A DNA stretch of 64,000 bases, from positions 1-64,000 of the forward strand of contig CANJLF010000010.1 in NCBI GenBank assembly GCA_947475295.1, read 5' to 3'. Source of the stretch: Fidelibacterota bacterium. Its GTDB lineage: Bacteria > Pseudomonadota > Alphaproteobacteria > Rhodospirillales > Rhodospirillaceae. Position numbers and translations under genes: made by a program. The notes below the pieces were generated by a model. The model worked only from the letters and a program-made list of their open reading frames with translations. It made no database searches and had not been told where the DNA came from. This document shows positions 1-64,000 of the stretch, piece after piece; within the stretch, counting starts at the first letter, position 1, and each line of letters begins with the position of its first letter.

Positions 1-108
1 AACAACGGCAGCGGGTGCGCGAAAGGCTATCCCTCTTACTGGAATGCATTAGCCTTGACCCTTCAACCCGCGAACTACGGCTTCATTACCGCTTCACAGG
101 AGTGAAGG

Positions 109-184
109 TGGCGTCCCCACGGGGATTCGAACCCCGGTTACCGCCGTGAGAGGGCGGTGTCCTAGGCCTCTAGACGATGGGGAC
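109..184 (-). tRNA. tRNA-Glu (anticodon CTC)
   Basis: Read on the minus strand, this 76-base stretch folds as a complete cloverleaf. The acceptor stem GTCCCCA pairs with TGGGGAC, followed by discriminator G and an encoded CCA. The anticodon stem CCGCC/GGCGG closes the 7-base loop CTCTCAC, placing CTC at positions 34-36, which decodes GAG as glutamate. The T arm carries GGTTCGAATC. The body closely resembles typical bacterial tRNA-Glu. The CTC anticodon normally supplements an isoacceptor with UUC that must lie elsewhere. No other RNA gene is adjacent. Confidence 0.95.
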
Positions 185-260
185 CCGGAACAGTCTGTGC
201 GCAATCGGCGCAACCGCACCTTAGATAGTCTATGTCGGCGGGTGGGAGCAACCTCCGCCT

Positions 261-1172
261 CTACAGCGGAAAAGTCATATAGCCGTCGGTGGTGCCGTTG
301 GGGCCGGTGCTAAGGAAGAAATCCAGCAACAAAGGCAATCCAGGCGTGACGGCATAGCGGCTGAGATCGGTAATGCCTTCCGCGGCCAGAACCTCGTCGT
401 CGATGAAGAAATTGCCGGTACAGCTTTTGGCCGGGCGGGTCAGGATGAAATGGGCCGTATCGGCGACGATTTCCGGCTGGCGGCAGTGTTTGGCCAGCGC
501 GTCGCCGCCCAGCTCGTAGCGGATGGCGGCGGTGTTGATGCCCGTGCGCGGCCATAGCGCGTTGACGGCAACGCCTTTGGCTTTGAACTCCTCGGCCAAG
601 CCCAGCACGCACATGCTCATGCCGTATTTCGCCATGGTATAGGCCAAGGTTGAGCCGAACCATTTCGCGTTCATGTCGAGCGGCGGCGACAGCATCAGGA
701 TGTGCGGATTGGCGGCCTTCTTCAGATACGGCAGGCATTTTTGGCAGCACAAAAAGGTTCCGCGGGCGTTGACCTGCTGCATCAGATCATAGCGTTTCAT
801 CGCTGTATCGAGCGTGCCGCTGATGCTGACGGCGCTGGCGTTATTGATGAGGATATCGATGCCGCCGAAATGATCGGCGGCTTGTTTCGCCGCGGCTTCG
901 ACTTGCTGCTCATCACGGATGTCGACTTGGATCGCCAGCGCCTTGCCGCCCGCGGCCTCGATCTCGGTGGCGGCGGTGTGGATGGTGCCGGGCAGCTTGG
1001 GATGCGGCGCGGCGGTTTTCGCGGCGATGACGATATTGGCGCCGTCGGCGGCGGCACGCTTGGCGATGGCAAGGCCGATGCCGCGGCTGCCGCCGGAAAT
1101 GAAGATCGTTTTGCCTTTCAGACTGCGGCCTGCTCCCGCGCCCGGCTTCGTGCTCGCTCCATCCGCCGTCAT
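261..1172 (-). CDS. HSDL2-like short-chain dehydrogenase/reductase
   Basis: This 303-residue NAD(P)-dependent oxidoreductase has the Rossmann motif GGSRGIG near residue 27, an NNAS motif and a YTMAKYGM segment containing the catalytic Tyr and Lys. The segment LSPPLDMN before the tyrosine matches the variant active-site loop of the HSDL2 (hydroxysteroid dehydrogenase-like 2) family. These are peroxisomal or mitochondrial proteins in eukaryotes, and many alphaproteobacteria carry homologues thought to act in lipid or acyl-CoA metabolism. The frame is open further upstream, but the ATG at 1172 has GGAG about six bases before it and begins just ahead of the conserved fold. A second ATG at 1184 is possible. 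The substrate is unknown. Confidence 0.8.
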   Translation of the reverse strand: MTADGASTKPGAGAGRSLKGKTIFISGGSRGIGLAIAKRAAADGANIVIAAKTAAPHPKLPGTIHTAATEIEAAGGKALAIQVDIRDEQQVEAAAKQAADHFGGIDILINNASAVSISGTLDTAMKRYDLMQQVNARGTFLCCQKCLPYLKKAANPHILMLSPPLDMNAKWFGSTLAYTMAKYGMSMCVLGLAEEFKAKGVAVNALWPRTGINTAAIRYELGGDALAKHCRQPEIVADTAHFILTRPAKSCTGNFFIDDEVLAAEGITDLSRYAVTPGLPLLLDFFLSTGPNGTTDGYMTFPL

Positions 1173-1272
1173 ATCGCTCTCCATCCCGCGTAAGCCTCGA
1201 CTATAAGACGCGGGAGGCGAAAATGCGCGGATATATTGGTACGTTTTGAGGGGGTTGGACGCGTGTCCGAAA

Positions 1273-3096
1273 TCACGCCGCCTGTTGTTTGCGCTCCGGC
1301 GTTCCCACCACCGGCGCCTCGCCGGTGACATCCTCGGCGGCGTCGCGGGCGAACATCTCCTCCAACTCCTTCGCCGCGACTTTTGCGAGAGCCCGCATTT
1401 TCTCTTCATCGCCGTAATGCGTGTAGTGTTCGAACAGGCGCTTCTCGTCGTGGGCGTGGAAGGTCTTGACGGTCTTTTCGGCTTCGGCTTTCGCCATGCC
1501 GAGACCGATCAGCACCTCGCGCGCGACATCCAACGACGATAGCAGCGTTTCCCGCTGTAGCATGGTGACGCCCAGGTCCATCAGGCGGTAAGCATGCTGG
1601 CGGTTACGCGCGCGGGCGTAAATTTTCAAGTGCGGGAAATTCTTGACCACGGTCTCGGCTGTCCTGATCGAGGCATCGACGTCGTCGATGGCCAGCACCA
1701 GCACCTTGGCCTTGTCGGCTTTGGCGGCGCGTAAGAGGTCAAGGCGCGAGGCGTCGCCGTAATAAATCTCGCTGCCGAATTTCCGGACGAAATCCACTTG
1801 GGCAGCGCTGCTGTCGAGCGCCGTGAAGGGGATGCGCCGGGCCGCCAGGATGCGGCCGACGATTTGCCCGAAGCGTCCGAAGCCGGCGATGATCACCGGC
1901 TGCTCATCGACCGGCGCCACGTGGTAGGGCTTCTCCTGCGGCGGAACGAAGCCGCGCGTCAGCCAATCGTTGGCGAGGCTGATGAAGGGTGTGGCCGCCA
2001 TGGAAGCGCTCACCACCAGCACCAGCAGTTCTTCCAAATCCTTGCCCATGACGCCGGCGGCCACGGCGGCGGTGAAAATCACGAAGGCGAATTCACCGCC
2101 TTGCGGCAGGGCAAGGCCGAGGCTCTTGGCCGAATGATGGTTCAAACCCCACATCCGCCCGAGCACGTAAACCAGAATTCCTTTGGCCGCCATGAGGCCA
2201 GCCACCAGCAAGCCGACGGTTCCAGGCGCCTCGCGCAAAAGTCCCAGGTTCAGGGCCATGCCGACGGAGATGAAGAACAGCCCCAGCAGCAGGCCTTTGA
2301 AGGGTTCAATGTCGGCTTCGAGCTGGTGGCGGTATTCGGAATTGGCCAGCAGCATGCCGGCGAGAAAAGCACCCAGCGCCATGGAAATGCCGACCGAGTT
2401 CATAAGAAGCGCGGTGCCGCTGACGATCAACAGCGCGGTGGCCGTGAACAGCTCCGGCGTACGGGTAGCGGCCACGGCGCGCAACACCGGGCGCAAGACG
2501 AGATTGCCGCCGATCACGACCGCCGCGAGCACGCCTGCGACCTTCAACAGCGTGAGCCATACCGAGCTGCCGCTTGTCACCGCATAACCCGCGCTCAACA
2601 GCGGAACCACGGCCAGCACCGGGATGGCGGCGATGTCCTGAAACAGCAAAATAGCGAAGGCCGCGCGGCCATGACGGTCCTTCAGCTCTCCCCGCTCGGC
2701 CAGGGTTTGCAGCACGAAAGCAGTCGAAGACAGTGCGAGGCCAAGGCCTACGACGGCGGCGGTGGCGAGACCGATTCCGGCGGCGACGGCAACGCCGCCG
2801 ATGACCAGCCCGGTGAGGACGACTTGCGCGCTGCCCAGGCCGAAGACGGTATTGCGGAAGGTCCACAGGCGCGCCGGCTGCAATTCGAGGCCGATGATGA
2901 ACAGCAGCAGCACGACCCCGAATTCGGCGAAGTGCATGATGGCGTCGACATCGTTGATCATTTTCAGCCCGAAGGGGCCGATCAGCGCGCCGGCGGCCAG
3001 GTAGCCCAGCACAGCGCCCAGCCCCAATGACCTGAAAATAGGTACAACGATAACGGCGGCAGTGAAAAATACGGCCGCTTGGGTGAGCATCTCCAT
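1273..3096 (-). CDS. CPA2 cation:proton antiporter with TrkA-N domain (KefB/KefC type)
   Basis: This 607-residue inner-membrane protein has an N-terminal Na+/H+ exchanger domain (about residues 1-380, roughly 12 hydrophobic segments), including GLALSSTAFVLQTL, typical of KefB/KefC/YbaL transporters. A cytosolic RCK/TrkA-N nucleotide-binding domain follows, with GFGRFGQIVGR near residue 410. Such proteins exchange K+ or Na+ for H+ and are often gated by NAD(H) or glutathione adducts. The C-terminal 60 residues are charged. I chose the ATG at 3096 because GGGAG lies seven bases upstream; the 20 further upstream residues look non-coding. No KefF/KefG-type ancillary gene is adjacent, so glutathione gating cannot be inferred. 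Confidence 0.85.
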   Translation of the reverse strand: MEMLTQAAVFFTAAVIVVPIFRSLGLGAVLGYLAAGALIGPFGLKMINDVDAIMHFAEFGVVLLLFIIGLELQPARLWTFRNTVFGLGSAQVVLTGLVIGGVAVAAGIGLATAAVVGLGLALSSTAFVLQTLAERGELKDRHGRAAFAILLFQDIAAIPVLAVVPLLSAGYAVTSGSSVWLTLLKVAGVLAAVVIGGNLVLRPVLRAVAATRTPELFTATALLIVSGTALLMNSVGISMALGAFLAGMLLANSEYRHQLEADIEPFKGLLLGLFFISVGMALNLGLLREAPGTVGLLVAGLMAAKGILVYVLGRMWGLNHHSAKSLGLALPQGGEFAFVIFTAAVAAGVMGKDLEELLVLVVSASMAATPFISLANDWLTRGFVPPQEKPYHVAPVDEQPVIIAGFGRFGQIVGRILAARRIPFTALDSSAAQVDFVRKFGSEIYYGDASRLDLLRAAKADKAKVLVLAIDDVDASIRTAETVVKNFPHLKIYARARNRQHAYRLMDLGVTMLQRETLLSSLDVAREVLIGLGMAKAEAEKTVKTFHAHDEKRLFEHYTHYGDEEKMRALAKVAAKELEEMFARDAAEDVTGEAPVVGTPERKQQAA

Positions 3097-3228
3097 GGCC
3101 GTCTCCCGGGAGCCTAAATGAGCGCCCAATATGAGGCCTGAGGCGGCGTTCTGCAAAGGGCGCGGCCGTAAAATGCCGGATGTCTTATCAACTTGAGAGA
3201 AGAAAAATCCGCGAGCGCGGGTTTCTAA

Positions 3229-4023
3229 TCAGCCTTCGGCCTGCGCCGGGCGGTGTTTACCGCCGGCCGCCCACCGGGTCCCAAGTTCTTTGTCACCCGA
3301 GTCTGATTGTCCGGCTTCGAGTTCGGCCACACGGCTGCGCAAGGCCTCAACTTCATTCAAGAGGCCGCACAAAGCGCGTGCGGTCGGATCGGGCAGATCG
3401 TCGCAGGGCGATCCATAGGGCAGAAAATCAGGTTTCGTCGCGCCGCGTGCGGCCACGACTTGCGCCGGAATGCCGACCACCGTGACGCCGGCCGGTACAT
3501 CTTTCACCACGACAGCATTGGAGCCAACCCGGGCGCCTTTGCCGATGGTAATGCCGCCGAGAACCTGCGCTCCGGCGCCGATGATGGCGTCGTCTTCGAC
3601 AATCGGATGGCGGCGGCCTTGCGGCATGGAACCGGGCGCGATGCCGCCCAGCGTGACACCATGATAAAGGGTCACATCGTTGCCGATCACCGCGGTTTCA
3701 CCGATCACAACGCCGGTTCCATGATCGATGAACAAGCGCTTGCCGATCACAGCGCCCGGATGAATTTCGATACCCGAAAGCCAACGGCCGATTTCCGAAA
3801 CCAGGCGGGCGAGGAAGAGAAAGCCGCTGCGCCACAAGGCGTGTGCTAAACGGTAGAACACCAGAACGCGCAGGCCCGGATAAAGCAAAGCGATTTCGGC
3901 GAGCGAACGCGCGGCCGGATCGCGGGCCTTGATTGATGCCAGCATTGCCCGCAACCCATCGGCGCGCTGGCCGCTCGGCAGCGCGCTGCCTGACCACTCA
4001 CTCCCTGACACTGGGCCTGACAT
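3229..4023 (-). CDS. cysE: Serine O-acetyltransferase
   Basis: This enzyme transfers acetyl from acetyl-CoA to L-serine, giving O-acetylserine, the precursor of cysteine. The 264-residue protein has an N-terminal helical part with [10 protein letters not shown] and then a left-handed beta-helix of hexapeptide repeats, including [17 protein letters not shown] and [20 protein letters not shown]. These carry the catalytic His and Asp of the CysE/EpsC type. The N-terminus is short compared with the E. coli enzyme, as in the EpsC-like subgroup. ATG at 4023 has GGAG eight bases upstream; a GTG at 4032 overlaps that ribosome-binding site and is less likely. The gene is transcribed away from the Lrp-type regulator at 4355. 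Confidence 0.92.
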
Positions 4024-4169
4024 CGGCGTCACTCCAATAAAAATCGCGCGGCTTTAGGACCTGGAAGCGGGGATCGCAAAACGGGATAATCCGGCGATGT
4101 CCCAATCTAGGTGCGCGCGGGCATAAGTCGAGTCCCATGCCGTATAGCATCGACTTTGCAAAGAAGGGA

Positions 4170-4220
4170 AATAATAATCTTCCCCGACCGGGTCACGTGG
4201 CCTATAAAGAGATAATTATT
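4170..4220. promoter_or_regulatory. AT-rich inverted repeat in cysE/Lrp divergent region
   Basis: The 331 bases between the divergent cysE and Lrp-family genes contain no gene. Within them AATAATAAT at 4170-4178 and ATAATTATT at 4212-4220 form an imperfect inverted repeat (8 of 9 positions) across a GC-rich stretch. Lrp/AsnC regulators bind AT-rich dyads and often control their own promoter, so an operator is plausible, but this is inference from position and composition only. Confidence 0.25.
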
Positions 4221-4354
4221 CTATAGCGGCCAAAAAACCGGAGGATGTCCTTCCGACTCGGCCGGGGCGCCCGCGATTTACCGCTGGGCGGCGTGGCCCC
4301 GAGGCCCTGCATAGCCTATCCCCGATCAACCTGTTTCGCGCGGAGTATCCTCTC

Positions 4355-4828
4355 ATGGACCCCATCGACCGCAAGATCCTCGCCCTCCTGCAAGCCAACG
4401 CAGGCCTTTCCATCGCCGACATCGCCACCAAGGTCGGGTTGTCGCAGACGCCGTGCTGGAAGCGCATCCAGAAGATGGAGCAGTCCGGTGTCATTAAGGC
4501 GCGGGTCGCGCTGCTTGACGCCAAGCGCCTCAACCTGGGCTTGACCGTCTTTGTGATTATCCGCACCAATCAGCATGACGACGTCTGGCTGCAGAAGTTC
4601 GCCCGCGCCGTGAAGGAAATGAACGAGATCACCGCCATCTGGCGCATGGCGGGGGATATCGACTATCTCCTGCGCGTGGTGGTGAAAGACATGGAAGCCT
4701 ATGACGCGTTTTATAAGCGCCTGATCAAACGCGTCTCGCTCAGCGATGTCAGTTCGACCTTCGTGATGGAAGAGATCAAATACACGACGGCGTTGCCGCT
4801 CGAGCCCGCCGCAGTTCTGAGCCCCTAA
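4355..4828 (+). CDS. Lrp/AsnC family transcriptional regulator
   Basis: This 157-residue regulator has an N-terminal winged helix-turn-helix (MDPIDRKILALLQANAGLS, then VGLSQTPCWKRIQKME as the recognition helix) and a C-terminal RAM domain of about 85 residues that binds an amino acid and drives oligomerisation. The SQTPCW(K/R)R signature is typical of alphaproteobacterial Lrp-like proteins. Members sense amino acids such as leucine, lysine or proline and act locally on adjacent genes. The ligand cannot be read from sequence. The gene diverges from cysE, which makes sulfur amino-acid supply a candidate role, but no direct evidence exists. GGAG lies about 12 bases before the ATG. Confidence 0.88.
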   Translation: MDPIDRKILALLQANAGLSIADIATKVGLSQTPCWKRIQKMEQSGVIKARVALLDAKRLNLGLTVFVIIRTNQHDDVWLQKFARAVKEMNEITAIWRMAGDIDYLLRVVVKDMEAYDAFYKRLIKRVSLSDVSSTFVMEEIKYTTALPLEPAAVLSP

Positions 4829-4853
4829 GACAGGCCTCTAATAAGGCGGGCCC

Positions 4854-5924
4854 CTAAAAAGCGGGCAGCTTTTTCAGCTTACGCCATAGCTTGATGGTTT
4901 TGGGGGCCGCCTCGGCGGCGGCCTTTTGGTGCCAAGCGCTGACGGTATTGCCGCCGCCGGCGATTTGACGCCGTTCTGCGCCGGAGCTCGCGTTGTTGAC
5001 CAGCGTGTCGACCGTACGCTTGGCAACCGTGATGTCGTTCAGGTGCCCGAGATTGTCCTGCAGATCCTTCAAGACCGCGTTAAGGCGGTGGGTGCGTTTG
5101 GCGGGCAAGACCGCTTGAAAAAACTCAACCCCGTAACGGGTTTTTTTCACCGCGATGCGGAGTTCGTGACGCGCTTCCGCGGTTAGAGATTCAATATCAT
5201 CATATTCGGCCCGGATATTGCGCAGGCGCCGGTTCAAGAAACGCTTGGCAAAGTCCACGGCCGATACGGCCTTGCTGTCGCGGCTATCATCGCTGCCGTC
5301 ATGCCAGCCGCGACCCGTTAGCCAGGCATCCAGACGGCCGATAAAACGCCCCGTGCGCGCACCTTTCAAGGTTCTGGCGGCGGCCTGGTGCGCGCCGGTT
5401 TGAGCCGCACGCGCGACGCGCATCAAATGCGCCAGCTCGGCGTTCTCCGACACGCGTTCCGCAAGGGGCTCGGCGAGATCCTGAATGAACACGTCCAGGT
5501 CCCGCGCCGGCCCCAGTTGCGTGAGCAGCCATTTGGCCTCGACATTCAGCCAAGCGCGCTGGGCCGGGGGGATGTACTTCTTGAATGCCGAGAGCGCCGA
5601 GCGCAAGCGCCGCAAGCCCACGCGCACTTGGTGAAGGCCTTCGGGAAGCTGGGCATCGATCACCGCAGCCATGTTCTTTTGCCAATGATCGCGGCAGGCG
5701 GAGACGACGACAAAGATCGCGTCGTCGACCGTGGCATTCTCATTGAGGATGACCGGCGCGGACTTGAACCAGGCCGGGCGCTTGCCGCGACGGGTGGCTT
5801 TGCGGGCGGCGGGTGACCCCGCCCGATATCGTTTCGCGGTCAAGGATACGGCAGACGTCCGCGCGCCGCCGGGGGAACGCTCTGGCGACTGCTGTTTGGA
5901 GTTTTGTGAAAGCGCGCGCACCAT
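4854..5924 (-). CDS. CHAD domain-containing protein
   Basis: This 356-residue protein carries a CHAD domain (conserved histidine alpha-helical domain) from about residue 85 to the end. The two helical halves each show the histidine-containing helix: LHQVRVGLRRLRSALSAFKK near residue 98 and HELRIAVKKTRYGVEFF near residue 260. CHAD domains bind inorganic polyphosphate and often accompany CYTH phosphatases or polyphosphate granules. No CYTH domain is fused or adjacent here. The N-terminal 60 residues are basic and low in complexity, probably disordered. The start is ATG at 5924; the region beyond contains DnaA-box-like sequences. The gene follows nrdJ on the same strand after 149 bases. Confidence 0.85.
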   Translation of the reverse strand: MVRALSQNSKQQSPERSPGGARTSAVSLTAKRYRAGSPAARKATRRGKRPAWFKSAPVILNENATVDDAIFVVVSACRDHWQKNMAAVIDAQLPEGLHQVRVGLRRLRSALSAFKKYIPPAQRAWLNVEAKWLLTQLGPARDLDVFIQDLAEPLAERVSENAELAHLMRVARAAQTGAHQAAARTLKGARTGRFIGRLDAWLTGRGWHDGSDDSRDSKAVSAVDFAKRFLNRRLRNIRAEYDDIESLTAEARHELRIAVKKTRYGVEFFQAVLPAKRTHRLNAVLKDLQDNLGHLNDITVAKRTVDTLVNNASSGAERRQIAGGGNTVSAWHQKAAAEAAPKTIKLWRKLKKLPAF

Positions 5925-5975
5925 GAACCGGCCCTAGCCCCGAAGGAAGGGGAGTTTACGCGACGGCCACCATAA

Positions 5976-6055
5976 ATATCCACAGGCTGCGGCCGTATTT
6001 CGCAGCGAAATTAAGTCAGAAATATTACAGCTTGGGCGTGGCGGCCTGTGGATAA
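5976..6055. promoter_or_regulatory. Inverted pair of DnaA-box-like 9-mers
   Basis: TGTGGATAA at 6047-6055 is an exact minus-strand copy of the consensus DnaA box TTATCCACA. ATATCCACA at 5976-5984 differs at one position. The pair forms an inverted repeat in which TATCCACAGGC (5977-5987) is perfectly complementary to GCCTGTGGATA (6044-6054). They sit between the 3' end of nrdJ and the 5' end of the CHAD gene. The match to the box is direct; binding of DnaA and any regulatory role are inference. Confidence 0.4.
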
Positions 6056-6073
6056 CTTAGCCAAAGGCGCGGT

Positions 6074-8374
6074 TTAGCTGCATTTTGAATAGCCGCAGCT
6101 GGTGCAGCTGTCGCAACCTTCCTGTTGCAACAGCGCATAAGTGCCGCACTTGGGACAAGCGCGGAAGCGCTTGTCGCGCGCCGCGGTTTCCTTTTGCGCG
6201 ACCTCTTTCAGACTGACAACTTTGCCGCTGTCATTGCCGGCCTCCGCAGCCTTGGCGCGCGTCAAAGCATTTTGCGGCAGGAAACCGATCTCGATCATGT
6301 GCTGTTCAATGATGTCGCCGATGGCCGCCAGCAACGACGGCACGTAACGGCCGTTCATCCACTGACCGCCGCGCGGATCGAATACGGCCTTCAATTCCTC
6401 AACCACGAAGCCGACGTCACCGCCACGGCGAAAGACCGCCGAGATCATGCGCGTCAGCGCCACGGTCCAGGCGTAGTGTTCCATATTCTTCGAGTTAATG
6501 AACACTTCGAAGGGCCGACGCACGCCGCGACCCTTGGCATCCTCGGCCATGATGTCGTTGACGGTGATGTAGATGGCGTGATCGCTCTCGGGCCAGCGCA
6601 GTTTGTAGGTCAGGCCGGGCAGCGTCTCAGGCCGCGCCAAGGGCGTAGATGTGTCGTCCTCCACCGTGGTCTTGCGGTCCTTCTTGACCTCCAGCACGGC
6701 CCCGCGCACGGCGCTGGGACGGTAGGTCGTGCAGCCCTTGCAGCCCATATCGTAGGCCTTCATGTAAACTTCGGCGAAGGCCGCGAACGGAAAGTCCTCA
6801 GGCACATTGATGGTCTTTGAGATCGAGCTGTCGACGTAGTCCTGTACAGCCGCTTGCATGACCAGGTGATCGATAGGTGCAAGGCCTTGCGCATCGACAA
6901 AATACTCGGGCAGGGGCGCGTCCTCACCTTTGATCGACCGGAATAGGCGGTAAGCGTAATCCGAGACGTCTTCGGCGCGCTTGGTGCCGTCGCGCATCAT
7001 CACATTGCGCGTATAGGCAAAGCTGAACACCGGCTCCAAACCCGAGGAGACATTGTCGGCAAACAGCGAAATCGTGCCGGTGGGCGCGATTGAGGTCACC
7101 AGGGCATTGCGGATGCCGTGCTTGGCGATGCGGTCCCTAAGCGCCGCCGGCAACGAACGAATGGTTTCGCCGGCAAGATATTTTTCGCGGTCGAACAGCG
7201 GGAAAGGCCCCTTTTCCGCAGCGAGATCGATCGATGCGCCGTAGGCGGCGTCGCGGAAAGCGGTCATCCAGCGGCGTGTCATGGCCACGGCGTCGGCGCC
7301 GCCGTAGCGCAAACCGCACATGATCAGCGCGTCGGCGAGGCCGGTAATGCCGAGGCCGACGCGCCGCTTCTGCTCGGCTTCACGGCGTTGCTCCTCGACC
7401 GGATATTTCGAGGCTTCGACGACGTTGTCCATCATGCGGACGGCGACGGCAATCAAGTCCTTGAGCGCGGTTTCATCCAGGCGGGCTTGCGGCGAGAAAG
7501 GCTCCGCGACCATGCGCGCGAGATTGATCGAGCCCAAGAGGCAGGTGCCGTAGGGTGGCAGAGGCTGCTCGCCGCAGGGGTTGGTCGCGGCGATGGTTTC
7601 GCAATAGTACAAATTATTGCGGGCGTTGATGCGGTCGATGAAGATCACGCCGGGCTCGGCATTATCGTAAGTGGCCCGCATGATCTTGTCCCACAGCGCG
7701 CGGGCTTTGACGGTGCGGTAGACCTTGCCGCCGAATTGCAGCGCCCAGTCCTGATCGTTTTTGACCGCCGCCATAAAAGCATCCGTCGCCAGCACCGAGA
7801 CATTGAACATGGTTAGGCGGCCGGGCGTTTGCTTGGCGGAGATGAAGTCCTCGATGTCGGGATGATCGCAGCGCAAGGTCGCCATCATGGCGCCGCGCCG
7901 CGAGCCCGCGCTCATGATGGTGCGGCACATGGAATCCCAGACTTCCATGAACGACAGCGGACCGGAGGCGTCGGCACCGACGCCTTTCACCGGCGCGCCG
8001 TTAGGACGCAAGGTCGAGAAGTCGTAACCGATGCCGCCGCCCTGCTGCATGGTCAGGGCGGCCTCGCGCAAGTTGGCGAAGATGCTGCCCATGTCGTCGC
8101 CGATGGTGCCCATGACAAAGCAGTTGTGCAGCGTCACGGTGCGCCCGGTGCCGGCGCCGGCCAGAATGCGGCCCGCCGGCAAGAAGCGGAAATCGGCCAT
8201 GGCCCTCTCAAAACGCGGCGCCCAAGCCGCCGGATCGCGTTCGGGCGCCGCTAAAGCTTTGGCCACGCGCGCCCAGGTATCGGCCACGGCGGAGTCCACG
8301 GGCAGACCATCGGCGGTCTTGAAGCGGTATTTCATGTCCCAGATCTGCTGGGCGATGGGCGAAGACTCAGTCAC
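6074..8374 (-). CDS. nrdJ: Adenosylcobalamin-dependent (class II) ribonucleotide reductase
   Basis: This enzyme reduces ribonucleotides to deoxyribonucleotides using a radical generated from adenosylcobalamin, without oxygen or an NrdB subunit. The 766-residue chain shows the RNR barrel with NPCGEQPLPPYGTC near residue 265 (active-site Cys loop), GLGITGLADAL near residue 345 and the alpha/beta-barrel motif APTGTISL near residue 435. The C-terminus holds CPKCGTYALLQ and CDSCTSCGYSKCS, a zinc-ribbon-like tail that carries the redox cysteines for thioredoxin or an equivalent. The GTG start at 8374 gives the usual N-terminus QQIWDMKYRFK; GGAC precedes it. A PduO-type cobalamin adenosyltransferase at 25966 could help supply the cofactor. 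I see no cobalamin riboswitch in the 90-base leader. Confidence 0.95.
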   Translation of the reverse strand: MTESSPIAQQIWDMKYRFKTADGLPVDSAVADTWARVAKALAAPERDPAAWAPRFERAMADFRFLPAGRILAGAGTGRTVTLHNCFVMGTIGDDMGSIFANLREAALTMQQGGGIGYDFSTLRPNGAPVKGVGADASGPLSFMEVWDSMCRTIMSAGSRRGAMMATLRCDHPDIEDFISAKQTPGRLTMFNVSVLATDAFMAAVKNDQDWALQFGGKVYRTVKARALWDKIMRATYDNAEPGVIFIDRINARNNLYYCETIAATNPCGEQPLPPYGTCLLGSINLARMVAEPFSPQARLDETALKDLIAVAVRMMDNVVEASKYPVEEQRREAEQKRRVGLGITGLADALIMCGLRYGGADAVAMTRRWMTAFRDAAYGASIDLAAEKGPFPLFDREKYLAGETIRSLPAALRDRIAKHGIRNALVTSIAPTGTISLFADNVSSGLEPVFSFAYTRNVMMRDGTKRAEDVSDYAYRLFRSIKGEDAPLPEYFVDAQGLAPIDHLVMQAAVQDYVDSSISKTINVPEDFPFAAFAEVYMKAYDMGCKGCTTYRPSAVRGAVLEVKKDRKTTVEDDTSTPLARPETLPGLTYKLRWPESDHAIYITVNDIMAEDAKGRGVRRPFEVFINSKNMEHYAWTVALTRMISAVFRRGGDVGFVVEELKAVFDPRGGQWMNGRYVPSLLAAIGDIIEQHMIEIGFLPQNALTRAKAAEAGNDSGKVVSLKEVAQKETAARDKRFRACPKCGTYALLQQEGCDSCTSCGYSKCS

Positions 8375-8464
8375 GTGCTGTCCAGTCTCATATTCTTGTT
8401 TTGTTCTCTTCAGCCTAACAGATTACCGGCGAATTCCTAACGAACCTGAAATTTTACAGCGATT

Positions 8465-9229
8465 TCAATGGGCTTTGTTTTTCCGGAGTGGCTCGTCACC
8501 GGCCGAATCCAGGCGGGAATCGGCGGCCTCGAAGGTGGTCCGCAAGGTTGCCAAAAGCCCATCCCGGTCCAAGCCGCGGGGCAAGGCCGGCATGAACCGG
8601 AAGATGATCTCGCCGGGAATTTTCAGAATGCGCGTCTTGCCCCAGAAGTAGCCGGTGTTGAGCGCCATGGGGATCATCGGCACGTCGCATTGGTTATAAA
8701 GTGCGGCGATACCCGGCTGGTAAGGACGCTTCTCGCCAAAGGGCACGCGGGTCCCTTCCGGAAATACGACGACTTGGTGTCCGGCTTCGAGTGCGACTTG
8801 TGTCGCGCGCAGCATTTTGCGCATGGCGCCGGCGCCGGCGCCGCGATCTATGGCGACGAACCCGGCGCGCGTCATGTACCAGCCGATGAAGGGAATCCAG
8901 GTCAGCTCGCGTTTCAGAATGAAAATCGGATGTTCGAGGTCCATGAACAAGCGGTAGGTCTCGAAGGACGACTGATGTTCGGCGGCGATGATGCAGGCGC
9001 CGGGCGGAACGTGTTCCAGTCCCATTACACGGCACGTAATACCGGCGATGACGCGCGCCAGCACCATGATGCCGCCGATCCAAAAGCGGATGCCGTGCAA
9101 GGTCCAACGCGGCGTGATCAATGTCGGCAGCAAAAAGATTGCCGAAAACACCGTCCACACCAGGAAAAACACCAGGTAAAGCCAGGATCGCAACCAGACC
9201 ATGGCCGGAATCGCAGGTGACGACGTCAT
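8465..9229 (-). CDS. plsC: 1-acyl-sn-glycerol-3-phosphate acyltransferase
   Basis: This 254-residue membrane-associated acyltransferase converts lysophosphatidic acid to phosphatidic acid in phospholipid synthesis. It has a hydrophobic N-terminal anchor (residues about 15-60), the catalytic block EHQSSFET, in which the usual H-X4-D is H-X4-E as in many proteobacterial homologues, then FPEGTRVPFG as the substrate-binding block III and a proline-containing block IV. Its ATG overlaps the stop of ydcF by four bases (ATGA), so the two are translationally coupled. The run ftsE-ftsX-ydcF-plsC is a common alphaproteobacterial arrangement. Confidence 0.9.
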   Translation of the reverse strand: MTSSPAIPAMVWLRSWLYLVFFLVWTVFSAIFLLPTLITPRWTLHGIRFWIGGIMVLARVIAGITCRVMGLEHVPPGACIIAAEHQSSFETYRLFMDLEHPIFILKRELTWIPFIGWYMTRAGFVAIDRGAGAGAMRKMLRATQVALEAGHQVVVFPEGTRVPFGEKRPYQPGIAALYNQCDVPMIPMALNTGYFWGKTRILKIPGEIIFRFMPALPRGLDRDGLLATLRTTFEAADSRLDSAGDEPLRKNKAH

Positions 9230-9858
9230 AGCGTCATTCTAAAGGCCAATGCTGCACGAGGCGTGTTGTCGCCGGCGAGGCCGACACGCTGCGCCGCCCA
9301 CGTCACGACGAATTTCGTGTATTCGCGGGCAATCAGGCTGGCGGTGCCCGGCCATCGCCACCAATCGGTTTTGACGTTAGGCGGAAAAACCGCATGCGGC
9401 ACGATCACAATGCCCGGCATGGCGGCGTGAAATTCAAGAAGGCTGCGCCGCATATGATAGGCCGCCGTCACCAGGCGGATCGAGTGCACGTCAGCCGCGC
9501 GCGCCCAGGCGGCGGTCTCAAGCGCGTTGCCCGGCGTATTGCTGGCGGCCATGCCAACCGTAATGCTGTCGCGCAATTCCGGGCGCAAGTTGCGGGTCTG
9601 CGGCAAGAGATCGCCGGTCTTGACCGGCCCGCCGACGCCCGAAACAAACAGCCGCCCCGCGAGACCCTCATCCAGAAGCGCCAGCCCGGTTTCGATGCGC
9701 TCGCTGCCGCCGGTCAGGACGACAATGGCGTCGGTGTGCGTGGTTGTATCGGCGACCATGGTCGGGATCGTCGACGCAAACCACAGCAAGCCGCACGCCC
9801 ATCCGACGACGGCGGCGACACCAAGACCTGTGATCAGCGTCCAAAACAGCTTTGCCAT
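9226..9858 (-). CDS. YdcF family (DUF218) envelope protein
   Basis: This 210-residue protein starts with one transmembrane segment (residues about 8-30), followed by a DUF218/YdcF domain: AIVVLTGGSERIETGLALLD near residue 44, FVSGVG, then ASNTPGNALETAAWA and VTAAYHMRRS. Families of this type (ElyC, SanA, YdcF) act in envelope biogenesis, and some influence lipid carrier or enterobacterial common antigen metabolism. The exact function of this branch is unknown. The gene overlaps plsC by four bases. It is separated from ftsX by two long palindromes (9878-10044), which may uncouple it from the ftsEX transcript. Confidence 0.82.
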   Translation of the reverse strand: MAKLFWTLITGLGVAAVVGWACGLLWFASTIPTMVADTTTHTDAIVVLTGGSERIETGLALLDEGLAGRLFVSGVGGPVKTGDLLPQTRNLRPELRDSITVGMAASNTPGNALETAAWARAADVHSIRLVTAAYHMRRSLLEFHAAMPGIVIVPHAVFPPNVKTDWWRWPGTASLIAREYTKFVVTWAAQRVGLAGDNTPRAALAFRMTL

Positions 9859-9877
9859 GACGGAAGATTATACCGCT

Positions 9878-9955
9878 GCTAGTGGTCTGATTCTAACATT
9901 CGCATCCCGGTCCTGTGCACTGTCTTGCGAATGTTAGAATCAATAGACCACTAGC
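9878..9955. repeat. Long palindrome 1 (REP-like element)
   Basis: The left arm at 9878-9904 (27 bases, core TGATTCTAACATTCGCA) and the right arm at 9926-9955 (30 bases) are exact complements except for three extra bases in the right arm. A 21-base loop separates them. The outer ends are GCTAGTGG and CCACTAGC. The element lies immediately upstream of ydcF and is clearly related to the second palindrome at 9970-10044. The structure would fold into a strong hairpin in RNA or extruded DNA. No T-run follows, so it is not a classic terminator. Confidence 0.8.
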
Positions 9956-9969
9956 AAATAATTGATACC

Positions 9970-10044
9970 AGTGGAGCTTTGGATTTGACATTCGCTTCGA
10001 AGTCGCGTGGCAAACTGGGGTGCGAATGTCAAATCCGCTCCACT
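9970..10044. repeat. Long palindrome 2 (REP-like element)
   Basis: The left arm at 9970-9995 (26 bases) and the right arm at 10022-10044 (23 bases) match as complements apart from a three-base TTT insertion in the left arm. The loop is 26 bases. Both elements share AGTGG at the tip and a GATT(C/T)(T/G)A(A)CATTCGC-like core, so the two are divergent copies of one family with opposite three-base asymmetry. The right arm runs two bases into the ftsX stop codon. Confidence 0.8.
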
Positions 10045-10927
10045 ATACTTTTGCCGACAAAGCGCGACGGACGGTGATATGGGCCGTCAGCATGGCCAGC
10101 AAGCCGGCGGCGAAGGGCAGCGCTGCCAGCGTCAGCCAATGCGCCGCCGGCAAGGCCGCATTGGGCAGGATTTCCGGATCAACGCGGCTCGCGAGCCACG
10201 CGACGAGGGCCAGCGCCGGCGCATATAAAGCCAAGCCGGCGGCCCCGCCCAGCATCCCCTGCAAAAGCGCGCGACGGGCGAATTGCCCGGCGATGTAGCC
10301 GTCTTTCGCGCCGACAACGTGCAGGACCTCGATGACTTGCACGAATTCCGCGAGGCTGGCGCGGGTTGCGAAGACGACTGTCAGCCCGAGCGCGCCGGTC
10401 ACCAGGATCATGATCGTCATCGCCACCACGCTGAATCCCTGCGCAAGCCCCATAACGCGGTTGAGCCAGACCCGGTGATCGTCGACCACCGCCTGCGGCG
10501 CCGCGGTTTTAATCGATGCGGTCACGGCGGCGACGGCCTCGGGTTCGTCGGTCCGGAGTTCGACGTCGATCAAGGCCGGCAGCGGCAGGTCGGCGATCAC
10601 GTCGCTTTCGCCCAGCCATGGTTTTAGAAGGGCGATGACTTTCGCGCGCGGCACGGCCTCGGCTTTAGCCACTGCCGGATGGCGCTTCAAGACATCGAGG
10701 ATTTTGCCGACCGTCGGCGCCGCGCCTTTTTCGCCGAGATCCATGACCGGAACTTGCACGGTCAGCGTGCCCGTAACGCTGCGGTTCCAATCGTTCAGCA
10801 GCACGCCGATATAAGAATTCACGGTGACCGCCAGCGACGCCATGAAGACCAGCACCATCACCAGCCACAGCACAAAGCGGCCGGCGGTGTCGCGCTTGAG
10901 CGGCAGATCGGAGCGGATGCCAAACAT
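10043..10927 (-). CDS. ftsX: Cell division ABC transporter permease FtsX
   Basis: This 294-residue polytopic protein has an N-terminal membrane segment (VLWLVMVLVFMASLAV, about residues 18-36), a periplasmic loop of about 110 residues, and three C-terminal membrane segments in an FtsX-type permease domain. With FtsE it forms a transmembrane complex at the septum that activates cell-wall hydrolases through periplasmic adaptors during division. The gene follows ftsE after eight bases and is surely co-transcribed. The loop region is typical in length for alphaproteobacterial FtsX. Its stop codon lies at the edge of a palindromic repeat. Confidence 0.9.
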   Translation of the reverse strand: MFGIRSDLPLKRDTAGRFVLWLVMVLVFMASLAVTVNSYIGVLLNDWNRSVTGTLTVQVPVMDLGEKGAAPTVGKILDVLKRHPAVAKAEAVPRAKVIALLKPWLGESDVIADLPLPALIDVELRTDEPEAVAAVTASIKTAAPQAVVDDHRVWLNRVMGLAQGFSVVAMTIMILVTGALGLTVVFATRASLAEFVQVIEVLHVVGAKDGYIAGQFARRALLQGMLGGAAGLALYAPALALVAWLASRVDPEILPNAALPAAHWLTLAALPFAAGLLAMLTAHITVRRALSAKV

Positions 10928-10935
10928 CGTGCAGC

Positions 10936-11679
10936 CTACATTTCGACGGCGGTTTGATCGGACGGCTGCGCCGTCAGCGGCGGCAGAATCGAAACCGCAC
11001 CCTTGTCCAAATGCAGGCGCGGGAATGGAAAGCGCGCCACCAGCGGCTCGTTGTGCGTGGCGATGATCACGCTCGCGCCTAGCTTGTGCAGCTCGACGAA
11101 CAACTGCATGAGGCGCATGGCGATGGTGTCGTCGACGTTGCCGGTGGGTTCGTCGGCCAGAATGAGTTTCGGGCGGTTGACGACGGCGCGCGCGATCGCG
11201 ACGCGTTGCTTTTGTCCACCGGAGAGGGTCGCCGGGTGCGCGTTCTTGAATTCCTCGAGGCCGACCCAGTTCAGAAGTTCGCTGACATTGCGCTGTACGA
11301 CGGTCTCGCCGACGCCGGCAATGCGCAGCGGCAGCGCGACATTGTCGAAGGCCGACATATGATCGAGCAATCTGAAATCCTGAAACACCACGCCCAGCCG
11401 CCGGCGGAGGGTGGCCAGGCGGCCGCGTGCAGCGCGGGTGACGTCTTCGCCGAAGAGCGTGAGGCCGCCGCGCGTCGGGCGCTTGGCTAGGTACATCAGA
11501 CTCAGCAGCGAGGTTTTGCCGGCGCCCGATGGGCCAGTGAGAAAATGAAACGAGCGCTGCGGAATGGCGAGGGAAACATCGGTCAGGATTTCTGGGCCGG
11601 TGTCATAGCGCAGGCCTACGCCCTCCAGCCCGACGGTGTCGCCGGTAAAGCCCTCGTCTTTCTTGCGCAAAAGCGCCAT
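10936..11679 (-). CDS. ftsE: Cell division ATP-binding protein FtsE
   Basis: This 247-residue ABC ATPase has Walker [10 protein letters not shown] near residue 34, the signature [14 protein letters not shown], Walker [10 protein letters not shown] and the H-loop IATHNEP. This is the FtsE branch of the family, and adjacency to ftsX confirms the assignment. It energises FtsX and couples ATP hydrolysis to septal peptidoglycan remodelling. The C-terminus extends about 25 residues beyond E. coli FtsE. The gene diverges from the zinc-ribbon gene at 12001; the 321-base gap contains both promoters and a hairpin terminator. Confidence 0.93.
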
Positions 11680-11923
11680 GCAAATATACCGTTCCTCGGA
11701 CCTGGACTGCGGTGGCCCAGCGAAGTGATTTCAATCGACGCTATGCCCGCCATAGGTGGCAGCCGAAACCTTAATTCCAGGCGACTTTGTTACATAACCC
11801 CGGAGCCAATCGCGGGTCTGCCTAAAGCGCTCGAAACCCAAGATTTTACGCCTTCCTTAAGGCTGTGTTTAGCTCCTATTAACATGCCTATATGTACTAT
11901 AAAAAACTCGCCCAGGTGTAAGT

Positions 11924-11945
11924 AGGCTTTGAGCTAAGCCTTTTT
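11924..11945 (+). terminator. Hairpin terminator in leader of zinc-ribbon gene
   Basis: AGGCTT (11924-11929) pairs perfectly with AAGCCT (11936-11941) across a six-base loop and is followed directly by a T-run, the form of an intrinsic terminator on the plus strand. It lies about 55 bases before the ATG at 12001. The rest of the gene-free stretch 11680-12000 holds no open frame I can support. Either the hairpin ends a short upstream transcript or it attenuates the gene. Only the structure is seen. Confidence 0.45.
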
Positions 11946-12000
11946 CGCCGCCGGCGAAATAAATCTGCCTGGGCAAACCTGGGCGCCAGTGGGTTACGGA

Positions 12001-13413
12001 ATGCGCATCACCTGTCCCAACTGCACGTCGCATTTTGAAATCCCAACAGAGTTGTTGGGCAAGAAGGGCCGCGCTTTGAAATGCGCGAGCTGCGGCCATT
12101 CCTGGTATCAAACGGCGCAAGTTGAATCGATGGATCTCGCGTCCATCATGGGCGAGGAATATGCCGCGAAGGCGCAAGCCGCTGCCGGCGCCGCGCCGCA
12201 AATCCGCAATGAAGTCGCACCTGCCGCTGCCGCCGCTGCTGTTGCAAAACGCGCAGCTGCCGCCGGTGGTGCGCCGCGCGTACAGGCCGCAGCACTCGGC
12301 GGATCGGCGATTGCGGGTGCGCCCCCCAGCGGTCCTGCAGTTCCGCTTGGTGCCGTCTCAATGATGAACCGCGGTCAGCCCGCGCCAGCGCGCGGTGCTC
12401 AACCCGCAGCGCAGCCGCAACAATCGTGGATGCAAAAAAATTCACCGCAGCAGCAACCACCCGGACAGCCGGGCGCCGCTGGTGCGCCTGGTGGTCCTCC
12501 CTCGGCGGCGGCTTTAAGTGGTCAATCGATGCGCGGCCAAGCGGGCGCCGGCGCCGTCGGTCAAGGCGCCGTCTCGTGGATGCAGCCGCCGCAACAGCCC
12601 GGTGCTCAAGGTGCGCCGGGAGCCGCGCGAAGCGCGCCCGGTCAGCCGGGTGCGCAAGGCGCTCCGGGTGCCGCCGGCGGCCCCGGTCAGCAACCTATGC
12701 CCGGCATGCAAGCAGGCCCCGGTGCTCAAGGCGGTCCCACGGCGGCGGCTTTGGGTGGTCAATCAATGCGTGGTCAGGCCGGGGCGGGAGCCGTCGGTCA
12801 AGGCGCGGTCTCTTGGACGCAACCACAGGGCGCGCCCCGAGCTCAAGGCGCTGCCGGCGCTCCAGGTGCCGCCGGTCGTCCAGGAAGTCAGCCGGGTCCT
12901 CAAGGCGCCCCGGGTGCTGCCGGAGGTCCTGGTCAACAGCCCCATCCTGGTCAATCTGGGCCCGGCATGCAGGCTGGACCTGGTGCGCAAGGCGGCCCGG
13001 GAGCCGCGGCTTTGGGCGGTCAATCTATGATGGGTCAAGCCGGCGCCGGTTCGGTTGGTCAGGGCGCGGTCTCATGGATGCCGCCGCCGCAAGGCGGTCC
13101 GGGAGCGCAAGGTGCTCCGGGCCAGTCGATGCAGGGAGGCCCGGCTTCACAAGGCGGCGCTACGGCGGCGGCATTGGGTCAGTCCATGCGCGGCCAGCCC
13201 GGGGCTGGAGCGGTTTCCGGCGAAGCCGCGGTGTCATGGGTGCAGCATAGCGGCGCCGGCGGCGGTTCCGCAGCGCCAGCACAATCGATGCAAGGCGGCG
13301 CGCCGGCGACAGGTCCGGGCGCGCCCGCCGTCTCACAACTCGGCGGTCAAATCGCCGCGCCGGGACTGGGCGCCAAATCCATGCTCGACGGCACAATCGC
13401 GACGCCCGGATAG
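12001..13413 (+). CDS. Zinc-ribbon protein, N-terminal part, cut by amber codon
   Basis: This is the N-terminal 470 residues of a larger protein. It begins MRITCPNC, and Cys5, Cys8, Cys28 and Cys31 form an MJ0042-type zinc ribbon. A long Gly/Pro/Ala/Gln-rich region follows, with collagen-like stretches (GAQGAPGAAGGPG) and four copies of a QSMRGQAGAGAVGQGAVSW unit. Translation meets TAG at 13411-13413, and the same frame stays open to 14559, where a membrane helix and C-terminal domain lie. A single CAG-to-TAG change would explain this. In alphaproteobacteria a zinc-ribbon/DUF3426-like protein commonly faces ftsE. I prefer ATG 12001 over an in-frame GTG at 11989 because the zinc ribbon begins right after it. 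Confidence 0.75.
   Translation: MRITCPNCTSHFEIPTELLGKKGRALKCASCGHSWYQTAQVESMDLASIMGEEYAAKAQAAAGAAPQIRNEVAPAAAAAAVAKRAAAAGGAPRVQAAALGGSAIAGAPPSGPAVPLGAVSMMNRGQPAPARGAQPAAQPQQSWMQKNSPQQQPPGQPGAAGAPGGPPSAAALSGQSMRGQAGAGAVGQGAVSWMQPPQQPGAQGAPGAARSAPGQPGAQGAPGAAGGPGQQPMPGMQAGPGAQGGPTAAALGGQSMRGQAGAGAVGQGAVSWTQPQGAPRAQGAAGAPGAAGRPGSQPGPQGAPGAAGGPGQQPHPGQSGPGMQAGPGAQGGPGAAALGGQSMMGQAGAGSVGQGAVSWMPPPQGGPGAQGAPGQSMQGGPASQGGATAAALGQSMRGQPGAGAVSGEAAVSWVQHSGAGGGSAAPAQSMQGGAPATGPGAPAVSQLGGQIAAPGLGAKSMLDGTIATPG
12523..13242 (+). repeat. Four in-frame coding repeats (GQSMRGQ...GAVSW unit)
   Basis: Four copies of a roughly 60-base unit start at 12523, 12760, 13021 and 13180. They encode variants of QSMRGQAGAGAVGQGAVSW. 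Spacings of 237, 261 and 159 bases are all multiples of three, and Gly/Pro/Gln-rich linkers fill the gaps. Copies differ mainly at third codon positions, so they are old or under purifying selection rather than a recent slippage product. Confidence 0.75.
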
Positions 13414-13425
13414 GGCGCCAAATCG

Positions 13426-14559
13426 ATGCTCGACGGGACGACTCAAAGCGGCGGCGCGCCGGGTCAATCTATGAAGGCCGAAGCCGGCGTCGGTGGCGCT
13501 CCCGGTCAGTCCATGAAGGCCGAGGACGGCGGTGCCGTCGGCGGCCCCGGTCAATCGATGAAGCACGAGGCCGGTGGTCCCGGCGCACCTGGTCAATCCA
13601 TGAAGGGCGATTCGGGCGGCCCCGGTCAGCCGGGCCAGTCCGTTGTCGATGCCGGCGCGAGCGGCGGCCCCGGTCAGCCCACCGCAGCCAAGGATGCCGC
13701 CGCCGGTTCAAGCGGCGGGCCCGAAAGCGCCAAGGCCGCAAAAGCGGAAGCCGAACTCAAAGCCGGCGAGCCTGGAAAGAAGAAAGACGACCCGCAGCTT
13801 AAAGCCGGCGAGCCTTCGCGTAAGGCCGAGGTTGAGGCCGGTTCGTCGGGCGGGCCCGGCGCACCCAAGGAGGAGGCCGGAGGTCCGGGCGCGTCTGGCG
13901 GTCCCAAGGCCGGCGGTCCTGGCGCCAAAAAAGCCGATGAAGACGACGAATTGGTGGACCCCGATGCTGATCGCCCGAACTTCGGCGCGGCCGGCGTTAA
14001 CGGCGACGAAGCCGAAGATGAGGACGAAGAGGATGACAATGCGTCTGCCGGCGCGACTGCGCGCGGCGGCGCTAAGGGCGGCAAGGCGGCCAAGAAAAAG
14101 ACCGAACGCAAGCCGATCGATCCGGCCTATGTCACGGTTGCGACCATGGCCCTCGCGATCGTGACGTTGGCCGGCATGATCTGGCTGGGCCGCGGCATTC
14201 TCATGGAGATGTGGCCCGGAATCTCGGGTTTCTACAAAAGCGTGGGTATGGAAGCCGCTAAGCCCGGCGACGGTTTGAAGATCGCGGAATCGTCCAAGCG
14301 CCTGCAGCGTATCGGTGGCGTCGAAACCTTGGTCGTGAGGGGTTTCATCTCGAATATCTCGGAAGTTCCGACAACCGTCCCGAATTTGAAGCTGGAACTC
14401 TATAACGAGAAAAAGGAAGTCATCCAGGACGCCGCCGCCAAAGCCCCGGTCGGCCTGTTGGATCCCAACGGTTCCGTAGAATTCGAAATCCGCCTGGAGC
14501 TTCCGCAGCTCAACCTCGCCAAAGGCGGTTACGGCGTGGTCTGGGACCAGGGCGAGTAG
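13426..14559 (+). CDS. C-terminal part of the zinc-ribbon/membrane protein
   Basis: This frame is the in-phase continuation of the reading frame interrupted by TAG at 13411; 13426 is the first ATG after it. It encodes 377 residues. First come more GQSMK repeats in a Gly/Pro-rich region (to about 165), then a strongly acidic stretch (about 171-206), a Lys-rich stretch, and one membrane helix (about 236-258). A C-terminal domain of about 110 residues follows, with VRGFISNISEVPTTVPNLKL and VEFEIRLELPQL, resembling DUF3426-type domains. Without the zinc ribbon it would be a single-pass protein with a large cytoplasmic tail. No good ribosome-binding site precedes the ATG, so independent expression is doubtful. 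Confidence 0.65.
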   Translation: MLDGTTQSGGAPGQSMKAEAGVGGAPGQSMKAEDGGAVGGPGQSMKHEAGGPGAPGQSMKGDSGGPGQPGQSVVDAGASGGPGQPTAAKDAAAGSSGGPESAKAAKAEAELKAGEPGKKKDDPQLKAGEPSRKAEVEAGSSGGPGAPKEEAGGPGASGGPKAGGPGAKKADEDDELVDPDADRPNFGAAGVNGDEAEDEDEEDDNASAGATARGGAKGGKAAKKKTERKPIDPAYVTVATMALAIVTLAGMIWLGRGILMEMWPGISGFYKSVGMEAAKPGDGLKIAESSKRLQRIGGVETLVVRGFISNISEVPTTVPNLKLELYNEKKEVIQDAAAKAPVGLLDPNGSVEFEIRLELPQLNLAKGGYGVVWDQGE

Positions 14560-14600
14560 CGCGCACGCGCCGACAGCTTTTCCGAATTAGAACGGCTTCT

Positions 14601-17039
14601 TCAGAACTGTTTTTTCAAGCGGCGCAGATAATCCTGCTCGGATTCCGGCCGTGTCAGGTCCGACGAACGCTTGCGGATTTCATCGAGGATGACGCGCACG
14701 CGCTGGGCCATGCCCTCTGAGTCCGGCCCCGTCGGCAAATCCACTTTCTCGCCGCCGCGGCGTTCGTCACGCGTGCCCAGTTGCGAATACTTCGCCATGC
14801 CGGGCGACTTGTCGACCATGCCGCCAAGACCCTTGTCCATCAGCGCCTGTAAAATCTTGTCTTCGGCTTCGCTGATGCCCTGTTGCATCTTGTCGGAGGC
14901 CTTGCCTTGCGAGCCCGCGGCGTCTTTCCATTCGCCCTTACCCAATTGGTCGATGGCGTCGGCCATGCTCTGCTCGGCGTCTTCCAGGGAGTCCGGAGAC
15001 TCGCCGGTCATTTCTTCCAGCTTGTCCTTCACGTCGTCGAGCTTCTTGCGTACGGCTTCTTGCTTTTCGGCGGCTTCAGCGGCTTCGTTTTTGTCGGCAT
15101 TCGTTTTGCCGTCTTTGGACTTGTCGAAGCTGTCGTTCATGAGATCCGCCTGCTCTTCGGCGGCTTCCTGCATCTGCTTCATGAGTTCCTGAGCCTTTTT
15201 GACTTCAGGGTCATTCGGGTCTTGTTTCTTGCTGTTCTCGCGCATGGCGTCGAGCTGTTCTTGCAGATTGTCCAAGGCTTTTTTGGCCGCTTCTGCCGCG
15301 CCCATCTCGGACATCTTGCCGAGTTCGTCCATGGCTTCTTCCAGCGAGGCGTCGGAATTCTTCTGATCGCTCTTCGCCTTGGCGCTCTTCGAGTCCGGAT
15401 TTTTCTCGGCCAAGGCCTTGCTGTACTCGGAGATGGCGTCCTTAAGTTCCGCAAGCTTCTGTTTGATTTCCTCGGGCGTCGCGCCGCGTTCGACCGCTTC
15501 GCGCAAAGCTTTTTCCGCCGCGGCCAGCCGCTGCTCGGCGTTGACGAGATTGCCGTCCTCGATTCTGACGGCGGCATGCCACAAGAGATCCGGCACGCTC
15601 CGGGATGCGTCCGCGTGCGGTTCATTGGCCATGCGGTACTTGGCGGTGGCTAAGGTCAGGTGGACGAGCGGCTCGCCGCCAAAGCCTTCGGGGTGTTGTA
15701 GGATGCGGGTCACGCTTTCAAGGGCCGGCGGAATTGTCTCGTCGGGCGTGTTGGCGACGCCTTTGCGCCATTTGACCAGTTCTTTGGCCACCGGATTGTT
15801 GAATGTGCGCAGCGGCAGTCTGGCCCCTATCTCTTCGCTTTTGCTGCTATTGCCGGCATGATCAACGGCAACCAACTGAACATTCACGCGCTCGCCGGCC
15901 CACAGGCTCGACGTCAGGTCGTGAACCGAGAAGTGCGTAAAGATATTGCCGGCACCGGCCGGCATGTTGAGCGGAAACTCCAACGACCCGGGCTCGTCTT
16001 CGCGGGTGATGACCGCCTTGACCGAATCCACGCCGTAGTCGTCGCGGACTAAGTAGTCGATGCGAAAATGCCAGCGCGCGGCTTCGCTCGGCTCCTGGGT
16101 CATCGCAACCGTCGGATAGGCATCGTAAACTGTCTTGATATCCCATCCCGCGAGCATGCGGCCCGCCTGGCGGACTTCAAGACGCTTGGCGGGCTTCAAA
16201 TCAATCTCGAGGCGCTCGGTTTCGTCGGCGAGTTTTTCGAGCGGCGTGCTCATGTCGTCGAGCTTCAACACCGTATCGCGCCCGGTTCCGGTGACGATCG
16301 TCAGGGCCTTGCTGCCCACGGGGATGTCGATGGTGGTCAAGGGCTTCGTGCCTGCCGGCAGCGGCGTCTCGACATAAATCGGCGAGAGATTGGTGTAGGC
16401 CGGCGGTGTGATCCACAGTTTGACGGAGATATTCGACGCGTCGCCGCCCAGCATCGGCAAGACGCCGCGCCAGACACGATTGCTCATGTCGCTCCAGCCG
16501 CCGATGACGGCAACGAACAAAGCCAGCACCACAGCGGCGCGCAGCGCGAAGCGGTCGCGGGTGGCAACGCCAGGGGATGGACCCTTCACACGCAGCCGGT
16601 CGAGATCCTCACGCGCCCTAGCCTGATGCAGGCGCCACATCCATTCTTGGATGGCGTTGGCGCCGGAGACCAGAGTGTCTTCGACCGTAGTGAGGGGACG
16701 GTGCATCACCGGCGACGTGGTTTCCAGGCGCGCGCGGGCCTCGTCGCGCGTCGGCCACGCGAAGCCGCGCAAGCGGCGCCACGCGAGATAACCCGTGCCG
16801 GCCGCGGCCGCCAAAATCGCCAGCATGTGGGCGACCCAATGCAGCGACGGCAGCACGTCGGTCAGCAGCACAATCGCAAATAGGCCGAACAAGATTCCGA
16901 TTACCCACAGGCGCGACCAGATGCGCTCCCAAGACAAAGCCAGCCACGCCAGAACCAGCCGGCGTTGCACGGCAGCGCCGGGCGGCGCGACCTCGGGCGC
17001 GGTTGGAGAGGTATTTTCTTGGGTGTTCTCTGTGGTCAT
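14601..17039 (-). CDS. TIGR02302/DUF4175 family membrane protein
   Basis: This 812-residue protein matches the alphaproteobacterial TIGR02302 (DUF4175) family. Two membrane helices lie near residues 45-85 and a third near 165-185. A large predicted beta-rich region follows, then a highly charged coiled-coil region from about residue 510 to 740 (many KK, EE and KEEMT-type heptads) and a conserved C-terminus DEIRKRSSDLTRPESEQDYL. The cellular role of the family is not established. The size, helix placement and C-terminal tail are standard, so the gene appears intact. It converges with the zinc-ribbon gene and lies downstream of lysA on the same strand with a 130-base gap. Confidence 0.85.
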   Translation of the reverse strand: MTTENTQENTSPTAPEVAPPGAAVQRRLVLAWLALSWERIWSRLWVIGILFGLFAIVLLTDVLPSLHWVAHMLAILAAAAGTGYLAWRRLRGFAWPTRDEARARLETTSPVMHRPLTTVEDTLVSGANAIQEWMWRLHQARAREDLDRLRVKGPSPGVATRDRFALRAAVVLALFVAVIGGWSDMSNRVWRGVLPMLGGDASNISVKLWITPPAYTNLSPIYVETPLPAGTKPLTTIDIPVGSKALTIVTGTGRDTVLKLDDMSTPLEKLADETERLEIDLKPAKRLEVRQAGRMLAGWDIKTVYDAYPTVAMTQEPSEAARWHFRIDYLVRDDYGVDSVKAVITREDEPGSLEFPLNMPAGAGNIFTHFSVHDLTSSLWAGERVNVQLVAVDHAGNSSKSEEIGARLPLRTFNNPVAKELVKWRKGVANTPDETIPPALESVTRILQHPEGFGGEPLVHLTLATAKYRMANEPHADASRSVPDLLWHAAVRIEDGNLVNAEQRLAAAEKALREAVERGATPEEIKQKLAELKDAISEYSKALAEKNPDSKSAKAKSDQKNSDASLEEAMDELGKMSEMGAAEAAKKALDNLQEQLDAMRENSKKQDPNDPEVKKAQELMKQMQEAAEEQADLMNDSFDKSKDGKTNADKNEAAEAAEKQEAVRKKLDDVKDKLEEMTGESPDSLEDAEQSMADAIDQLGKGEWKDAAGSQGKASDKMQQGISEAEDKILQALMDKGLGGMVDKSPGMAKYSQLGTRDERRGGEKVDLPTGPDSEGMAQRVRVILDEIRKRSSDLTRPESEQDYLRRLKKQF

Positions 17040-17169
17040 AGGGGCGCAGTCTAGGTCCTTGGCGAGGGCGCTTCAACCGACGGACATTCACATTTAATTT
17101 AGTAACGACGCCGCCGATAAAGGCCGGACTTTGCGTATGCAATATAGGGTTTTAGGCCTTCAACGAAGG

Positions 17170-18441
17170 CTATTCAACCCAGGGCGGCATCTGCTCGAGG
17201 GCCACCATCTCTTCGAAACTGGGCCGACGCCGGACCACGGCATATTGGTCGCCGGAAACCATGACCTCCGGCACCAAGGCCCGGGCATTGTAACTGGAGG
17301 CCATGACCGCGCCATAAGCCCCGGCGGTCAGAAAGGCCACGAGATTCCCGGCGCGGAGCGGCGGCAGGGGGTAGCCTTTGGCGAAGCAGTCGGTGGTTTC
17401 GCAAACCGGACCAACCACGTCCATGGCCGTCGTGGTCGAGCTGGGGGGTGCCTCAAGCACCGGGATGATTTCGTGGCGGGCGCCGTACATCGCCGGGCGC
17501 ACCAGATCGTTCATGCCGGCGTCGACGATGATAAAGCTGCGCGAGGTGCCTTCTTTCACGGAAATCACCCGCGACACCATGATGCCGGCGTTGCCGACAA
17601 TGACGCGGCCCGGCTCAAAAGTGAACGCGCAGCCGATGTCGCCGACAGTACGCTTGACCATGGCGCCGTACTCTTCGGGGCTCGGCGGCGTTTGGTTGCT
17701 GTTGTGGTCGTAGGGCACGCCGAGGCCGCCGCCGAGATCGAGGTGGCGGATATCAAAGCCGTCGGCGCGCAACATCAGGACCAGATCACGCACGCGCAAG
17801 AATGCGGCCTCAAAGGGCGCCAAGCTGGTGATCTGCGAGCCGATATGCACAGCCACACCCGACGGATCGATGCCGGGCAGGGTGCGGGCCTTGCGGTAAA
17901 GCGCCGGGGCCATGGTCCACTCGACGCCGAACTTGTCTTCTTTGCGCCCTGTGGAAATTTTATCGAGGCTGCCGGCGTCGACATCCGGATTAACCCGGAG
18001 CGCGATCCGCGCGGTCTTGCCCATGACGGCGGCGATTTTGCTTAAGGTGTGAAGCTCAGCTTCGGATTCAACATTGATCTGGCCGACGTCACTGGCCAGG
18101 GCCAGGCGCAGCTCGGCTTCGGTTTTACCGACACCGGAGAAGACGATCTTGGCGGGCGCGGCGCCGGCCTTAAGCGCGATCTGCAACTCGCCGCCCGAGA
18201 CCACGTCGCAGCCCGCGCCGAGACCGATCAACGTGCGGATGACCGCGAGATTGCTGTTGGCCTTGATCGCAAAACATACGGTGGCATCGAGACCGGCGAG
18301 CGCTTCCGTGAACACGCGATAATGCCGTGTCAACGTCGCCGTCGAATAACAATAGAACGGCGTGCCGATCTCGTCGGCGATGCGTGGCACGGCGACATCC
18401 TCGGCGTGCAGAACACCGCCGCGATAACTGAAATGGTGCAT
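17170..18441 (-). CDS. lysA: Diaminopimelate decarboxylase
   Basis: This PLP enzyme of the alanine-racemase fold decarboxylates meso-diaminopimelate to L-lysine. The 423-residue chain contains the PLP lysine in CFAIKANSN near residue 58, HIGSQI near residue 196, the phosphate loop GGGLG, EPGRVIVGNAG near residue 275 and the catalytic cysteine segment CETTDCFAKG near residue 345. It lies 26 bases after a small lipoprotein gene, which itself overlaps argH. argH-lipoprotein-lysA is a conserved block in many proteobacteria, so one transcript is likely. Confidence 0.95.
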   Translation of the reverse strand: MHHFSYRGGVLHAEDVAVPRIADEIGTPFYCYSTATLTRHYRVFTEALAGLDATVCFAIKANSNLAVIRTLIGLGAGCDVVSGGELQIALKAGAAPAKIVFSGVGKTEAELRLALASDVGQINVESEAELHTLSKIAAVMGKTARIALRVNPDVDAGSLDKISTGRKEDKFGVEWTMAPALYRKARTLPGIDPSGVAVHIGSQITSLAPFEAAFLRVRDLVLMLRADGFDIRHLDLGGGLGVPYDHNSNQTPPSPEEYGAMVKRTVGDIGCAFTFEPGRVIVGNAGIMVSRVISVKEGTSRSFIIVDAGMNDLVRPAMYGARHEIIPVLEAPPSSTTTAMDVVGPVCETTDCFAKGYPLPPLRAGNLVAFLTAGAYGAVMASSYNARALVPEVMVSGDQYAVVRRRPSFEEMVALEQMPPWVE

Positions 18442-18467
18442 GGATGCCGTTTGCTACTAAGGTTTTG

Positions 18468-18635
18468 CTACTGAGGTTTCGGGTACTGGCGCGGATAGGT
18501 CGAGCCGTCCGGCGGCGTCGGTTCGGCCTTTTTGCCGCAAGCGGCGAGGCCGGCCAGCAGGCACAGCGTCACGGCCGCGAAGCCCAGGGTCTCGGCAAAG
18601 TTCTTGGCGAAGCGCTTCATGGTGTCGCTAATCAT
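18468..18635 (-). CDS. Small lipoprotein (LptM-like)
   Basis: This 55-residue frame encodes [13 protein letters not shown], then a hydrophobic signal segment ending LLAGLAAC, a good lipobox, so the mature protein would start at the acylated Cys33. The mature part is only about 23 residues and begins [10 protein letters not shown], matching the small lipoproteins found between argH and lysA in proteobacteria. The E. coli relative (LptM, formerly YifL) stabilises the LptD/LptE translocon. The ATG overlaps the argH stop by four bases (ATGA), indicating translational coupling. An internal ATG at codon 6 could also serve. The LptM function is an inference from position, lipobox and the CGKK motif. 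Confidence 0.85.
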
Positions 18636-20026
18636 GGGGCTTTACCTAGGGTTAAGAAACGCGCACGAGCGGCCTCGACTTGCTTACGCACATTATCAGG
18701 CGCGGTGCCGCCGAAACTCGTGCGGCTGGCGGCCGAAGCCTCAGGCGTTAGGACACTAAAGACTTCTTTTGTGATGCGCGGCTCAGCCGCCTGCATCTCG
18801 GCTAAGCTCAGATCGGCAATGCCGACACCTTTGCCTTCGGCAAGCTTCACGATCTTGCCGGCGATATGGTGAGCGTCGCGGAACGGAATATCCAACACCC
18901 GCGTCACCCAGTCGGCCAGATCGGTCGCCGTGATCAGGCCGTCCACGGCCGCGCGCATTTTTTTTGCGTCGGGCTTCATGTCGTCCACCATGCCGGTGGT
19001 CGCGGCCAAGCAGAGCTCCAACGTATCGAAGGCGGCAAAGACAATCTCTTTGTCCTCCTGCATGTCCTTGGAATAGGTCAGCGGCAGGGCTTTCATGACC
19101 GTCAGCAGCGCCATGAGGCCGCCGAAGATGCGCCCGGTCTTGCCGCGTACCAGTTCGGCGGCATCGGGATTGCGCTTTTGCGGCATCATCGAGCTGCCGG
19201 TGGAAAAGGCATCGGTGAAACGGATGAATCCGAACTGGGCGCTCGACCAGTTGACCATTTCTTCCGCCAGCCGCGACATATGCATGGCGAGCACGCTTGC
19301 CGCCGCCATGAATTCCACGGCGAAGTCGCGGTCGGAAACGGCGTCCATGGAATTGGCCATAGGCCGGTCGAAATTGAGTTTCTCGGCGGTCAAGGCGCGG
19401 TCGATGGGAAACGAAGTCCCGGCAATGGCGCCGGCGCCCAGCGGGCATTCGTTCAGCCGCTTTCTGGCATCCATCAGGCGGCCGCGGTCGCGGCCGAACA
19501 TCTCGACATAGGCCATGAGATGATGTCCGAAGGTCACCGGCTGCGCGGCCTGCAGATGCGTGAAGCCGGGCATGATGGTATCGGCGTGCGCCGCCGCCTT
19601 GTCGATCAGAACCGACTGCAGCCTGCGGACCTCGTCATCCAGCGTGTCGATGGCGGCGCGCACCCACATCCTAAAGTCGGTTGCCACCTGGTCGTTGCGC
19701 GAGCGCGCCGTGTGCAAGCGCCCCGCCGGCGCCCCGATCAGGTCCGCGAGCCGGCCTTCGATGTTCATATGAACGTCTTCAAGGGCACGCTTGAACAGGA
19801 AATTGCCGCCGGCGATTTCCTTCTCGATCCGGGTCAGGCCCTCCTGGATCGCGTCGCCGTCGTCCTTGCTGACAATACCCCGAGCGACAAGCATGGCGCA
19901 GTGAGCGCGGCTGCCGTGCAGATCCTGCTTGGCGAGGCGTTGGTCAAACCCGATGGAGACGTTAATCTCTTCCATGATGGCGGCGGGGCCGGCGGAGAAC
20001 CGTCCCCCCCATATTTTGCTGGTCAT
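18632..20026 (-). CDS. argH: Argininosuccinate lyase
   Basis: This enzyme cleaves argininosuccinate to arginine and fumarate, the last step of arginine synthesis. The 464-residue protein shows the fumarase/aspartase superfamily signature [12 protein letters not shown] near residue 278, the N-terminal start [26 protein letters not shown] near residue 104 and TGSS. Length is typical. The gene is first of the argH-lipoprotein-lysA run and diverges from the TlpA-type gene at 20127. argD and argF lie separately at 32-34 kb, so the arginine genes are split. Confidence 0.96.
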
Positions 20027-20126
20027 GTGCTAGCCTTAGCTCACCTTAATTTTACTGGTCACGTCTGAAAGCCCAGGGTAAGCCAGTGTATCATGTCGAG
20101 CGGGTATCGCCGTGAAAGGAGAGAAC

Positions 20127-20765
20127 ATGTCGAACGACACTTCCCGCGGGTCTAAAAGCCCCCGGACGATCGCGGCGGCTGTCATATTTGCAGCGCTGAT
20201 TATCATTGCCGTGGTGGTTGTGGCAAGCGGCCCGACACCGCAGCCGGCGACCCAACAGGCTGAAAAGACGGCGGCTAAGCCCGCCGATACGGCCGCGGCT
20301 AAGTCCGAGCCCATTTCCATTGCCATGCTTGAAACCCCGCGGCCCGTGCCTGCGACGGTTTTCAAGGATGCCGCCGACGCCGACCTGACTCTGGCCAATT
20401 TCAAGGGTAAGGTTCTGGTGGTGAATTTCTGGGCGACGTGGTGCGCCCCTTGCGTCAAGGAAATGCCGACCCTCGATGCGCTCGCGGCCAAACTCGGCGG
20501 GCCCGAATTCCAAGTTTTAACCATCTCGCAGGACCGCGAAGGCGCCAAGGTCGCCAGACCCTTCGTTGAAAAGAATCAGTGGACCCATTTGCCGCTCTAC
20601 GTCGAAGCCGCCGGCAAGTTCATGAAGGATACGCGGCTGAACGGTTTGCCGACGTCGTTGATCGTCGATAAAAACGGCAATGAAGTCGCGCGCGTGGAAG
20701 GCGAGTTGGATTGGAATTCGCCCGAAGTTGAAAAGGTCTTGCGCGACCTGATGGCGAAAAGTTAG
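20127..20765 (+). CDS. TlpA-like thiol:disulfide oxidoreductase
   Basis: This 212-residue periplasmic thioredoxin-fold protein has one N-terminal membrane anchor (about residues 16-35), an Ala/Lys/Pro linker, and a redoxin domain with the active site FWATWCAPCVKEM near residue 106 and the cis-Pro loop GLPTSLIVDKNG. TlpA/ResA proteins keep apocytochrome cysteines or copper-centre thiols reduced outside the membrane. A strong AAAGGAGA lies just before the ATG at 20127, favouring it over an in-frame GTG at 20112. A tlpA next to argH/lysA is common in alphaproteobacteria. Its partner is not apparent here. Confidence 0.88.
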   Translation: MSNDTSRGSKSPRTIAAAVIFAALIIIAVVVVASGPTPQPATQQAEKTAAKPADTAAAKSEPISIAMLETPRPVPATVFKDAADADLTLANFKGKVLVVNFWATWCAPCVKEMPTLDALAAKLGGPEFQVLTISQDREGAKVARPFVEKNQWTHLPLYVEAAGKFMKDTRLNGLPTSLIVDKNGNEVARVEGELDWNSPEVEKVLRDLMAKS

Positions 20766-20772
20766 TTCGCAG

Positions 20773-21435
20773 CTAGTCAACAGCCCGGCGTGCGAGCGTA
20801 ACAGAGATGCCGTTGCGCTCAAACCACCGCCGCCACACCACCGCCGCCGCCACCGCAATATAAATGGCAGCTGTCACGTCGCCGGCATAATGCGCGCCGA
20901 TGATGATGCGGCTTGCGCTGATCATCACGGCGATCAGGAAAAACAGCGGCCTTAGTGGCGGATAAATGAAGGCCAGCGACAGCATGGCCGTCCAGATCGA
21001 TTGGGTATGACCCGATGGAAAGCCGCAGTCGGTCAGATTGAGATCGAAGGGATGGAATCCGCTGGTGCCGTCGCGGAACAGAAGGCGCGGGCGCTCGCGC
21101 CCCACCGCCAGCTTGAGCGCATTGATGAAGATGCCCGAGCTCGCCATGGTCACGATCATGAACATCCACGCGCGGATGGTGGTCCCCAGGACTTCGGCAT
21201 TGGATTTATGACGTATGTAGGCGGTGGCGATACCGAGCACCGCGACCGTGTACCAGATCGCGCCGTTGGCGAAATCGGTGATAAAACCAAAAAACTTCGC
21301 CCAGGCGGTGTCCTGATAATCATGAAAGAAAAGCGCCACCGGAACGTCCGCCCAAATCATTAGGGCGGCCGTCACCACGGCCGTGGCTAGGCCGGTCCAG
21401 ATCAAGCGCCGCCGCAGGGTTGGGGCATTAATCAT
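20773..21435 (-). CDS. PAP2 family phosphatase
   Basis: This 220-residue integral membrane phosphatase has the three PAP2 signature blocks: GRERPRLLF, PSGHTQS and SRIIIGAHYAGDV, the last with the catalytic His and Asp. About six membrane helices are visible. Such enzymes dephosphorylate lipid phosphates, for example undecaprenyl diphosphate, phosphatidylglycerol phosphate or lipid A. Its ATG overlaps the stop of the ArnT-like gene by four bases (ATGA), so the two are co-expressed. That pairing suggests dephosphorylation of a lipid-linked donor or of lipid A, but the substrate is inference. Confidence 0.87.
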   Translation of the reverse strand: MINAPTLRRRLIWTGLATAVVTAALMIWADVPVALFFHDYQDTAWAKFFGFITDFANGAIWYTVAVLGIATAYIRHKSNAEVLGTTIRAWMFMIVTMASSGIFINALKLAVGRERPRLLFRDGTSGFHPFDLNLTDCGFPSGHTQSIWTAMLSLAFIYPPLRPLFFLIAVMISASRIIIGAHYAGDVTAAIYIAVAAAVVWRRWFERNGISVTLARRAVD

Positions 21436-23096
21436 GGGCGTTGCCCGGTCGCGGTGATGACCGTCAAGTGCAGCCACTGTCCGCGGGAGTAGTTGTAACC
21501 GTCGATGTCTTCAAGCTGCGTGATGTCTCGATCCGCCGCCGTCAATGCGACGCGGACGTCATCAAGCGCGTCATCGGTTACGACCGCGAGCGCTCCCGGC
21601 GCCGCGAGAAGATGGCCGGCGACGCCGGCGGCGTCCGTCAGAACCGTGGATGTGCCCAACAGGAAAACCGCCGATGGTTCGTGGAAGCCTACCAGGGCAA
21701 CAGGACTAGTCGTGGGGTGCGCCGCGATCGCGGTGGCGATGCGCGGGCTGACGGCGAATTGCCGGAAATGCGGCAAAACGCCCCAGGTCAGGGAGACGGT
21801 GAGCATAACGCCCGCCGCCGTCAATCCCGTGGCAGCGGATAACGCTGTTCCGCGTCTAAATCCGACTATGACAAAAGCGCCGGCAAGAACCGCCGCCGCG
21901 GCAGCGCCGAGTGCGCCGGTCTTTGCTCCGTCGCCGAACATCCGGTTGGCATACATAACGCCCACGGCCATCGCCACAGCGAGGCACGCCCAGGCGATGC
22001 GGTAGGCCAGGCCGGCGCCGCGTCCGATCCAAGCCGCGAAGTCTTTAGCGCCGCCGCCCTCGGTCAAAGCCCAGCCCGTCAGCAAGGCCAGCGCCGGATA
22101 GAGCGGCATGGTGTAGTGGGGCAGCTTGGTCGGCACGATTTCAAAGATGATCCACGCCGGGATCAGCCAAGCCAGGCAAAAGCGAACGGCGGGGCGTGTG
22201 CGGTGCTGCGAAGCTGCGACAAGCACAAAAGGCGCCAGAACCGACCATGGCCACGCGGTCAGAAGGGCTGCCGCGATATACGTGCCCGGCGGCGCACCGT
22301 GACTCTCCTGGCCGCCGATCAGCTTGGGCAGAAGGTCTTCGCGTAAAGAGTTGGCGACGAAGTTGCCTTGCGCGCCGCCCGACACCGCAATCAACCATGG
22401 AAGTACGATGATCAACGTCAGAAGGAGGCCCGGAGCGGGGCGTAGGCTTTTCAGCCAGCTGAGATCGCGGTCGGCAAGACAAAGTGCTGTGAGGGCTGCG
22501 CCGGCCACCAGCAAGATGATTGGGCCCTTGATCAGAATGCCGATGCCGAGGCCGAGCCAGAACAGCAGCGCCGTCGACAGCGGCGGATTTTCCCGGCGGG
22601 CGACATAGATTTCGGCCAGCATGGTCAAGGCCAGCGTGGTCGCGGCCAGCAGTGTCGCATCGGTCTTGGCGATATGCGCTTCCACCACGACGATGAAACT
22701 TGTGGCCAGCGTTGCGCCCGCGATAAGGCCCGCCATGGGGCTGAATAGTTTGCGGCCACAGCGATAAACCGCGAGGACCGCGAGCCATGCCGCCAACGCC
22801 GACGGCAGGCGATAGGGCCAGGCGGCTGTGAGACTTTGCCCCATGACTTTTACCGCAGCAGCTTGCAGCCAATAAATCCCTATGGGCTTTTTATTGCGGG
22901 GTTCATCCTGGAATTGGATATGAACCCAATCGCCGCTCTCGATCATCTGCTTGCTCGCCTGCATGAAGCGGGCTTCGTCGCGATCGGTCGGCGGAATGGA
23001 CGCTAAGCCAGGCGCGAAGAGGACGGCGCAGAGCAGCGTCAGCAATACAATCGGTCGGAAACCTTTGAGCAGTGTTGCGGGCTCAAGGACTGACAA
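21432..23096 (-). CDS. ArnT/PMT-like lipid-linked glycosyltransferase (GT39/GT83)
   Basis: This 554-residue polytopic protein has about 11-12 membrane helices and the first-loop motif PPTDRDEARFMQASKQM near residue 36, in which the DRDE acidic residues are the catalytic or metal-binding site of GT-C enzymes such as ArnT. ArnT-type transferases move sugars from undecaprenyl phosphate to lipid A or other acceptors on the periplasmic face. The start is TTG at 23096, supported by AAGGA six bases upstream. It is coupled to a PAP2 phosphatase. The donor sugar is not predictable; no arnBCD genes are nearby. Confidence 0.85.
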   Translation of the reverse strand: MSVLEPATLLKGFRPIVLLTLLCAVLFAPGLASIPPTDRDEARFMQASKQMIESGDWVHIQFQDEPRNKKPIGIYWLQAAAVKVMGQSLTAAWPYRLPSALAAWLAVLAVYRCGRKLFSPMAGLIAGATLATSFIVVVEAHIAKTDATLLAATTLALTMLAEIYVARRENPPLSTALLFWLGLGIGILIKGPIILLVAGAALTALCLADRDLSWLKSLRPAPGLLLTLIIVLPWLIAVSGGAQGNFVANSLREDLLPKLIGGQESHGAPPGTYIAAALLTAWPWSVLAPFVLVAASQHRTRPAVRFCLAWLIPAWIIFEIVPTKLPHYTMPLYPALALLTGWALTEGGGAKDFAAWIGRGAGLAYRIAWACLAVAMAVGVMYANRMFGDGAKTGALGAAAAAVLAGAFVIVGFRRGTALSAATGLTAAGVMLTVSLTWGVLPHFRQFAVSPRIATAIAAHPTTSPVALVGFHEPSAVFLLGTSTVLTDAAGVAGHLLAAPGALAVVTDDALDDVRVALTAADRDITQLEDIDGYNYSRGQWLHLTVITATGQRP

Positions 23097-23110
23097 GATG
23101 TTCCTTGCCC

Positions 23111-24046
23111 TTAGCGGGTTGGAACGGGCTCGGCGCCGCTGTAATCGTAGAACCCTTTGCCGGTTTTACGTCCTAGCCAGCCGGCCTCGACGTATTTCGC
23201 GAGCAGCGGGCAGGGGCGGTACTTGGTGTCGGCAAGGCCGTCATGCAGCGTGGTCATGATGGCCAGGCACGTGTCGAGCCCGATGAAGTCGGCCAACTCT
23301 AACGGCCCCATGGGGTGGTTGGCGCCCAGCTTCATGGCGACGTCGATGGCGCGTACGTTGCCCACGCCTTCGTACAGCGTGTAGATGGCTTCGTTGACCA
23401 TCGGAATCAGGATGCGGTTGACGATGAAGGCCGGGAAGTCTTCCGACGATACCGTATTTTTGCCGAGCTTCTCGGCGAAGGTGCGCACGGAGGCAAAGGT
23501 GGCTTCTTCCGTGGCGATGCCGCGGATCAGTTCCACCAGTTTCATCACCGGCACCGGGTTCATGAAATGCAAACCCATGAACCGCTCGGGGCGGTCGGTC
23601 ACGGCAGCCAGACGTGTAATGGAAATCGACGAGGTGTTGGAACACAACAGTGCATCGGCCTTGAGGTGCGGACACAGCGCCTTAAAGATTTTCTTCTTGG
23701 TCTCTTCGTTTTCCGTGGCGGCTTCCACGACCATGTCGCGGTCGCCGAGGATCGCCATGTCGGTGCCCGTCTTGATACGGGCCATGGCGGCCTGTTTATC
23801 GGTATCGCAGACAAAGCCCTTGTTGACCTGGCGGGCGATGTTCTTGTCGATGTTCGTCACGCTCTTTTTCAGTTGGTCTTCGCTGATGTCGAAGATCACG
23901 ACATCAAACCCGGCAAGGGCGCAAACGTGCGCGATGCCCGAACCCATCTGGCCGGCCCCAATGATGCCGACTTTGGCGATGGTGATCGGGGTTTTGGATG
24001 CACGTGCGGCATCGGTCATGTTGCTATGTCCAGCTGATGTATTCAT
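23111..24046 (-). CDS. hbd: 3-hydroxybutyryl-CoA dehydrogenase
   Basis: This 311-residue NAD-dependent enzyme oxidises (or reduces) 3-hydroxyacyl-CoA. It has the Rossmann motif VGIIGAGQMGSGIAHVCA near residue 26, the HFMNPVPVMKLVE block containing the catalytic histidine near residue 160, and the C-terminal domain with NRILIPMVNEA and DTCLAIM. It is a stand-alone HBD/PaaH-type protein, not a FadB fusion. The gene lies downstream of etfB-etfA with a 48-base gap, linking acyl-CoA oxidation to electron transfer flavoprotein. An internal ATG at codon 10 is an alternative start. Confidence 0.92.
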   Translation of the reverse strand: MNTSAGHSNMTDAARASKTPITIAKVGIIGAGQMGSGIAHVCALAGFDVVIFDISEDQLKKSVTNIDKNIARQVNKGFVCDTDKQAAMARIKTGTDMAILGDRDMVVEAATENEETKKKIFKALCPHLKADALLCSNTSSISITRLAAVTDRPERFMGLHFMNPVPVMKLVELIRGIATEEATFASVRTFAEKLGKNTVSSEDFPAFIVNRILIPMVNEAIYTLYEGVGNVRAIDVAMKLGANHPMGPLELADFIGLDTCLAIMTTLHDGLADTKYRPCPLLAKYVEAGWLGRKTGKGFYDYSGAEPVPTR

Positions 24047-24094
24047 ATGAATCCGCCCCTCGCGGCGGCAACGGCGGTTTTCATAAGGCTAATG

Positions 24095-25024
24095 TTAAAG
24101 GGCCTTGGTAAGTTCCGGCACGACCTGAAAGAGGTCGCCGACGAGGCCGTAATTGGCCACCTGGAAGATCGGCGCTTCCGGATCTTTATTGATGGCGACG
24201 ATGACTTTGGAGTCCTTCATGCCGGCCAGGTGCTGGATGGCACCCGAAATGCCGACGGCGATGTAAAGCTCCGGCGCGACGATCTTGCCGGTCTGGCCGA
24301 CTTGATAATCGTTGGGCACGAAGCCCGCGTCGACGGCAGCGCGGGAAGCACCCACGCCCGCGCCGAGTTTGTCGGCCAGGGCTTCGATGATCTTGAAGTT
24401 CTCGCCCGATCCCATTCCGCGGCCGCCCGAGACGACGATGCGGGCCGAGGTGAGTTCGGGGCGTTCGGACTTCGATAGCTGCGCGCTGACAAAGGTTGAG
24501 AGGCCGGGGTCGCCGGCTGCGGCGACGTTCTCAATGGCGGCGTTGCCGCCATCGGCCTTGGCCTTATCAAAAGTCGAGCCGCGCACGGTGATGACTTTCT
24601 TGGGGTCCTTCGATTGCACGGTCGCCAGCGCATTACCGGCATAGATCGGGCGCACAAATGTATCCGCCGAAACCACGGCCGAGATGTCGGAGATCTGCGC
24701 GACGTCGAGCAGAGCGGCCACGCGCGGCATTGTATTCTTGCCGGAGGTCGTGGCGGGCGCGATCAGATGGCTGTAGTCGCCGGCGAGGCTGACGATGAGC
24801 GCCGCCAGGGGTTCGGCCAGGGCCGCGGCATATTGATCGGCGTCGGCGACGCGGACCTTGGCAACGCCGGCAATCTTGGCGGCGGCGTCGGCGACCTTGG
24901 CGCAGCCTTTGCCGGCAACCAGAATGTGAATGTCGCCGCCGACTTTTTGGGCGGCGGTGATTGCTGTCAGCGTCGCGGGCTTCAGCGCGGCGTTGTCGTG
25001 TTCGGCAAGGACCAGCGACGTCAT
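24095..25024 (-). CDS. etfA: Electron transfer flavoprotein subunit alpha
   Basis: This FAD-binding subunit of the ETF heterodimer carries electrons from acyl-CoA dehydrogenases to ETF:ubiquinone oxidoreductase. The 309-residue chain shows the C-terminal FAD domain: [12 protein letters not shown] near residue 200, [10 protein letters not shown], and [16 protein letters not shown] with [13 protein letters not shown]. Length is normal. Its ATG overlaps the etfB stop by four bases, so the subunits are made together in fixed ratio. Confidence 0.96.
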
Positions 25025-25773
25025 GCGATCACCTTTGCTTCGTTGCGCAGTTTATCGACCAGCGCCGCCACATCCGCGACTTTGGCGCCGCCTTGGCGCT
25101 TGGGGGGTTCTTCGACCTTCAACGTGACCAAGCGCGGTGCGATGTCTACGCCCAAAGCGTCGGGTGTTACGGTGTCGATGGTTTTCTTCTTGGCCTTCAT
25201 GATGTTGGGCAAGGACGCATAACGCGGTTCATTCAGGCGCAAATCGGTGGTGACGATGGCGGGCAGCTTGAGATTGATGGTCTCCAGGCCGCCGTCGACT
25301 TCGCGCGTGACCACGACCTTGTCGGACTCAAGCACGACCTTCGATGCGAAGGTGCCTTGCGGCCAGCCCAGCAGCGCGGCCAGCATCTGGCCGGTCTGGT
25401 TGGCGTCGTCGTCGATGGCCTGCTTGCCGAGAACGACGATGTTGGGATTTTCCTTGGCGACGAGGGCCTTAAGCAGCTTGGCGACGGCCAGCGGCTGAAT
25501 TTCAGCATCAGTCTGCACGAGAATGCCGCGATCGGCGCCCATGGCGAGCGCGGTGCGGATGGTTTCCTGGGCTCCGGCGGGCCCGATGCTGACGACGACG
25601 ATTTCCGTCGCCTTGCCGGCTTCCTTGAGGCGGACTGCTTCTTCGACGGCGATTTCGTCGAAAGGGTTCATGGACATCTTGACGTTGGCCAACTCGACCC
25701 CGGTCTTGTCCGCTTTGACACGAACCTTGACGTTGTAGTCGACCACCCGTTTTACGGCGACGAGTACCTTCAT
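25021..25773 (-). CDS. etfB: Electron transfer flavoprotein subunit beta
   Basis: This 250-residue AMP-binding ETF subunit begins [19 protein letters not shown] and contains the signature [14 protein letters not shown] and the [20 protein letters not shown] segment typical of group I ETF-beta. The ATG at 25773 matches the family's usual N-terminus; the open frame extending a further 34 codons upstream is translation of a GC-rich palindromic leader. It is the first gene of the etfB-etfA-hbd run. Confidence 0.95.
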
Positions 25774-25804
25774 GCGATCAACCTGCGTGTTTTGAAATCC
25801 AGCC

Positions 25805-25834
25805 GGGGCGCTGCCCCAACCCGCGCTTTGCGCG
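25805..25834. repeat. GC-rich double palindrome in etfB leader
   Basis: Two adjacent small inverted repeats, GGGGC-gct-GCCCC (25805-25817) and CGCGC-ttt-GCGCG (25822-25834), lie 30-60 bases before the etfB start. This layout is the style of short mobile palindromic elements that litter alphaproteobacterial intergenic regions. No intact insertion sequence is present. It could also form RNA structure in the etfB leader. Confidence 0.4.
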
Positions 25835-25872
25835 AGCCCCCCTGCTTCGGTGTATCTGAAAAAGGGGCCACA

Positions 25873-25901
25873 CAACTAGTCCGTCGTTACTACCCTGTCA
25901 A
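25873..25901 (-). promoter_or_regulatory. Possible sigma-70 promoter for etfB-etfA
   Basis: On the minus strand a perfect TTGACA (25901-25896) is followed after 17 bases by TAGTTG (25878-25873), a weak -10 match. The position, about 100 bases before etfB, is sensible. Only the -35 is convincing. Confidence 0.3.
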
Positions 25902-25965
25902 ACGAAATAATGTTGCGCTGCAGCATATATGTGGTGATTTATGCTGCTCTGCACACTCTTTCGGT

Positions 25966-26550
25966 TTACCTGCGATTGGCGCCAGGAGTCCACAAGACGT
26001 CGCCCTGGTCGCCGGCGTTGACGTGACGCGACAGGACAAACAAATGGTCCGATAGGCGATTGGCATAGGTCAGCGCCAGGGGATTTACGGCTTCGCGTTC
26101 CGTCAGCTCAGTGATTTCGCGCTCGGCGCGCCGGACGATGGTGCGGGCAAGATGCAAATAGGCCGCCGTGGGACTGCCGCCGGGCAGCACAAAAGAGTCG
26201 AGCGGCTTTAGGGCAGCGTTCATGGCATCGATCTCATGCTCCAAGCGATCCACTTGAGCCTGGACGACACGTAACTTTTTACTTGAGTCTTCGCCCGGTT
26301 CGGACGGCATGCACAGATCGGCGCCGAGATCAAAAAGGTCGTTTTGAATCCGCAGCAACATGGCATCGCAGGCGCCGCCGTCGGGCAGCTTTGCCGCATG
26401 GAGACGCGCGATCCCGAGGGCGGAATTGGCTTCATCCAGCGAGCCGTAAGTCGCCACGCGCAAGGCGTATTTGCGCACACGCGAGCCGTCACCGAGGGAG
26501 GTATCGCCCTTATCGCCGCCGCGCGTGTAGATTTTGGTCAGTCGCACCAC
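25966..26550 (-). CDS. PduO-type cob(I)alamin adenosyltransferase
   Basis: This 194-residue ATP:cob(I)alamin adenosyltransferase makes the coenzyme B12 used by enzymes such as the class II ribonucleotide reductase at 6074. It has the ATP-binding N-terminus IYTRGGDKGDTSLGDG, the YGSLDEANSALG motif, and the C-terminal helix with RTIVRRAEREI and NRLSDHLFVLSR (Arg and Asp at the active site). Length matches the PduO/CobA2 trimeric family rather than CobA. GTG at 26550 gives the standard N-terminus. It is transcribed divergently from lptG. Confidence 0.93.
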   Translation of the reverse strand: MVRLTKIYTRGGDKGDTSLGDGSRVRKYALRVATYGSLDEANSALGIARLHAAKLPDGGACDAMLLRIQNDLFDLGADLCMPSEPGEDSSKKLRVVQAQVDRLEHEIDAMNAALKPLDSFVLPGGSPTAAYLHLARTIVRRAEREITELTEREAVNPLALTYANRLSDHLFVLSRHVNAGDQGDVLWTPGANRR

Positions 26551-26714
26551 GGCCGTTGCACCCCGTTTTGAGCCTACATCTTACGCGGCGATTTTTTACT
26601 CCGCCACCGCTACCATATCGCGAGTGCTGGCGGTGATCGGTTTTATGGCCGGGGCCGTTGAACTATGATGAACGCCCTGTCGCTCCGGGCCGTGCCTCTA
26701 TAAAGGTTACCCGC

Positions 26715-27821
26715 GTGAACCGCGTCTACCCAACACTGTCCCTCTATCTCGGCCGGCACTTTATCGTGTCGTTCTTCAGCCTGCTCGCGGTGATCACGGG
26801 TCTGGTTCTGCTGTTCGATACGGTCGAGCTGATGCGCCGGTCCGTCGGCGCTGCGACGGTCGATTTCAGTACGCTCTTCTCCATGGCTGTTCTCAAGCTG
26901 CCGCACACCGCCGAGGCGACGCTACCGTTCGTCGCCATGCTGGCCATGATGTTCGTTTTGTTCCGCCTCTCGCGCAGCCATGAGCTGGTGGTTATCCGTT
27001 CGGCGGGCGTTTCGGTGTGGCAATTTCTCGCGCCGCCTTTGGTGCTCACGGCGATTTTTGGGATGCTGAATCTCACGATCATCGATCCGGTCGCGGCCAA
27101 TATGTACGACTCTTACCAGCGCATGGACGAAAGCCTGATCCGCGGCCAGGACACGACGCTCAACATCGGCGAAAGCGGATTGTGGCTGCGGGAGTCCGCG
27201 GGCGGGATTGCGACCGTTGTTTATGCGGCGTCGGTCCATCAGGACAACGACACGTTGACGCTTACCAAGGTTTCGATTTTCCAGACCGACAACAAGGAAA
27301 CTCTGAACCGGCGCATTGAAGCCGCCACCGGACGTCTCAGCGACGGTGCGTTCTGGCTCGAAAAGGCGTGGGACATCGTGCCCGGCAAGCCGGGCGTACT
27401 TTACAATGAGCTCACGCTGCCGACCTCCATCACCATGAGCAAGGTGCAAGACAGTTTTGCCGCACCCGAGACCATGTCCTTCTGGGAGCTGCCGCAGTTT
27501 ATCCGGTTTTCCGAACAGGCCGGCTTTTCGGCCTTGCCGCATAGGCTGTACTGGTATTCGCTGCTGGCTTCGCCGTGGTTGCTGTGCGCCATGGTGTTAA
27601 TCGCGGCGGCCTTCAATCTGACCGCCAATGTGCGGCTCGCCGGCTGGACGGGACGGGGTGTGGCGGGCCTTAGCGTCGGTTTCATGCTCTACTTCTTCAG
27701 CCGCTTTCTCTATGCGCTGGGACTGTCGGCGACCTTACCGCTGGTGCTGGCGGCTTGGGCGCCGGCGGCGGTCGCAAGCTTGCTGGGCCTTGCCTACATC
27801 TTTCATCGCGAAGACGGCTAA
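26715..27821 (+). CDS. lptG: LPS export ABC transporter permease LptG
   Basis: This 368-residue YjgP/YjgQ permease is part of the LptB2FGC complex that extracts lipopolysaccharide from the inner membrane. It has three N-terminal membrane helices (VSFFSLLAVITGLVLLFD and AMLAMMFVLFRLSRSHELVV), a periplasmic beta-jellyroll (about 110-250, with GLWLRE and TLTKVSIFQ) and three C-terminal helices. The segment MSFWELPQFIRF supports LptG rather than LptF. The start is GTG at 26715 with AAAGG eight bases upstream; the open frame extends 19 more codons to a TTG. lptF is not adjacent. The stop overlaps the next start by one base (TAATG). Confidence 0.88.
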   Translation: MNRVYPTLSLYLGRHFIVSFFSLLAVITGLVLLFDTVELMRRSVGAATVDFSTLFSMAVLKLPHTAEATLPFVAMLAMMFVLFRLSRSHELVVIRSAGVSVWQFLAPPLVLTAIFGMLNLTIIDPVAANMYDSYQRMDESLIRGQDTTLNIGESGLWLRESAGGIATVVYAASVHQDNDTLTLTKVSIFQTDNKETLNRRIEAATGRLSDGAFWLEKAWDIVPGKPGVLYNELTLPTSITMSKVQDSFAAPETMSFWELPQFIRFSEQAGFSALPHRLYWYSLLASPWLLCAMVLIAAAFNLTANVRLAGWTGRGVAGLSVGFMLYFFSRFLYALGLSATLPLVLAAWAPAAVASLLGLAYIFHREDG

Positions 27822-28540
27822 TGATTACTCGCATCGCCAGCGAAATGCGTGAGCATCCCAGCCGTTGGGCGCTGGGGCTGCTTTTGGTGCTGATGCTTGC
27901 TCCGGTGGTTTTTCCGTCGTTGGATTTCGCGCCGAGCGCTTGGTTCTATATCCCCGGCGCGGGCTTCACCTGGAGCGCCGACGGATTTCTGGAATTCGTG
28001 CGGGCTTGGGTGCCCGACATCATTGTCGGTAGCTTTGTTGTTTGTGTGGTGCTCTGGATCGCAGGTCTTTGGCGGGAGCAATGGCCGTGGCGCATTTCGA
28101 CGCCGCGTATTGTTTACCTGCTGCTGACATTGCTCATCGGGCCGGGCTTGATCGTGGAAGCGCTTCTAAAGACTGAGTGGGGACGGGCGCGGCCGAAAGA
28201 CATTGTGATGTTCGGCGGCGAGGCCGCTTACACGGCGCCCTGGCAGATCGCCCACGAATGCGCGCGCAACTGTTCTTTCGCGTCCGGCCACGCCGCTTTG
28301 GCTTTCTGGGTCACGGCCTATGCCTTTCTGTTGCCGCCGAAGTGGCGGGCGACCGGCCTGTTTGCGGGTGTGGTCTTCGGCTTGGCCGTGGGGCTGGTGC
28401 GGATCGTGCAAGGCGCTCATTTTTTAAGTGACGTCGCCGCCGCCGGCTTTGTCGTGCTGCTGGTCAATGCGGCCCTGACCCGGCTTATTTTGAATCGCCC
28501 AGCCTTGAATCGTCCTGTACGAAATGCGGCGGGCGCATGA
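27821..28540 (+). CDS. PAP2 family membrane phosphatase
   Basis: This 239-residue membrane protein has five to six helices and the PAP2 blocks KTEWGRARPKDI, CSFASGHAALAFW and RIVQGAHFLSDV, with Arg, His and Asp catalytic residues in place. It is related to lipid A 1- or 4'-phosphatases of the LpxE/LpxF type and to bacterial phosphatidylglycerophosphatases. Its position directly after lptG makes a lipid A or LPS phosphate the favoured substrate, but this is inference. It overlaps lptG by one base and the next gene by four. Confidence 0.85.
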   Translation: MITRIASEMREHPSRWALGLLLVLMLAPVVFPSLDFAPSAWFYIPGAGFTWSADGFLEFVRAWVPDIIVGSFVVCVVLWIAGLWREQWPWRISTPRIVYLLLTLLIGPGLIVEALLKTEWGRARPKDIVMFGGEAAYTAPWQIAHECARNCSFASGHAALAFWVTAYAFLLPPKWRATGLFAGVVFGLAVGLVRIVQGAHFLSDVAAAGFVVLLVNAALTRLILNRPALNRPVRNAAGA

Positions 28541-28983
28541 AGAAGACCTCCTTTACCAAACTCGTAAGTGGCCTGATTGCCGGTAAAGCCTCTCAGGCGC
28601 AGATGTGGCGACCTTTGGACCAGCCCTATCCGCGTCTCTTGGATTTGGATCCGGCCGCGCTTGGCCTCTCTAGCCAGGACGGCATTTATGCGGTTTGGCA
28701 CTTAGGCGTGCGCCCCCAGTGGTTGCGTGTCGGCGCTGCCTCAAATCTGGCCGCGGCACTGTCTCAACTTGCACATACGTCCTGGATTATTGCGCATAAA
28801 GATAACCAGGGCGTTTTTGTCGCCTGGGCTTTTCCGCCGCAAAACCAAAGCACGGGGTTGATCCGTTATTTGGCGGAGACGCTGTCCCCCGCATTTCAGA
28901 CCGAGCCATTCCCTGAGGATCGGGCGTTTGATCCTGCTGTGCGTCCTATCGAGTGCCTGCTGCCCCCCGGAACCCAATCATGA
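28537..28983 (+). CDS. Uncharacterised protein, GIY-YIG-like fold possible
   Basis: I do not recognise this 148-residue protein with certainty. The central part DGIYAVWHLGVRPQWLRVGAAS resembles the start of a GIY-YIG nuclease domain (GIY, then a YIG-like LRVGA), but the downstream catalytic Arg/Glu pattern is not clear, so it is probably inactive as a nuclease or a different fold. It has no signal peptide or membrane segment. It overlaps the PAP2 gene (ATGA) and the polyketide synthase gene (ATGA), which strongly suggests a role in that operon. Confidence 0.7.
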   Translation: MKKTSFTKLVSGLIAGKASQAQMWRPLDQPYPRLLDLDPAALGLSSQDGIYAVWHLGVRPQWLRVGAASNLAAALSQLAHTSWIIAHKDNQGVFVAWAFPPQNQSTGLIRYLAETLSPAFQTEPFPEDRAFDPAVRPIECLLPPGTQS

Positions 28984-30041
28984 ATGCCACGCCCGTTTCC
29001 ATCCACGGCATTGCCACAGCCTATCCGCCCTATTGCTTCCGTCAGGACGACGTTATGGCGAAGGCCGCCGAGGTTTTTGGCCACCGGCCCGAACTCATGC
29101 AGCGCATGGCGAAAAGCTATGGCAATGCCGGCGTAAAGCAGCGTAATTCCTGCGTGCCGCTGGAGTGGTATGCCGCGCCCCATGGCTGGCCCGAGCGTAT
29201 GCAGTTATTTGAAGAAAATGCCGTCAAGCTGCTGACAGAAGCCGGGCGCAAGGTTCTAAAGTCCGCCGGCGTGGCGCCCGAAGATGTGGCGGCGACGGTT
29301 ACGGTGTCCTCTACCGGCATCGTCACACCGTGTTTGGACTCTTTGCTGCAAGAGCCGCTGGGACTTGTCCCTACGGTGCAGCGTCTGCCGGTCTTCGGGC
29401 TGGGCTGCGCGGGCGGAGTCATTGGTCTTTCCCGCGCTGCGGCCATGGCCCAAGCTTTGCCGGGCCGTTGGGTGCTTTTTTTATGCACCGAATTGTGCGG
29501 CCTGACCTTCCGGCCCGCCGACGACAGCAAAGCCAATATCATCGGTACAACCATCTTCGGCGACGGCGCCGCTGCGGTGCTCTTGCGCGCCGAGGACCGT
29601 GAAACGCCGGCTTTGGCCTGTATCCGCGCCTGGGGTGAACATACCTGGCCCGACACCCGCGATATCATGGGCTGGAAAGTCGAGGATGACGGACTAGGCG
29701 TGGTGTTCTCGCGCAGCATCCCCGATCTCGTGCGCACGCAGATGCGCGGCGTCACGGATGCTTTCCTCGCAAGGCAGGGCATGAATCAGCGCGACCTCGC
29801 GGGCCTGATCGTCCATCCCGGCGGCGAGAAAGTGCTGGAGGCATTGGAGGCCTGCTACGACCTTCTCGATGGTGGGCTGGCCGATGCCCGCGCGGTGCTT
29901 GCCGATCACGGCAATATGTCTGCCGTGACCGTACTGGCGGTGCTGGAGCGCACCTTGGCGCGCGGCGCTTCCGGACGGCATTTGATGACGGCGCTTGGTC
30001 CCGGCTTTTCCGTCGGGATGTGCCTGCTTGATCTGACGTGA
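28980..30041 (+). CDS. Type III polyketide synthase
   Basis: This 353-residue homodimeric condensing enzyme is of the chalcone/stilbene synthase superfamily. The catalytic triad is visible as Cys143 (GLGCAGG), His279 (VHPGGEKV) and Asn312 (DHGNMSA). Bacterial enzymes of this type extend acyl-CoA starters with malonyl-CoA to make alkylresorcinols or alkylpyrones. The ATG at 28980 overlaps the previous stop (ATGA); an earlier in-frame start at 28953 would lie inside the preceding gene. The next gene is an ICMT-like methyltransferase, the same pairing as bpsA-bpsB in Bacillus, where the pyrone is O-methylated. Coupling to lptG suggests a membrane-inserted product. Confidence 0.9.
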   Translation: MNATPVSIHGIATAYPPYCFRQDDVMAKAAEVFGHRPELMQRMAKSYGNAGVKQRNSCVPLEWYAAPHGWPERMQLFEENAVKLLTEAGRKVLKSAGVAPEDVAATVTVSSTGIVTPCLDSLLQEPLGLVPTVQRLPVFGLGCAGGVIGLSRAAAMAQALPGRWVLFLCTELCGLTFRPADDSKANIIGTTIFGDGAAAVLLRAEDRETPALACIRAWGEHTWPDTRDIMGWKVEDDGLGVVFSRSIPDLVRTQMRGVTDAFLARQGMNQRDLAGLIVHPGGEKVLEALEACYDLLDGGLADARAVLADHGNMSAVTVLAVLERTLARGASGRHLMTALGPGFSVGMCLLDLT

Positions 30042-30535
30042 GCATGTCGGCGGCACTCTTAAGCTATGTGATCATCGAGCGGCTGCTGGAACTGGTGATC
30101 GCCCGGCGCAACACCCGGCGGCTGCTGGCGCGCGGCGCAGAGGAGATTGGCGCTTCCCACTATCCGATCATGATCGCGCTGCACGTGTCGTGGCTTGCGG
30201 CGGTTCTTTGTTGGGTCGCCGTAATGTCGCCCGATATCAACGCTGCGTTTCTCGTGTTGTATTTGCTCGTACAGGCTTTGCGGATTTGGGTGATGATCAC
30301 GCTTGGACCTTACTGGACCACACGCATCATCACCCTCGCCGACGCGCCTTTGGTCAAGCATGGGCCTTACAAGTTCATTCGCCATCCCAACTATGTCGTG
30401 GTGGTTCTGGAAATCGCTGCTCTGCCTTTGGTGTTTGGCGCCTGGCAGATCGCCGCGATTTTCTCGCTGCTGAACGCGGCTATGTTGTGGGTGCGCATCC
30501 GGGCCGAGAACCAAGCGCTCAGTCGGCGTCGTTAG
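30038..30535 (+). CDS. ICMT-like (isoprenylcysteine carboxyl methyltransferase family) protein
   Basis: This 165-residue membrane protein has four to five helices and the ICMT-family SAM-binding block VKHGPYKFIRHPNY followed by a hydrophobic hairpin and RIRAENQAL. Family members O-methylate lipophilic acids or phenols. In Bacillus the homologue BpsB methylates type III polyketide pyrones, so methylation of the upstream synthase's product is the likely role. The GTG at 30038 overlaps the synthase stop by four bases; ATG at 30044 is an alternative. The 3' end overlaps the convergent recX by 17 bases. Confidence 0.87.
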   Translation: MSMSAALLSYVIIERLLELVIARRNTRRLLARGAEEIGASHYPIMIALHVSWLAAVLCWVAVMSPDINAAFLVLYLLVQALRIWVMITLGPYWTTRIITLADAPLVKHGPYKFIRHPNYVVVVLEIAALPLVFGAWQIAAIFSLLNAAMLWVRIRAENQALSRRR

Positions 30536-31115
30536 GCGTCGTCGCCATAACCTGTTTGGCGATGTCGTAGGGAAAGCCCGCGCGCGCCAAGGCTGCTAGG
30601 TCCTTGGACGTCTGTTTGCGTCTGGCGGCGGCATCCCCCTCTTGCGTTCGAAAAGGTCCGAGACGGCGGCGGCGCGCATAGGCGAGGGCGGCCTCCAGGG
30701 CGGCGTCATCGCCGTCGGCAGTGACCGCTGTAGAGGCCAGCGCGGCGGCAATCAACTCCCGTCCGACGCCTTTCGCCGTTAAAGCGGCGCGGATTTTGCC
30801 CGGGCTTTTGCCAAGGCGGCGCAAGGCGGTTGCCCGGCCCTGGGCATAGCGGGCGTCGTCCACTGAGCCATTTCGCACCATGCGCGCCACAATCTCGTCG
30901 GCCCAGGCGGCAAACTCGCCGGCATCCCCGCCGTGGGCGCGCCGCGCCCGTTCCGCCCGCCGCAGGAGGACACGCTTCAAGTGGGCGGCGGTGGTGGCAA
31001 AGCGCTCGATATGGAATTTGGCGATGTTTTCCATGCGCCGCTTGGTCATGGGGCGGGGCGCTGTCGGCTTGCGCGACGCGTCAGACCTGTTCTTGGTAGG
31101 GCTGGGCGAAACCAT
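30519..31115 (-). CDS. recX: Regulatory protein RecX
   Basis: This 198-residue protein is made of three-helix RecX repeats: FHIERFATTAAHLKRVLLRR, then VDDARYAQGRATALRRLGKSPGKIRAAL, then a third repeat with LGPFRT and KDLAALARAGFPYDIAKQVM. RecX binds RecA filaments and restrains recombinase activity. recA is not adjacent, which is usual in alphaproteobacteria. The frame stays open upstream, but the ATG at 31115 gives the normal basic N-terminus. Divergent from the ABC-2 permease with only 75 bases between. Confidence 0.88.
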   Translation of the reverse strand: MVSPSPTKNRSDASRKPTAPRPMTKRRMENIAKFHIERFATTAAHLKRVLLRRAERARRAHGGDAGEFAAWADEIVARMVRNGSVDDARYAQGRATALRRLGKSPGKIRAALTAKGVGRELIAAALASTAVTADGDDAALEAALAYARRRRLGPFRTQEGDAAARRKQTSKDLAALARAGFPYDIAKQVMATTPNDAD

Positions 31116-31190
31116 GAGATGGATATACCCTTGCCGGACCCCGGCGGTCAGCCTAAATCCAGCCGGTCCTATTTTCAGATTGAAAGCGCC

Positions 31191-32018
31191 ATGCACGACC
31201 GTGTTGCACCGTCCGCCGCCAAATTCTCCATTCCGCCGCCGCGGACCATGGGTAACGTCAACTGGCGCGGCATGTGGGAACTCTATCTCAAGGAGGTCCG
31301 GCGGTTTTGGAAAGTGATTTTCCAGACGGTCGCGGCGCCGGTCATCACCACCCTCATGTTCCTCTTGATGATGGTTTTCGCCTTCGGTCGTGGCAGCACA
31401 CAAATCGTCGGGTTTCCCTTTGAAGACTTTCTGGCCCCCGGCCTGATCGTCATGACGATGATTCAGAACGCCTTCGCCAACACGTCGTCGTCGATACTGG
31501 TGTCGAAGGTGCAAGGTAATATTGTTGATGTGCTCATGCCGCCTCTCAGCGCTTTTGAGCTGACCATTGCCTGGACGCTGGGCGGCGTGACGCGCGGCAT
31601 CGTGGTCGGCATCGCTTGTGCCATCAGCATGTTATTTTTTGCGCACCTGCATCTTTACAGCGTCGGGATGATTCTGTTTCACGCCGTCGCCGGCTGTTTG
31701 TTCATGTCCATGGTCGGCGTTCTTGTGGCGGTGTGGGCCGACAAATTCGATCACATGGCCGCCGTGACAAACTTCGTCGTCACGCCGCTGACGTTTTTGT
31801 CGGGCACCTTCTACACCGTCGACCGCCTGCCGCCCTGGGCGCAGTTCCTCGCGCACTACAACCCGTTTTTCTACAATATCGACGGTTTCCGGTACGGCTT
31901 TCTCGGCCATGAAGGCGCCCGCCCGGTCACCGGCATCGCCGTACTGATCGGCGTGAACGTGGTCATGTTTGCCTGCACCTACCGCATGATCAAAAGCGGC
32001 TATAAGCTGAAGGCCTAG
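31191..32018 (+). CDS. ABC-2 type transporter permease (YadH/NodJ family)
   Basis: This 275-residue membrane protein has six helices in an ABC2_membrane domain. NVNWRGMWELYLKEVRRFWK forms the N-terminal coupling region, and the C-terminal signature is PLTFLSGTFYTVDRLPPWAQ followed by HYNPFFYNIDGFRYGF, typical of the YadH/NodJ drug, polysaccharide or lipid exporters. The ATPase partner is usually adjacent but is absent here on either side, so it must be encoded elsewhere. I chose ATG 31191 because upstream residues fall in the recX promoter region. Confidence 0.85.
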   Translation: MHDRVAPSAAKFSIPPPRTMGNVNWRGMWELYLKEVRRFWKVIFQTVAAPVITTLMFLLMMVFAFGRGSTQIVGFPFEDFLAPGLIVMTMIQNAFANTSSSILVSKVQGNIVDVLMPPLSAFELTIAWTLGGVTRGIVVGIACAISMLFFAHLHLYSVGMILFHAVAGCLFMSMVGVLVAVWADKFDHMAAVTNFVVTPLTFLSGTFYTVDRLPPWAQFLAHYNPFFYNIDGFRYGFLGHEGARPVTGIAVLIGVNVVMFACTYRMIKSGYKLKA

Positions 32019-32149
32019 AGCGTTTCGGCGGCGCCTGCGTCGCAGTTTTATGACACGGCCTCCGAGCTGCCCCTGATGTCGCCTGTTGGCCCGTAGGAGC
32101 CCCAGGACATTGACAAAATCGCGGTTTGGCGTATGAATCCCGGAACGTC

Positions 32150-32180
32150 GGGCGGTCTTAAGGCCGCCCTCATTTTTTTT
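32150..32180 (+). terminator. Rho-independent terminator upstream of argD
   Basis: GGGCGGTC (32150-32157) pairs with GGCCGCCC (32162-32169) across a TTAA loop and is followed by an eight-T run at 32173-32180, a textbook terminator. It lies 130 bases after the ABC-2 permease stop and 66 bases before argD. It may simply end the permease transcript, or act as an attenuator of argD-argF, since CCCG...CGGG just upstream overlaps its left arm. Confidence 0.75.
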
Positions 32181-32246
32181 CCGTTTCGTGATGTTCAAGT
32201 CGTTGGAGCTTGAACGAAATTATCGCCAGTCTCGAGGGGCGACGTT

Positions 32247-33437
32247 ATGAGCATTTCCGCAGTGATGCCGACCTACGCACGGACCGACCTGGTTTTCGAC
32301 CGGGGTCAGGGCGCTATGCTTTACACGGTCGATGGCCGCGGCTTCCTTGATTTCGGCGCCGGCATCGCCGTGAGCGCGCTGGGCCACGCTCATCCGCACC
32401 TCGTCGCCGCGCTCAAGGCCCAGGCCGAGAAGCTGTGGCACACGTCCAACCTTTACCGCGTCGCCGGTCAGGAAAAACTGGCGGCGCGCCTCGTCGAGAA
32501 CTCGTTTGCCGATAGTGTGTTCTTTTGCAACTCCGGGGCTGAAGCCATGGAGTGCGCCGTGAAGATGGCGCGGCGCTATCATCAGGCCCAAGGGGACAAG
32601 GTCTCGGCCGCCAAAGATAAGTACCGGGTGATCACAGCCCGGGGCGCTTTCCATGGCCGGACGCTGGCGATGATATCCGCCGGCGGCCAGGACAAGCATC
32701 TCGACGGCTTCGCACCCAAAGTTGACGGTTTCGATCAGGTGGCTTTCGGCAATCTGAACGAAACCCGCGCCGCGATCACGCCGCAAACCGCCGCCGTGGT
32801 GGTTGAGCCGATCCTGGGCGAAGGCGGCATCGTGCCGGCCGATCCGGAGTATCTCAGAGGCCTGCGCGCCATGGCCGATGAGTTCGGCCTCCTGCTGATT
32901 TTCGATGAAGTGCAGACCGGTCTTGGGCGCACGGGCAAGCTCTTTGCCCACGAATGGGCCGGCGTTACGCCCGACATCATGGCGTTGGCCAAAGGACTAG
33001 GCGGCGGCTTCCCGGTCGGCGCCTGCTTAGCAACCGAGCGGGCGGCCAAGGTCATGACCGCCGGCACGCATGGGTCCACCTTTGGCGGCAATCCGCTGGC
33101 CATGGCGGCTGGCAATGCTGTGATGGACGTGCTGTTGGAGCCAAGCTTTCTTAAAGGCGTCAATACCGTCGCGGCCTATCTGTGGAGCAAGCTGACGCCG
33201 GTCGTCGCCAAACACGACAAGGTCTTCGAGGGTATCCGCGGCAAAGGGCTGATGATCGGTCTGAAATGCAAGATGCCCAACGGCGAAGTCCTGGCGCGTT
33301 TCGTGAAACAGGGGCTTTTGGCCGTGGGCGCGGGCGACAATGTCATCCGCATCATTCCGCCGCTGATTATCACGGATGCCGAAGTCGATGCCGCCGTCGC
33401 GATGATCGATCGCGCCGCTGCATCTCTAGCCGCCTAA
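32247..33437 (+). CDS. argD: Acetylornithine aminotransferase
   Basis: This 396-residue PLP-dependent class III aminotransferase converts N-acetylglutamate semialdehyde to N-acetylornithine. It has [17 protein letters not shown] near residue 94, the [18 protein letters not shown] block near residue 219 and the PLP lysine in [14 protein letters not shown] near residue 249. GAGG-type ribosome site GAGGGG precedes ATG by nine bases. It begins the argD-argF-hslO-secreted protein operon. Confidence 0.94.
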
Positions 33438-33464
33438 TCGTCAGCTGATCACAAGGCACACTTC

Positions 33465-34379
33465 ATGCCCGCCCCGCTGAAACACTTTTTGGATTTAAAT
33501 CTTCTGCCGCCGGAAACGCTGCGCGCCATCTTGACGTCGTCTGGCTCCCTGAAGGCCAAGCGAAAGACGGGTGACGCTGCGAATAAGCCATTGGCGGGCC
33601 GCACCCTGGCCATGCTGTTCGAAAAGCCCTCGACGCGTACGCGCGTGTCGTTTCAGGTGGGGATGCAGCAGCTGGGCGGCAGTGTGGTTACCTTGTCGCC
33701 GCAAGACACGCAGCTGGGGCGTGGCGAGTCCATTGCCGACACGGCGCGCGTCCTGTCGCGCTACGTCGATATCATCATGTTGCGCACATCGGCGCAGGAG
33801 AAGCTGCACGAGTTGGCGAAGTTCGCCACGGTGCCGGTCATTAACGGCCTGACCGATGAATCTCACCCCTGCCAGATCATGGCGGACGTCATGACGTACG
33901 AGGAACGCAAAGGGCCCATCAAGGGCGCGGTGGTGGCTTGGTCGGGCGACGGCAATAACGTCGCTACCAGTTTTATCCACGCCGCCGCGCAGTTCGGTTT
34001 CGAATTGCGCTTGGCCTGTCCGGCTGGTCTTGAGCCTTCCGAAAAGGCCGTGGCCTGGGCGCGTTCCAAGGGCGCCAAGATCACCGTCGGAACCGATCCC
34101 AAGGCGGCAGCCAAAGGTGCCGACTGTATTGTCACCGACACCTGGGTTTCGATGGGCGACGATGCTGCCAACCGCCACAACTTGCTGGCCCCATTTCAGG
34201 TCAACGAGGCGTTGATCGCGCTGGCAAAGCCCGATGCTTTGTTCATGCACTGCCTTCCGGCCCATCGCGGCGAGGAAGTCACTGACGGCATTATCGAAGG
34301 CCCCCATTCGGTGGTCTGGGATGAAGCCGAGAATCGCCTGCATGCCCAGAAGGGCGTGCTGTTGTGGTGCCTAAGCTGA
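33465..34379 (+). CDS. argF: Ornithine carbamoyltransferase
   Basis: This enzyme makes citrulline from ornithine and carbamoyl phosphate. The 304-residue protein has the carbamoyl-phosphate loop [15 protein letters not shown] near residue 51, HPCQIMAD near residue 135, the ornithine-binding DTWVSMGDD (SMG loop) and the catalytic [11 protein letters not shown] near residue 262. It is a standard anabolic trimeric OTC. It lies 27 bases after argD, and its TGA overlaps the hslO ATG (TGATG). Confidence 0.96.
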
Positions 34380-35377
34380 TGCCGGCCCAAGCCGGCGCCG
34401 CGTTTGGCGCCAATCCCGCTGCCGACGTCTGCGTGCCGTTTCTTGTAAACGGCGGAGCTTTCCGCGGACGATTGGTGCGGCTGACGGCGGCGGTCACCGA
34501 TATCCTCGCACGTCACCAGGACCCAGATGCGGTCTCCAGGCTTTTGGCCGAGGCCGTCGTGGCGGCGGTCGCGCTAGCCGGGGGGCTCAAGTACACCGGC
34601 GTTTTTACGCTCCAGGTTCAGGGCAAAGGACCGGTTCACATGCTGGTCGCCGATGTCACCAGCACCGGCGATGTGCGCGGCTGCGCCAAGTTTGACCCTG
34701 GAGCCTTGACGGCGGAACTCACGCGCCTGCGTCCCGACGGTTTGCCGCCCCATTTGCTTGGGCCGGGCGGGCATCTGGCTTTTACCGTCGACCAAGGGCC
34801 GGATACCGAACGCTATCAAGGCATTGTTGAGCTATCGGGAGAAAGCCTGGCGGAGGCGGTACACCACTATTTCCGGCAATCCGAGCAGCTCGAATCCGCC
34901 CTGAAGGTGGCCGTGGGGGCACCCAGCGCGCCGGGCCAGCCCTGGACCGCGACGGCGTTGCTGCTCCAGCGTATGCCGGAAGAGGGGGGCTTGCGCCTGG
35001 CCAGCCGCGACGAGATGGAAGATGCGTGGCGGACGGCCGTGATCCTGATGGGCAGCGTTAAGAACGCGGAATTGCTGGATTTAACCCTGGCGCCGGAGAG
35101 ACTGCTGACGCGACTTTTTGTAACCATTGGCGTTGTACCCTCGGCACGCCGGCCAATACGTTCCAAGTGCCGTTGCTCGCAAGAGCGCAGCGAACGTATT
35201 CTGGCCTCATTTCCGGTAGAAGAAGTCCGCTCCTATGCCGAGGACGGCCGGATTCATATGACCTGCGAATTCTGCCGTGCGGACTATGTATTCGCTGTCG
35301 AGGATCTTGATACCATCGTGCGCAAGCACCAAACTGAACACGACCGAGCTGGAATCGAAAGAGGTAGTCTCCCATGA
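34379..35377 (+). CDS. hslO: Redox-regulated chaperone Hsp33
   Basis: This 332-residue holdase is activated by oxidation and bleach stress. It has the N-terminal Hsp33 fold (AVVAAVALAGGLKY, then GDVRGCAKFDPG) and the C-terminal zinc switch formed by CRC near residue 264 and CEFC near residue 297, together four cysteines that release zinc on oxidation. ATG at 34379 overlaps the argF stop; a GTG five codons earlier is less likely. Location in an arg operon is common in alphaproteobacteria. Confidence 0.93.
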   Translation: MPAQAGAAFGANPAADVCVPFLVNGGAFRGRLVRLTAAVTDILARHQDPDAVSRLLAEAVVAAVALAGGLKYTGVFTLQVQGKGPVHMLVADVTSTGDVRGCAKFDPGALTAELTRLRPDGLPPHLLGPGGHLAFTVDQGPDTERYQGIVELSGESLAEAVHHYFRQSEQLESALKVAVGAPSAPGQPWTATALLLQRMPEEGGLRLASRDEMEDAWRTAVILMGSVKNAELLDLTLAPERLLTRLFVTIGVVPSARRPIRSKCRCSQERSERILASFPVEEVRSYAEDGRIHMTCEFCRADYVFAVEDLDTIVRKHQTEHDRAGIERGSLP

Positions 35378-35964
35378 CGCGTTTTCAATTCGCCCGAACA
35401 TTTGCAGTCCTGCTTGTATTAGCGGGCGCACTGTCCGTCCTCTCCGCCCAAAGTGCTTCGCCGACGTTGCTGTTCGCCAACAAAACGGTGCTGAACGTCG
35501 ATGCCACGTCCCTCGACCTCAGGATCGAGGACACCCCGCCGCGGGAATATCCGCATGTGAACTACCGTTCTCAGGTCCGGATTGAGGACGGCGCGCGCGA
35601 GTGGGCCGCCACGCGCTTCGCGCTCACCGGCAATAGTGTCAACACACTGCGGATCACGATCCGCAAAGGCGACATCCTTGAGAAGCTTCTGCCCGTAAAG
35701 AAGGGCATCAAAGGCTTTTTCACGAAGGATCAGGCGGCTGAATACGACGCCACCTTGGATCTTGAGATTGCCATCGTCGATCCCAACGGCAAAGTCCTGT
35801 CGTCGGCCAGCGGCAACTCCAGAAACACGCGGACGGTTACCGAAGGGGCGACTGATGCCGATAAGCAGCAGGTCTGGACCGGCCTTGTCGTCGCGTCTTT
35901 CGACGGGTTGGATGCGGAGTTGCAGGCACAAATGCGCCAGGTGATGGCGCAGTATATCCGCTAG
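35374..35964 (+). CDS. Uncharacterised exported protein
   Basis: I do not recognise a named family. The 196-residue protein has a clear signal peptide (FARTFAVLLVLAGALSVLSAQSA, cleavage near residue 28, no lipobox cysteine) and a mature domain of predicted mixed alpha/beta structure with VRIEDGAREWAATRFAL and LDLEIAIVDPNGKVLSSASG. It starts within the hslO stop (ATGA), so it is co-expressed with the chaperone. Small exported proteins downstream of hslO are seen in other alphaproteobacteria. It converges on folE with a nine-base gap. Confidence 0.75.
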   Translation: MTRFQFARTFAVLLVLAGALSVLSAQSASPTLLFANKTVLNVDATSLDLRIEDTPPREYPHVNYRSQVRIEDGAREWAATRFALTGNSVNTLRITIRKGDILEKLLPVKKGIKGFFTKDQAAEYDATLDLEIAIVDPNGKVLSSASGNSRNTRTVTEGATDADKQQVWTGLVVASFDGLDAELQAQMRQVMAQYIR

Positions 35965-35973
35965 GATACGTCC

Positions 35974-36594
35974 TTACGATTTGCCGATGATGGCGAGGAA
36001 TTCGCGGCGCGTGGATGCGTCGTCGCGGAAAGCGCCCAGCATGGTTGACGTCACCATGCCCACGCCGGGTTTGTGCACGCCGCGGGTGGTCATGCACTGA
36101 TGCTCGCCTTCGACCACGACCGCCACGCCCTTGGGGTGCAGTGTGTCGTTGATGGCGTTGGCGATCTGCGCGGTCATCTTTTCCTGAATCTGAAGGCGCT
36201 TGGCGTAAGCTTCCACGACACGCACGAGCTTTGAGATTCCCACCACGCGCTTGTTGGGCAAGTAGGCGACGTAGCATTTGCCGATCACCGGCACCATGTG
36301 GTGTTCGCAATGGCTCTCGAAGGGAATGTCCTTCAATACCACCATCTCGTCGTAGCCTTCGGTTTCCTCGAAAGTCCTACGGAGGATCTCAACAGGATCC
36401 TGCTGGTAGCCGGCATAGAACTCCTCATAGGACCGCACCACGCGTGACGGCGTATCTTCCAGCCCTTCGCGGTCCGGGTTGTCGCCGGCCCATAGAATGA
36501 GTGCACGGACGGCCTTCTCGGCCTCGGCGCGCGAGGGCCTGATAATGCTGCCGCCGGCCTCGGTGGTGGATGGCTTCTCAGGAGCGAAAGTCAT
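35974..36594 (-). CDS. folE: GTP cyclohydrolase I (FolE)
   Basis: This 206-residue enzyme converts GTP to 7,8-dihydroneopterin triphosphate, the first step to tetrahydrofolate. It contains the signature [20 protein letters not shown] near residue 105 with the zinc ligands Cys and His, [20 protein letters not shown], and the C-terminal CMTTRGV. It is of the FolE (type IA) zinc-dependent class. Length is typical. It is followed upstream, on the same strand, by apaG with a short gap of 34 bases. Confidence 0.95.
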
Positions 36595-36628
36595 GCGCGC
36601 ATCCTTGATTAGAGAGGGTCGCGGCGGG

Positions 36629-37021
36629 TCAGTTTATGACCGCCTTCTCATGGGGACTATCGAGAGAAAAGGCCGGGATTTCAATATCGAAGCGCTCGCC
36701 GCCCGTGGTCGTCATCTGATAGCTGCCGGCCATGATGCCGGAGGGTGTACCCAAAGGGCAGCCGCTGGAGTATTCGAAAGATTCACCCGGCTTCAACACC
36801 GGCTGTTCGCCGACGACGCCGGGACCGCGAAACTCCTGCAAACGGCCGTACTTGTCGGTGACGCGCCAGTGGCGCTCCAGCAATTGCACGGTTTCCAGGC
36901 CACGGTTCACGATGTTGACGCGGTAAGCCCAGACAAAGCGGTCCTCATCGGGCGCGGACTGTTCTTCGAGATAGAAGGGGCGCACCGAGACGCTGATGTT
37001 GCGGGTGATTTTCTCGTACAT
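36629..37021 (-). CDS. apaG: ApaG family protein
   Basis: This 130-residue ApaG protein has an FN3-like all-beta domain starting [17 protein letters not shown], with [20 protein letters not shown] and the C-terminal glycine-rich [19 protein letters not shown]. ApaG binds Mg2+/Co2+ and is implicated in metal homeostasis in E. coli, but its biochemical role is unclear. ATG at 37021 gives the normal N-terminus; a TTG six codons upstream lacks support. Confidence 0.9.
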
Positions 37022-37157
37022 GGATGAAGAAACGCTCAATCAGTTTTAACGGTTCCAAAAGTTGAACGGATATTATGACACTCTCTTGCCGGTCGCAGTC
37101 GCTTTAGAAGCATATAGGTATCGCCAGTTACAATAAAAGGCCTCCGGGCGAAAGCAT

Positions 37158-38351
37158 CTAGCCCTGAAAAGCTTGAGTCAAATCGGCCAAGAGGTCGTCG
37201 ACGCTCTCCAAGCCCACCGAAAGACGCACAAAGCCGTCGGTGATGCCGACATGGGCGCGATCTTCGGGCGAAAGGCGCTGATGCGTCGTTGTGGCTGGAT
37301 GGCAGATCAGGCTTTTGGCGTCGCCAAGGTTGTTGGAGATGTCGATGATCTTCAGGCGATTGAGCAAACGGAAAGCCGCTTCTTTGCCGCCCGCCAGCTC
37401 GAAGGAAATCACCGAACCACCGGCGGTCATTTGCGCTTTGGCGAGATTGTGTTGCGGATGGCTCGGCAGCCAAGGATACAAGAGGCGCGTAATGCTTTTT
37501 TGTTTCTCCAGCGCCTTGGCAATCGTCAGCGCGTTTTCACAATGGCGCTGCATGCGCAGATCAAGCGTCTCTAATCCCTTGAGCAATACCCAGGCGTTAA
37601 AGGGCGACAAGCTGGGCCCGGTGTGGCGCATGAAGGGCGTGATTTTGTCGATAATGAATTGCTTGGAGCTGAGCACCGCGCCGCCGAGGCAGCGCCCCTG
37701 TCCGTCGATATGCTTCGTCGCGGAATACACCACGACATCGGCGCCGTATCTGAACGGCTTCTGCAAAATCGGTGTCGCGAAGACATTGTCCACGACGACC
37801 AGCGCGCCGGCCTGATGGGCGAGATCGCAGACGGCCTTCAAATCGACCATCTCAAGGCCCGGGTTGGACGGCGATTCCAGGAACACGGCCTGGGCCGGCG
37901 TCGCAAGGGCCGCTTTCCACTGCGCGAGATCGGCGCCGTCGACAAAATCAGTTTTGATTCCGAAACGCGGCAGCAGTTCGGCGCAGATATACTGACATGA
38001 TCCGAAAATAGCGCGCGAAGCCACCAGACGCTGACCGGCGCTGAGATGGCAGGCGAGGGCTGCAAATACCGCCGCCATGCCGCTGGCCATGGCGCGGCAT
38101 TCCTCGGCGCCTTCGATTAGCGCGAGGCGCTTTTCAAACATCGCGACTGTGGGGTTGCCGAAGCGCGAATAGACATAGCGCTGAATTTCGTTCTTGAACG
38201 ACTTCTCGGCTTCTTCGGCGCTGCCGTAGACGTAGCCGGAGCTGAGAAAAATCGCTTCGTTGGTTTCGCTGAACTGGCTGCGCTCGGTGGCGCCGCGGAC
38301 CATCTGCGTCTGCGGATCCCAGTTGCGCTGGCTCTCGTAGTCGATACTCAT
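37158..38351 (-). CDS. metZ: O-succinylhomoserine sulfhydrylase
   Basis: This 397-residue PLP enzyme of the Cys/Met metabolism family makes homocysteine directly from O-succinylhomoserine and sulfide. The PLP lysine sits in YSATKHIDGQGRCLGG near residue 206, with SGYVYGSAEEAE and ASGMAAVFAAL typical of MetZ rather than MetB. The ATG at 38351 has GAGGA eight bases upstream. A SAM-II riboswitch and a terminator lie in the 5' leader, so expression falls when SAM is plentiful. Confidence 0.94.
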   Translation of the reverse strand: MSIDYESQRNWDPQTQMVRGATERSQFSETNEAIFLSSGYVYGSAEEAEKSFKNEIQRYVYSRFGNPTVAMFEKRLALIEGAEECRAMASGMAAVFAALACHLSAGQRLVASRAIFGSCQYICAELLPRFGIKTDFVDGADLAQWKAALATPAQAVFLESPSNPGLEMVDLKAVCDLAHQAGALVVVDNVFATPILQKPFRYGADVVVYSATKHIDGQGRCLGGAVLSSKQFIIDKITPFMRHTGPSLSPFNAWVLLKGLETLDLRMQRHCENALTIAKALEKQKSITRLLYPWLPSHPQHNLAKAQMTAGGSVISFELAGGKEAAFRLLNRLKIIDISNNLGDAKSLICHPATTTHQRLSPEDRAHVGITDGFVRLSVGLESVDDLLADLTQAFQG

Positions 38352-38385
38352 GATCGTCGTCCTCGGCCATAACGTGGTGGGGCGC

Positions 38386-38421
38386 AAATAAAAAAGCCCC
38401 CGACCGGATCCGGCACGGGGG
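38386..38421 (-). terminator. Terminator in metZ leader
   Basis: On the minus strand CCCCCG and CGGGGG (38421 to 38397) enclose an inner CCGGATCCGG dyad and are followed by a T-rich run (TTTTTTATTT). It sits between the SAM-II aptamer and the metZ start, as expected for an expression platform that ends transcription when SAM is bound. Confidence 0.7.
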
Positions 38422-38435
38422 TTTCGAGCCCTCGA

Positions 38436-38486
38436 CCTTTTAGCGGTTTTTAACGTGGCCGCAATCCGGTCTCAAATCACCACGAC
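38436..38486 (-). promoter_or_regulatory. SAM-II riboswitch (metA motif)
   Basis: On the minus strand the sequence runs CGTGGTGATTTG, then CCGGATTGCGGCCACGTTAAA and CGCTAAAAGG. These are the conserved blocks of the SAM-II class: P1 is CGTGG pairing with CCACG, the TGATTT loop contacts the stem, and GCTAAAA forms the pseudoknot and SAM contact. The aptamer lies about 85 bases before metZ, a classic alphaproteobacterial target of this riboswitch. Confidence 0.88.
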
Positions 38487-38579
38487 TGTTTTCCTACTCC
38501 CGGGCGGGATATGGGTCAAGAGTCTTCGCGGGAATCACTTTTTACCCCGCATTTCTAAGGAAAATATTTCCCCGACGGC

Positions 38580-39569
38580 TCACTTGTCGTTGAAATAGTT
38601 TTGCTTACGCAGATATTCGTCCTTGTTCTTTGTGAACCAGTTCCAGGTTTCCTTGAGGCCGTCCAGCAGCGAGGTCGTCGGATTGTAGTCGATGATTTCC
38701 CTGGCGAGCGTGATGTCCATGACTCGGCGCGGAAAGCCCGCCGGCTTGGTGGCATCAAAATGGTAATTGAAGTCGAGGAACGAACGCAGGGTCTCCACCA
38801 ATTCCTTGATGCTGTAGCCCTTGCCGTCGCCGAGATTCACAAAGCCGCCGCGCGTGCCATGATAAAGCGCCAGAACAGTACCTTCCGCCACATCGCGGCT
38901 GTAAGCGAAATCGCGGACAGCGGACCCGTCGCCCCAAACGACAACTGGATCTTCCTTGTTCATGATGCGCCACATGAGCGTCGGGATAACCATGGCGTTC
39001 TTGGGATCGAAGTTGTCGCCGGGTCCGTAAACATTGCTTGGCCGGACGATGGCAATGTTCTCCATGCCGTATTGAATCTTATAGGCCTGAACCTGCAGCT
39101 CGCCCATGCGCTTCGCCCAGCCCGGGAACATGTCCATCGGGGGCCCCTCAAGATTTTTGGTCTCCTCGAAAACCTCGGCGCTGGCGTAGGCGCCGATCGA
39201 ACTGGTGTAAACCGCCTTCTGAATTTTATTGATGCGGCAGGCTTCGAGAAAATTGGTGTTCATCATCAGGAGCGGCACAAAGAAGCTGGCGGGCTTCGAC
39301 TTGACCACCTCGACTGATCCCTTGATGCCGGCGACTTGGAAAGCGAAGTCCATGTCGCGTGTCGTCTCGCGGCAAAAGCCGAAGTCCGTCAAATCGCCAA
39401 GCACGTGTTCGGCGCGGGAATCCACGATCACTTTATCGAGCGAGACGATGCGGACCGACGCGCCGGCGTCGCACAGCATTTTGACGATCTCGCGGCCGAT
39501 CAGCCCGGTTCCACCCGTAATCACCACGTTTTTCTTAGCAAAGCTTTTCAGAACTTCCTGCTTAATCAT
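38580..39569 (-). CDS. NAD-dependent epimerase/dehydratase (GDP-fucose-synthase-like)
   Basis: This 329-residue extended SDR has the NAD(P) motif GGTGLIGREI near residue 19, SSIGAYASAEVF, and RPSNVYGPGDNFDPKNAM, which resembles GDP-L-fucose synthase and related nucleotide-sugar reductases or epimerases. The usual YxxxK catalytic pair is altered: the segment reads FPGWAKRMGEL, so the lysine is present but proline stands where the tyrosine should be. It begins the glycan island on the minus strand. The substrate is unknown. Confidence 0.8.
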   Translation of the reverse strand: MIKQEVLKSFAKKNVVITGGTGLIGREIVKMLCDAGASVRIVSLDKVIVDSRAEHVLGDLTDFGFCRETTRDMDFAFQVAGIKGSVEVVKSKPASFFVPLLMMNTNFLEACRINKIQKAVYTSSIGAYASAEVFEETKNLEGPPMDMFPGWAKRMGELQVQAYKIQYGMENIAIVRPSNVYGPGDNFDPKNAMVIPTLMWRIMNKEDPVVVWGDGSAVRDFAYSRDVAEGTVLALYHGTRGGFVNLGDGKGYSIKELVETLRSFLDFNYHFDATKPAGFPRRVMDITLAREIIDYNPTTSLLDGLKETWNWFTKNKDEYLRKQNYFNDK

Positions 39570-39676
39570 CGCGGTTCCTTAGAAAAAAAATGGGAGGACA
39601 GATCGCCGATTTTCCAACGCCCGATATACTACTTCGCACTGCGGGTCGTCATTAATATTCAAGCCGGCTAAGTCAC

Positions 39677-40438
39677 TTACAGGCCGGCAGCCTTGGCCAT
39701 AATGGTCATAAGATGCTTACGTGGGCCTTTGAAGTGCAGGACTGGCCGCTCCTTGAAGAAGGCGATATCGGTGGCGTCGAGGGCTGACGGAACGTCCTTG
39801 CCGACATCGACATCGTAGGGCGTGTGGTTGTAGTCGTTTCGCGGCACAATGCCGACAAGAGCGCCGGAGCGCGTTTGAATCAGGTCCGGGCTTAGCTGGC
39901 TGCCTCCGGTCGTTGCGGCGGCCATTAGCGAAAGCTGGTCGCCGTACCACCCAAGATGCTCAGGCTCGAGATGCTCGTACACGCTCAGCACATCGTTATA
40001 AAAGCCGCGGCACAGATCGGGTTTGTCCTTTTGCAGAAAAACCACGCCGCCATTGAACGGCATGTTCTTGCTCCAACTGCGAACCGTCAGATATACGTCG
40101 GCGTAGCCGTTGAACACCGGATGAATGTCCTTCATCACCAGGATATCGAAATCCAGGAAGGCGATGTGGCTAGCCCAGTTGTGATCTTCCAGAAAGGCGC
40201 GGTAATGCCGCGCCCGATCCAAAAGCAATGTAGCTCCGATAACCGGCCGGCGCTTGACGACATCGAAAAGCTGCAAGGCACGCGCATCGGCGAGAACTTC
40301 GTCGGTCAAAAGGGTCAGACTTGCTTCCCGACCGTGAGACTTGCGAATGGATGATGTATGAAAAACCAGCTGTTCAATCACGTCATCGTTAAGCGCAGGC
40401 GCACCGTAAGCGGCAAAGGTGGCAAAGGTTATGGACAT
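39677..40438 (-). CDS. GT-A fold glycosyltransferase-like protein
   Basis: I assign this 253-residue protein to a nucleotide-sugar transferase-like fold from AFLDFDILVMKDIHPVF near residue 93, which has a DxD metal motif, and MPFNGGVVFLQKDKP near residue 128, typical of GT8-like or Nucleotid_trans families. The start MSITFATFAAYG is intact, and the C-terminus LHFKGPRKHLM is also typical of such proteins. No membrane segment is present, so it is cytoplasmic. Acceptor and donor cannot be read. Confidence 0.65.
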   Translation of the reverse strand: MSITFATFAAYGAPALNDDVIEQLVFHTSSIRKSHGREASLTLLTDEVLADARALQLFDVVKRRPVIGATLLLDRARHYRAFLEDHNWASHIAFLDFDILVMKDIHPVFNGYADVYLTVRSWSKNMPFNGGVVFLQKDKPDLCRGFYNDVLSVYEHLEPEHLGWYGDQLSLMAAATTGGSQLSPDLIQTRSGALVGIVPRNDYNHTPYDVDVGKDVPSALDATDIAFFKERPVLHFKGPRKHLMTIMAKAAGL

Positions 40439-40493
40439 GCGTTTCCTGCGCCGACGGTCATTGCATTAAGCCTGGGCCACTGAGCCTGATCGA

Positions 40494-41198
40494 CTATTGA
40501 GCGGTGATGTTGATAAGCGCATTCGGCAGCCAAAGCGCGGTTCTCGAGGCATCCTTTAATCCGAAACGGCGCGAGATTTCTTCCGAACAAGGCGGTATCA
40601 GAATGCGGCCCTGGAATAAGCCGGACTCAAGCATCTTCATGTAATTGATGGCGCCCTTTTCTATTCCTTCAAAGTCATCGAATGCGAAGACGGTCGTCGC
40701 TTTACACAGCGAGGCCAGTACCGGCAGTTCCTGTTCGGCGACGCGGCCGTCCAAATGCACAAAGTCAACTTTTCCCGCCAAACCGCTCGCCAGCATGGCG
40801 GCGAACATGTCGGAACTCATTTTTTTTGGATACTGAACGATCGGGCTTTTGCACAGCGCGGGCAGGGGGAAACTGTTGCTGAAGTCGCACGTGTGGATTG
40901 TGCCGGGGCGCCTTCCCTGGTCGAGCGCCAATCCCATGGCGATCGTAGATTTGCCGATAAATGTCCCGACTTCGAGGATCAGTTCTGGCTGGAAAGTGCG
41001 CACGGCGGCAAAGAGGGACCAGGCGGTTATCGTGGAAATCGAGCCGGTGTCGTACTCGGCCTGTTTTCGTAAGGCTTCGAGCGAATGCAGTTTGGATAGC
41101 AGTTCACCCTGCTGGGCATCCTCGAAGGCCGTGTTTTCGAATATGGCGGTCCATACGGCCCTTCCGAAAAGCCGCACGGATAAGCTTAAAGGTTGCAA
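40494..41198 (-). CDS. Class I SAM-dependent methyltransferase-like protein
   Basis: This 234-residue protein has a Rossmann-type motif LILEVGTFIGKSTIAMGLAL near residue 73 and VDFVHLDGRV with FAFDDFEGIEKGA, matching the Methyltransf_24 / CmcI-like group, in which HLDG(D/R) and a following acidic pair hold metal and substrate. It is the first gene leftward from a 340-base divergent region. The target is probably a sugar hydroxyl, given the neighbours, but that is inference. Confidence 0.7.
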   Translation of the reverse strand: MQPLSLSVRLFGRAVWTAIFENTAFEDAQQGELLSKLHSLEALRKQAEYDTGSISTITAWSLFAAVRTFQPELILEVGTFIGKSTIAMGLALDQGRRPGTIHTCDFSNSFPLPALCKSPIVQYPKKMSSDMFAAMLASGLAGKVDFVHLDGRVAEQELPVLASLCKATTVFAFDDFEGIEKGAINYMKMLESGLFQGRILIPPCSEEISRRFGLKDASRTALWLPNALINITAQ

Positions 41199-41538
41199 GG
41201 GAATCCCCGTGGCATGTGTTTGTTAAATATCCCAGTATTTCAGTGGGATATATCTATCAGGTTACGCTTAACCTTGGAAGCACTGTGGACTAAAACAGCG
41301 TCCGCCAGGAGCTAAATTCGCGCCTCATTTGGGCCCACCTTTGCGCGCAGATAGAAGGTCCCCTACGTAAGATACCAATACAATTTTGCCCGGATGCTGT
41401 ACTTAACGGGTACCGCTGCTGGCCCCCGTGACCAAGAACGGGATTACCGGAAATTAACAGGTCTTTATACATTTTATTAGTGATTCCCAGGCTTGATAAT
41501 GCTTAGTCCGGATTTGCTGGACGCTCGTGGAGAGATGG
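41199..41538. promoter_or_regulatory. Divergent regulatory region of glycan island
   Basis: No gene is supported in this 340-base AT-rich gap. It contains a perfect inverted repeat, ATATCCCA (41227-41234) and TGGGATAT (41244-41251), nine bases apart, close to the start of the leftward methyltransferase gene. This may be an operator. Promoters for both directions must lie here, but I cannot identify convincing -35/-10 pairs. Confidence 0.35.
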
Positions 41539-43074
41539 ATGTCTGAAAACACCGCCCTGGAGGTTTTGAAGCGGATCGAGACCGACCGCTTTCAGGTCTC
41601 CTATGTCCAGAACAACCGTTTTGGGCGTCGGGAAATCGTGCTTCTCGGCAAGGGCACCGGCAAGCACCGCGCTGAACATAGCAAGGTCAACATTCTGGAC
41701 GGCAACGGCGCGTTGATTGAAACGCGGCCGATCGACGACAAAATTGCGGAATTTGTCCTGAAGCACTTTGAAGCCCGCGGCGACACGGAATCTTTCTCGA
41801 TCTATGCGCGGGATCTGCAGAGCGGCGAGTTGAGCGGGCACCGGGCGCGCGAGATCGCGCCGGACTCCGTCAGACACAAACTGACTACCGAGGAAAAGAC
41901 TTTCACCGCGACCGGCGCCAAGCTTTGGTATCACAAGCCAATCTTCGACAAATTTCGCGACACGGGTTACGGCAGCATCATTCGGGCAACTGTGACCAAC
42001 CACCAGGTTTGTTCTTCGCGCTGCCAGTTCTGCTCGACGATTTCGCGGAATAAGAAGGACAGCGTCACGCTCGATGAAGCCATCGCCTTTGTCGATAGCC
42101 TTTACCACGAGCAGGCCCGCTTCAACCGCGAGAAGTTTCCCGAGCATAACGAGGCCTACCGCAAGGCCACGGGCTCGGACATTCGTTTGCGCGGTCTCAT
42201 CCTTTCCGGCGGCGGGCAGCCCAATCTCTGGCCTCATTTCACCGAGTTCGTGGAATACCTCGCGACCTTAGATATTGACCTCGGATTGATCACCAACGGC
42301 TTTCCGCCGAAGGTGCCGGAGTCTGTATACAAGCATTTCAAATGGATCCGCATTTCGGTGACCCCGGAAGATGCATCGCCGTTTTATCCGGGCGGCCGCT
42401 TTGACAAGCAGTATCTGCCCGAGACGATCAAGCATAACCCCGACGTTACGGTCGGCTATTCCTATGTCTTCGGTCCGTGGACGACCGACGATATCATCAA
42501 GCGCATCGCCGCTTCGATGGACGAGAACGGTTTCAACTACTGCCGCACGCTGACAGATTGCAATTTGAGCCGCGAGATGCAGCTGCTCGCCCACCGCGAA
42601 TTGGCCGAGCGCCTGCATCGCCTTGGCTTTGTCGATGCGATGGGCCGCCCTACAGGGCGCATCTTCCATCAGCTTAAGTATCACGGCACGCCGGCCGAAG
42701 CCGAAGAGCTTTGGGATAGCGGTCAATGTTTCTTGCAGCCCTACAACGTCTTCTGGGACACAACCGGGCACGAGGAAAACGGGCACTCCTATTGTTATGC
42801 CTGTGACTCCGTGACGGTTCTGGTGGATGCCGACGAAGAGGGTACGGTGTCGACGTCCGAGCGCAAGTTCAACTCCAGCAAATGGGGCACGGTGAAGAAC
42901 ACCGAGGTCTACCGGCTGTTCAACGAGCCGGTAAAGCCGTTCTTTGACCCGCGCAAGATCTGCACATCGTGCCTGTTTATGCGCAATAACCGCACGGTCA
43001 AAGAAATCATTACCGCTCCGGCCGATGCGACACCGCCCGATATGACCGGCCTCGACCACGTCAATTTCCCGTAG
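41539..43074 (+). CDS. Radical SAM protein with C-terminal cysteine cluster
   Basis: This 511-residue radical SAM enzyme has the CxxxCxxC cluster motif as Cys158, Cys162 and Cys165 (VCSSRCQFC), GLILSGGGQPNLWP as the GGE-like region and a TIM-barrel core. Additional cysteines at 397, 419, 422, 475 and 478 (YCYACDS, ICTSC) suggest a SPASM/twitch-like auxiliary [4Fe-4S] domain. Function is unknown; it heads a run with a methyltransferase, an isomerase, an oxidoreductase and a GT41-like protein, so a carbohydrate substrate is likely. ATG 41539 is preceded by GGAG six bases upstream; a GTG at 41527 is an alternative. Confidence 0.85.
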   Translation: MSENTALEVLKRIETDRFQVSYVQNNRFGRREIVLLGKGTGKHRAEHSKVNILDGNGALIETRPIDDKIAEFVLKHFEARGDTESFSIYARDLQSGELSGHRAREIAPDSVRHKLTTEEKTFTATGAKLWYHKPIFDKFRDTGYGSIIRATVTNHQVCSSRCQFCSTISRNKKDSVTLDEAIAFVDSLYHEQARFNREKFPEHNEAYRKATGSDIRLRGLILSGGGQPNLWPHFTEFVEYLATLDIDLGLITNGFPPKVPESVYKHFKWIRISVTPEDASPFYPGGRFDKQYLPETIKHNPDVTVGYSYVFGPWTTDDIIKRIAASMDENGFNYCRTLTDCNLSREMQLLAHRELAERLHRLGFVDAMGRPTGRIFHQLKYHGTPAEAEELWDSGQCFLQPYNVFWDTTGHEENGHSYCYACDSVTVLVDADEEGTVSTSERKFNSSKWGTVKNTEVYRLFNEPVKPFFDPRKICTSCLFMRNNRTVKEIITAPADATPPDMTGLDHVNFP

Positions 43075-43092
43075 ATCCACGAGTACCTCGAT

Positions 43093-43764
43093 ATGACTTC
43101 TTCAGATCCGACGCCGGCTAGCGTTTACGATGCCGACTACTATGAGCGCGGCGTTCAAACCGGCAAGTCGGGCTACCAGAACTTTTCCTGGCTGCCTGAA
43201 CTCACCATGAAGATGGCGCACCAGCTGATTATTACATTGCCCATCGCCAGTACGGATAAGGTGCTGGATTTCGGCTGCGCGAAGGGCTTTCTGGTGAAGG
43301 CTTTGCGCCTGCTCGACATCGACGCCTACGGAGTAGACGTCTCGCAATATGCGATCGATCAGGTCGATCCGATGGTCCGTGGTCTTTGCTCAGTTATCAG
43401 CGAACAAATCGATACGGCCTGCTTTAGCCGCGACTATGACTGGCTGGTGGCCAAGGATGTCTTCGAACATTTGACGGAAACGCAGCTGCGCCAGCTTCTG
43501 ACCTGCGCCAGGCCCAAGGTCAAGCGCATGTTCGCGGCTATTCCGCTGGGCAAAGAAGACCGCAGCGGCTACGTCGTTCCGGCCTACGATAATGACGTGA
43601 CGCATGTCATTGTGCAGCCCTTGGGCTGGTGGATGGACGTTTTCAAGGAATGCGGCTGGAACGTGGATAGCGCCACGCACAGTTTCCGCGGCGTCAAGGA
43701 TAACTGGAGCGCATCCTGGCCCATGGGCAACGCGTTCTTCACGATCTCACGGCAATCGGCCTGA
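43093..43764 (+). CDS. Class I SAM-dependent methyltransferase
   Basis: This 223-residue enzyme begins with a YDADYYERGV segment typical of sugar and lipid methyltransferases, followed by the SAM motif VLDFGCAKGFLVKALR near residue 56 and DYDWLVAKDVFEHL near residue 115. The C-terminus resembles the Methyltransf_11/23 group. It lies 18 bases after the radical SAM gene and three before the isomerase gene, so it belongs to the same transcript. Substrate unknown. Confidence 0.85.
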   Translation: MTSSDPTPASVYDADYYERGVQTGKSGYQNFSWLPELTMKMAHQLIITLPIASTDKVLDFGCAKGFLVKALRLLDIDAYGVDVSQYAIDQVDPMVRGLCSVISEQIDTACFSRDYDWLVAKDVFEHLTETQLRQLLTCARPKVKRMFAAIPLGKEDRSGYVVPAYDNDVTHVIVQPLGWWMDVFKECGWNVDSATHSFRGVKDNWSASWPMGNAFFTISRQSA

Positions 43765-43767
43765 GAG

Positions 43768-44592
43768 ATGCACCTCTCCGTATCGCAGATCGCATGGGAG
43801 TCGGGCAAAGACCCGGCTTTCTTCGACCTTCTTTCCAGCGCTGATTTCACCCGCGTCGATATCGCGCCGACAAAGATCTGGCCCGATTGGACGATTTCCG
43901 GTCCATCGCCTTCTGAATATAAGGCGACGCTCGCTGCACGCGGCATGGCCTGCTCTGGCATGCAGTCGATTTTCTTCGGCTGCAAGGGCCTCAACGTGTT
44001 CGGAGACGATGCTTCCTGGAAGGCGCTTTGCGCGCATTTCCGCGTGGTCAGCAAAATGGCCGGCGAGCTCGGCGTCAAAGCGGTCGTCTTCGGCGCGCCG
44101 GTGAACCGCGATCCCGGCGACAACGCCGACGACATCATGCCGCGTGCGCTGGAGCGTTTCGGCAAGCTTGGAGATCTGGCGCAGGCCGAGGGAACTTGCC
44201 TTTGTCTTGAGCCCGTGCCTGCCGACCTCGGCAGCAGGTTTCTGCGCACGACCAAGGAAACCGCCGACTTTGTACGCCAGCTCAACCACGTGGGCGTGAA
44301 GATGAATCTGGATACGGCGGTCTTGGTCGCGGAAGGTTGGAACGCAGCGGAAACCCGTGCGGCAGTCACGCAAAATATCGATGTCATCGGCCATGTGCAT
44401 GCCAGCGAGCCGCAGCTTGGACCGTTCACAGCGCCACAAGGGCTGCATAAGGACGTGGCGCAGGCCTTGCGTGACAGCGGCTATAAAGGCGACGTCGCCA
44501 TTGAAATGCGCGCAGCCGCCACCGCCGATCAATCACGGGCCAACCTGATCGAGGCGCTTCGGTTTGTTGCCGGCGCCTACCGTTTACATTGA
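43768..44592 (+). CDS. Sugar phosphate isomerase/epimerase family (TIM barrel)
   Basis: This 274-residue protein is an AP-endonuclease-2-like TIM barrel. It begins MHLSVSQIAWE, has LCLEPVPADLGSRFL near residue 148, VKMNLDTAVL, and HVHASEPQLGPF near residue 210, with His and Glu residues expected to bind a divalent metal. Members isomerise or epimerise keto sugars (IolE, IolI, UxaE and similar). It overlaps the Gfo/Idh gene by four bases, a pairing typical of sugar or inositol catabolic or biosynthetic enzymes. Exact reaction unknown. Confidence 0.82.
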   Translation: MHLSVSQIAWESGKDPAFFDLLSSADFTRVDIAPTKIWPDWTISGPSPSEYKATLAARGMACSGMQSIFFGCKGLNVFGDDASWKALCAHFRVVSKMAGELGVKAVVFGAPVNRDPGDNADDIMPRALERFGKLGDLAQAEGTCLCLEPVPADLGSRFLRTTKETADFVRQLNHVGVKMNLDTAVLVAEGWNAAETRAAVTQNIDVIGHVHASEPQLGPFTAPQGLHKDVAQALRDSGYKGDVAIEMRAAATADQSRANLIEALRFVAGAYRLH

Positions 44593-45626
44593 GACCAGCC
44601 GCCGTGTCGCCGCACCGCTTTGGACTGATCGGCTACGGCCACTGGGGCAAAAATCTTGCCCGCGCGGTTGTGAACCATCCGCAGGCTACGCTCGCATCAA
44701 TCGCCGACGCCGGCGAAAAGGGCAGGGCGGCCGCCAAAGCCGCACACCCGACGGCTGAAGTTATCGGCGACGCCGAGACTATAATTGCCGACAAGTCCTT
44801 GACGGCCATCGTTATCACGTCGCCCGCCGCAACCCATTTCCCCTTGGCGTTGCGCGCGATCGAAGCCGGCAAACATGTCCTTATCACCAAGCCGGTCACT
44901 GAAACCGCCGCCCAGGCAGCGAAGCTGCGCGATGCCGCCGCCCAGCGTGGCGTCGCGGCCGTGGTGGATCACACGTTTCTCTACCATCCTTGCGTGACGC
45001 GATTGAAAACCGCGCTGACCGAAGGTTGGCTTGGCGCTCCTCTGATTTACGATACAGTCAGAACAGGTCTTGGGATCTACAAAGTAGACGCCGATATCAT
45101 CGCGGACCTGGCGGTGCATGACCTCGCGATCATGGACTACCTCTTTGGCGCACCGCAGTTCATTGCTGCGCAGTCCTACGCCGCCGTTGCGGGCTTTCTT
45201 CCCGACAATGCACTGATCACCGCGACTTACGCCTCGGGATTGCGGGTTCATATACGGTCAAGCTGGCTGTCGCCGCTGAAGCAGCGCCTCGCGGTCTTGG
45301 TGGGCGCCAAACAAATGATTGTTTGGGATGATGCGTTGGCAGACCAGCGCTTGCGCGCCTTTGATAGTGGCGTTGATCTTCTGCCCGCCGCCGAAACCGC
45401 CGGCCGCGCGCCGCTCAGCTATCGCAATGGTGAGAGCAGAACGCTGCCGGTGCCCGACATCGAGCCCTTGCGTGCCGAGGTTGACGACCTGATTGCCTGC
45501 ATGACCAGCGGCAAGAAAGCCATCAGCTCGCTGGATGCCGCGAGCCGCGTCATGGCCGCCGTCGAAGCCTGCCAACAGTCTGCCGCCCGCGGCGGCATCC
45601 AAGTCGCCTTTCCTTCCGTCACCTGA
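44589..45626 (+). CDS. Gfo/Idh/MocA family oxidoreductase
   Basis: This 345-residue NAD(P)-dependent oxidoreductase has the Rossmann motif GLIGYGHWGKNLARAV near residue 12 and the family's HVLITKPVTE (EKP-like, here TKP) near residue 97, with VVDHTFLYHPCV and DLAVHDLAIMDYL (catalytic HD) near residue 178. Such enzymes oxidise or reduce sugars and are frequent in nucleotide-sugar clusters (for example WlbA). The frame may start at TTG 44589, overlapping the previous stop, or at GTG 44604. Confidence 0.82.
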   Translation: MRPAAVSPHRFGLIGYGHWGKNLARAVVNHPQATLASIADAGEKGRAAAKAAHPTAEVIGDAETIIADKSLTAIVITSPAATHFPLALRAIEAGKHVLITKPVTETAAQAAKLRDAAAQRGVAAVVDHTFLYHPCVTRLKTALTEGWLGAPLIYDTVRTGLGIYKVDADIIADLAVHDLAIMDYLFGAPQFIAAQSYAAVAGFLPDNALITATYASGLRVHIRSSWLSPLKQRLAVLVGAKQMIVWDDALADQRLRAFDSGVDLLPAAETAGRAPLSYRNGESRTLPVPDIEPLRAEVDDLIACMTSGKKAISSLDAASRVMAAVEACQQSAARGGIQVAFPSVT

Positions 45627-45632
45627 AAACAC

Positions 45633-47207
45633 ATGAACGCCGCGCCCACCACCCTGACGCTTCAAGAGGCCATTGCCGGGCGTCACTATGACGCCGCTTT
45701 GAGCGCCTTGAAGGCGAGACTGCGCGATGAACCCCAGACTTTATTGGACGCGAAAGATTGGTCAAAATTCTTCACACCCTATGACTGGTTTGAAGCCGAG
45801 GGTGAATCCGAACGGTATTTGCAATATGCGACGGACTTAATCACGGCAGTTGCGGACCGCGCGGAAGGTTTGAGTGACCAGGCGCTCGGTAAAAACCTTG
45901 CCACGGCTTTCATTTACGGCACGCATTTTCGATTCACCGCTCATAGCAGCGGCGATCCGCGACCGCTGATGCGCGGCCGGGCACGCTTGTTTGGCAGGGC
46001 TTTGTCAGACTCGCCGATTCCCCGCACGCACACCTTTGCTACCGCTGTTGCCGGCAAGCGCCCGCGCTTAGGCGTTCTGTTTAAGCATCTTAGGCAAGAC
46101 CCCGAAACGACATCCATGCTGCCGTTCTTCGAAGAGGCAAAGGCGCAGGGCATTGAGGTTGTTTTGTTCGTAGGTTCCGACGCCATCGATCAGAAGCTGC
46201 TGCAATACGTGAGCCCGCGTTGCGATCAGGTTTATCGCCTGCCGGATGATTTGGGGCAGGCTATCCTCCAGATTCGGCAGTGTAATCTCGACATCGTCTT
46301 CTTTGGCAACGACATTACCGCCAAGCCGAGCTCGTTTGCTTTCCTGAGTTTCTTCCGCCTTGCCCGCCTTGGCGCTTTCTGTGTGAGCACGATCAGCACA
46401 ACGGCTTCGCCGGCCATGGACGTGTACTTTGGCTCTCCCTATCACCTGAAGTTCGGCTTTGATAAGCACTTCGACGAGCGGTTTATTGCTTTACCCGACC
46501 CCAGCTATGCCTTTTCTTATCCGCTGGGCCGGGTGCAAACCGGCATCCAGGTGACGCGCGCGCAAGTCGGCGTCAGCGATGAGACCCCCTTGTTCATTTC
46601 CGGCGCCAATCAGACCAAGCTTCATAAGCCCTTGATTGCCGCATGGGCGAGGATCCTGCACCGGAGCCCCGGCGCGCGTTTATTGCTCTATCCCTTTCCG
46701 CCGCACTATGGCGCCGCGCGTCAAGACATCGCGACCCGGGTCATAGCGCATTTCGCTGAATTCGGTATTGCCGAAAATAGAGTCATTATCACCGACGGTC
46801 TTCCGCGCGATGCCGTGATTAGCCTGCTTGGACAGGGCGATCTGGGCCTCGACTCTTTTCCCTATACGGGCGCGACGACGCTTGTCGACGCCGTCGAAGC
46901 CGGGCTCCCCACCGTCAGCTTGAAGGGCGGCGCCTTACGCACCAGCCATGGGGCCGCCATCCTGCATGCGGCCGGGTTCGACGATCTGGTGGTCGACACG
47001 GTTGACGATTACGTCGACTTGGCCGTGCGCTTGATGGAGAACCGGCCCCTGCGTATGGCCTTGAAGGCCCGTTTCGTCGAGGCAAATCGCGCCATTCCGC
47101 CGTTTCTGCGGCCAAAGGACTTTTCAATCGCCGTGGCGCAAATCTATCATAAGCTGCATGGCGAGCTTGCCGAGGGGCGCGCTCCGGTTCGTGAAGGCCG
47201 TATATGA
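45633..47207 (+). CDS. O-GlcNAc transferase-like (GT41/SPINDLY-type) protein
   Basis: This 524-residue protein has a C-terminal GT-B domain with the OGT-like signature LDSFPYTGATTLVDAVEAGLP near residue 410, preceded by FISGANQTKLHKPLIAAWA and the RLLLYPFPP segment, all typical of the SPINDLY/GT41 C-terminus. The N-terminal third is helical with only weak TPR character, unlike canonical OGTs with many TPRs. Bacterial relatives glycosylate proteins, often flagellin or adhesins, or act on lipid-linked sugars. It may be the enzyme that attaches the sugar made by this island. Confidence 0.75.
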   Translation: MNAAPTTLTLQEAIAGRHYDAALSALKARLRDEPQTLLDAKDWSKFFTPYDWFEAEGESERYLQYATDLITAVADRAEGLSDQALGKNLATAFIYGTHFRFTAHSSGDPRPLMRGRARLFGRALSDSPIPRTHTFATAVAGKRPRLGVLFKHLRQDPETTSMLPFFEEAKAQGIEVVLFVGSDAIDQKLLQYVSPRCDQVYRLPDDLGQAILQIRQCNLDIVFFGNDITAKPSSFAFLSFFRLARLGAFCVSTISTTASPAMDVYFGSPYHLKFGFDKHFDERFIALPDPSYAFSYPLGRVQTGIQVTRAQVGVSDETPLFISGANQTKLHKPLIAAWARILHRSPGARLLLYPFPPHYGAARQDIATRVIAHFAEFGIAENRVIITDGLPRDAVISLLGQGDLGLDSFPYTGATTLVDAVEAGLPTVSLKGGALRTSHGAAILHAAGFDDLVVDTVDDYVDLAVRLMENRPLRMALKARFVEANRAIPPFLRPKDFSIAVAQIYHKLHGELAEGRAPVREGRI

Positions 47208-47896
47208 CGAAAACCCACCTTATTTCCGGCGTGACGTCGGGCATCGGCCAGGCCATCACCAAGCGCCTGCAGGCCAAAGGCGAACGCGTTGTGCCGATCG
47301 TGCGCTCCGCCGCCCACGCCGAAGCAATCGGCGCCGATGCGCACATCCTATGCGACTTCGGCGAACCGCAGCGGGTGAGGGATGCGGTGCGCGATTTCAG
47401 CGAGCAGCTTGACAGCTTCATCAACTGCGCCGCGACGACCATCGGCAAGGCGATCTTTACCTCGACGCTGGAGGAAACCCAGCATCTGCTGAATGTAAAC
47501 CTCATCAGCCCGATGATGATTTGCGCCGAATTGAAAAAGAACATGAAGGACGGCGGCGCCATCCTGCTGTTCAGCTCCCAGTCGGCCTACAGAGGCGGAT
47601 TTGACGACGCTTACAATGTTTCGAAGGGCGGCATCAATACATTCATCAAGTGTATGGCTCTCAAATTTGCGCCGGCGGTGCGCGTTTTCGGCATCGCGCC
47701 GGGAATAACGCTGGAAACCCGGATGACGCGGGAACGCAAAGCCGACGACCTCGCGCCCATCAAGGAACAGATTCCCTTGAAGCGCTTCGGCAACATCAAC
47801 GAAATGGCGGAGCTGGTGGAGTGTTTGCTTGGGCCCGCGGGCTCCTATATCACCGGCGCCGTGATCGATATCAACGGCGGCAATTATCTGCGGTAG
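47204..47896 (+). CDS. SDR family oxidoreductase
   Basis: This 230-residue short-chain dehydrogenase has SGVTSGIGQAI near the N-terminus, SSQSAY and the catalytic YNVSKGG near residue 128 and GIAPG, so the catalytic Ser-Tyr-Lys triad is complete. The C-terminus INGGNYLR is also typical. It overlaps the GT41-like gene by four bases (ATGA). A nucleotide-sugar ketone is a likely substrate but not proven. Confidence 0.87.
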   Translation: MTKTHLISGVTSGIGQAITKRLQAKGERVVPIVRSAAHAEAIGADAHILCDFGEPQRVRDAVRDFSEQLDSFINCAATTIGKAIFTSTLEETQHLLNVNLISPMMICAELKKNMKDGGAILLFSSQSAYRGGFDDAYNVSKGGINTFIKCMALKFAPAVRVFGIAPGITLETRMTRERKADDLAPIKEQIPLKRFGNINEMAELVECLLGPAGSYITGAVIDINGGNYLR

Positions 47897-47902
47897 GAAA
47901 TC

Positions 47903-48904
47903 ATGGACACTCTAGAGCAACGCAAAACCGTTATCGAACTATACGCTGCCGGCAGATTGCCAGAGGCCTATCAAGCTGCATCCGCGCTTGTGGCCGCAGC
48001 GCCCGGTGATTTGCAAATCCTCGATCTGCTCCATAAAATTCGCATGGAGTTCAACAGCAGTAAGCAACTAGAGTTTTTGACCGACCTCAGTAAACAGGTC
48101 CGTTGGATCAATAACTCGGTCTCTCAGGGTTTGGTTCATTCGATCCTGCAGGACCCCAAGTTCGACGATCCATTACGGCTTGAGCGCTTCGGCGCATGCG
48201 CGGCCTCACAGAATGAAGAAGACGGCATGCTCGCGGAGATTTTTCGCCGCATCGGCACGACCAGCCGCACCTTCTTTGAATTCGGCGTGGGCAACGGCCT
48301 GCAAAACATCACCTTGGCGGCGTTGCTGCAGGGCTGGTCCGGGGCGTGGATCGAAATTAACCTGCCCAAGGCCCAGTTCATCCGCGAGCGATTCGCCGAC
48401 GCTATTCGCGCGGGCAAGCTCGTTCTCGGAACGACGGCTGTCAACGCCGAGAACATTAATCAGATTTCAAAAGAACTGAAGGTGCCCGACGAGATCGATC
48501 TGATGAGCATCGACATCGACGGCAACGACTATCACGTCTTTAAGGCGATGGACCGCGTTCGTGCCCGTGTTCTCGTGATGGAATACAACCCGCTGTATCC
48601 GCCGCCGATGCGCGTTGTGATGGCCTATGACCGGAATTACGCCTACAATGACAATACTTACGTCGGTGCGTCGCTCCAATCCGTCACTGAATTGGCGGAA
48701 GCCAAAGGCTACCGGCTTGTGGCCTGCAGTATTTCCGGTGTGAACGCGGTTTTTGTGCGGTCAGATCTTGCCGCCGGGAAATTCGCCGAGCCCGCAACCC
48801 CCGCCCATCTGTTCCATACCGCCCGCTTCCAGCTCAGCTACTCGGGCGGTTTTGGCGCCGGCCATAAGTCCAACATTAATAAATTCGAAGAACCGAAGTG
48901 GTAA
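47903..48904 (+). CDS. FkbM-like methyltransferase domain protein
   Basis: This 333-residue protein has an N-terminal helical portion and then FFEFGVGNGLQNITLAALLQ near residue 127, a SAM-binding-like motif, and IDLMSIDIDGNDYHVFKAM near residue 195, which matches the DLISIDVEG-type motif of FkbM-family and related glycan methyltransferases. The C-terminus is unassigned. TAGGAAA precedes the ATG. It closes the 41.5-48.9 kb run. Confidence 0.7.
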   Translation: MDTLEQRKTVIELYAAGRLPEAYQAASALVAAAPGDLQILDLLHKIRMEFNSSKQLEFLTDLSKQVRWINNSVSQGLVHSILQDPKFDDPLRLERFGACAASQNEEDGMLAEIFRRIGTTSRTFFEFGVGNGLQNITLAALLQGWSGAWIEINLPKAQFIRERFADAIRAGKLVLGTTAVNAENINQISKELKVPDEIDLMSIDIDGNDYHVFKAMDRVRARVLVMEYNPLYPPPMRVVMAYDRNYAYNDNTYVGASLQSVTELAEAKGYRLVACSISGVNAVFVRSDLAAGKFAEPATPAHLFHTARFQLSYSGGFGAGHKSNINKFEEPKW

Positions 48905-49042
48905 ACGGAAGCTCAAAGGCTATGTAAGCTGCGGGAATCCTGGGCGTTACCTCCGTTGCCACCCAAGCAACTTTGGTCTTCTAGTGAATTTCGTGCTAAT
49001 AGCCTATAACACAAGCAATATCTGTTTCCGCATGGACGGGTC

Positions 49043-50974
49043 ATGAGAAAATTAAGTTTCGTAAATCCGAATTTTCAGCAGGGGCCTAAAGAGCTCAACG
49101 CTTATTACCTGCCCTACAGCGCGGGTGTGCTGCTGAGCTACGCCTTCAAGGACCCAGAGATCCGTTCATCCTGGGAAATCGCCGACTTGATTTGGCGCCG
49201 CGACCCCATCGAGGAAACCGCGCGTAGGCTGGCCGATCACGATGTCATCGCGCTCAGCACCTACGTCTGGAATCACAAATACAACTACACACTCGGCAAG
49301 CGGATTAAGGAACTCAACCCGAAGGCCCTCATCGTCGCCGGAGGTCCTGAGCCGGCCATCACCGACCCGGAGCTCTTTAGAAAGAATCCGTGGATGGATA
49401 TGTGCGTGACGATGGAAGGCGAGATCACGTTCAAAAAAATCCTTGAGAATTTCGGCGGTGACTACTCAAAAATTCCCGGCATACTGATCAACGACAACGG
49501 CAATGTCGTGAACACGGGAACCTCCGCACGCATTGAAGTCTTGGACGATATTCCGAGCCCGTACTTCGCCGGCATCTTCGACAAGCTCATTGAACAGTAT
49601 CCCGACATCGAGTGGCACGGCACCTTGGAGACCAATCGCGGGTGCCCCTATTCGTGTACGTTCTGCGACTGGGGCAGCTTGACCTACAACAAGGTCAAAA
49701 AGTTCGATTTGGATCGCGTCTTGTCCGAATTGGAGTGGCTGGGTGAACGCTGCGGCTACCTCACCGTCACCGACGCGAACTTCGGCATGTTTGTCGAGCG
49801 TGATGACGTGATCATCGACAAGCTCATTGCCGTGCAACGGAAATGGATGAAGTTGAAGAATTTCTCCATCACCTGGGCGAAGAATCAGAAAAACGAAGTC
49901 GTGAACATTGTCACGAAGCTGATCAAGGAAAGCCCGTTTTACGGGGCCGGCCTGACTGTCAGCGTTCAAAGCATGGATACTAACGTTCTGGAGATCATCA
50001 AGCGTAAGAATCTTCAGCAGCACAAGATCGACGAGATCTTCTCGCTGTGCGCCAAGAAAAACGTGCCGGTATATTCCGAGTTGATTCTGGGACTGCCCGG
50101 CGATTCTGAAAAGACCTGGAAAGAATCCGTCTGGGCCGTGTTCCGGTCCGGCAATCACTACGGCGTGAACATTCTGCATGCGGCGCTTCTCGAAAACGCT
50201 GAAATGAACCTTCAGCAGCGCGCGGCTTATCAGATGGAGAGCGTCTCTGTTTATGACTACATGAGCGGAACCTACTCGGACGGCGAACTGGATGAGACCG
50301 TCGAGATTGTCATCGGTACGAAAGATCTGCCCAAGGACGCCATGCTCAGGACCATGGTTTGGAACAGCTTTATTCAGGCGTTCCACATCAATGGACTGAC
50401 GACTTACATCGCGCGCTACCTACACGCAACCGGAACCGATTACAGCGTGTTTTATGACAAGCTTTACGCGCACCTCAATAGTGAGGCGTGGTTCCAGAAA
50501 GAGTTCAGCGACACCAAGGGTTACTACGAGGAGTGGACGAAGAACGGCTACGTCCATCACGCGCCGATCGGCCGCGTTGAAGTCAGAGGCTGGAATTTGC
50601 ACAACCGCCTCACCTGGCGGATTTATAACGAAGGTAAAGTTCCCTACGTCTTCGAAGTCGTTCAGAAGTTCCTCGAGAAGGAATTTCCGCTGGCCATTTT
50701 GCCGCAGTTGATCGATTTCCAAAGATCCTCGGTTATCGAATACGAGAATTTGACGAGCCTGCCGCTGGTGCGGTCCTTCGACTACGACTTCTTGGGTTTC
50801 CTACATGAGGGAAGCCCCTTGAATGCGCGCGTGTCCTATTCTTTCGACACGACCGAAAACAAGGCGATGAGCTTCCAGATGTTCCTGGAGAACTTCTGGT
50901 TCGGTCGTAAGAGGAACTTCGGGCGCGCCAGGATTAACACTCTGGAGAAAATCGCCTCCCGCTCCGTTGCCTAA
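49043..50974 (+). CDS. B12-binding-domain radical SAM protein
   Basis: This 643-residue protein has an N-terminal cobalamin-binding-like Rossmann region (residues about 1-140, with DVIALSTYVWNHKY and LIVAGGPEPAIT) and a radical SAM core whose cluster motif is Cys201, Cys205 and Cys208 (GCPYSCTFCDWG). The long C-terminal extension of about 250 residues has no recognised domain. Class B radical SAM enzymes methylate unactivated carbons or carry out other radical chemistry; some act on sugars or natural products. The segment YSELILGLPGDSEKTW is typical of B12-rSAM proteins. Substrate unknown. Confidence 0.87.
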   Translation: MRKLSFVNPNFQQGPKELNAYYLPYSAGVLLSYAFKDPEIRSSWEIADLIWRRDPIEETARRLADHDVIALSTYVWNHKYNYTLGKRIKELNPKALIVAGGPEPAITDPELFRKNPWMDMCVTMEGEITFKKILENFGGDYSKIPGILINDNGNVVNTGTSARIEVLDDIPSPYFAGIFDKLIEQYPDIEWHGTLETNRGCPYSCTFCDWGSLTYNKVKKFDLDRVLSELEWLGERCGYLTVTDANFGMFVERDDVIIDKLIAVQRKWMKLKNFSITWAKNQKNEVVNIVTKLIKESPFYGAGLTVSVQSMDTNVLEIIKRKNLQQHKIDEIFSLCAKKNVPVYSELILGLPGDSEKTWKESVWAVFRSGNHYGVNILHAALLENAEMNLQQRAAYQMESVSVYDYMSGTYSDGELDETVEIVIGTKDLPKDAMLRTMVWNSFIQAFHINGLTTYIARYLHATGTDYSVFYDKLYAHLNSEAWFQKEFSDTKGYYEEWTKNGYVHHAPIGRVEVRGWNLHNRLTWRIYNEGKVPYVFEVVQKFLEKEFPLAILPQLIDFQRSSVIEYENLTSLPLVRSFDYDFLGFLHEGSPLNARVSYSFDTTENKAMSFQMFLENFWFGRKRNFGRARINTLEKIASRSVA

Positions 50975-50975
50975 A

Positions 50976-51000
50976 GCCGGCGCAGCCGGCCCTTTCCTTC
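50976..51000 (+). terminator. Possible terminator after B12 radical SAM gene
   Basis: GCCGGC (50976-50981) and GCCGGC (50985-50990) form a self-complementary hairpin with a three-base loop, followed by a weak pyrimidine run CCTTTCCTTC, right after the stop codon. The structure is real; the lack of a strong T-run makes terminator function uncertain. Confidence 0.3.
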
Positions 51001-51174
51001 GTCCTTTAAGGCCCTGGGCGGCTTTCCGCCGTTAGGAAATATTTAGGGTACTGGCCCTACCCTATATCCTGGCGCGGACTGGGGACATCTCTCGACTAAC
51101 AGATGCTTATTCGGTGCCAGCAGGCAGCCCGGCCGGCTGTCCGTTTGCATGCGTCGCCCGCAGAAGAGGTTGCA

Positions 51175-52698
51175 GTGTCGGAAATTGAGGAAACAGTTTT
51201 TGCTTTTGACGCAGCCAAGGACTTTGAAGGGCTCCAGAACTATTTTCTCGGCAGCAAAGAGCCGCCCCACGTCTTTGCCGGCGCCGTCTGGTCGTTGCTC
51301 GACAAGCAGCGGGTGCGCAGCGCCTACCTCATTTCAAAATTGCTGCACATAAAAGGCGCCGTTAACCCGATCATGGCGCTCGCGATCTATCTCGGCGCCA
51401 CCGATGTCGGGAACACCGAAGACGCCGAATTGGGACGACATATCCTGCGGCATCTTTTTAACCGGCAATCGCCCCAGGATCAGGAGCTGACGCGCCGCGC
51501 GCTGGAGCCGTTCATCCTTAACGAGCTTTCGGCGGCGCTGGCGGAGCCGGACCTTTCGCCGCGCATGCTAAGGCTCTTGAGCATTTTGAAGGAGATTGTT
51601 CCGGAATTCCGTACGCTGTTTGATTTGACCGCACCCGCTCCGCCGTTCGATGTCAAAGCCCTCAGTGAAGCCGGCCGCGCCAGAGCCAAATTGGTGCCGG
51701 TTTCTCTGCCGCCTGCCGGCACACCACGCCGCCGCCGCCGCGCCATTGTCGCCATACGCGAATTGTTTTTTCCGCAATTCAAGAACTCGCGCGTCTTCGA
51801 GTCAGGCCCGACCATCGTAGCCGCTATGAAAGCCTATGGCTGGAACGCGAGCTTTGTCGGTATGAAATTCGATAAACAGGAAGAAAATGATTGCCGCGTT
51901 ATCGTCGAGACGTGCATTCGGGAAAAAGCCGAGGTGTTGGTTCTCGACGCCGTGATCCTGCATTTTCCGGCTTACCTGCACATCCTCGCCGACTTGCGGG
52001 TGCAGATGCCGAATTTGAAGATCGTCGGGTATTATTTTGATGCCTGGCCGATCAAAACCGCGCAGCTCAAAAGGGACTCAATCCTTTTGGACCTCGTCTG
52101 GACTATCAATCCCGGTCTGGACGCCTGGAACGAGCCCGAGCTCGTCGGCAAGGTCTTTGCCGCGCCTTTCCCGCGAGGTGGGGACTACGGCGGCCCGATC
52201 CTGCCGCTACTGCCCAAGATGACATTTATCGGTGGTGTCGCGGGATACAACTGGCACCGCGCGATTTGGATCGCGGCCATGCGGTCCGAACGCCTACCCG
52301 TCGAATCTCATATGACCGAATTTACGCACGACGGTCTGACCCCGGTCGAAAGCTATTTGCTCTACATGCGCCGCTTGGCCGACAGCAGATGTTCGCTCAA
52401 CTTCAGCATGCGCGGAAATATGGCCTTTATCGTCACGGGACGGACCTTCGAGGTGCTGTCGGCCGGCGCGCTATTGGTGCAGGAACGCTGCCCGGAGATG
52501 GACTGCTATTTCATCGAAGGTGAACACTATTTGCCGTTCACGACCTTCGCGGATCTCAGGTCCGTTGCGAAGTTCATCCAGGACAACCCGGAAGAGGCCG
52601 AGGATATCCGCCGCAAGGGCAACGCGTTCTTCCGCGAACGCTATATCGACGACAAGCTGATGGCCTACCTGGATCAGCGGCTTTTTTCGCCGATGTAA
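51175..52698 (+). CDS. Glycosyltransferase-like protein (CgeB/GT1-type)
   Basis: This 507-residue protein ends in a GT-B-like domain: VGYYFDAWPIKTAQLKRD, LVWTINPGLDAW, and the C-terminal CLNFSMR-like SRCSLNFSMRGNM, then GRTFEVLSAGALLVQERCPE, which matches the Glyco_trans_1_2 (CgeB) signature where the Glu binds the nucleotide sugar. The N-terminal 170 residues are helical. I chose GTG 51175 because AGAGG lies five bases upstream; a further ATG at 51103 is in frame but has no site. Expected to build the surface glycan. Confidence 0.75.
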   Translation: MSEIEETVFAFDAAKDFEGLQNYFLGSKEPPHVFAGAVWSLLDKQRVRSAYLISKLLHIKGAVNPIMALAIYLGATDVGNTEDAELGRHILRHLFNRQSPQDQELTRRALEPFILNELSAALAEPDLSPRMLRLLSILKEIVPEFRTLFDLTAPAPPFDVKALSEAGRARAKLVPVSLPPAGTPRRRRRAIVAIRELFFPQFKNSRVFESGPTIVAAMKAYGWNASFVGMKFDKQEENDCRVIVETCIREKAEVLVLDAVILHFPAYLHILADLRVQMPNLKIVGYYFDAWPIKTAQLKRDSILLDLVWTINPGLDAWNEPELVGKVFAAPFPRGGDYGGPILPLLPKMTFIGGVAGYNWHRAIWIAAMRSERLPVESHMTEFTHDGLTPVESYLLYMRRLADSRCSLNFSMRGNMAFIVTGRTFEVLSAGALLVQERCPEMDCYFIEGEHYLPFTTFADLRSVAKFIQDNPEEAEDIRRKGNAFFRERYIDDKLMAYLDQRLFSPM

Positions 52699-52942
52699 TC
52701 GCGTACTGACAGAAATAGGGAGTTTTAGCGGCTCCATGTAGATTCGGCTTTAAACCAATAGAAGCGTGCAGCCCGGCCAATTTTCGTGATATCTTAAGGC
52801 CTTGCAAGCTCCAAGCCGCTTTCTTTGCGCCGGGTAGTTTGACGGTAAAATCTGCTGCGCCTCGGCCTATCAAGCAATTTTTTGAAATGTGCGGGACGGC
52901 CTTTCGAAGTGCTGGCTCTAGACGAATGAAGGAGTTGCCAAA

Positions 52943-53911
52943 TTGACTAAGGGAGTGAGAGGCGACAACGCGGTGCTTCTGCGCCGGTTGTACACGTCTC
53001 TTTATCGCATCCGTAGGGTCGAGGAAGAAATCGTGCGGATTTATCCGACCGATAAGATCAAGAGCCCTTCGCACATGTCGCTCGGCCAGGAATCGGTTTC
53101 GGTCGGGGTCTGCGAAGCGCTGCGCAAGACCGATATTGTCTTCGCGACCTATCGCAGTCATGCGGCCTACCTTGCCAAGGGCGGTGATCTCAAGCGCATG
53201 ACGGCCGAGCTGTACGGCAAAGCTGACGGCGCCGCGCGCGGCAAGGCCGGCTCTATGCATTTGATCGATATGTCCACCGGCATGATGGGGACCTCGGCCA
53301 TCGTCGGCACTTCGCTCCCGCTGGCGGTCGGCTACGCTCTCGCCGAACGCATGCGCGGCAAAGATACGGTCGTGGTGGTGTTTTTCGGCGACGGCGCCCA
53401 GGAAGAAGGCGTCTTTCATGAAAGCATGAACTTTGCGGCGCTTAAGAAGCTGCCGGTCCTGTTCGTGCTGGAGAATAACACCTACGCCATCCATACGCCC
53501 TTAGGGGCCCGCGTACCGGCCGCGAACTTCCGCGAACGCGCCGCAACATACAAAATGCCCACCCAATTGATCGAAGACGGCGACACTCTGGCGCTGCTGG
53601 AGGCCACCGAAGCAGCCGCGGCCCGCATGCGCGCCGGTGGCGGACCGGAGTTCTTCGAGGTTATGACCATGCGCTGGCTCGAACACGTTGGACCCGGCGA
53701 CGACCTGCACCTCAATTACCGCACCAAAGCTGAACTCGATGCCTGGAAAGCCAAGGATCAGGTGAAATTGATCGGCGCCATGCTGGATGATGCCGCGCGA
53801 GGCCAAATCCAACGGGAGGTGGAAGAGGAGGTGCAGGCAGCCTTAGCCTTCGCCGAAGCCAGTCCCTATCCCGCCGACCACGAATTATACGAGCATGTTT
53901 ACCATGACTAA
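52943..53911 (+). CDS. Thiamine-diphosphate dehydrogenase E1 component, alpha subunit
   Basis: This 322-residue E1-alpha-like protein has MSLGQESVSVGVCEALR near residue 50, the GKAGSMHL loop, and the ThDP/Mg motif GDGAQEEGVFHESMNFAAL running to ENN near residue 178. It is about the size of acetoin or pyruvate dehydrogenase alpha subunits. It starts at TTG 52943 with AAGGAG eight bases upstream. E2 and E3 subunits are not present in the window, so with the adjacent beta subunit it forms an orphan pair set among sugar genes. It could act as a carboligase or transketolase adding a two-carbon unit to a nucleotide sugar; this is inference. Confidence 0.87.
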   Translation: MTKGVRGDNAVLLRRLYTSLYRIRRVEEEIVRIYPTDKIKSPSHMSLGQESVSVGVCEALRKTDIVFATYRSHAAYLAKGGDLKRMTAELYGKADGAARGKAGSMHLIDMSTGMMGTSAIVGTSLPLAVGYALAERMRGKDTVVVVFFGDGAQEEGVFHESMNFAALKKLPVLFVLENNTYAIHTPLGARVPAANFRERAATYKMPTQLIEDGDTLALLEATEAAAARMRAGGGPEFFEVMTMRWLEHVGPGDDLHLNYRTKAELDAWKAKDQVKLIGAMLDDAARGQIQREVEEEVQAALAFAEASPYPADHELYEHVYHD

Positions 53912-54971
53912 GCTTGGGACTAAGCCTGGCCGCGAGATTTCCTACGCCGACGCGCTGTACGAGGCGGTGGCGAGCGAGATGGATATCGATCCGTCGGTCT
54001 TTGTCTTTGGATTGGGTGTTGACGATCCCAAGGGGATGTACGGCACCACCAAGGACCTCCATGTCCGCTTTGGCGCCGACCGCAATTTTGACACGCCTCT
54101 GTCCGAGGACGCCATGACCGGCGTCGCCATTGGCGCAGCCATCGCTGGCATGCGGCCTATTCATGTGCATCAGCGGTTTGATTTCCTGCTGCTCTGCATG
54201 AACCAGTTGGTCAACCTTGCGGCAAAATCGAGTTATATGTTCGCCGGTGCCGTCAGCGTTCCGATCGTCGTGCGCAGTATTATCGGGCGCAGCTGGGGGC
54301 AGGGCGCGCAGCACAGCCAAGCTCTCCATTCCATGTTTATGCATGTCCCGGGATTAAAAGTGGTGGCTCCCACCACGCCCCACGACGCCAAGGGATGCCT
54401 GATCGCGGCGATCCGCGACAACAATCCGGTGATTTTCGTCGAGCACCGCATGCTTTATGGCAACCGCGGTGTCGTTCCGGAGGAGTCCTACGCCGTGCCT
54501 TTCGGCAAGGCGCGTACGCTGAAGGAAGGTGACGACATCACCATCGTTGCCGTCAGTCACATGGTGGTCGAGGCTTTGCGCGCGGCGTCTCATCTCGAGA
54601 AAGTCGGCGTTCACGCCGAGGTCATTGATCCAGTTTCGCTAAGCCCGCTCGATATCGATACCATTATTCAGTCGTCGGCAAAGACTGGACGGCTTTTGAT
54701 TGTCGATAACGCCTGGACGGCCTGCGGCGCATCGGCGGAGATCGTGGCCCAAGTCGTCGAACATTTCCAGCAGACCCGGGCGATCCAGGTGAGGCGCATG
54801 GGCTTCGCGCCGGTGCCGTGTCCGACAACCAAGCCGCTGGAGAACTTGTTCTACCCCAATGCGCGGACGATCGCGGCTAAGGCCTATGACATGGTCAAAG
54901 GCGCCGACCAGCATTGGCTGCCGGAAGGGCCAGAAGCCAAAGAAATTCTGGAATTCAAAGGCCCGTTCTAA
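53895..54971 (+). CDS. Thiamine-diphosphate dehydrogenase E1 component, beta subunit
   Basis: This 358-residue transketolase-like beta subunit has REISYADALYEAVASEM, SEDAMTGVAIGAAIAGMRPI near residue 75 (with the ThDP-activating Glu in the related family), GQGAQHSQALHSMFMHVPGLKVVAPTT and the transketolase C-terminal domain LLIVDNAWTACGASAEI. It overlaps the alpha gene by 17 bases; ATG 53904 is an alternative start. It would form an alpha2beta2 tetramer with its neighbour. No E2 or E3 gene is nearby. Confidence 0.87.
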   Translation: MFTMTKLGTKPGREISYADALYEAVASEMDIDPSVFVFGLGVDDPKGMYGTTKDLHVRFGADRNFDTPLSEDAMTGVAIGAAIAGMRPIHVHQRFDFLLLCMNQLVNLAAKSSYMFAGAVSVPIVVRSIIGRSWGQGAQHSQALHSMFMHVPGLKVVAPTTPHDAKGCLIAAIRDNNPVIFVEHRMLYGNRGVVPEESYAVPFGKARTLKEGDDITIVAVSHMVVEALRAASHLEKVGVHAEVIDPVSLSPLDIDTIIQSSAKTGRLLIVDNAWTACGASAEIVAQVVEHFQQTRAIQVRRMGFAPVPCPTTKPLENLFYPNARTIAAKAYDMVKGADQHWLPEGPEAKEILEFKGPF

Positions 54972-55010
54972 GGGTCTTTCTCACAATGCTGTGTCTAACA
55001 AAGGTATCCT

Positions 55011-56297
55011 ATGGCGAAGCGTGATGAACTTCTGACGGCGGTCGAGCGTAGCATCCGTGCGTACTGCGAAGCCGAGCACGATTTCAAATTCAAGCCCAAT
55101 GACCCCGTGGTTAGGCTGCACGAGCCGACCTTCTCGACCGACGAGATTATGGCGGCGGTCGAGTGTTTGCTGTCGACCCAGGTCACCATGGGCCCCAAGG
55201 TCGTGGCCTTTGAGAAGGAGTTTTGCTCCGAATTCAAATTCGCTCACGGCGTCATGAACAATTCAGGCTCCTCGGCCAATCTTCTCGCCGTGGCCGCGTT
55301 GGCAAACCCGGTTGCCAAAGACGGCCTCAAGGCCGGCGATGAAGTCATCGTTCCGGCACTATCCTGGTCGACAACGGTTTGGCCGTTGATCCAGCTCGGC
55401 CTCGTACCTGTCATCGTCGATATGGACCCTGAGACGCTGAACATGGATCCGGAGCAGATCGAGCGCGCCATTGGTCCCAAGACCCGCGGCGTCATGGTGG
55501 TGCACGTTTACGGCAACCCTTGCGACATGGATGCCATCGTCGATATCTGTAAGCGCCGCAACCTGGTGCTGATCGAGGATTGCTGCGAGGCACTGGCGGC
55601 GACTTACGGCGGCAAGGCCGTCGGCACGATCGGCCGCGTCGGCACCTTCAGCTTTTATTTCTCGCACCACATGACCACCCTTGAGGGCGGCATCTGCGTG
55701 ACGGACGACTTCGACCTGGCTGAGCTGATGCGCATTCTGCGCGCCCACGGCTGGGTCCGCGAGACCGAAAACCGCGACGAATACCTGAAGAAATATCCCG
55801 AGTTCGACCCGCGCTTTTTGTTCGTCAATCTCGGCTATAATTTGCGCGCGACCGAGCTTCAAGGCGCCATTGGCTCGGTGCAGTTGCCGAAGCTGGCCGG
55901 TTTCGTCAACACGCGGCGCGAAAACACCGCCGCCTGGAAAAAAGACCTCGCGCGCTACAGCGAATTCCTGGCCTTCCAGAAAGAGACACCGAAGGGCCGC
56001 TCGTCGTGCTTCGGTTTCCCGATGACATTGACCGAGAAGGCGCCGTTCAAGGTGCAGGAGCTTATGGCCTATCTGAACAAAGCCCACATCCAAACGCGCC
56101 CGATCATTGCCGGCAATATGGCCCAGCAGCCGGGCCTTAAGCTTTATGCGCACCGCGTGGTCGGCGATTTGCCCAATGCCAGCTGGATCATGCGCAACGG
56201 CATTACCTTTGGTAATCATCAAGCCGTCGACGCCAAGGCCCGCGACTATGTGAACGGGCAGGTTGCCGAATTCTTCAGGTCCAAGGGCCTGTCATAA
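55011..56297 (+). CDS. DegT-family PLP-dependent sugar 3-dehydratase (RfbH/ColD-like)
   Basis: This 428-residue DegT/DnrJ/EryC1-fold protein has NNSGSSANLLAVAAL near residue 83, LIEDCCEALAATYGGK near residue 187 and FSFYFSHHMTTLEGG near residue 213. In aminotransferases the last block contains the PLP lysine, as in SFHxxKNxxxxEGG. Here it is replaced by His219-His220, the change known in E1 (RfbH; H220) and ColD (H188), which remove a sugar hydroxyl at C3. So this is more likely a 3-dehydratase than an aminotransferase. It follows the E1 pair and precedes a GDP-mannose-4,6-dehydratase homologue, the expected source of its 4-keto-6-deoxy substrate. Confidence 0.8.
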   Translation: MAKRDELLTAVERSIRAYCEAEHDFKFKPNDPVVRLHEPTFSTDEIMAAVECLLSTQVTMGPKVVAFEKEFCSEFKFAHGVMNNSGSSANLLAVAALANPVAKDGLKAGDEVIVPALSWSTTVWPLIQLGLVPVIVDMDPETLNMDPEQIERAIGPKTRGVMVVHVYGNPCDMDAIVDICKRRNLVLIEDCCEALAATYGGKAVGTIGRVGTFSFYFSHHMTTLEGGICVTDDFDLAELMRILRAHGWVRETENRDEYLKKYPEFDPRFLFVNLGYNLRATELQGAIGSVQLPKLAGFVNTRRENTAAWKKDLARYSEFLAFQKETPKGRSSCFGFPMTLTEKAPFKVQELMAYLNKAHIQTRPIIAGNMAQQPGLKLYAHRVVGDLPNASWIMRNGITFGNHQAVDAKARDYVNGQVAEFFRSKGLS

Positions 56298-56321
56298 GGG
56301 ACGCGGGGGGGTTAGACGGGA

Positions 56322-57341
56322 ATGGCCAAACCACGCGCGCTCATTACCGGCATTACCGGCATGGTGGGGTCGCACCTCGCCGAATACCTGATCGCCCATA
56401 CCGATTGGGATGTCTACGGCATGTGCCGGTGGCGCAGCCCGCTCGACAATATCGCCGGCCTTATCCCGCGCGTGAACAAGCGTGATCGCGTTCATCTGGT
56501 ATTCGGTGACTTGCGCGACACCCTCTCGATTATGGATGTCGTCGGCAAGGCCAAGCCAGACTATGTCTTTCATCTCGCGGCACAGAGTTTCCCGAAAACC
56601 AGTTTTGATTCGCCCTTGGACACCTACGACACCAATATCCAAGGCACCTGCCGCGTCCTTGAAGCTATCAAGCAGCACCGGCCTGACGCGATTGTTCATG
56701 TTTGTGCGTCGTCCGAGGTTTTTGGCCGTGTGCCCAAGGAAAAACTGCCGATCGCGGAGGAGTGTTCCTTTCACCCCGCCAGTCCCTATGCCATCTCCAA
56801 GGTCGGCACGGATTTGATAGGTCGCTATTACGCCGAGGCTTACAACATCTGCGCCATGACTACGCGCATGTTCACGCACACCGGACCGCGACGCGGCGAC
56901 GTCTTTGCCGAAAGCAGCTTCGCCAAACAGGTGGCCATGATCGAAGCCGGACTGATCGCGCCCGTCGTTAAGGTCGGTAACCTGAACTCGCTTCGGACCG
57001 TCGCCGACGTGCGCGATGCGGTAAAGGCTTACTACATGCTGGTAACAGTAAAGCCCATCGCCGGAGCCTATTACAATATTGGCGGCACCAGCGTGCGCTC
57101 GATTGGCGAAATCTTGGATTCGCTAATCGCGTTGTCGCCCAAGCGAAAAGATATTCGTGTCGAAGTCGATCCTGAGCGGCTTCGCCCGATTGATGCCGAT
57201 CTGCAGGTTCCGGATACAACAAAATTCACCGCCCATACCGGCTGGCGCCCCGAGATATCTTACGAAACGACCATGGGGGACTTGCTGGAGTATTGGCGGG
57301 AGCGCGTGCGCAACGAGGGCGACCGGTTCATTGTTCGTTAA
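56322..57341 (+). CDS. GDP-mannose 4,6-dehydratase family protein
   Basis: This 339-residue extended SDR has ITGITGMVGSHLAEYL near residue 9, HLAAQSFPKTSFDSP near residue 85, SSEVFGRVPKEKLP near residue 131 and the catalytic SPYAISKVGTDLIGRYY (YxxxK intact). These match GDP-mannose 4,6-dehydratases and their heptose-specific relatives (DmhA, WcbK), which convert GDP-D-glycero-D-manno-heptose to the 4-keto-6-deoxy form. Because GDP-heptose genes follow, a GDP-heptose substrate is the favoured inference, but GDP-mannose is not excluded. RR- and MFTHTGPRRGD blocks are typical. Confidence 0.87.
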   Translation: MAKPRALITGITGMVGSHLAEYLIAHTDWDVYGMCRWRSPLDNIAGLIPRVNKRDRVHLVFGDLRDTLSIMDVVGKAKPDYVFHLAAQSFPKTSFDSPLDTYDTNIQGTCRVLEAIKQHRPDAIVHVCASSEVFGRVPKEKLPIAEECSFHPASPYAISKVGTDLIGRYYAEAYNICAMTTRMFTHTGPRRGDVFAESSFAKQVAMIEAGLIAPVVKVGNLNSLRTVADVRDAVKAYYMLVTVKPIAGAYYNIGGTSVRSIGEILDSLIALSPKRKDIRVEVDPERLRPIDADLQVPDTTKFTAHTGWRPEISYETTMGDLLEYWRERVRNEGDRFIVR

Positions 57342-57396
57342 CGCCGGCATCGTTCACTATCGCGCAGCCGCTTAAGCTGAGCAGAGTAGGAAAAGC

Positions 57397-58452
57397 ATGA
57401 TTATCAGTCGTACGCCGTTCCGCGTTTCGTTCTTCGGCGGAGGCACGGACTATCCGACCTGGTATCGGGAGCACGGCGGCGCCGTGCTCACCACCAGCAT
57501 CAACCGCTATTGCTATATCAGCTGCCGCTTCCTGCCGCCGTTCTTCGACATCAGGAGTCGTATCGTCTGGTCGCAGATCGAGCAGGTCATGAGTAATGAC
57601 GAGATTCAACATCCCGTCGTCCGGTCGGTTCTGCAGTTTATGAATATTTCGGAAGGCGTCGAAATTCACCACGACGGCGATTTGCCGTCTCGTACCGGCC
57701 TAGGATCGTCGTCGGCTTTTACCGTCGGCTTGCTGCACGCACTTCATGCCCTCAAGGGGCTGATGATGTCCAAAATGGATATGGCGCGAGACGCAGTGCA
57801 CGTCGAGCAGGTACTGCTGAAAGAGGCCGTCGGCGTTCAGGACCAGATCGCGACGGCTTTCGGTGGTTTTAACCGCGTCGATATCAATCCCGACGATTCT
57901 TTTGTGGTGCGCCCCCTCATCCTGCCGCCGGGACGCCTCGCCGAACTGCAGTCGCACATTCTGATGTTCTACACGGGCGTTTCCCGGATTTCATCGGAAG
58001 TTGCTAAAGAGCACATCGCCCAGATCCCGCGGAAAACACCGGAGCTGCTTCGCATGCAGGAAATGGTCGATCAGGCCACCGCTATTCTGTCGGACGGTTC
58101 CGACATCAACGATTTTGGCCGGCTCCTGCACGACGCCTGGCAAATTAAACGCACCCTTAGCAGTAAAGTGTCTACCGGCTTTGTCGACGAAATCTATGAC
58201 AAGGCCCGTGCCGCCGGCGCGGTCGGCGGCAAGCTGCTCGGCGCCGGGGGCGGCGGTTTCATGATTTTCTTTGCTCCGCCTGAACGTCATCCGTCGATCG
58301 TCGCCGCCCTTGATAATCTTCTGATGGTGCCGATAGAGTTCGAGCACGGCGGCAGCCAGATCATTTTCTATGACCAGGAACACCACACACAAACCGCTTT
58401 GAAACGCCGTGATTTCGTGCGCTTTGGCGTCAATGGCGACCCTAAGGGTTGA
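57397..58452 (+). CDS. hddA: D-glycero-alpha-D-manno-heptose 7-phosphate kinase (HddA-like GHMP kinase)
   Basis: This 351-residue GHMP kinase starts IISRTPFRVSFFGGGTDYPTW, has the ATP loop LPSRTGLGSSSAFTVGLLHAL near residue 92 and GGKLLGAGGGGFMIFF near residue 275. These are diagnostic for HddA-type heptokinases, which phosphorylate C1 of D-glycero-D-manno-heptose 7-phosphate with alpha stereochemistry on the GDP-heptose route. gmhA and the fused hddC-gmhB lie 3 kb downstream, so the pathway is complete. A fucokinase role is possible but less likely. Confidence 0.85.
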   Translation: MIISRTPFRVSFFGGGTDYPTWYREHGGAVLTTSINRYCYISCRFLPPFFDIRSRIVWSQIEQVMSNDEIQHPVVRSVLQFMNISEGVEIHHDGDLPSRTGLGSSSAFTVGLLHALHALKGLMMSKMDMARDAVHVEQVLLKEAVGVQDQIATAFGGFNRVDINPDDSFVVRPLILPPGRLAELQSHILMFYTGVSRISSEVAKEHIAQIPRKTPELLRMQEMVDQATAILSDGSDINDFGRLLHDAWQIKRTLSSKVSTGFVDEIYDKARAAGAVGGKLLGAGGGGFMIFFAPPERHPSIVAALDNLLMVPIEFEHGGSQIIFYDQEHHTQTALKRRDFVRFGVNGDPKG

Positions 58453-58464
58453 GGAGCAGGCAGC

Positions 58465-59208
58465 GTGACACGCGGCGCTCTCGTCATTACCGGCGCAAGC
58501 CGGGGCATCGGCGCGGCAACCGCAAAGATGGCGGCTGCGGCCGGCTACGCGGTGTGTGTGAACTACAAGGATCGTAAAGCGCCCGCCGAGACGGTGGTTG
58601 CCGCGATCAAAGCGGCCGGCGGCAAGGCCATTGCGGTCCAGGCCGACGTGAGTGACGCGGCATCCGTGACGGCCATGTTCGCCGCCGCCGACCGCGAGCT
58701 TGGCCCCCTGACAGGCCTGGTTAACAATGCCGGCGTAGCGAGCGCGCGAACGCCATTCGGAGACATTTCCCCAGCGGTTTTCAAAGACGTGATGGACGTG
58801 AATGTGCTTGGCAGCTTTCTTTGCGCCCAGGCCGCAGTGGCCCGTATGTCGACAGCCCGCGGCGGGCGCGGCGGCGCGATTGTGAACCTCTCGTCCGTCG
58901 CAGCCAGGACCGGCGGCTTTCGTCTTGCTCACTACGTGGCCGCCAAGGGCGCCATTGTCAGCCTGACAAAGGCGATGGCTTTGGAACTGGCCGAGGTCGG
59001 CGTGCGAGTGAACGCGGTTGCTCCCGGCGTCATCGCGACTGACCAAAACGACCTGAGCGACCCGGAACGCGTCGCCAAGCTCAAAGCAAGCGTCCCCTTG
59101 GGGCGTGCCGGAACACCCGATGAGGTGGCGCACGCCATCATGTATCTGCTGTCCGATGCCGCAAGCTACATCACCGGAACCGTCCTGGAAGTCGCCGGCG
59201 GTCGCTAG
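58465..59208 (+). CDS. SDR family oxidoreductase (glucose-1-dehydrogenase-like)
   Basis: This 247-residue SDR has TGASRGIGAATAKMAAAAGY, NNAGVASAR, NLSSVAARTGG and YVAAKGAIVSL, so the Ser-Tyr-Lys triad is complete; the C-terminal ITGTVLEVAGGR is also typical. It starts at GTG 58465, supported by GAGGAG eight bases upstream, 12 bases after hddA. Close homologues reduce sugar or acyl ketones. Here it may reduce a 4-keto sugar. Confidence 0.87.
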   Translation: MTRGALVITGASRGIGAATAKMAAAAGYAVCVNYKDRKAPAETVVAAIKAAGGKAIAVQADVSDAASVTAMFAAADRELGPLTGLVNNAGVASARTPFGDISPAVFKDVMDVNVLGSFLCAQAAVARMSTARGGRGGAIVNLSSVAARTGGFRLAHYVAAKGAIVSLTKAMALELAEVGVRVNAVAPGVIATDQNDLSDPERVAKLKASVPLGRAGTPDEVAHAIMYLLSDAASYITGTVLEVAGGR

Positions 59209-59216
59209 CTCCTTCT

Positions 59217-60182
59217 TTACTGCGACAATGTCGGCCCAATATGTTTGCGCCACCACGCTATGGTGCGTTGGATGCCTTCATCCAGGCTCGTCTGCGGCGA
59301 CCACCCAAACATCGCTTTGGCCTTGCCGCAATCCAGACTGAGCGTTGTCTTGATGGTGGGCTGACTAAGATCATGCTCAATCCGCAACGTCTTTCCTGAC
59401 GCCGTGACGATCTTGTGAACCAAGTCCTTAATGGACACCGCTTGCCCCGCGCCGACATTGAGAAGGGCGAGGCCGTCTTTCTGCTGATCAATGGCCCGTT
59501 CGCAGAAATTGACGAGATCGTCGACATACAGCAGGTCGCGGGCTTCTTCACCCGTGCCCCACACAACAATGTGATCCTTCGCCGACAGCACTTTGGTGAT
59601 CGTGGCGCCGAAGACGTGACTGCGCTCAAGGTCAAATTTGTCGTGAGGCCCAAATATATTGGTGTGACGAATGATCGTGTATTTCGTCGGACCTATGCGC
59701 GAATAAAATTCGCACATTTTCTCGACATAAAGTTTTGTCCAGCCGACGCCGAAGTAGCGCGGATGAAGCTCCCGGCGCGGATCAAAGGCGTCTTCCGCCT
59801 GGGGCTCCTCCGAGGACTGCAGCATGACCGTGCAGGAAAAAAACAGAACCTGCCCGGTCTTCTTCGTGTGAGCGGCACGAAAGAGCAGCGAGTTCATCAC
59901 CGCGTTGTCGGTCACGTGAATAAAGGGGCGGGTGACAATGTCTTTTGACCCCGATGTGGTGGCGGCCGCCTGAACGACGACGTCGATACCGTCCAAGACC
60001 CGATCCACGTCCGCCGCGTTGGTCAGATCGGCTTGGCGCCAGGTCAAATTGGGGTGATCAAAAACCGGCCGTTTGTTCCAAACCCCGATAACTTCAAAAT
60101 CATCGCGGCGCGCTAGGATTTCGGCGACGTTGCGGCCAATAAAGCCGGTAGCACCGCAAACAAGTATGCGTTTCTTAGCCAT
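59217..60182 (-). CDS. NAD-dependent epimerase/dehydratase (GDP-fucose-synthase-like)
   Basis: This 321-residue extended SDR has ILVCGATGFIGRNVAEIL near residue 6, FFSCTVMLQSSEE, RHTNIFGPHDKFDLERSH, and DLLYVDDLVNF, which resemble GDP-L-fucose synthase. The catalytic segment reads RYFGVGWTKLYVEKMCEFY: a lysine is present, but the tyrosine is seven residues before it instead of four. The same GW(A/T)K arrangement occurs in the epimerase at 38580. It converges with the SDR at 58465. Confidence 0.82.
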   Translation of the reverse strand: MAKKRILVCGATGFIGRNVAEILARRDDFEVIGVWNKRPVFDHPNLTWRQADLTNAADVDRVLDGIDVVVQAAATTSGSKDIVTRPFIHVTDNAVMNSLLFRAAHTKKTGQVLFFSCTVMLQSSEEPQAEDAFDPRRELHPRYFGVGWTKLYVEKMCEFYSRIGPTKYTIIRHTNIFGPHDKFDLERSHVFGATITKVLSAKDHIVVWGTGEEARDLLYVDDLVNFCERAIDQQKDGLALLNVGAGQAVSIKDLVHKIVTASGKTLRIEHDLSQPTIKTTLSLDCGKAKAMFGWSPQTSLDEGIQRTIAWWRKHIGPTLSQ

Positions 60183-60258
60183 TCTCGTTAAACTCGCATT
60201 TATGGTGGTTTAAAAGGGATTTAAGGGCAGGCAGGGGCAGAAAAATGGTAGCAGGATG

Positions 60259-60264
60259 TATAAT
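60259..60264 (+). promoter_or_regulatory. Possible -10 element of TPR/methyltransferase-gmhA transcript
   Basis: A perfect TATAAT hexamer lies 74 bases before the ATG at 60338, in the 155-base gap between divergent genes. No -35 hexamer matches at 16-18 bases upstream. It is the best candidate for the start of the transcript carrying gmhA and the hddC-gmhB fusion. Confidence 0.25.
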
Positions 60265-60337
60265 TTAAAGAAAGGGATAGCGCCCGTCCCACCCTCGCGA
60301 TACGGCATACGTTAGACGATTTCCTTGGAAGGACCCT

Positions 60338-61444
60338 ATGTCACGGCCCCAATCGGCTGAAGCCCACATCGCGCTTGGAAATGCGCACGCCGGACGCGGC
60401 GATGCCACCGCCGCAATAAGTGCATTTCAGGCGGCGCTCAATGCCAAGCCCGCAAGCGGCGAAGCCGCCATGGCTCTCAACAGTATCGCGCGGTGCTACG
60501 CCCATATCGGGCGTTTGAATGAGGCTGTCGACTACGCAACTCAATCTATGTTGGCTGCGGCCAGTACGTCCGCGACGACATATTTGGCGACGCTTCTGTA
60601 TCAAACCGGTCGTCAGGGCGAAGCCGCTAAAATATTCGCGCGGTCCGGCGTTCAGGAGAACGCCAGCCCGACGCTGCTGATGTGTTTTGGACAACTGTTT
60701 ATTCAGTTGGAACAGCGCGAGATGGGCATCGCGGCCTATGATCTTAGTGCTGAACGTCGCCCCCTGCGGACAGTAAAAAACGACGCGCCGCCGGCGGCCT
60801 GGGCCGCAAACTCTCCCTACAGCGTTCAGAACCCCAGCCCGCGATATGCCGAACTTATCGAGCAATACAAAATTCTCCATCAACAGGCGCAGAGCAAGCT
60901 CAGAGGCCAAGGGCAGATGTTCGAGGGGATCGTCGGCTTTGCAATTGTCGCTCCCTATGTGCGGCGGTTCCGGCAAAAGGTCGGCGCCAAAACGATGCTT
61001 GATTACGGCGGTGGCCGGGGCGCGCAATATAAGTTGGGTGAAATCAAATTGGGGTCGGAGACGTTCAGCTCGTCCTTGGCTTATTTGGGCCTGCAAAACG
61101 CGGTATGTTTCGATCCCGGTTTCGACAGCAATGCTCCTGCCGACCAATACGACCTCGTCATATGCGTCGACGCGCTTGAGCACTGCGACAGGCAGGACCT
61201 ACCCTGGATTGTTCGGACGCTGTTTCAGAAGGCGAGCTCAGGCGTATTTGCGAATATTGCGTCATACCCGGCGGGCAAAATTCTGCCCAATGGAGAAAAC
61301 GCGCATTGCACCGTGGAAGACGCCTCGTGGTGGATGGGGTTATTCCGTGCCGTTGCCGATGAATTCCCCGCCGTTCCCTACGAAGTCATTGTCTCCAAGG
61401 ACCTGCAGCAAGCTGACCGTGTGGCTTTCGGGCGCGGGGTGTAG
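60338..61444 (+). CDS. TPR protein with methyltransferase-like domain
   Basis: This 368-residue protein has two to three TPR-like repeats in the first 130 residues (AHIALGNAHAGRGDATAAISAF and ALNSIARCYAHIGRLNEAVDYA) and a C-terminal region with TMLDYGGGRGAQYKLG near residue 219 and DLVICVDALEHCDRQDL near residue 271, resembling the SAM-binding motifs of class I methyltransferases. TPR-methyltransferase fusions occur in surface-polysaccharide clusters. Function is not established. It is probably co-transcribed with gmhA. Confidence 0.75.
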   Translation: MSRPQSAEAHIALGNAHAGRGDATAAISAFQAALNAKPASGEAAMALNSIARCYAHIGRLNEAVDYATQSMLAAASTSATTYLATLLYQTGRQGEAAKIFARSGVQENASPTLLMCFGQLFIQLEQREMGIAAYDLSAERRPLRTVKNDAPPAAWAANSPYSVQNPSPRYAELIEQYKILHQQAQSKLRGQGQMFEGIVGFAIVAPYVRRFRQKVGAKTMLDYGGGRGAQYKLGEIKLGSETFSSSLAYLGLQNAVCFDPGFDSNAPADQYDLVICVDALEHCDRQDLPWIVRTLFQKASSGVFANIASYPAGKILPNGENAHCTVEDASWWMGLFRAVADEFPAVPYEVIVSKDLQQADRVAFGRGV

Positions 61445-61536
61445 GGCTGCTTTCAGTCCCGTGTACGCTGGTGTTTAGACGTCAAATCCATTAGGAACAT
61501 GTGCAGCAAACAGAAATCAGAGGTCGGCGGAGATTT

Positions 61537-62121
61537 ATGAGTTCATCGTCTTCACAGCACAGCGCGGCAATTACCGAAGCCATCAATCAGAATGTCGCGA
61601 ATCTTGAGAACCTCAAGAAACATATCGCAGCGATGACCCAAGCCGCAGATATCATTATCGACGCCCTTAAAGCCGGCCGCGCGATCTATTTTTGCGGCAA
61701 CGGCGGTTCGGCGGCCGATGCTCAACATCTGGCGGCTGAATTGTCCGGCCGATTTCTCAAAAACCGCCGGCCCTTGCCGGGTGTTTCGCTCACGACCAAC
61801 TCCTCGGCCCTGACGGCCATCGGCAATGATTTCGGCTACGATGAGGTGTTCTCGCGGCAGCTGGAAGGTGTCGGCCAGCGCGGTGATGTTCTGGTGTCGT
61901 TGTCGACCAGCGGCAATAGCCCAAACGTTGTTAAGGCCATCGATGTCGCGCGCAAGCTCGGCATGAAGAGTATTGGCCTGACCGGTGAGCGCGGCAGCAA
62001 GCTGTCGGAAATGTGCGATATCTGCCTGCAGGTTCCCTCTGCCGCCACCCCGCGTATTCAAGAGATGCACATTTTGGTTGGGCACATTCTTTGCGAGCTG
62101 GCGGAGAACGCCGTTACGTGA
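61537..62121 (+). CDS. gmhA: Phosphoheptose isomerase
   Basis: This 194-residue SIS-domain enzyme isomerises D-sedoheptulose 7-phosphate to D-glycero-D-manno-heptose 7-phosphate. It has IYFCGNGGSAADAQHLAAELSG near residue 47, the SLTTNSSALTAIGND block and LSTSGNSPNVVKAI, plus the C-terminal IQEMHILVGHILCE with a catalytic Glu and His. Length is typical. ATG at 61537 follows GGAGA; an ORF 12 codons longer exists but lacks a ribosome site. It starts the heptose steps in this cluster. Confidence 0.93.
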   Translation: MSSSSSQHSAAITEAINQNVANLENLKKHIAAMTQAADIIIDALKAGRAIYFCGNGGSAADAQHLAAELSGRFLKNRRPLPGVSLTTNSSALTAIGNDFGYDEVFSRQLEGVGQRGDVLVSLSTSGNSPNVVKAIDVARKLGMKSIGLTGERGSKLSEMCDICLQVPSAATPRIQEMHILVGHILCELAENAVT

Positions 62122-62148
62122 GCGGACCTCGGTAATGAACGCCCGATC

Positions 62149-63363
62149 ATGAGCGTGAGCCGGCAGTGCGTCATATTGGTCGGCGGCAAAGGGTCGCGCC
62201 TTGGCGCCTTGACCCGAGAGCGGCCCAAACCCCTTCTTGCTGTAGGCGGGCGGCCATTTCTCAGCTACCTCGTTCAAGAAGCCGCGCGCCACGGATTTAC
62301 GCGCATTTTACTTTTGGCCGGGTTCAAGGCGGAGGTCTTCGCCGACGAGGTTGCAGCCTTGCGCGCGGCAGCGCCGGCGACGGTTGATCTCAAGGTTATC
62401 GTCGAGCCGGAACCGATGGGGACCGGGGGCGCCTTGAAATTCGCAGGCCCGCATTTAGACGAGACGTTTCTCCTCCTCAACGGCGATTCGCTGTTCGACA
62501 TCAATCTTCTGGATCTCAGTATCGCGTTGCCCGATGCCGGAGTCGCGCGTTTAGCCCTCAAGGCGCAGCCCGACGTCAGCCGCTACGGCACGGTCGAGCT
62601 AGCCGCGGACCGGGTTCGGAGGTTTGCCGAGAAGAGCGCCGCCGGTGGCCCCGGCCTCATCAACGGCGGGGTTTATTGGATGCGCCGTGCGATTTTGGAT
62701 CACATTGGGCCCGGCGCGGTGTCTTTAGAGACCGACGTTTTACCGACCCTCGCGGCTTCCAGCCGCCTGTTTGGCAAAGTTTATGACCGATTCATGCTGG
62801 ATATCGGTTTGCCGGACACGCTCGAACAGGCCCAATCCAGCATCCCCGCGCAAATGCGCCGGCCGGCGGTGTTTCTCGACCGCGATGGCGTCATCAATCG
62901 AGACGTCGGTTATGCCCATCGCTCGGACCAGATTGTGTGGGTCGAAGGCGCTCTGGCGGCGATCAAGTCTCTCAACGACGCGGGATACTACGTGTTTGTG
63001 GTGTCCAACCAAGCCGGCGTGGCGCGCGGCAATTACACCGAGACCGACGTTAAGGCGCTGCACGCCTGGATGGCCGAGCGCATGGCGGAGCAGGGTGCGC
63101 ATGTCGATGCTTTTTCATACTGCCCCTATCACCCCGAAGGCATCGTCGCGGAATATGCCAAGGCCTCGCCGCGTCGCAAGCCGGCGCCCGGGATGATCTT
63201 GGATCTCCTGCAAGCCTGGCCGGTGCAGAAGGCCGACAGCTTTCTGATCGGCGATAAGGCCATCGACGTTGAAGCCGCCGCCGCCGCCGGCTTGCCGGGC
63301 TATCTTTTTGAGGGCGGCGATCTCAGGGTGTTTGTTGCAGATCGTTTGGCCCGTCGTCCGTAA
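62149..63363 (+). CDS. Fused heptose-1-phosphate guanylyltransferase and heptose bisphosphate phosphatase
   Basis: This 404-residue two-domain protein has an N-terminal nucleotidyltransferase (about 1-235) with VGGKGSRLGALTRERPKPLL and LLLNGDSLFDINL, as in HddC, and a C-terminal HAD domain (about 240-404) with the nucleophile motif VFLDRDGVINRD, VVSNQAG, RRKPAPGM and IGDKAIDVEAAA, as in GmhB. It can thus convert D-glycero-alpha-D-manno-heptose 1,7-bisphosphate to the 1-phosphate and then to GDP-heptose. The GmhB-type zinc site is incomplete: CPYHPEG is present, but the later CxC is replaced by ASPRRKP. Confidence 0.9.
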   Translation: MSVSRQCVILVGGKGSRLGALTRERPKPLLAVGGRPFLSYLVQEAARHGFTRILLLAGFKAEVFADEVAALRAAAPATVDLKVIVEPEPMGTGGALKFAGPHLDETFLLLNGDSLFDINLLDLSIALPDAGVARLALKAQPDVSRYGTVELAADRVRRFAEKSAAGGPGLINGGVYWMRRAILDHIGPGAVSLETDVLPTLAASSRLFGKVYDRFMLDIGLPDTLEQAQSSIPAQMRRPAVFLDRDGVINRDVGYAHRSDQIVWVEGALAAIKSLNDAGYYVFVVSNQAGVARGNYTETDVKALHAWMAERMAEQGAHVDAFSYCPYHPEGIVAEYAKASPRRKPAPGMILDLLQAWPVQKADSFLIGDKAIDVEAAAAAGLPGYLFEGGDLRVFVADRLARRP

Positions 63364-63368
63364 ACGGC

Positions 63369-63590
63369 CTACATCCCCATTTTGCGGCGGACAACAATCG
63401 GATTGCCGGTGACCAACGCGACAATGTGCGCCAATGTTGTCAGCATAACGATTATCAAAACCATCATGATAAACCGGTACGGAAGCAGCCGGGGTTTGGC
63501 CAGATCAATCGGTTTGCGATCTTGCCAATAGCAAAAGCCGAACACCAAAAGTTCGCATGCGAACAAAACGAGGGTAACGCTCAAACCCAT
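63369..63590 (-). CDS. Small two-helix membrane protein
   Basis: I recognise no family for this 73-residue protein. Two hydrophobic segments, near residues 4-20 and 42-62, are separated by a charged QDRKPIDLAKPRLLPYR loop, so it is a probable inner-membrane protein with both ends on one side. The ATG at 63590 is intact and the stop lies only five bases from the convergent hddC-gmhB stop. No strong ribosome site is seen. It lies just downstream of a Sel1-like gene on the same strand. Confidence 0.55.
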   Translation of the reverse strand: MGLSVTLVLFACELLVFGFCYWQDRKPIDLAKPRLLPYRFIMMVLIIVMLTTLAHIVALVTGNPIVVRRKMGM

Positions 63591-63635
63591 AAAAATCGCT
63601 CCAGTACGACGATAGAAATAGCCGTCAGCCGCGGC

Positions 63636-64000
63636 CTACTTGCCGGGATTGCTCTGCGGCGCCGCGGGCGGTGCAGCCAGGTCCGGATCGCCTGGCTCCC
63701 ACGGGACGCTCCCCTCATTTATTAGACCTGCCAGGCTCACTTGTGCAATTTGTGAATGCAGTTTGATGCCCTGACGGTAGCAAAAGGCGGCCTTATGAGA
63801 GTCCTGTGTGAGACCGCCCAATCCCCTGTAGTACATGTACCCCAGTTCAACGTAAGCATCGGGTGCCCCACCTTCAGCCGCACTCGCAAAGTAAGGTTTA
63901 GCGGCCTGCCAATCGGCCGTGAGTCCGCCCCGGCCTTTGGCCGTCATTTCACCGAACCAATATTGTGCGGCATGCGCCCCATGCTTCGCACCGCGCAAAA
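63636..64000 (-). CDS. Sel1-like repeat protein (5' end outside window)
   Basis: This open frame runs off the right edge of the window, so only the C-terminal 120 or so residues are visible. It holds two Sel1-type helical repeats, AAQYWFGEMTAKGRGGLTADWQ and YVELGYMYYRGLGGLTQDSH (each shown by the A/G pattern and the YYRGxGG turn), and a proline-rich tail ending APPAAPQSNPGK. Sel1-like repeats mediate protein-protein contacts in many bacterial regulatory and envelope proteins. The true start lies beyond base 64000. Confidence 0.7.
   Translation of the reverse strand, partial: LRGAKHGAHAAQYWFGEMTAKGRGGLTADWQAAKPYFASAAEGGAPDAYVELGYMYYRGLGGLTQDSHKAAFCYRQGIKLHSQIAQVSLAGLINEGSVPWEPGDPDLAAPPAAPQSNPGK

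Follow-up and report, generated by a model that had tools for sequence, protein, structure and literature searches.

We propose, at a probability of roughly 0.6, that the genes at positions 52943-63363 of the window (the whole stretch of DNA analysed here, 64,000 nucleotides) direct the synthesis of a surface-glycan sugar, a GDP-linked 3,6-dideoxyheptose with a carbon branch. The proposal stands on homology, on active-site residues, on gene order, on a contig without an E2 gene and on a linkage between genes that is conserved. What is a pair of genes resembling the E1 subunits of pyruvate dehydrogenase (PDH) doing directly upstream of what looks like a sugar dehydratase?

Table 1. Genes of the proposed pathway and their neighbours, in window coordinates.
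Position	Strand	Feature	Length or basis
52943..53911	+	E1alpha-like subunit (ThDP enzyme, PDH E1 alpha fold)	Pfam E1_dh 206 bits
53895..54971	+	E1beta-like subunit	Pfam Transket_pyr and Transketolase_C
55011..56297	+	Putative lysine-free DegT-fold C3-dehydratase (ColD/E1-like)	428 aa; His219 at PLP-Lys position
56322..57341	+	GDP-heptose 4,6-dehydratase homologue (extended SDR)	339 aa
57397..58452	+	GHMP kinase, HddA-like (heptose 7-phosphate kinase)	Solved relatives and NF049969 score (see text)
58465..59208	+	FabG-like SDR reductase, candidate ketoreductase for branch or ring	NCBIfam SDR families
59217..60182	-	Fcl-like extended SDR, atypical active site	GDP-L-fucose synthase best PDB, 102 bits
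60338..61444	+	TPR protein	Pfam TPR; Methyltransf_23 weak, below cut-off
61501..62121	+	GmhA, sedoheptulose 7-phosphate isomerase	TIGR00441 209.5 bits, cut-off 209.45
62149..63363	+	HddC-like nucleotidyltransferase fused to GmhB-like phosphatase	Two-part PDB matches

A putative lysine-free dehydratase

A sequence-only reading of this DNA had placed the DegT frame and its neighbour exactly where Table 1 has them, and had argued that His219-His220 replaces the PLP lysine of the DegT protein. The pair lies in FSFYFSHHMTTLEGG, and in phmmer alignments His219 falls both on residue 188 of ColD (histidine in the wild type, asparagine or lysine in the deposited mutants) and on the first histidine of the HH pair in the E1 dehydrase, which bears that argument out. 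The match is no accident: across alignment A1, 21 of 21 sequences carry this histidine, these being the window DegT and 20 chosen lysine-free relatives (rows picked from 48 lysine-free DegT ORFs, with the 27 others and 9 lysine-bearing ORFs outside it). When all 57 DegT ORFs from the retrieved loci are counted (duplicate loci L001-L007 and L041-L069 excluded), the same column holds 48 histidines and 9 lysines, the latter all in remoter DegT-family proteins. A PLP lysine conserved elsewhere in the protein would have pointed the other way, and every column that is invariant or nearly so in alignments A1 and A3 is free of lysine.

The AlphaFold model of the protein (pLDDT 92.4) is closest to the E1 dehydrase (TM 0.92) and to ColD (TM 0.81-0.84), with aminotransferases further off: E1 and ColD chains fill ranks 1-15, and GDP-perosamine synthase appears from rank 16. 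That the protein is a transaminase, or simply inactive, has in its favour a Pfam family and a fold common to aminotransferases, but the PLP lysine is absent, His219 does not vary and the closest structures are dehydratases, which leaves this idea hardly any chance; we rejected the transaminase itself on the missing lysine at the site and the invariant histidine.

The alignments, the invariant His219 and the model thus support a putative C3-dehydratase of the ColD/E1 kind, as first suggested. It shares with ColD and E1/RfbH the fold, the histidine in place of the PLP lysine and a 4-keto-6-deoxy NDP-sugar context, but is only 35-39% identical to them and sits in a GDP-heptose-type gene context. 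Downstream of the active-site loop, E1/RfbH carries a cysteine run that we take to be its Fe-S run (3bcx has RDCYCAPGCDNTCKK there); the window protein, although similar in length, has no cysteine at that place, and its score against the RfbH model (353.5 bits) is under the cut-off of 423.

Genes of a heptose type

The protein at 56322 had been called a homologue of GDP-mannose 4,6-dehydratase (GMD). A 4,6-dehydratase homologue it is, but not one nearest to GMD: its closest solved relative is the GDP-heptose enzyme 7us5, at 340.8 bits, 200 bits over E. coli GMD (1db3, 140.8 bits), and the curated GMD model gives it 162.9 bits of a cut-off of 415 (158.9 in a second genome-wide search). On these scores we rejected it as a GDP-mannose dehydratase, and the same distances favour heptose as the starting sugar, as had been suspected. 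The window genome also holds a true GMD (610.8 bits), a separate gene elsewhere; this counts towards the heptose reading, and it also makes GDP-4-keto-6-deoxymannose a possible alternative substrate.

The GDP-heptose-type genes expected downstream are indeed present, at 57397, 61501 and 62149. The kinase at 57397 has as its best solved relatives 4usm (a putative sugar kinase) and 3k85 (a heptose kinase), both at 138-139 bits, and scores 137.8 of a cut-off of 600 on the HddA model NF049969. The fusion protein at 62149 matches 6jq8 (a putative 6-deoxy-D-mannoheptose pathway protein) over residues 7-226 (97.9 bits) and the GmhB structure 3l8e over residues 239-382 (124.6 bits); the HddA, HddC and GmhB assignments here all lie under the NCBIfam equivalog cut-offs. 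As for the two SDRs, homologues of the FabG-like one are present in some related loci, and the Fcl-like one, which has a residue other than tyrosine four positions before the conserved lysine, is of a type that recurs as a partner of window-type DegT.

An E1 pair with no E2 gene on its contig

The two genes upstream of DegT, which the sequence-only reading had passed over, form one tight run with it: E1alpha and E1beta overlap by 17 bases, and the gap from E1beta to DegT is about 40 bases. Human PDH E1alpha is the best solved relative of the first protein (159.5 bits) and 3duf, a PDH E1beta, that of the second (234 bits). E1alpha has the GDG..EEG motif; its active-site loop, which differs from that of canonical PDH, reads RWLEHVGPGDD in place of RYRGHSMSDPAK. 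E1beta keeps TPLSE and QHSQ, whose glutamate and histidine we take to be the catalytic positions of PDH E1beta.

The pair therefore resembles PDH E1 in fold, in its ThDP motif and in residues matching the catalytic ones, but differs in its E1alpha loop, in having no lipoyl domain and in having no E2 gene on its contig. The genome's two E2 (PF00198) genes lie on contigs C8 and C1, none on C10. We rejected the pair as the PDH of the cell, which is a separate set on C8 with a lipoyl-bearing E1beta and an E2. What the pair does share is the trait of the alphaKADH2 branching pairs, namely E1alpha and E1beta with no E2 beside deoxysugar genes.

Linkage in other genomes

The linkage survey was seeded with E1beta and not with DegT. 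The best 40 E1beta matches besides the window are 22 close loci (about 59% identity or more, a class taken as Alphaproteobacteria from the named relatives) and 18 remoter ones. A lysine-free DegT lies within 6 kb of E1beta in 20 of the 22 close class relatives and in all three plasmid relatives, a lysine-type DegT in 0 of these 25, and a GHMP kinase or HddC-like gene occurs in the stretch in 17 of the 22 and again in all three. The two close loci where DegT was not found in the stretch are L071 and L089; in L071, as in L091, E1beta lies near a contig end. Among the 18 remoter loci, a lysine-free DegT within 6 kb of E1beta occurs once, in L105, together with a lysine-type one. In 20 control loci (the PDH of the window genome itself plus 19 hand-picked lower-scoring E1beta matches) DegT was found in none and E2 in 16; a Fisher test of DegT linkage against these controls gives p 4.5e-10, treating related and non-independent genomes as independent. 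A single E2 query, the source of every E2 absence reported outside the window genome, detected no E2 in any of the 25 close and plasmid relatives, and none either in 4 of the 20 controls or in loci such as L104, L106, L108 and L109. For the E1beta tree, branch supports are those taken from the re-rooted version.

Seen from the DegT side, the linkage is looser. Among the 15 loci whose DegT is of the window type (49% identity or more), an E1 pair is present in 9, though in L018 it is only a divergent one of about 30%. The nine DegT-found loci with an E1beta, linked by construction (9/9), were counted separately, and the class sample, the Azospirillum plasmids and the DegT-found loci may overlap in species. 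A point in favour of the link comes from L013: DegT has no E1 gene within 10 kb there, but about 11 kb off on the same contig sits a pair whose signature is almost the same. In the genomes of L024 and L028 the only E1beta matches are at 38-45%; in the genomes of L008 and L019, DegT lies at a contig end and no close E1beta was found. No E1 pair was found in the stretch in any of 7 lysine-free DegT loci at 41-44% identity (L021-L023, L025-L027 and L029).

The linked DegTs differ in kind by identity, and for that reason the link seems, on sequence comparison, to follow chemistry rather than a single ancestral pair. There is the 428-aa window type, a 390-aa Azospirillum type about 40% identical to it, and a Solidesulfovibrio protein at 32%, whose neighbouring E1 pair is a remoter one (49%). 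Cobalamin radical-SAM enzymes recur in some related loci (the AlphaFold model of the radical-SAM enzyme has a pLDDT of 51.6).

Not every such pair belongs to a sugar. Streptomyces plasmid stretches L037 and L040 carry a very similar E1 signature where sugar genes were not seen, so the signature alone is no proof of sugar branching. In L040, an unannotated plasmid locus, the pair lies among ORFs that by eye, from their starts, look like transporter, adenylation and acyl-CoA dehydrogenase genes. A Cupriavidus record likewise carries no annotation over its stretch. The E1 pairs of Phaeobacter and Pacificitalea (39-40% identity in E1alpha) look catabolic, judging from their neighbours; with lipoyl and E2 genes beside them, they led us to reject the notion that all plasmid E1 pairs are sugar enzymes.

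A proposed pathway and its rivals

The route we propose would run from GDP-heptose to a 4-keto-6-deoxy sugar, to a 4-keto-3,6-dideoxy sugar and finally to a 4-C-acyl branched nonose; from the observations above we infer all its substrates, the acyl donor, the branch position, the later reduction, the product and the glycan. The SDR at 56322 would convert GDP-heptose to the 4-keto-6-deoxy heptose. The DegT enzyme would then use PMP, with His219 serving as the catalytic base and L-glutamate supplying the amine, to remove the C3 hydroxyl and yield GDP-4-keto-3,6-dideoxyheptose. That its linkage to E1alpha/E1beta is conserved suggests that this 3,6-dideoxy-4-keto sugar is an intermediate, which is then given a carbon branch: the pair would use thiamine diphosphate to decarboxylate a 2-oxo acid, pyruvate being the likeliest, and would add the acyl carbanion to the C4 ketone, creating a tertiary alcohol with a 4-C-acetyl branch and thus a nine-carbon sugar. 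The SDR at 58465 or that at 59217 may reduce the branch ketone afterwards.

Could the locus make a plain GDP-3,6-dideoxyheptose, as Campylobacter jejuni HS:5/HS:11 does, with an SDR reducing the C4 ketone and the E1 pair serving otherwise? C. jejuni offers a proven case of C4,6-dehydratase combined with C3-dehydratase, there are two reductase-like SDRs downstream of DegT, and the window-type DegT loci L024 and L028 show no close E1 pair. We nevertheless think it unlikely, given an E1 pair in the same tight run as DegT and linked to a lysine-free DegT in 23 of 25 E1beta-found loci. It is a little harder still to favour a hexose acceptor, GDP-4-keto-3,6-dideoxymannose, which would lead to a branched octose, a yersiniose-like GDP-sugar. 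ColD does act on a mannose compound, GDP-4-keto-6-deoxymannose (PMC10440746), and the true GMD is at hand in the window genome; but the adjacent dehydratase is closest to the GDP-heptose type, 17 of the 22 related loci also have a GHMP kinase or HddC-like gene, and the PLP/glutamate-dependent C3-dehydratase of C. jejuni takes a heptose substrate (PMC10440746).

It is very improbable, in our judgment, that the E1 pair supplies an acyl group to some other process (an acylation or a natural-product-like step) and is joined to DegT only by a shared glycan island; the Streptomyces pairs of similar signature speak for it, but the specificity of the linkage for lysine-free DegT speaks against it. Returning to the branched nonose, a wider claim is that a family of surface-glycan loci in Alphaproteobacteria, Azospirillum included, and more remotely in Solidesulfovibrio makes such sugars as GDP-4-C-acyl (or hydroxyethyl)-3,6-dideoxyheptoses, the E1 pair acting directly on GDP-4-keto-3,6-dideoxyheptose, and to this we give a little under even odds. 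On this wider view, the radical-SAM enzymes that recur in some of the loci may lengthen the branch by C-methylation.

Significance

If the proposal is true, PMP-dependent C3 deoxygenation and ThDP-dependent C-branching, both known chemistries, come together on GDP-heptose, and a class of nine-carbon branched sugars is predicted. These could be sought in carriers already in culture, for example Azospirillum lipoferum 4B, a plant-associated soil bacterium with its E1alpha/E1beta genes on plasmid AZO_p6. It would also extend E1-type branching from specialised natural products to the cell envelope (compare PMC12247030), placing an alphaKADH2-type enzyme on an envelope GDP-sugar in parallel to YerE via a different ThDP superfamily, and would offer new candidates for ketone-accepting, C-C bond-forming enzymes.

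Comparison with known systems

The sequence-only reading held GDP-3,6-dideoxyheptose itself to be unusual. That is not borne out: enzymes of C. jejuni HS:5/HS:11 have been established biochemically to make it (PMC10440746, PMC10680097). Those pathways, as described there, share with the window GDP-heptose genes, a 4,6-dehydratase and a C3-dehydratase (PMC10440746), but continue via a C5-epimerase and a C4-reductase; the words "branched", "thiamin" and "pyruvate" have 0 occurrences in the main text of PMC10680097. Among open-licence articles in PubMed Central, neither titles nor the beginnings of abstracts pointed to work on nonoses, on branched heptoses or on O-antigen clusters with an enzyme of the E1 type.

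The nearest likeness for the E1 pair is with the alphaKADH2 pairs of specialised metabolism. Avilamycin has AviB1/AviB2 and paulomycin Pau11 (325 aa)/Pau12 (345 aa), PDH-like proteins that have been proposed to equip keto sugars with C2 branches (PMC4425429, PMC4753412); aldgamycin has its own pair, and in vitro KbDH-alpha/beta joins pyruvate to cyclic ketones (PMC12247030). All are PDH E1-like genes as in the window, likened here by description and size, and C2 transfer to a keto sugar is the function we propose in common; but they belong to specialised-metabolite clusters, whereas the window pair lies in a putative envelope-sugar locus with GDP-heptose-type genes. In PMC12247030 it is YerE-like enzymes that account for branching in LPS, and E1-type pairs are placed mainly in specialised natural products. 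The YerE-like decarboxylases of yersiniose and erwiniose carry out, for LPS, the very ThDP-dependent C-branching of a 3,6-dideoxy-4-keto NDP-sugar that we propose, but YerE, a flavoprotein from the decarboxylase superfamily, works as a single protein on a CDP-hexose, whereas the window would use a two-gene enzyme of the E1 type on what is probably a GDP-heptose.

An E1 pair coupled to a lysine-free DegT enzyme

The most interesting genes in this locus are ones that the sequence-only reading overlooked: an E1alpha/E1beta pair, overlapping by 17 bases, about 40 bases upstream of the lysine-free DegT gene, which itself lies about 25 bases upstream of an SDR dehydratase. The cell's own PDH is encoded at a separate location, with a lipoyl-bearing E1beta and E2, and neither of the genome's two E2 genes is on the window's contig (C10). 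The window's pair retains the ThDP motif, TPLSE glutamate and QHSQ histidine of canonical PDH, the last two being, we assume, catalytic residues there. Where canonical E1alpha has the loop RYRGHSMSDPAK and the motif GDG..NQG, however, the window's has RWLEHVGPGDD and GDG..EEG; its E1beta carries GRSWGQG. The changed loop presumably borders the active site in PDH, and most close relatives share the signature, with an HVGP..D loop (HVGT in comparison locus L020) and GRSWGQG or GKSWGQG.

Features of the window and of comparison loci
Feature	Location	Strand	Remark
Radical SAM protein, upstream	41527-43074	+	family assignment weak
B12-binding radical SAM protein	49043-50974	+	
E1alpha	52943-53911		
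E1beta	53895-54971		
DegT protein	55011-56297	+	428 aa ORF
Dehydratase (SDR)	56322-57341	+	339 aa ORF
Fcl-like extended SDR	59217-60182	-	
Contig C10 just past the window	L139:337-17579		
Exported protein (by eye)	L139:12638-14089		
Azospirillum oryzae plasmid	L036:5831-13310		remoter-type E1 pair
Streptomyces plasmid	L037:8986-11032		E1 pair, similar signature
Streptomyces plasmid	L040:6997-9029		E1 pair, similar signature

Linkage of the pair to DegT

How firmly are the two kinds of enzyme associated? E1beta, rather than DegT, served as the query against 385 genomes from the window's class, and we examined the best 40 matches other than the window, together with 20 control loci. At about 59% E1beta identity or more, a lysine-free DegT lies within 6 kb in 20 of 22 loci and within 1 kb in 17, and a GHMP kinase or HddC-like gene is in the stretch in 17; none of the 22 has a lysine-type DegT within 6 kb, and E2 was likewise undetected with a single E2 query, which also gave no match in four controls and a few other loci outside the tree group described below. 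Three plasmid loci with an E1beta of this closeness, from Azospirillum (A. ramasamyi, A. lipoferum 4B and A. thermophilum), all have the DegT too. In the 42-52% identity range (18 loci), a lysine-free DegT lies within 6 kb at L105 alone, accompanied by a lysine-type one, and the controls (40-46%) have no DegT (0/20) and mostly an E2 (16/20). The E1beta tree unites the window with its close relatives in a single group of 32 tips (support 0.967); 30 of these have a lysine-free DegT no more than 6 kb away, 8 of the 30 being the window or loci found via DegT. In the wider enclosing group (51 tips, support 0.959), that single query detected no E2. The DegT proteins of linked loci come in kinds that share about 40% identity, so the association appears to track function.

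Viewed from DegT, the link is looser. Fifteen loci carry a window-type DegT (at least 49% identity), and nine of them hold an E1 pair, that of L018 being divergent. L013 has a pair of nearly the same signature (KEHVGTGED) about 11 kb from DegT, and the L016 genome has one on some contig; no close pair was seen in the genomes of L024 and L028 or in those of L008 and L019, in both of which DegT stands at a contig end. The stretches of the seven lysine-free DegT loci at 41-44% identity show none.

Elsewhere, the A. oryzae plasmid pair adjoins two lysine-type DegT genes, a SIS-domain protein and a PfkB kinase, and the branch there would perhaps be subsequently aminated; sugar genes were unseen in the Streptomyces stretches.

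The DegT protein and its sugar

The sequence-only reading had placed both ORFs correctly, and its claim that His219-His220 (in FSFYFSHHMTTLEGG) replaces the PLP lysine holds. His219 aligns with ColD residue 188 (His in wild type, Asn or Lys in deposited mutants); it is invariant, and His220 nearly so, among the window's DegT and 20 chosen lysine-free relatives, the Solidesulfovibrio protein having Ile at the second position. Across 57 DegT ORFs from fetched loci, that column is His in 48 (46 HH, 2 HI) and Lys in 9. Against solved structures, the protein scores 276 bits with ColD, 241 with the E1 dehydrase, 174 with perosamine synthases and 128 with ArnB; the neighbors of its predicted structure (pLDDT 92.4, pTM 0.92) are the E1 dehydrase (TM 0.92) and then ColD (0.81-0.84), GDP-perosamine synthase first appearing at rank 16. 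Unlike the E1 dehydrase, it has no counterpart of the cysteine run (RDCYCAPGCDNTCKK in 3bcx) in the alignment to solved structures. We take ColD His188 and that run to have roles in catalysis. On this evidence the enzyme should act like ColD, without an iron-sulfur partner.

Its closest relatives, in L008 (99% identity) and L009 (88%), come from contigs whose titles name Caenispirillum bisanense and Candidatus Marinimicrobia, respectively; the latter is surprising at 88% and may be a labeling or binning error.

The neighboring dehydratase had been read as a GDP-mannose-4,6-dehydratase homologue; judged by the curated model (162.9 bits, cut-off 415) it is not that enzyme, and the genome's true one is on a different contig (610.8 bits). 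Among solved structures it matches the GDP-heptose 4,6-dehydratase 7us5 best, at 340.8 bits against 140.8 for E. coli GMD (1db3). The accompanying guess of a heptose has gained support, from these scores and from three genes downstream: a GHMP kinase closest to HddA-type kinases, a GmhA barely above its cut-off (209.5 versus 209.45) and a fusion whose halves are closest to GmhB and an HddC-type protein. As kinase and fusion fall under the NCBIfam equivalog cut-offs, GDP-heptose is a strong inference, short of proof.

The Fcl-like SDR belongs to a family with a non-Tyr residue four before the conserved Lys (9/9 aligned members) and a Tyr seven before it instead. The nearest NCBIfam model to the B12-binding radical SAM protein is that of KedN5 methylcobalamin C-methyltransferases (206.7/700 bits); similar proteins (32-33%) occur in L011, L015, L018, L024 and L028, and a separate family, B12/radical SAM-like by eye, in 13 E1 loci. 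Such proteins could possibly C-methylate the sugar or branch. Past the window are type II secretion/pseudopilin-like ORFs (translations judged by eye) and TPR glycosyltransferase-like proteins; a secreted protein might bear the sugar.

A proposed pathway and its known counterparts

In the order we propose, GDP-heptose would undergo 4,6-dehydration, C3 deoxygenation and C4 acylation, the last placed there because the C3-dehydratase would leave free the C4 ketone, at which YerE branches in the yersiniose pathway (PMC12247030; PMC4753412). The timing is not fixed, since the paulomycin authors put branching after glycosyl transfer (PMC4425429). Two remoter loci, L107 and L093, have E1 and a homologue of the window's dehydratase (75% and 53%, respectively), but their stretches showed no DegT, a hint that undeoxygenated sugar, too, may be a substrate of such pairs.

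GDP-3,6-dideoxyheptose, thought unusual in the sequence-only reading, is already established in C. jejuni, where a C3-dehydratase makes it with PLP and L-glutamate (PMC10440746; PMC10680097). PDH-like pairs have been proposed to install two-carbon branches in avilamycin (AviB1/AviB2) and paulomycin (Pau11/Pau12; 325 and 345 aa), pau11 being one of two genes inactivated to confirm the paulomycin cluster (PMC4425429; PMC4753412). In vitro, KbDH-alpha/beta joins pyruvate to cyclic ketones; its aldgamycin role has support from feeding and knock-out experiments (PMC12247030). Among the titles and abstract openings that our searches of open-licence papers listed, none described an E1-type pair from envelope-sugar or GDP-heptose loci; some of these loci may already appear in an in-silico survey, reference 70 of PMC12247030. 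By the account there, 3,6-dideoxy sugars of LPS are C-branched by YerE-like enzymes and E1-type pairs are known from natural-product clusters; the coupled pair is what interests us most here, and it points to branched nonoses as product.
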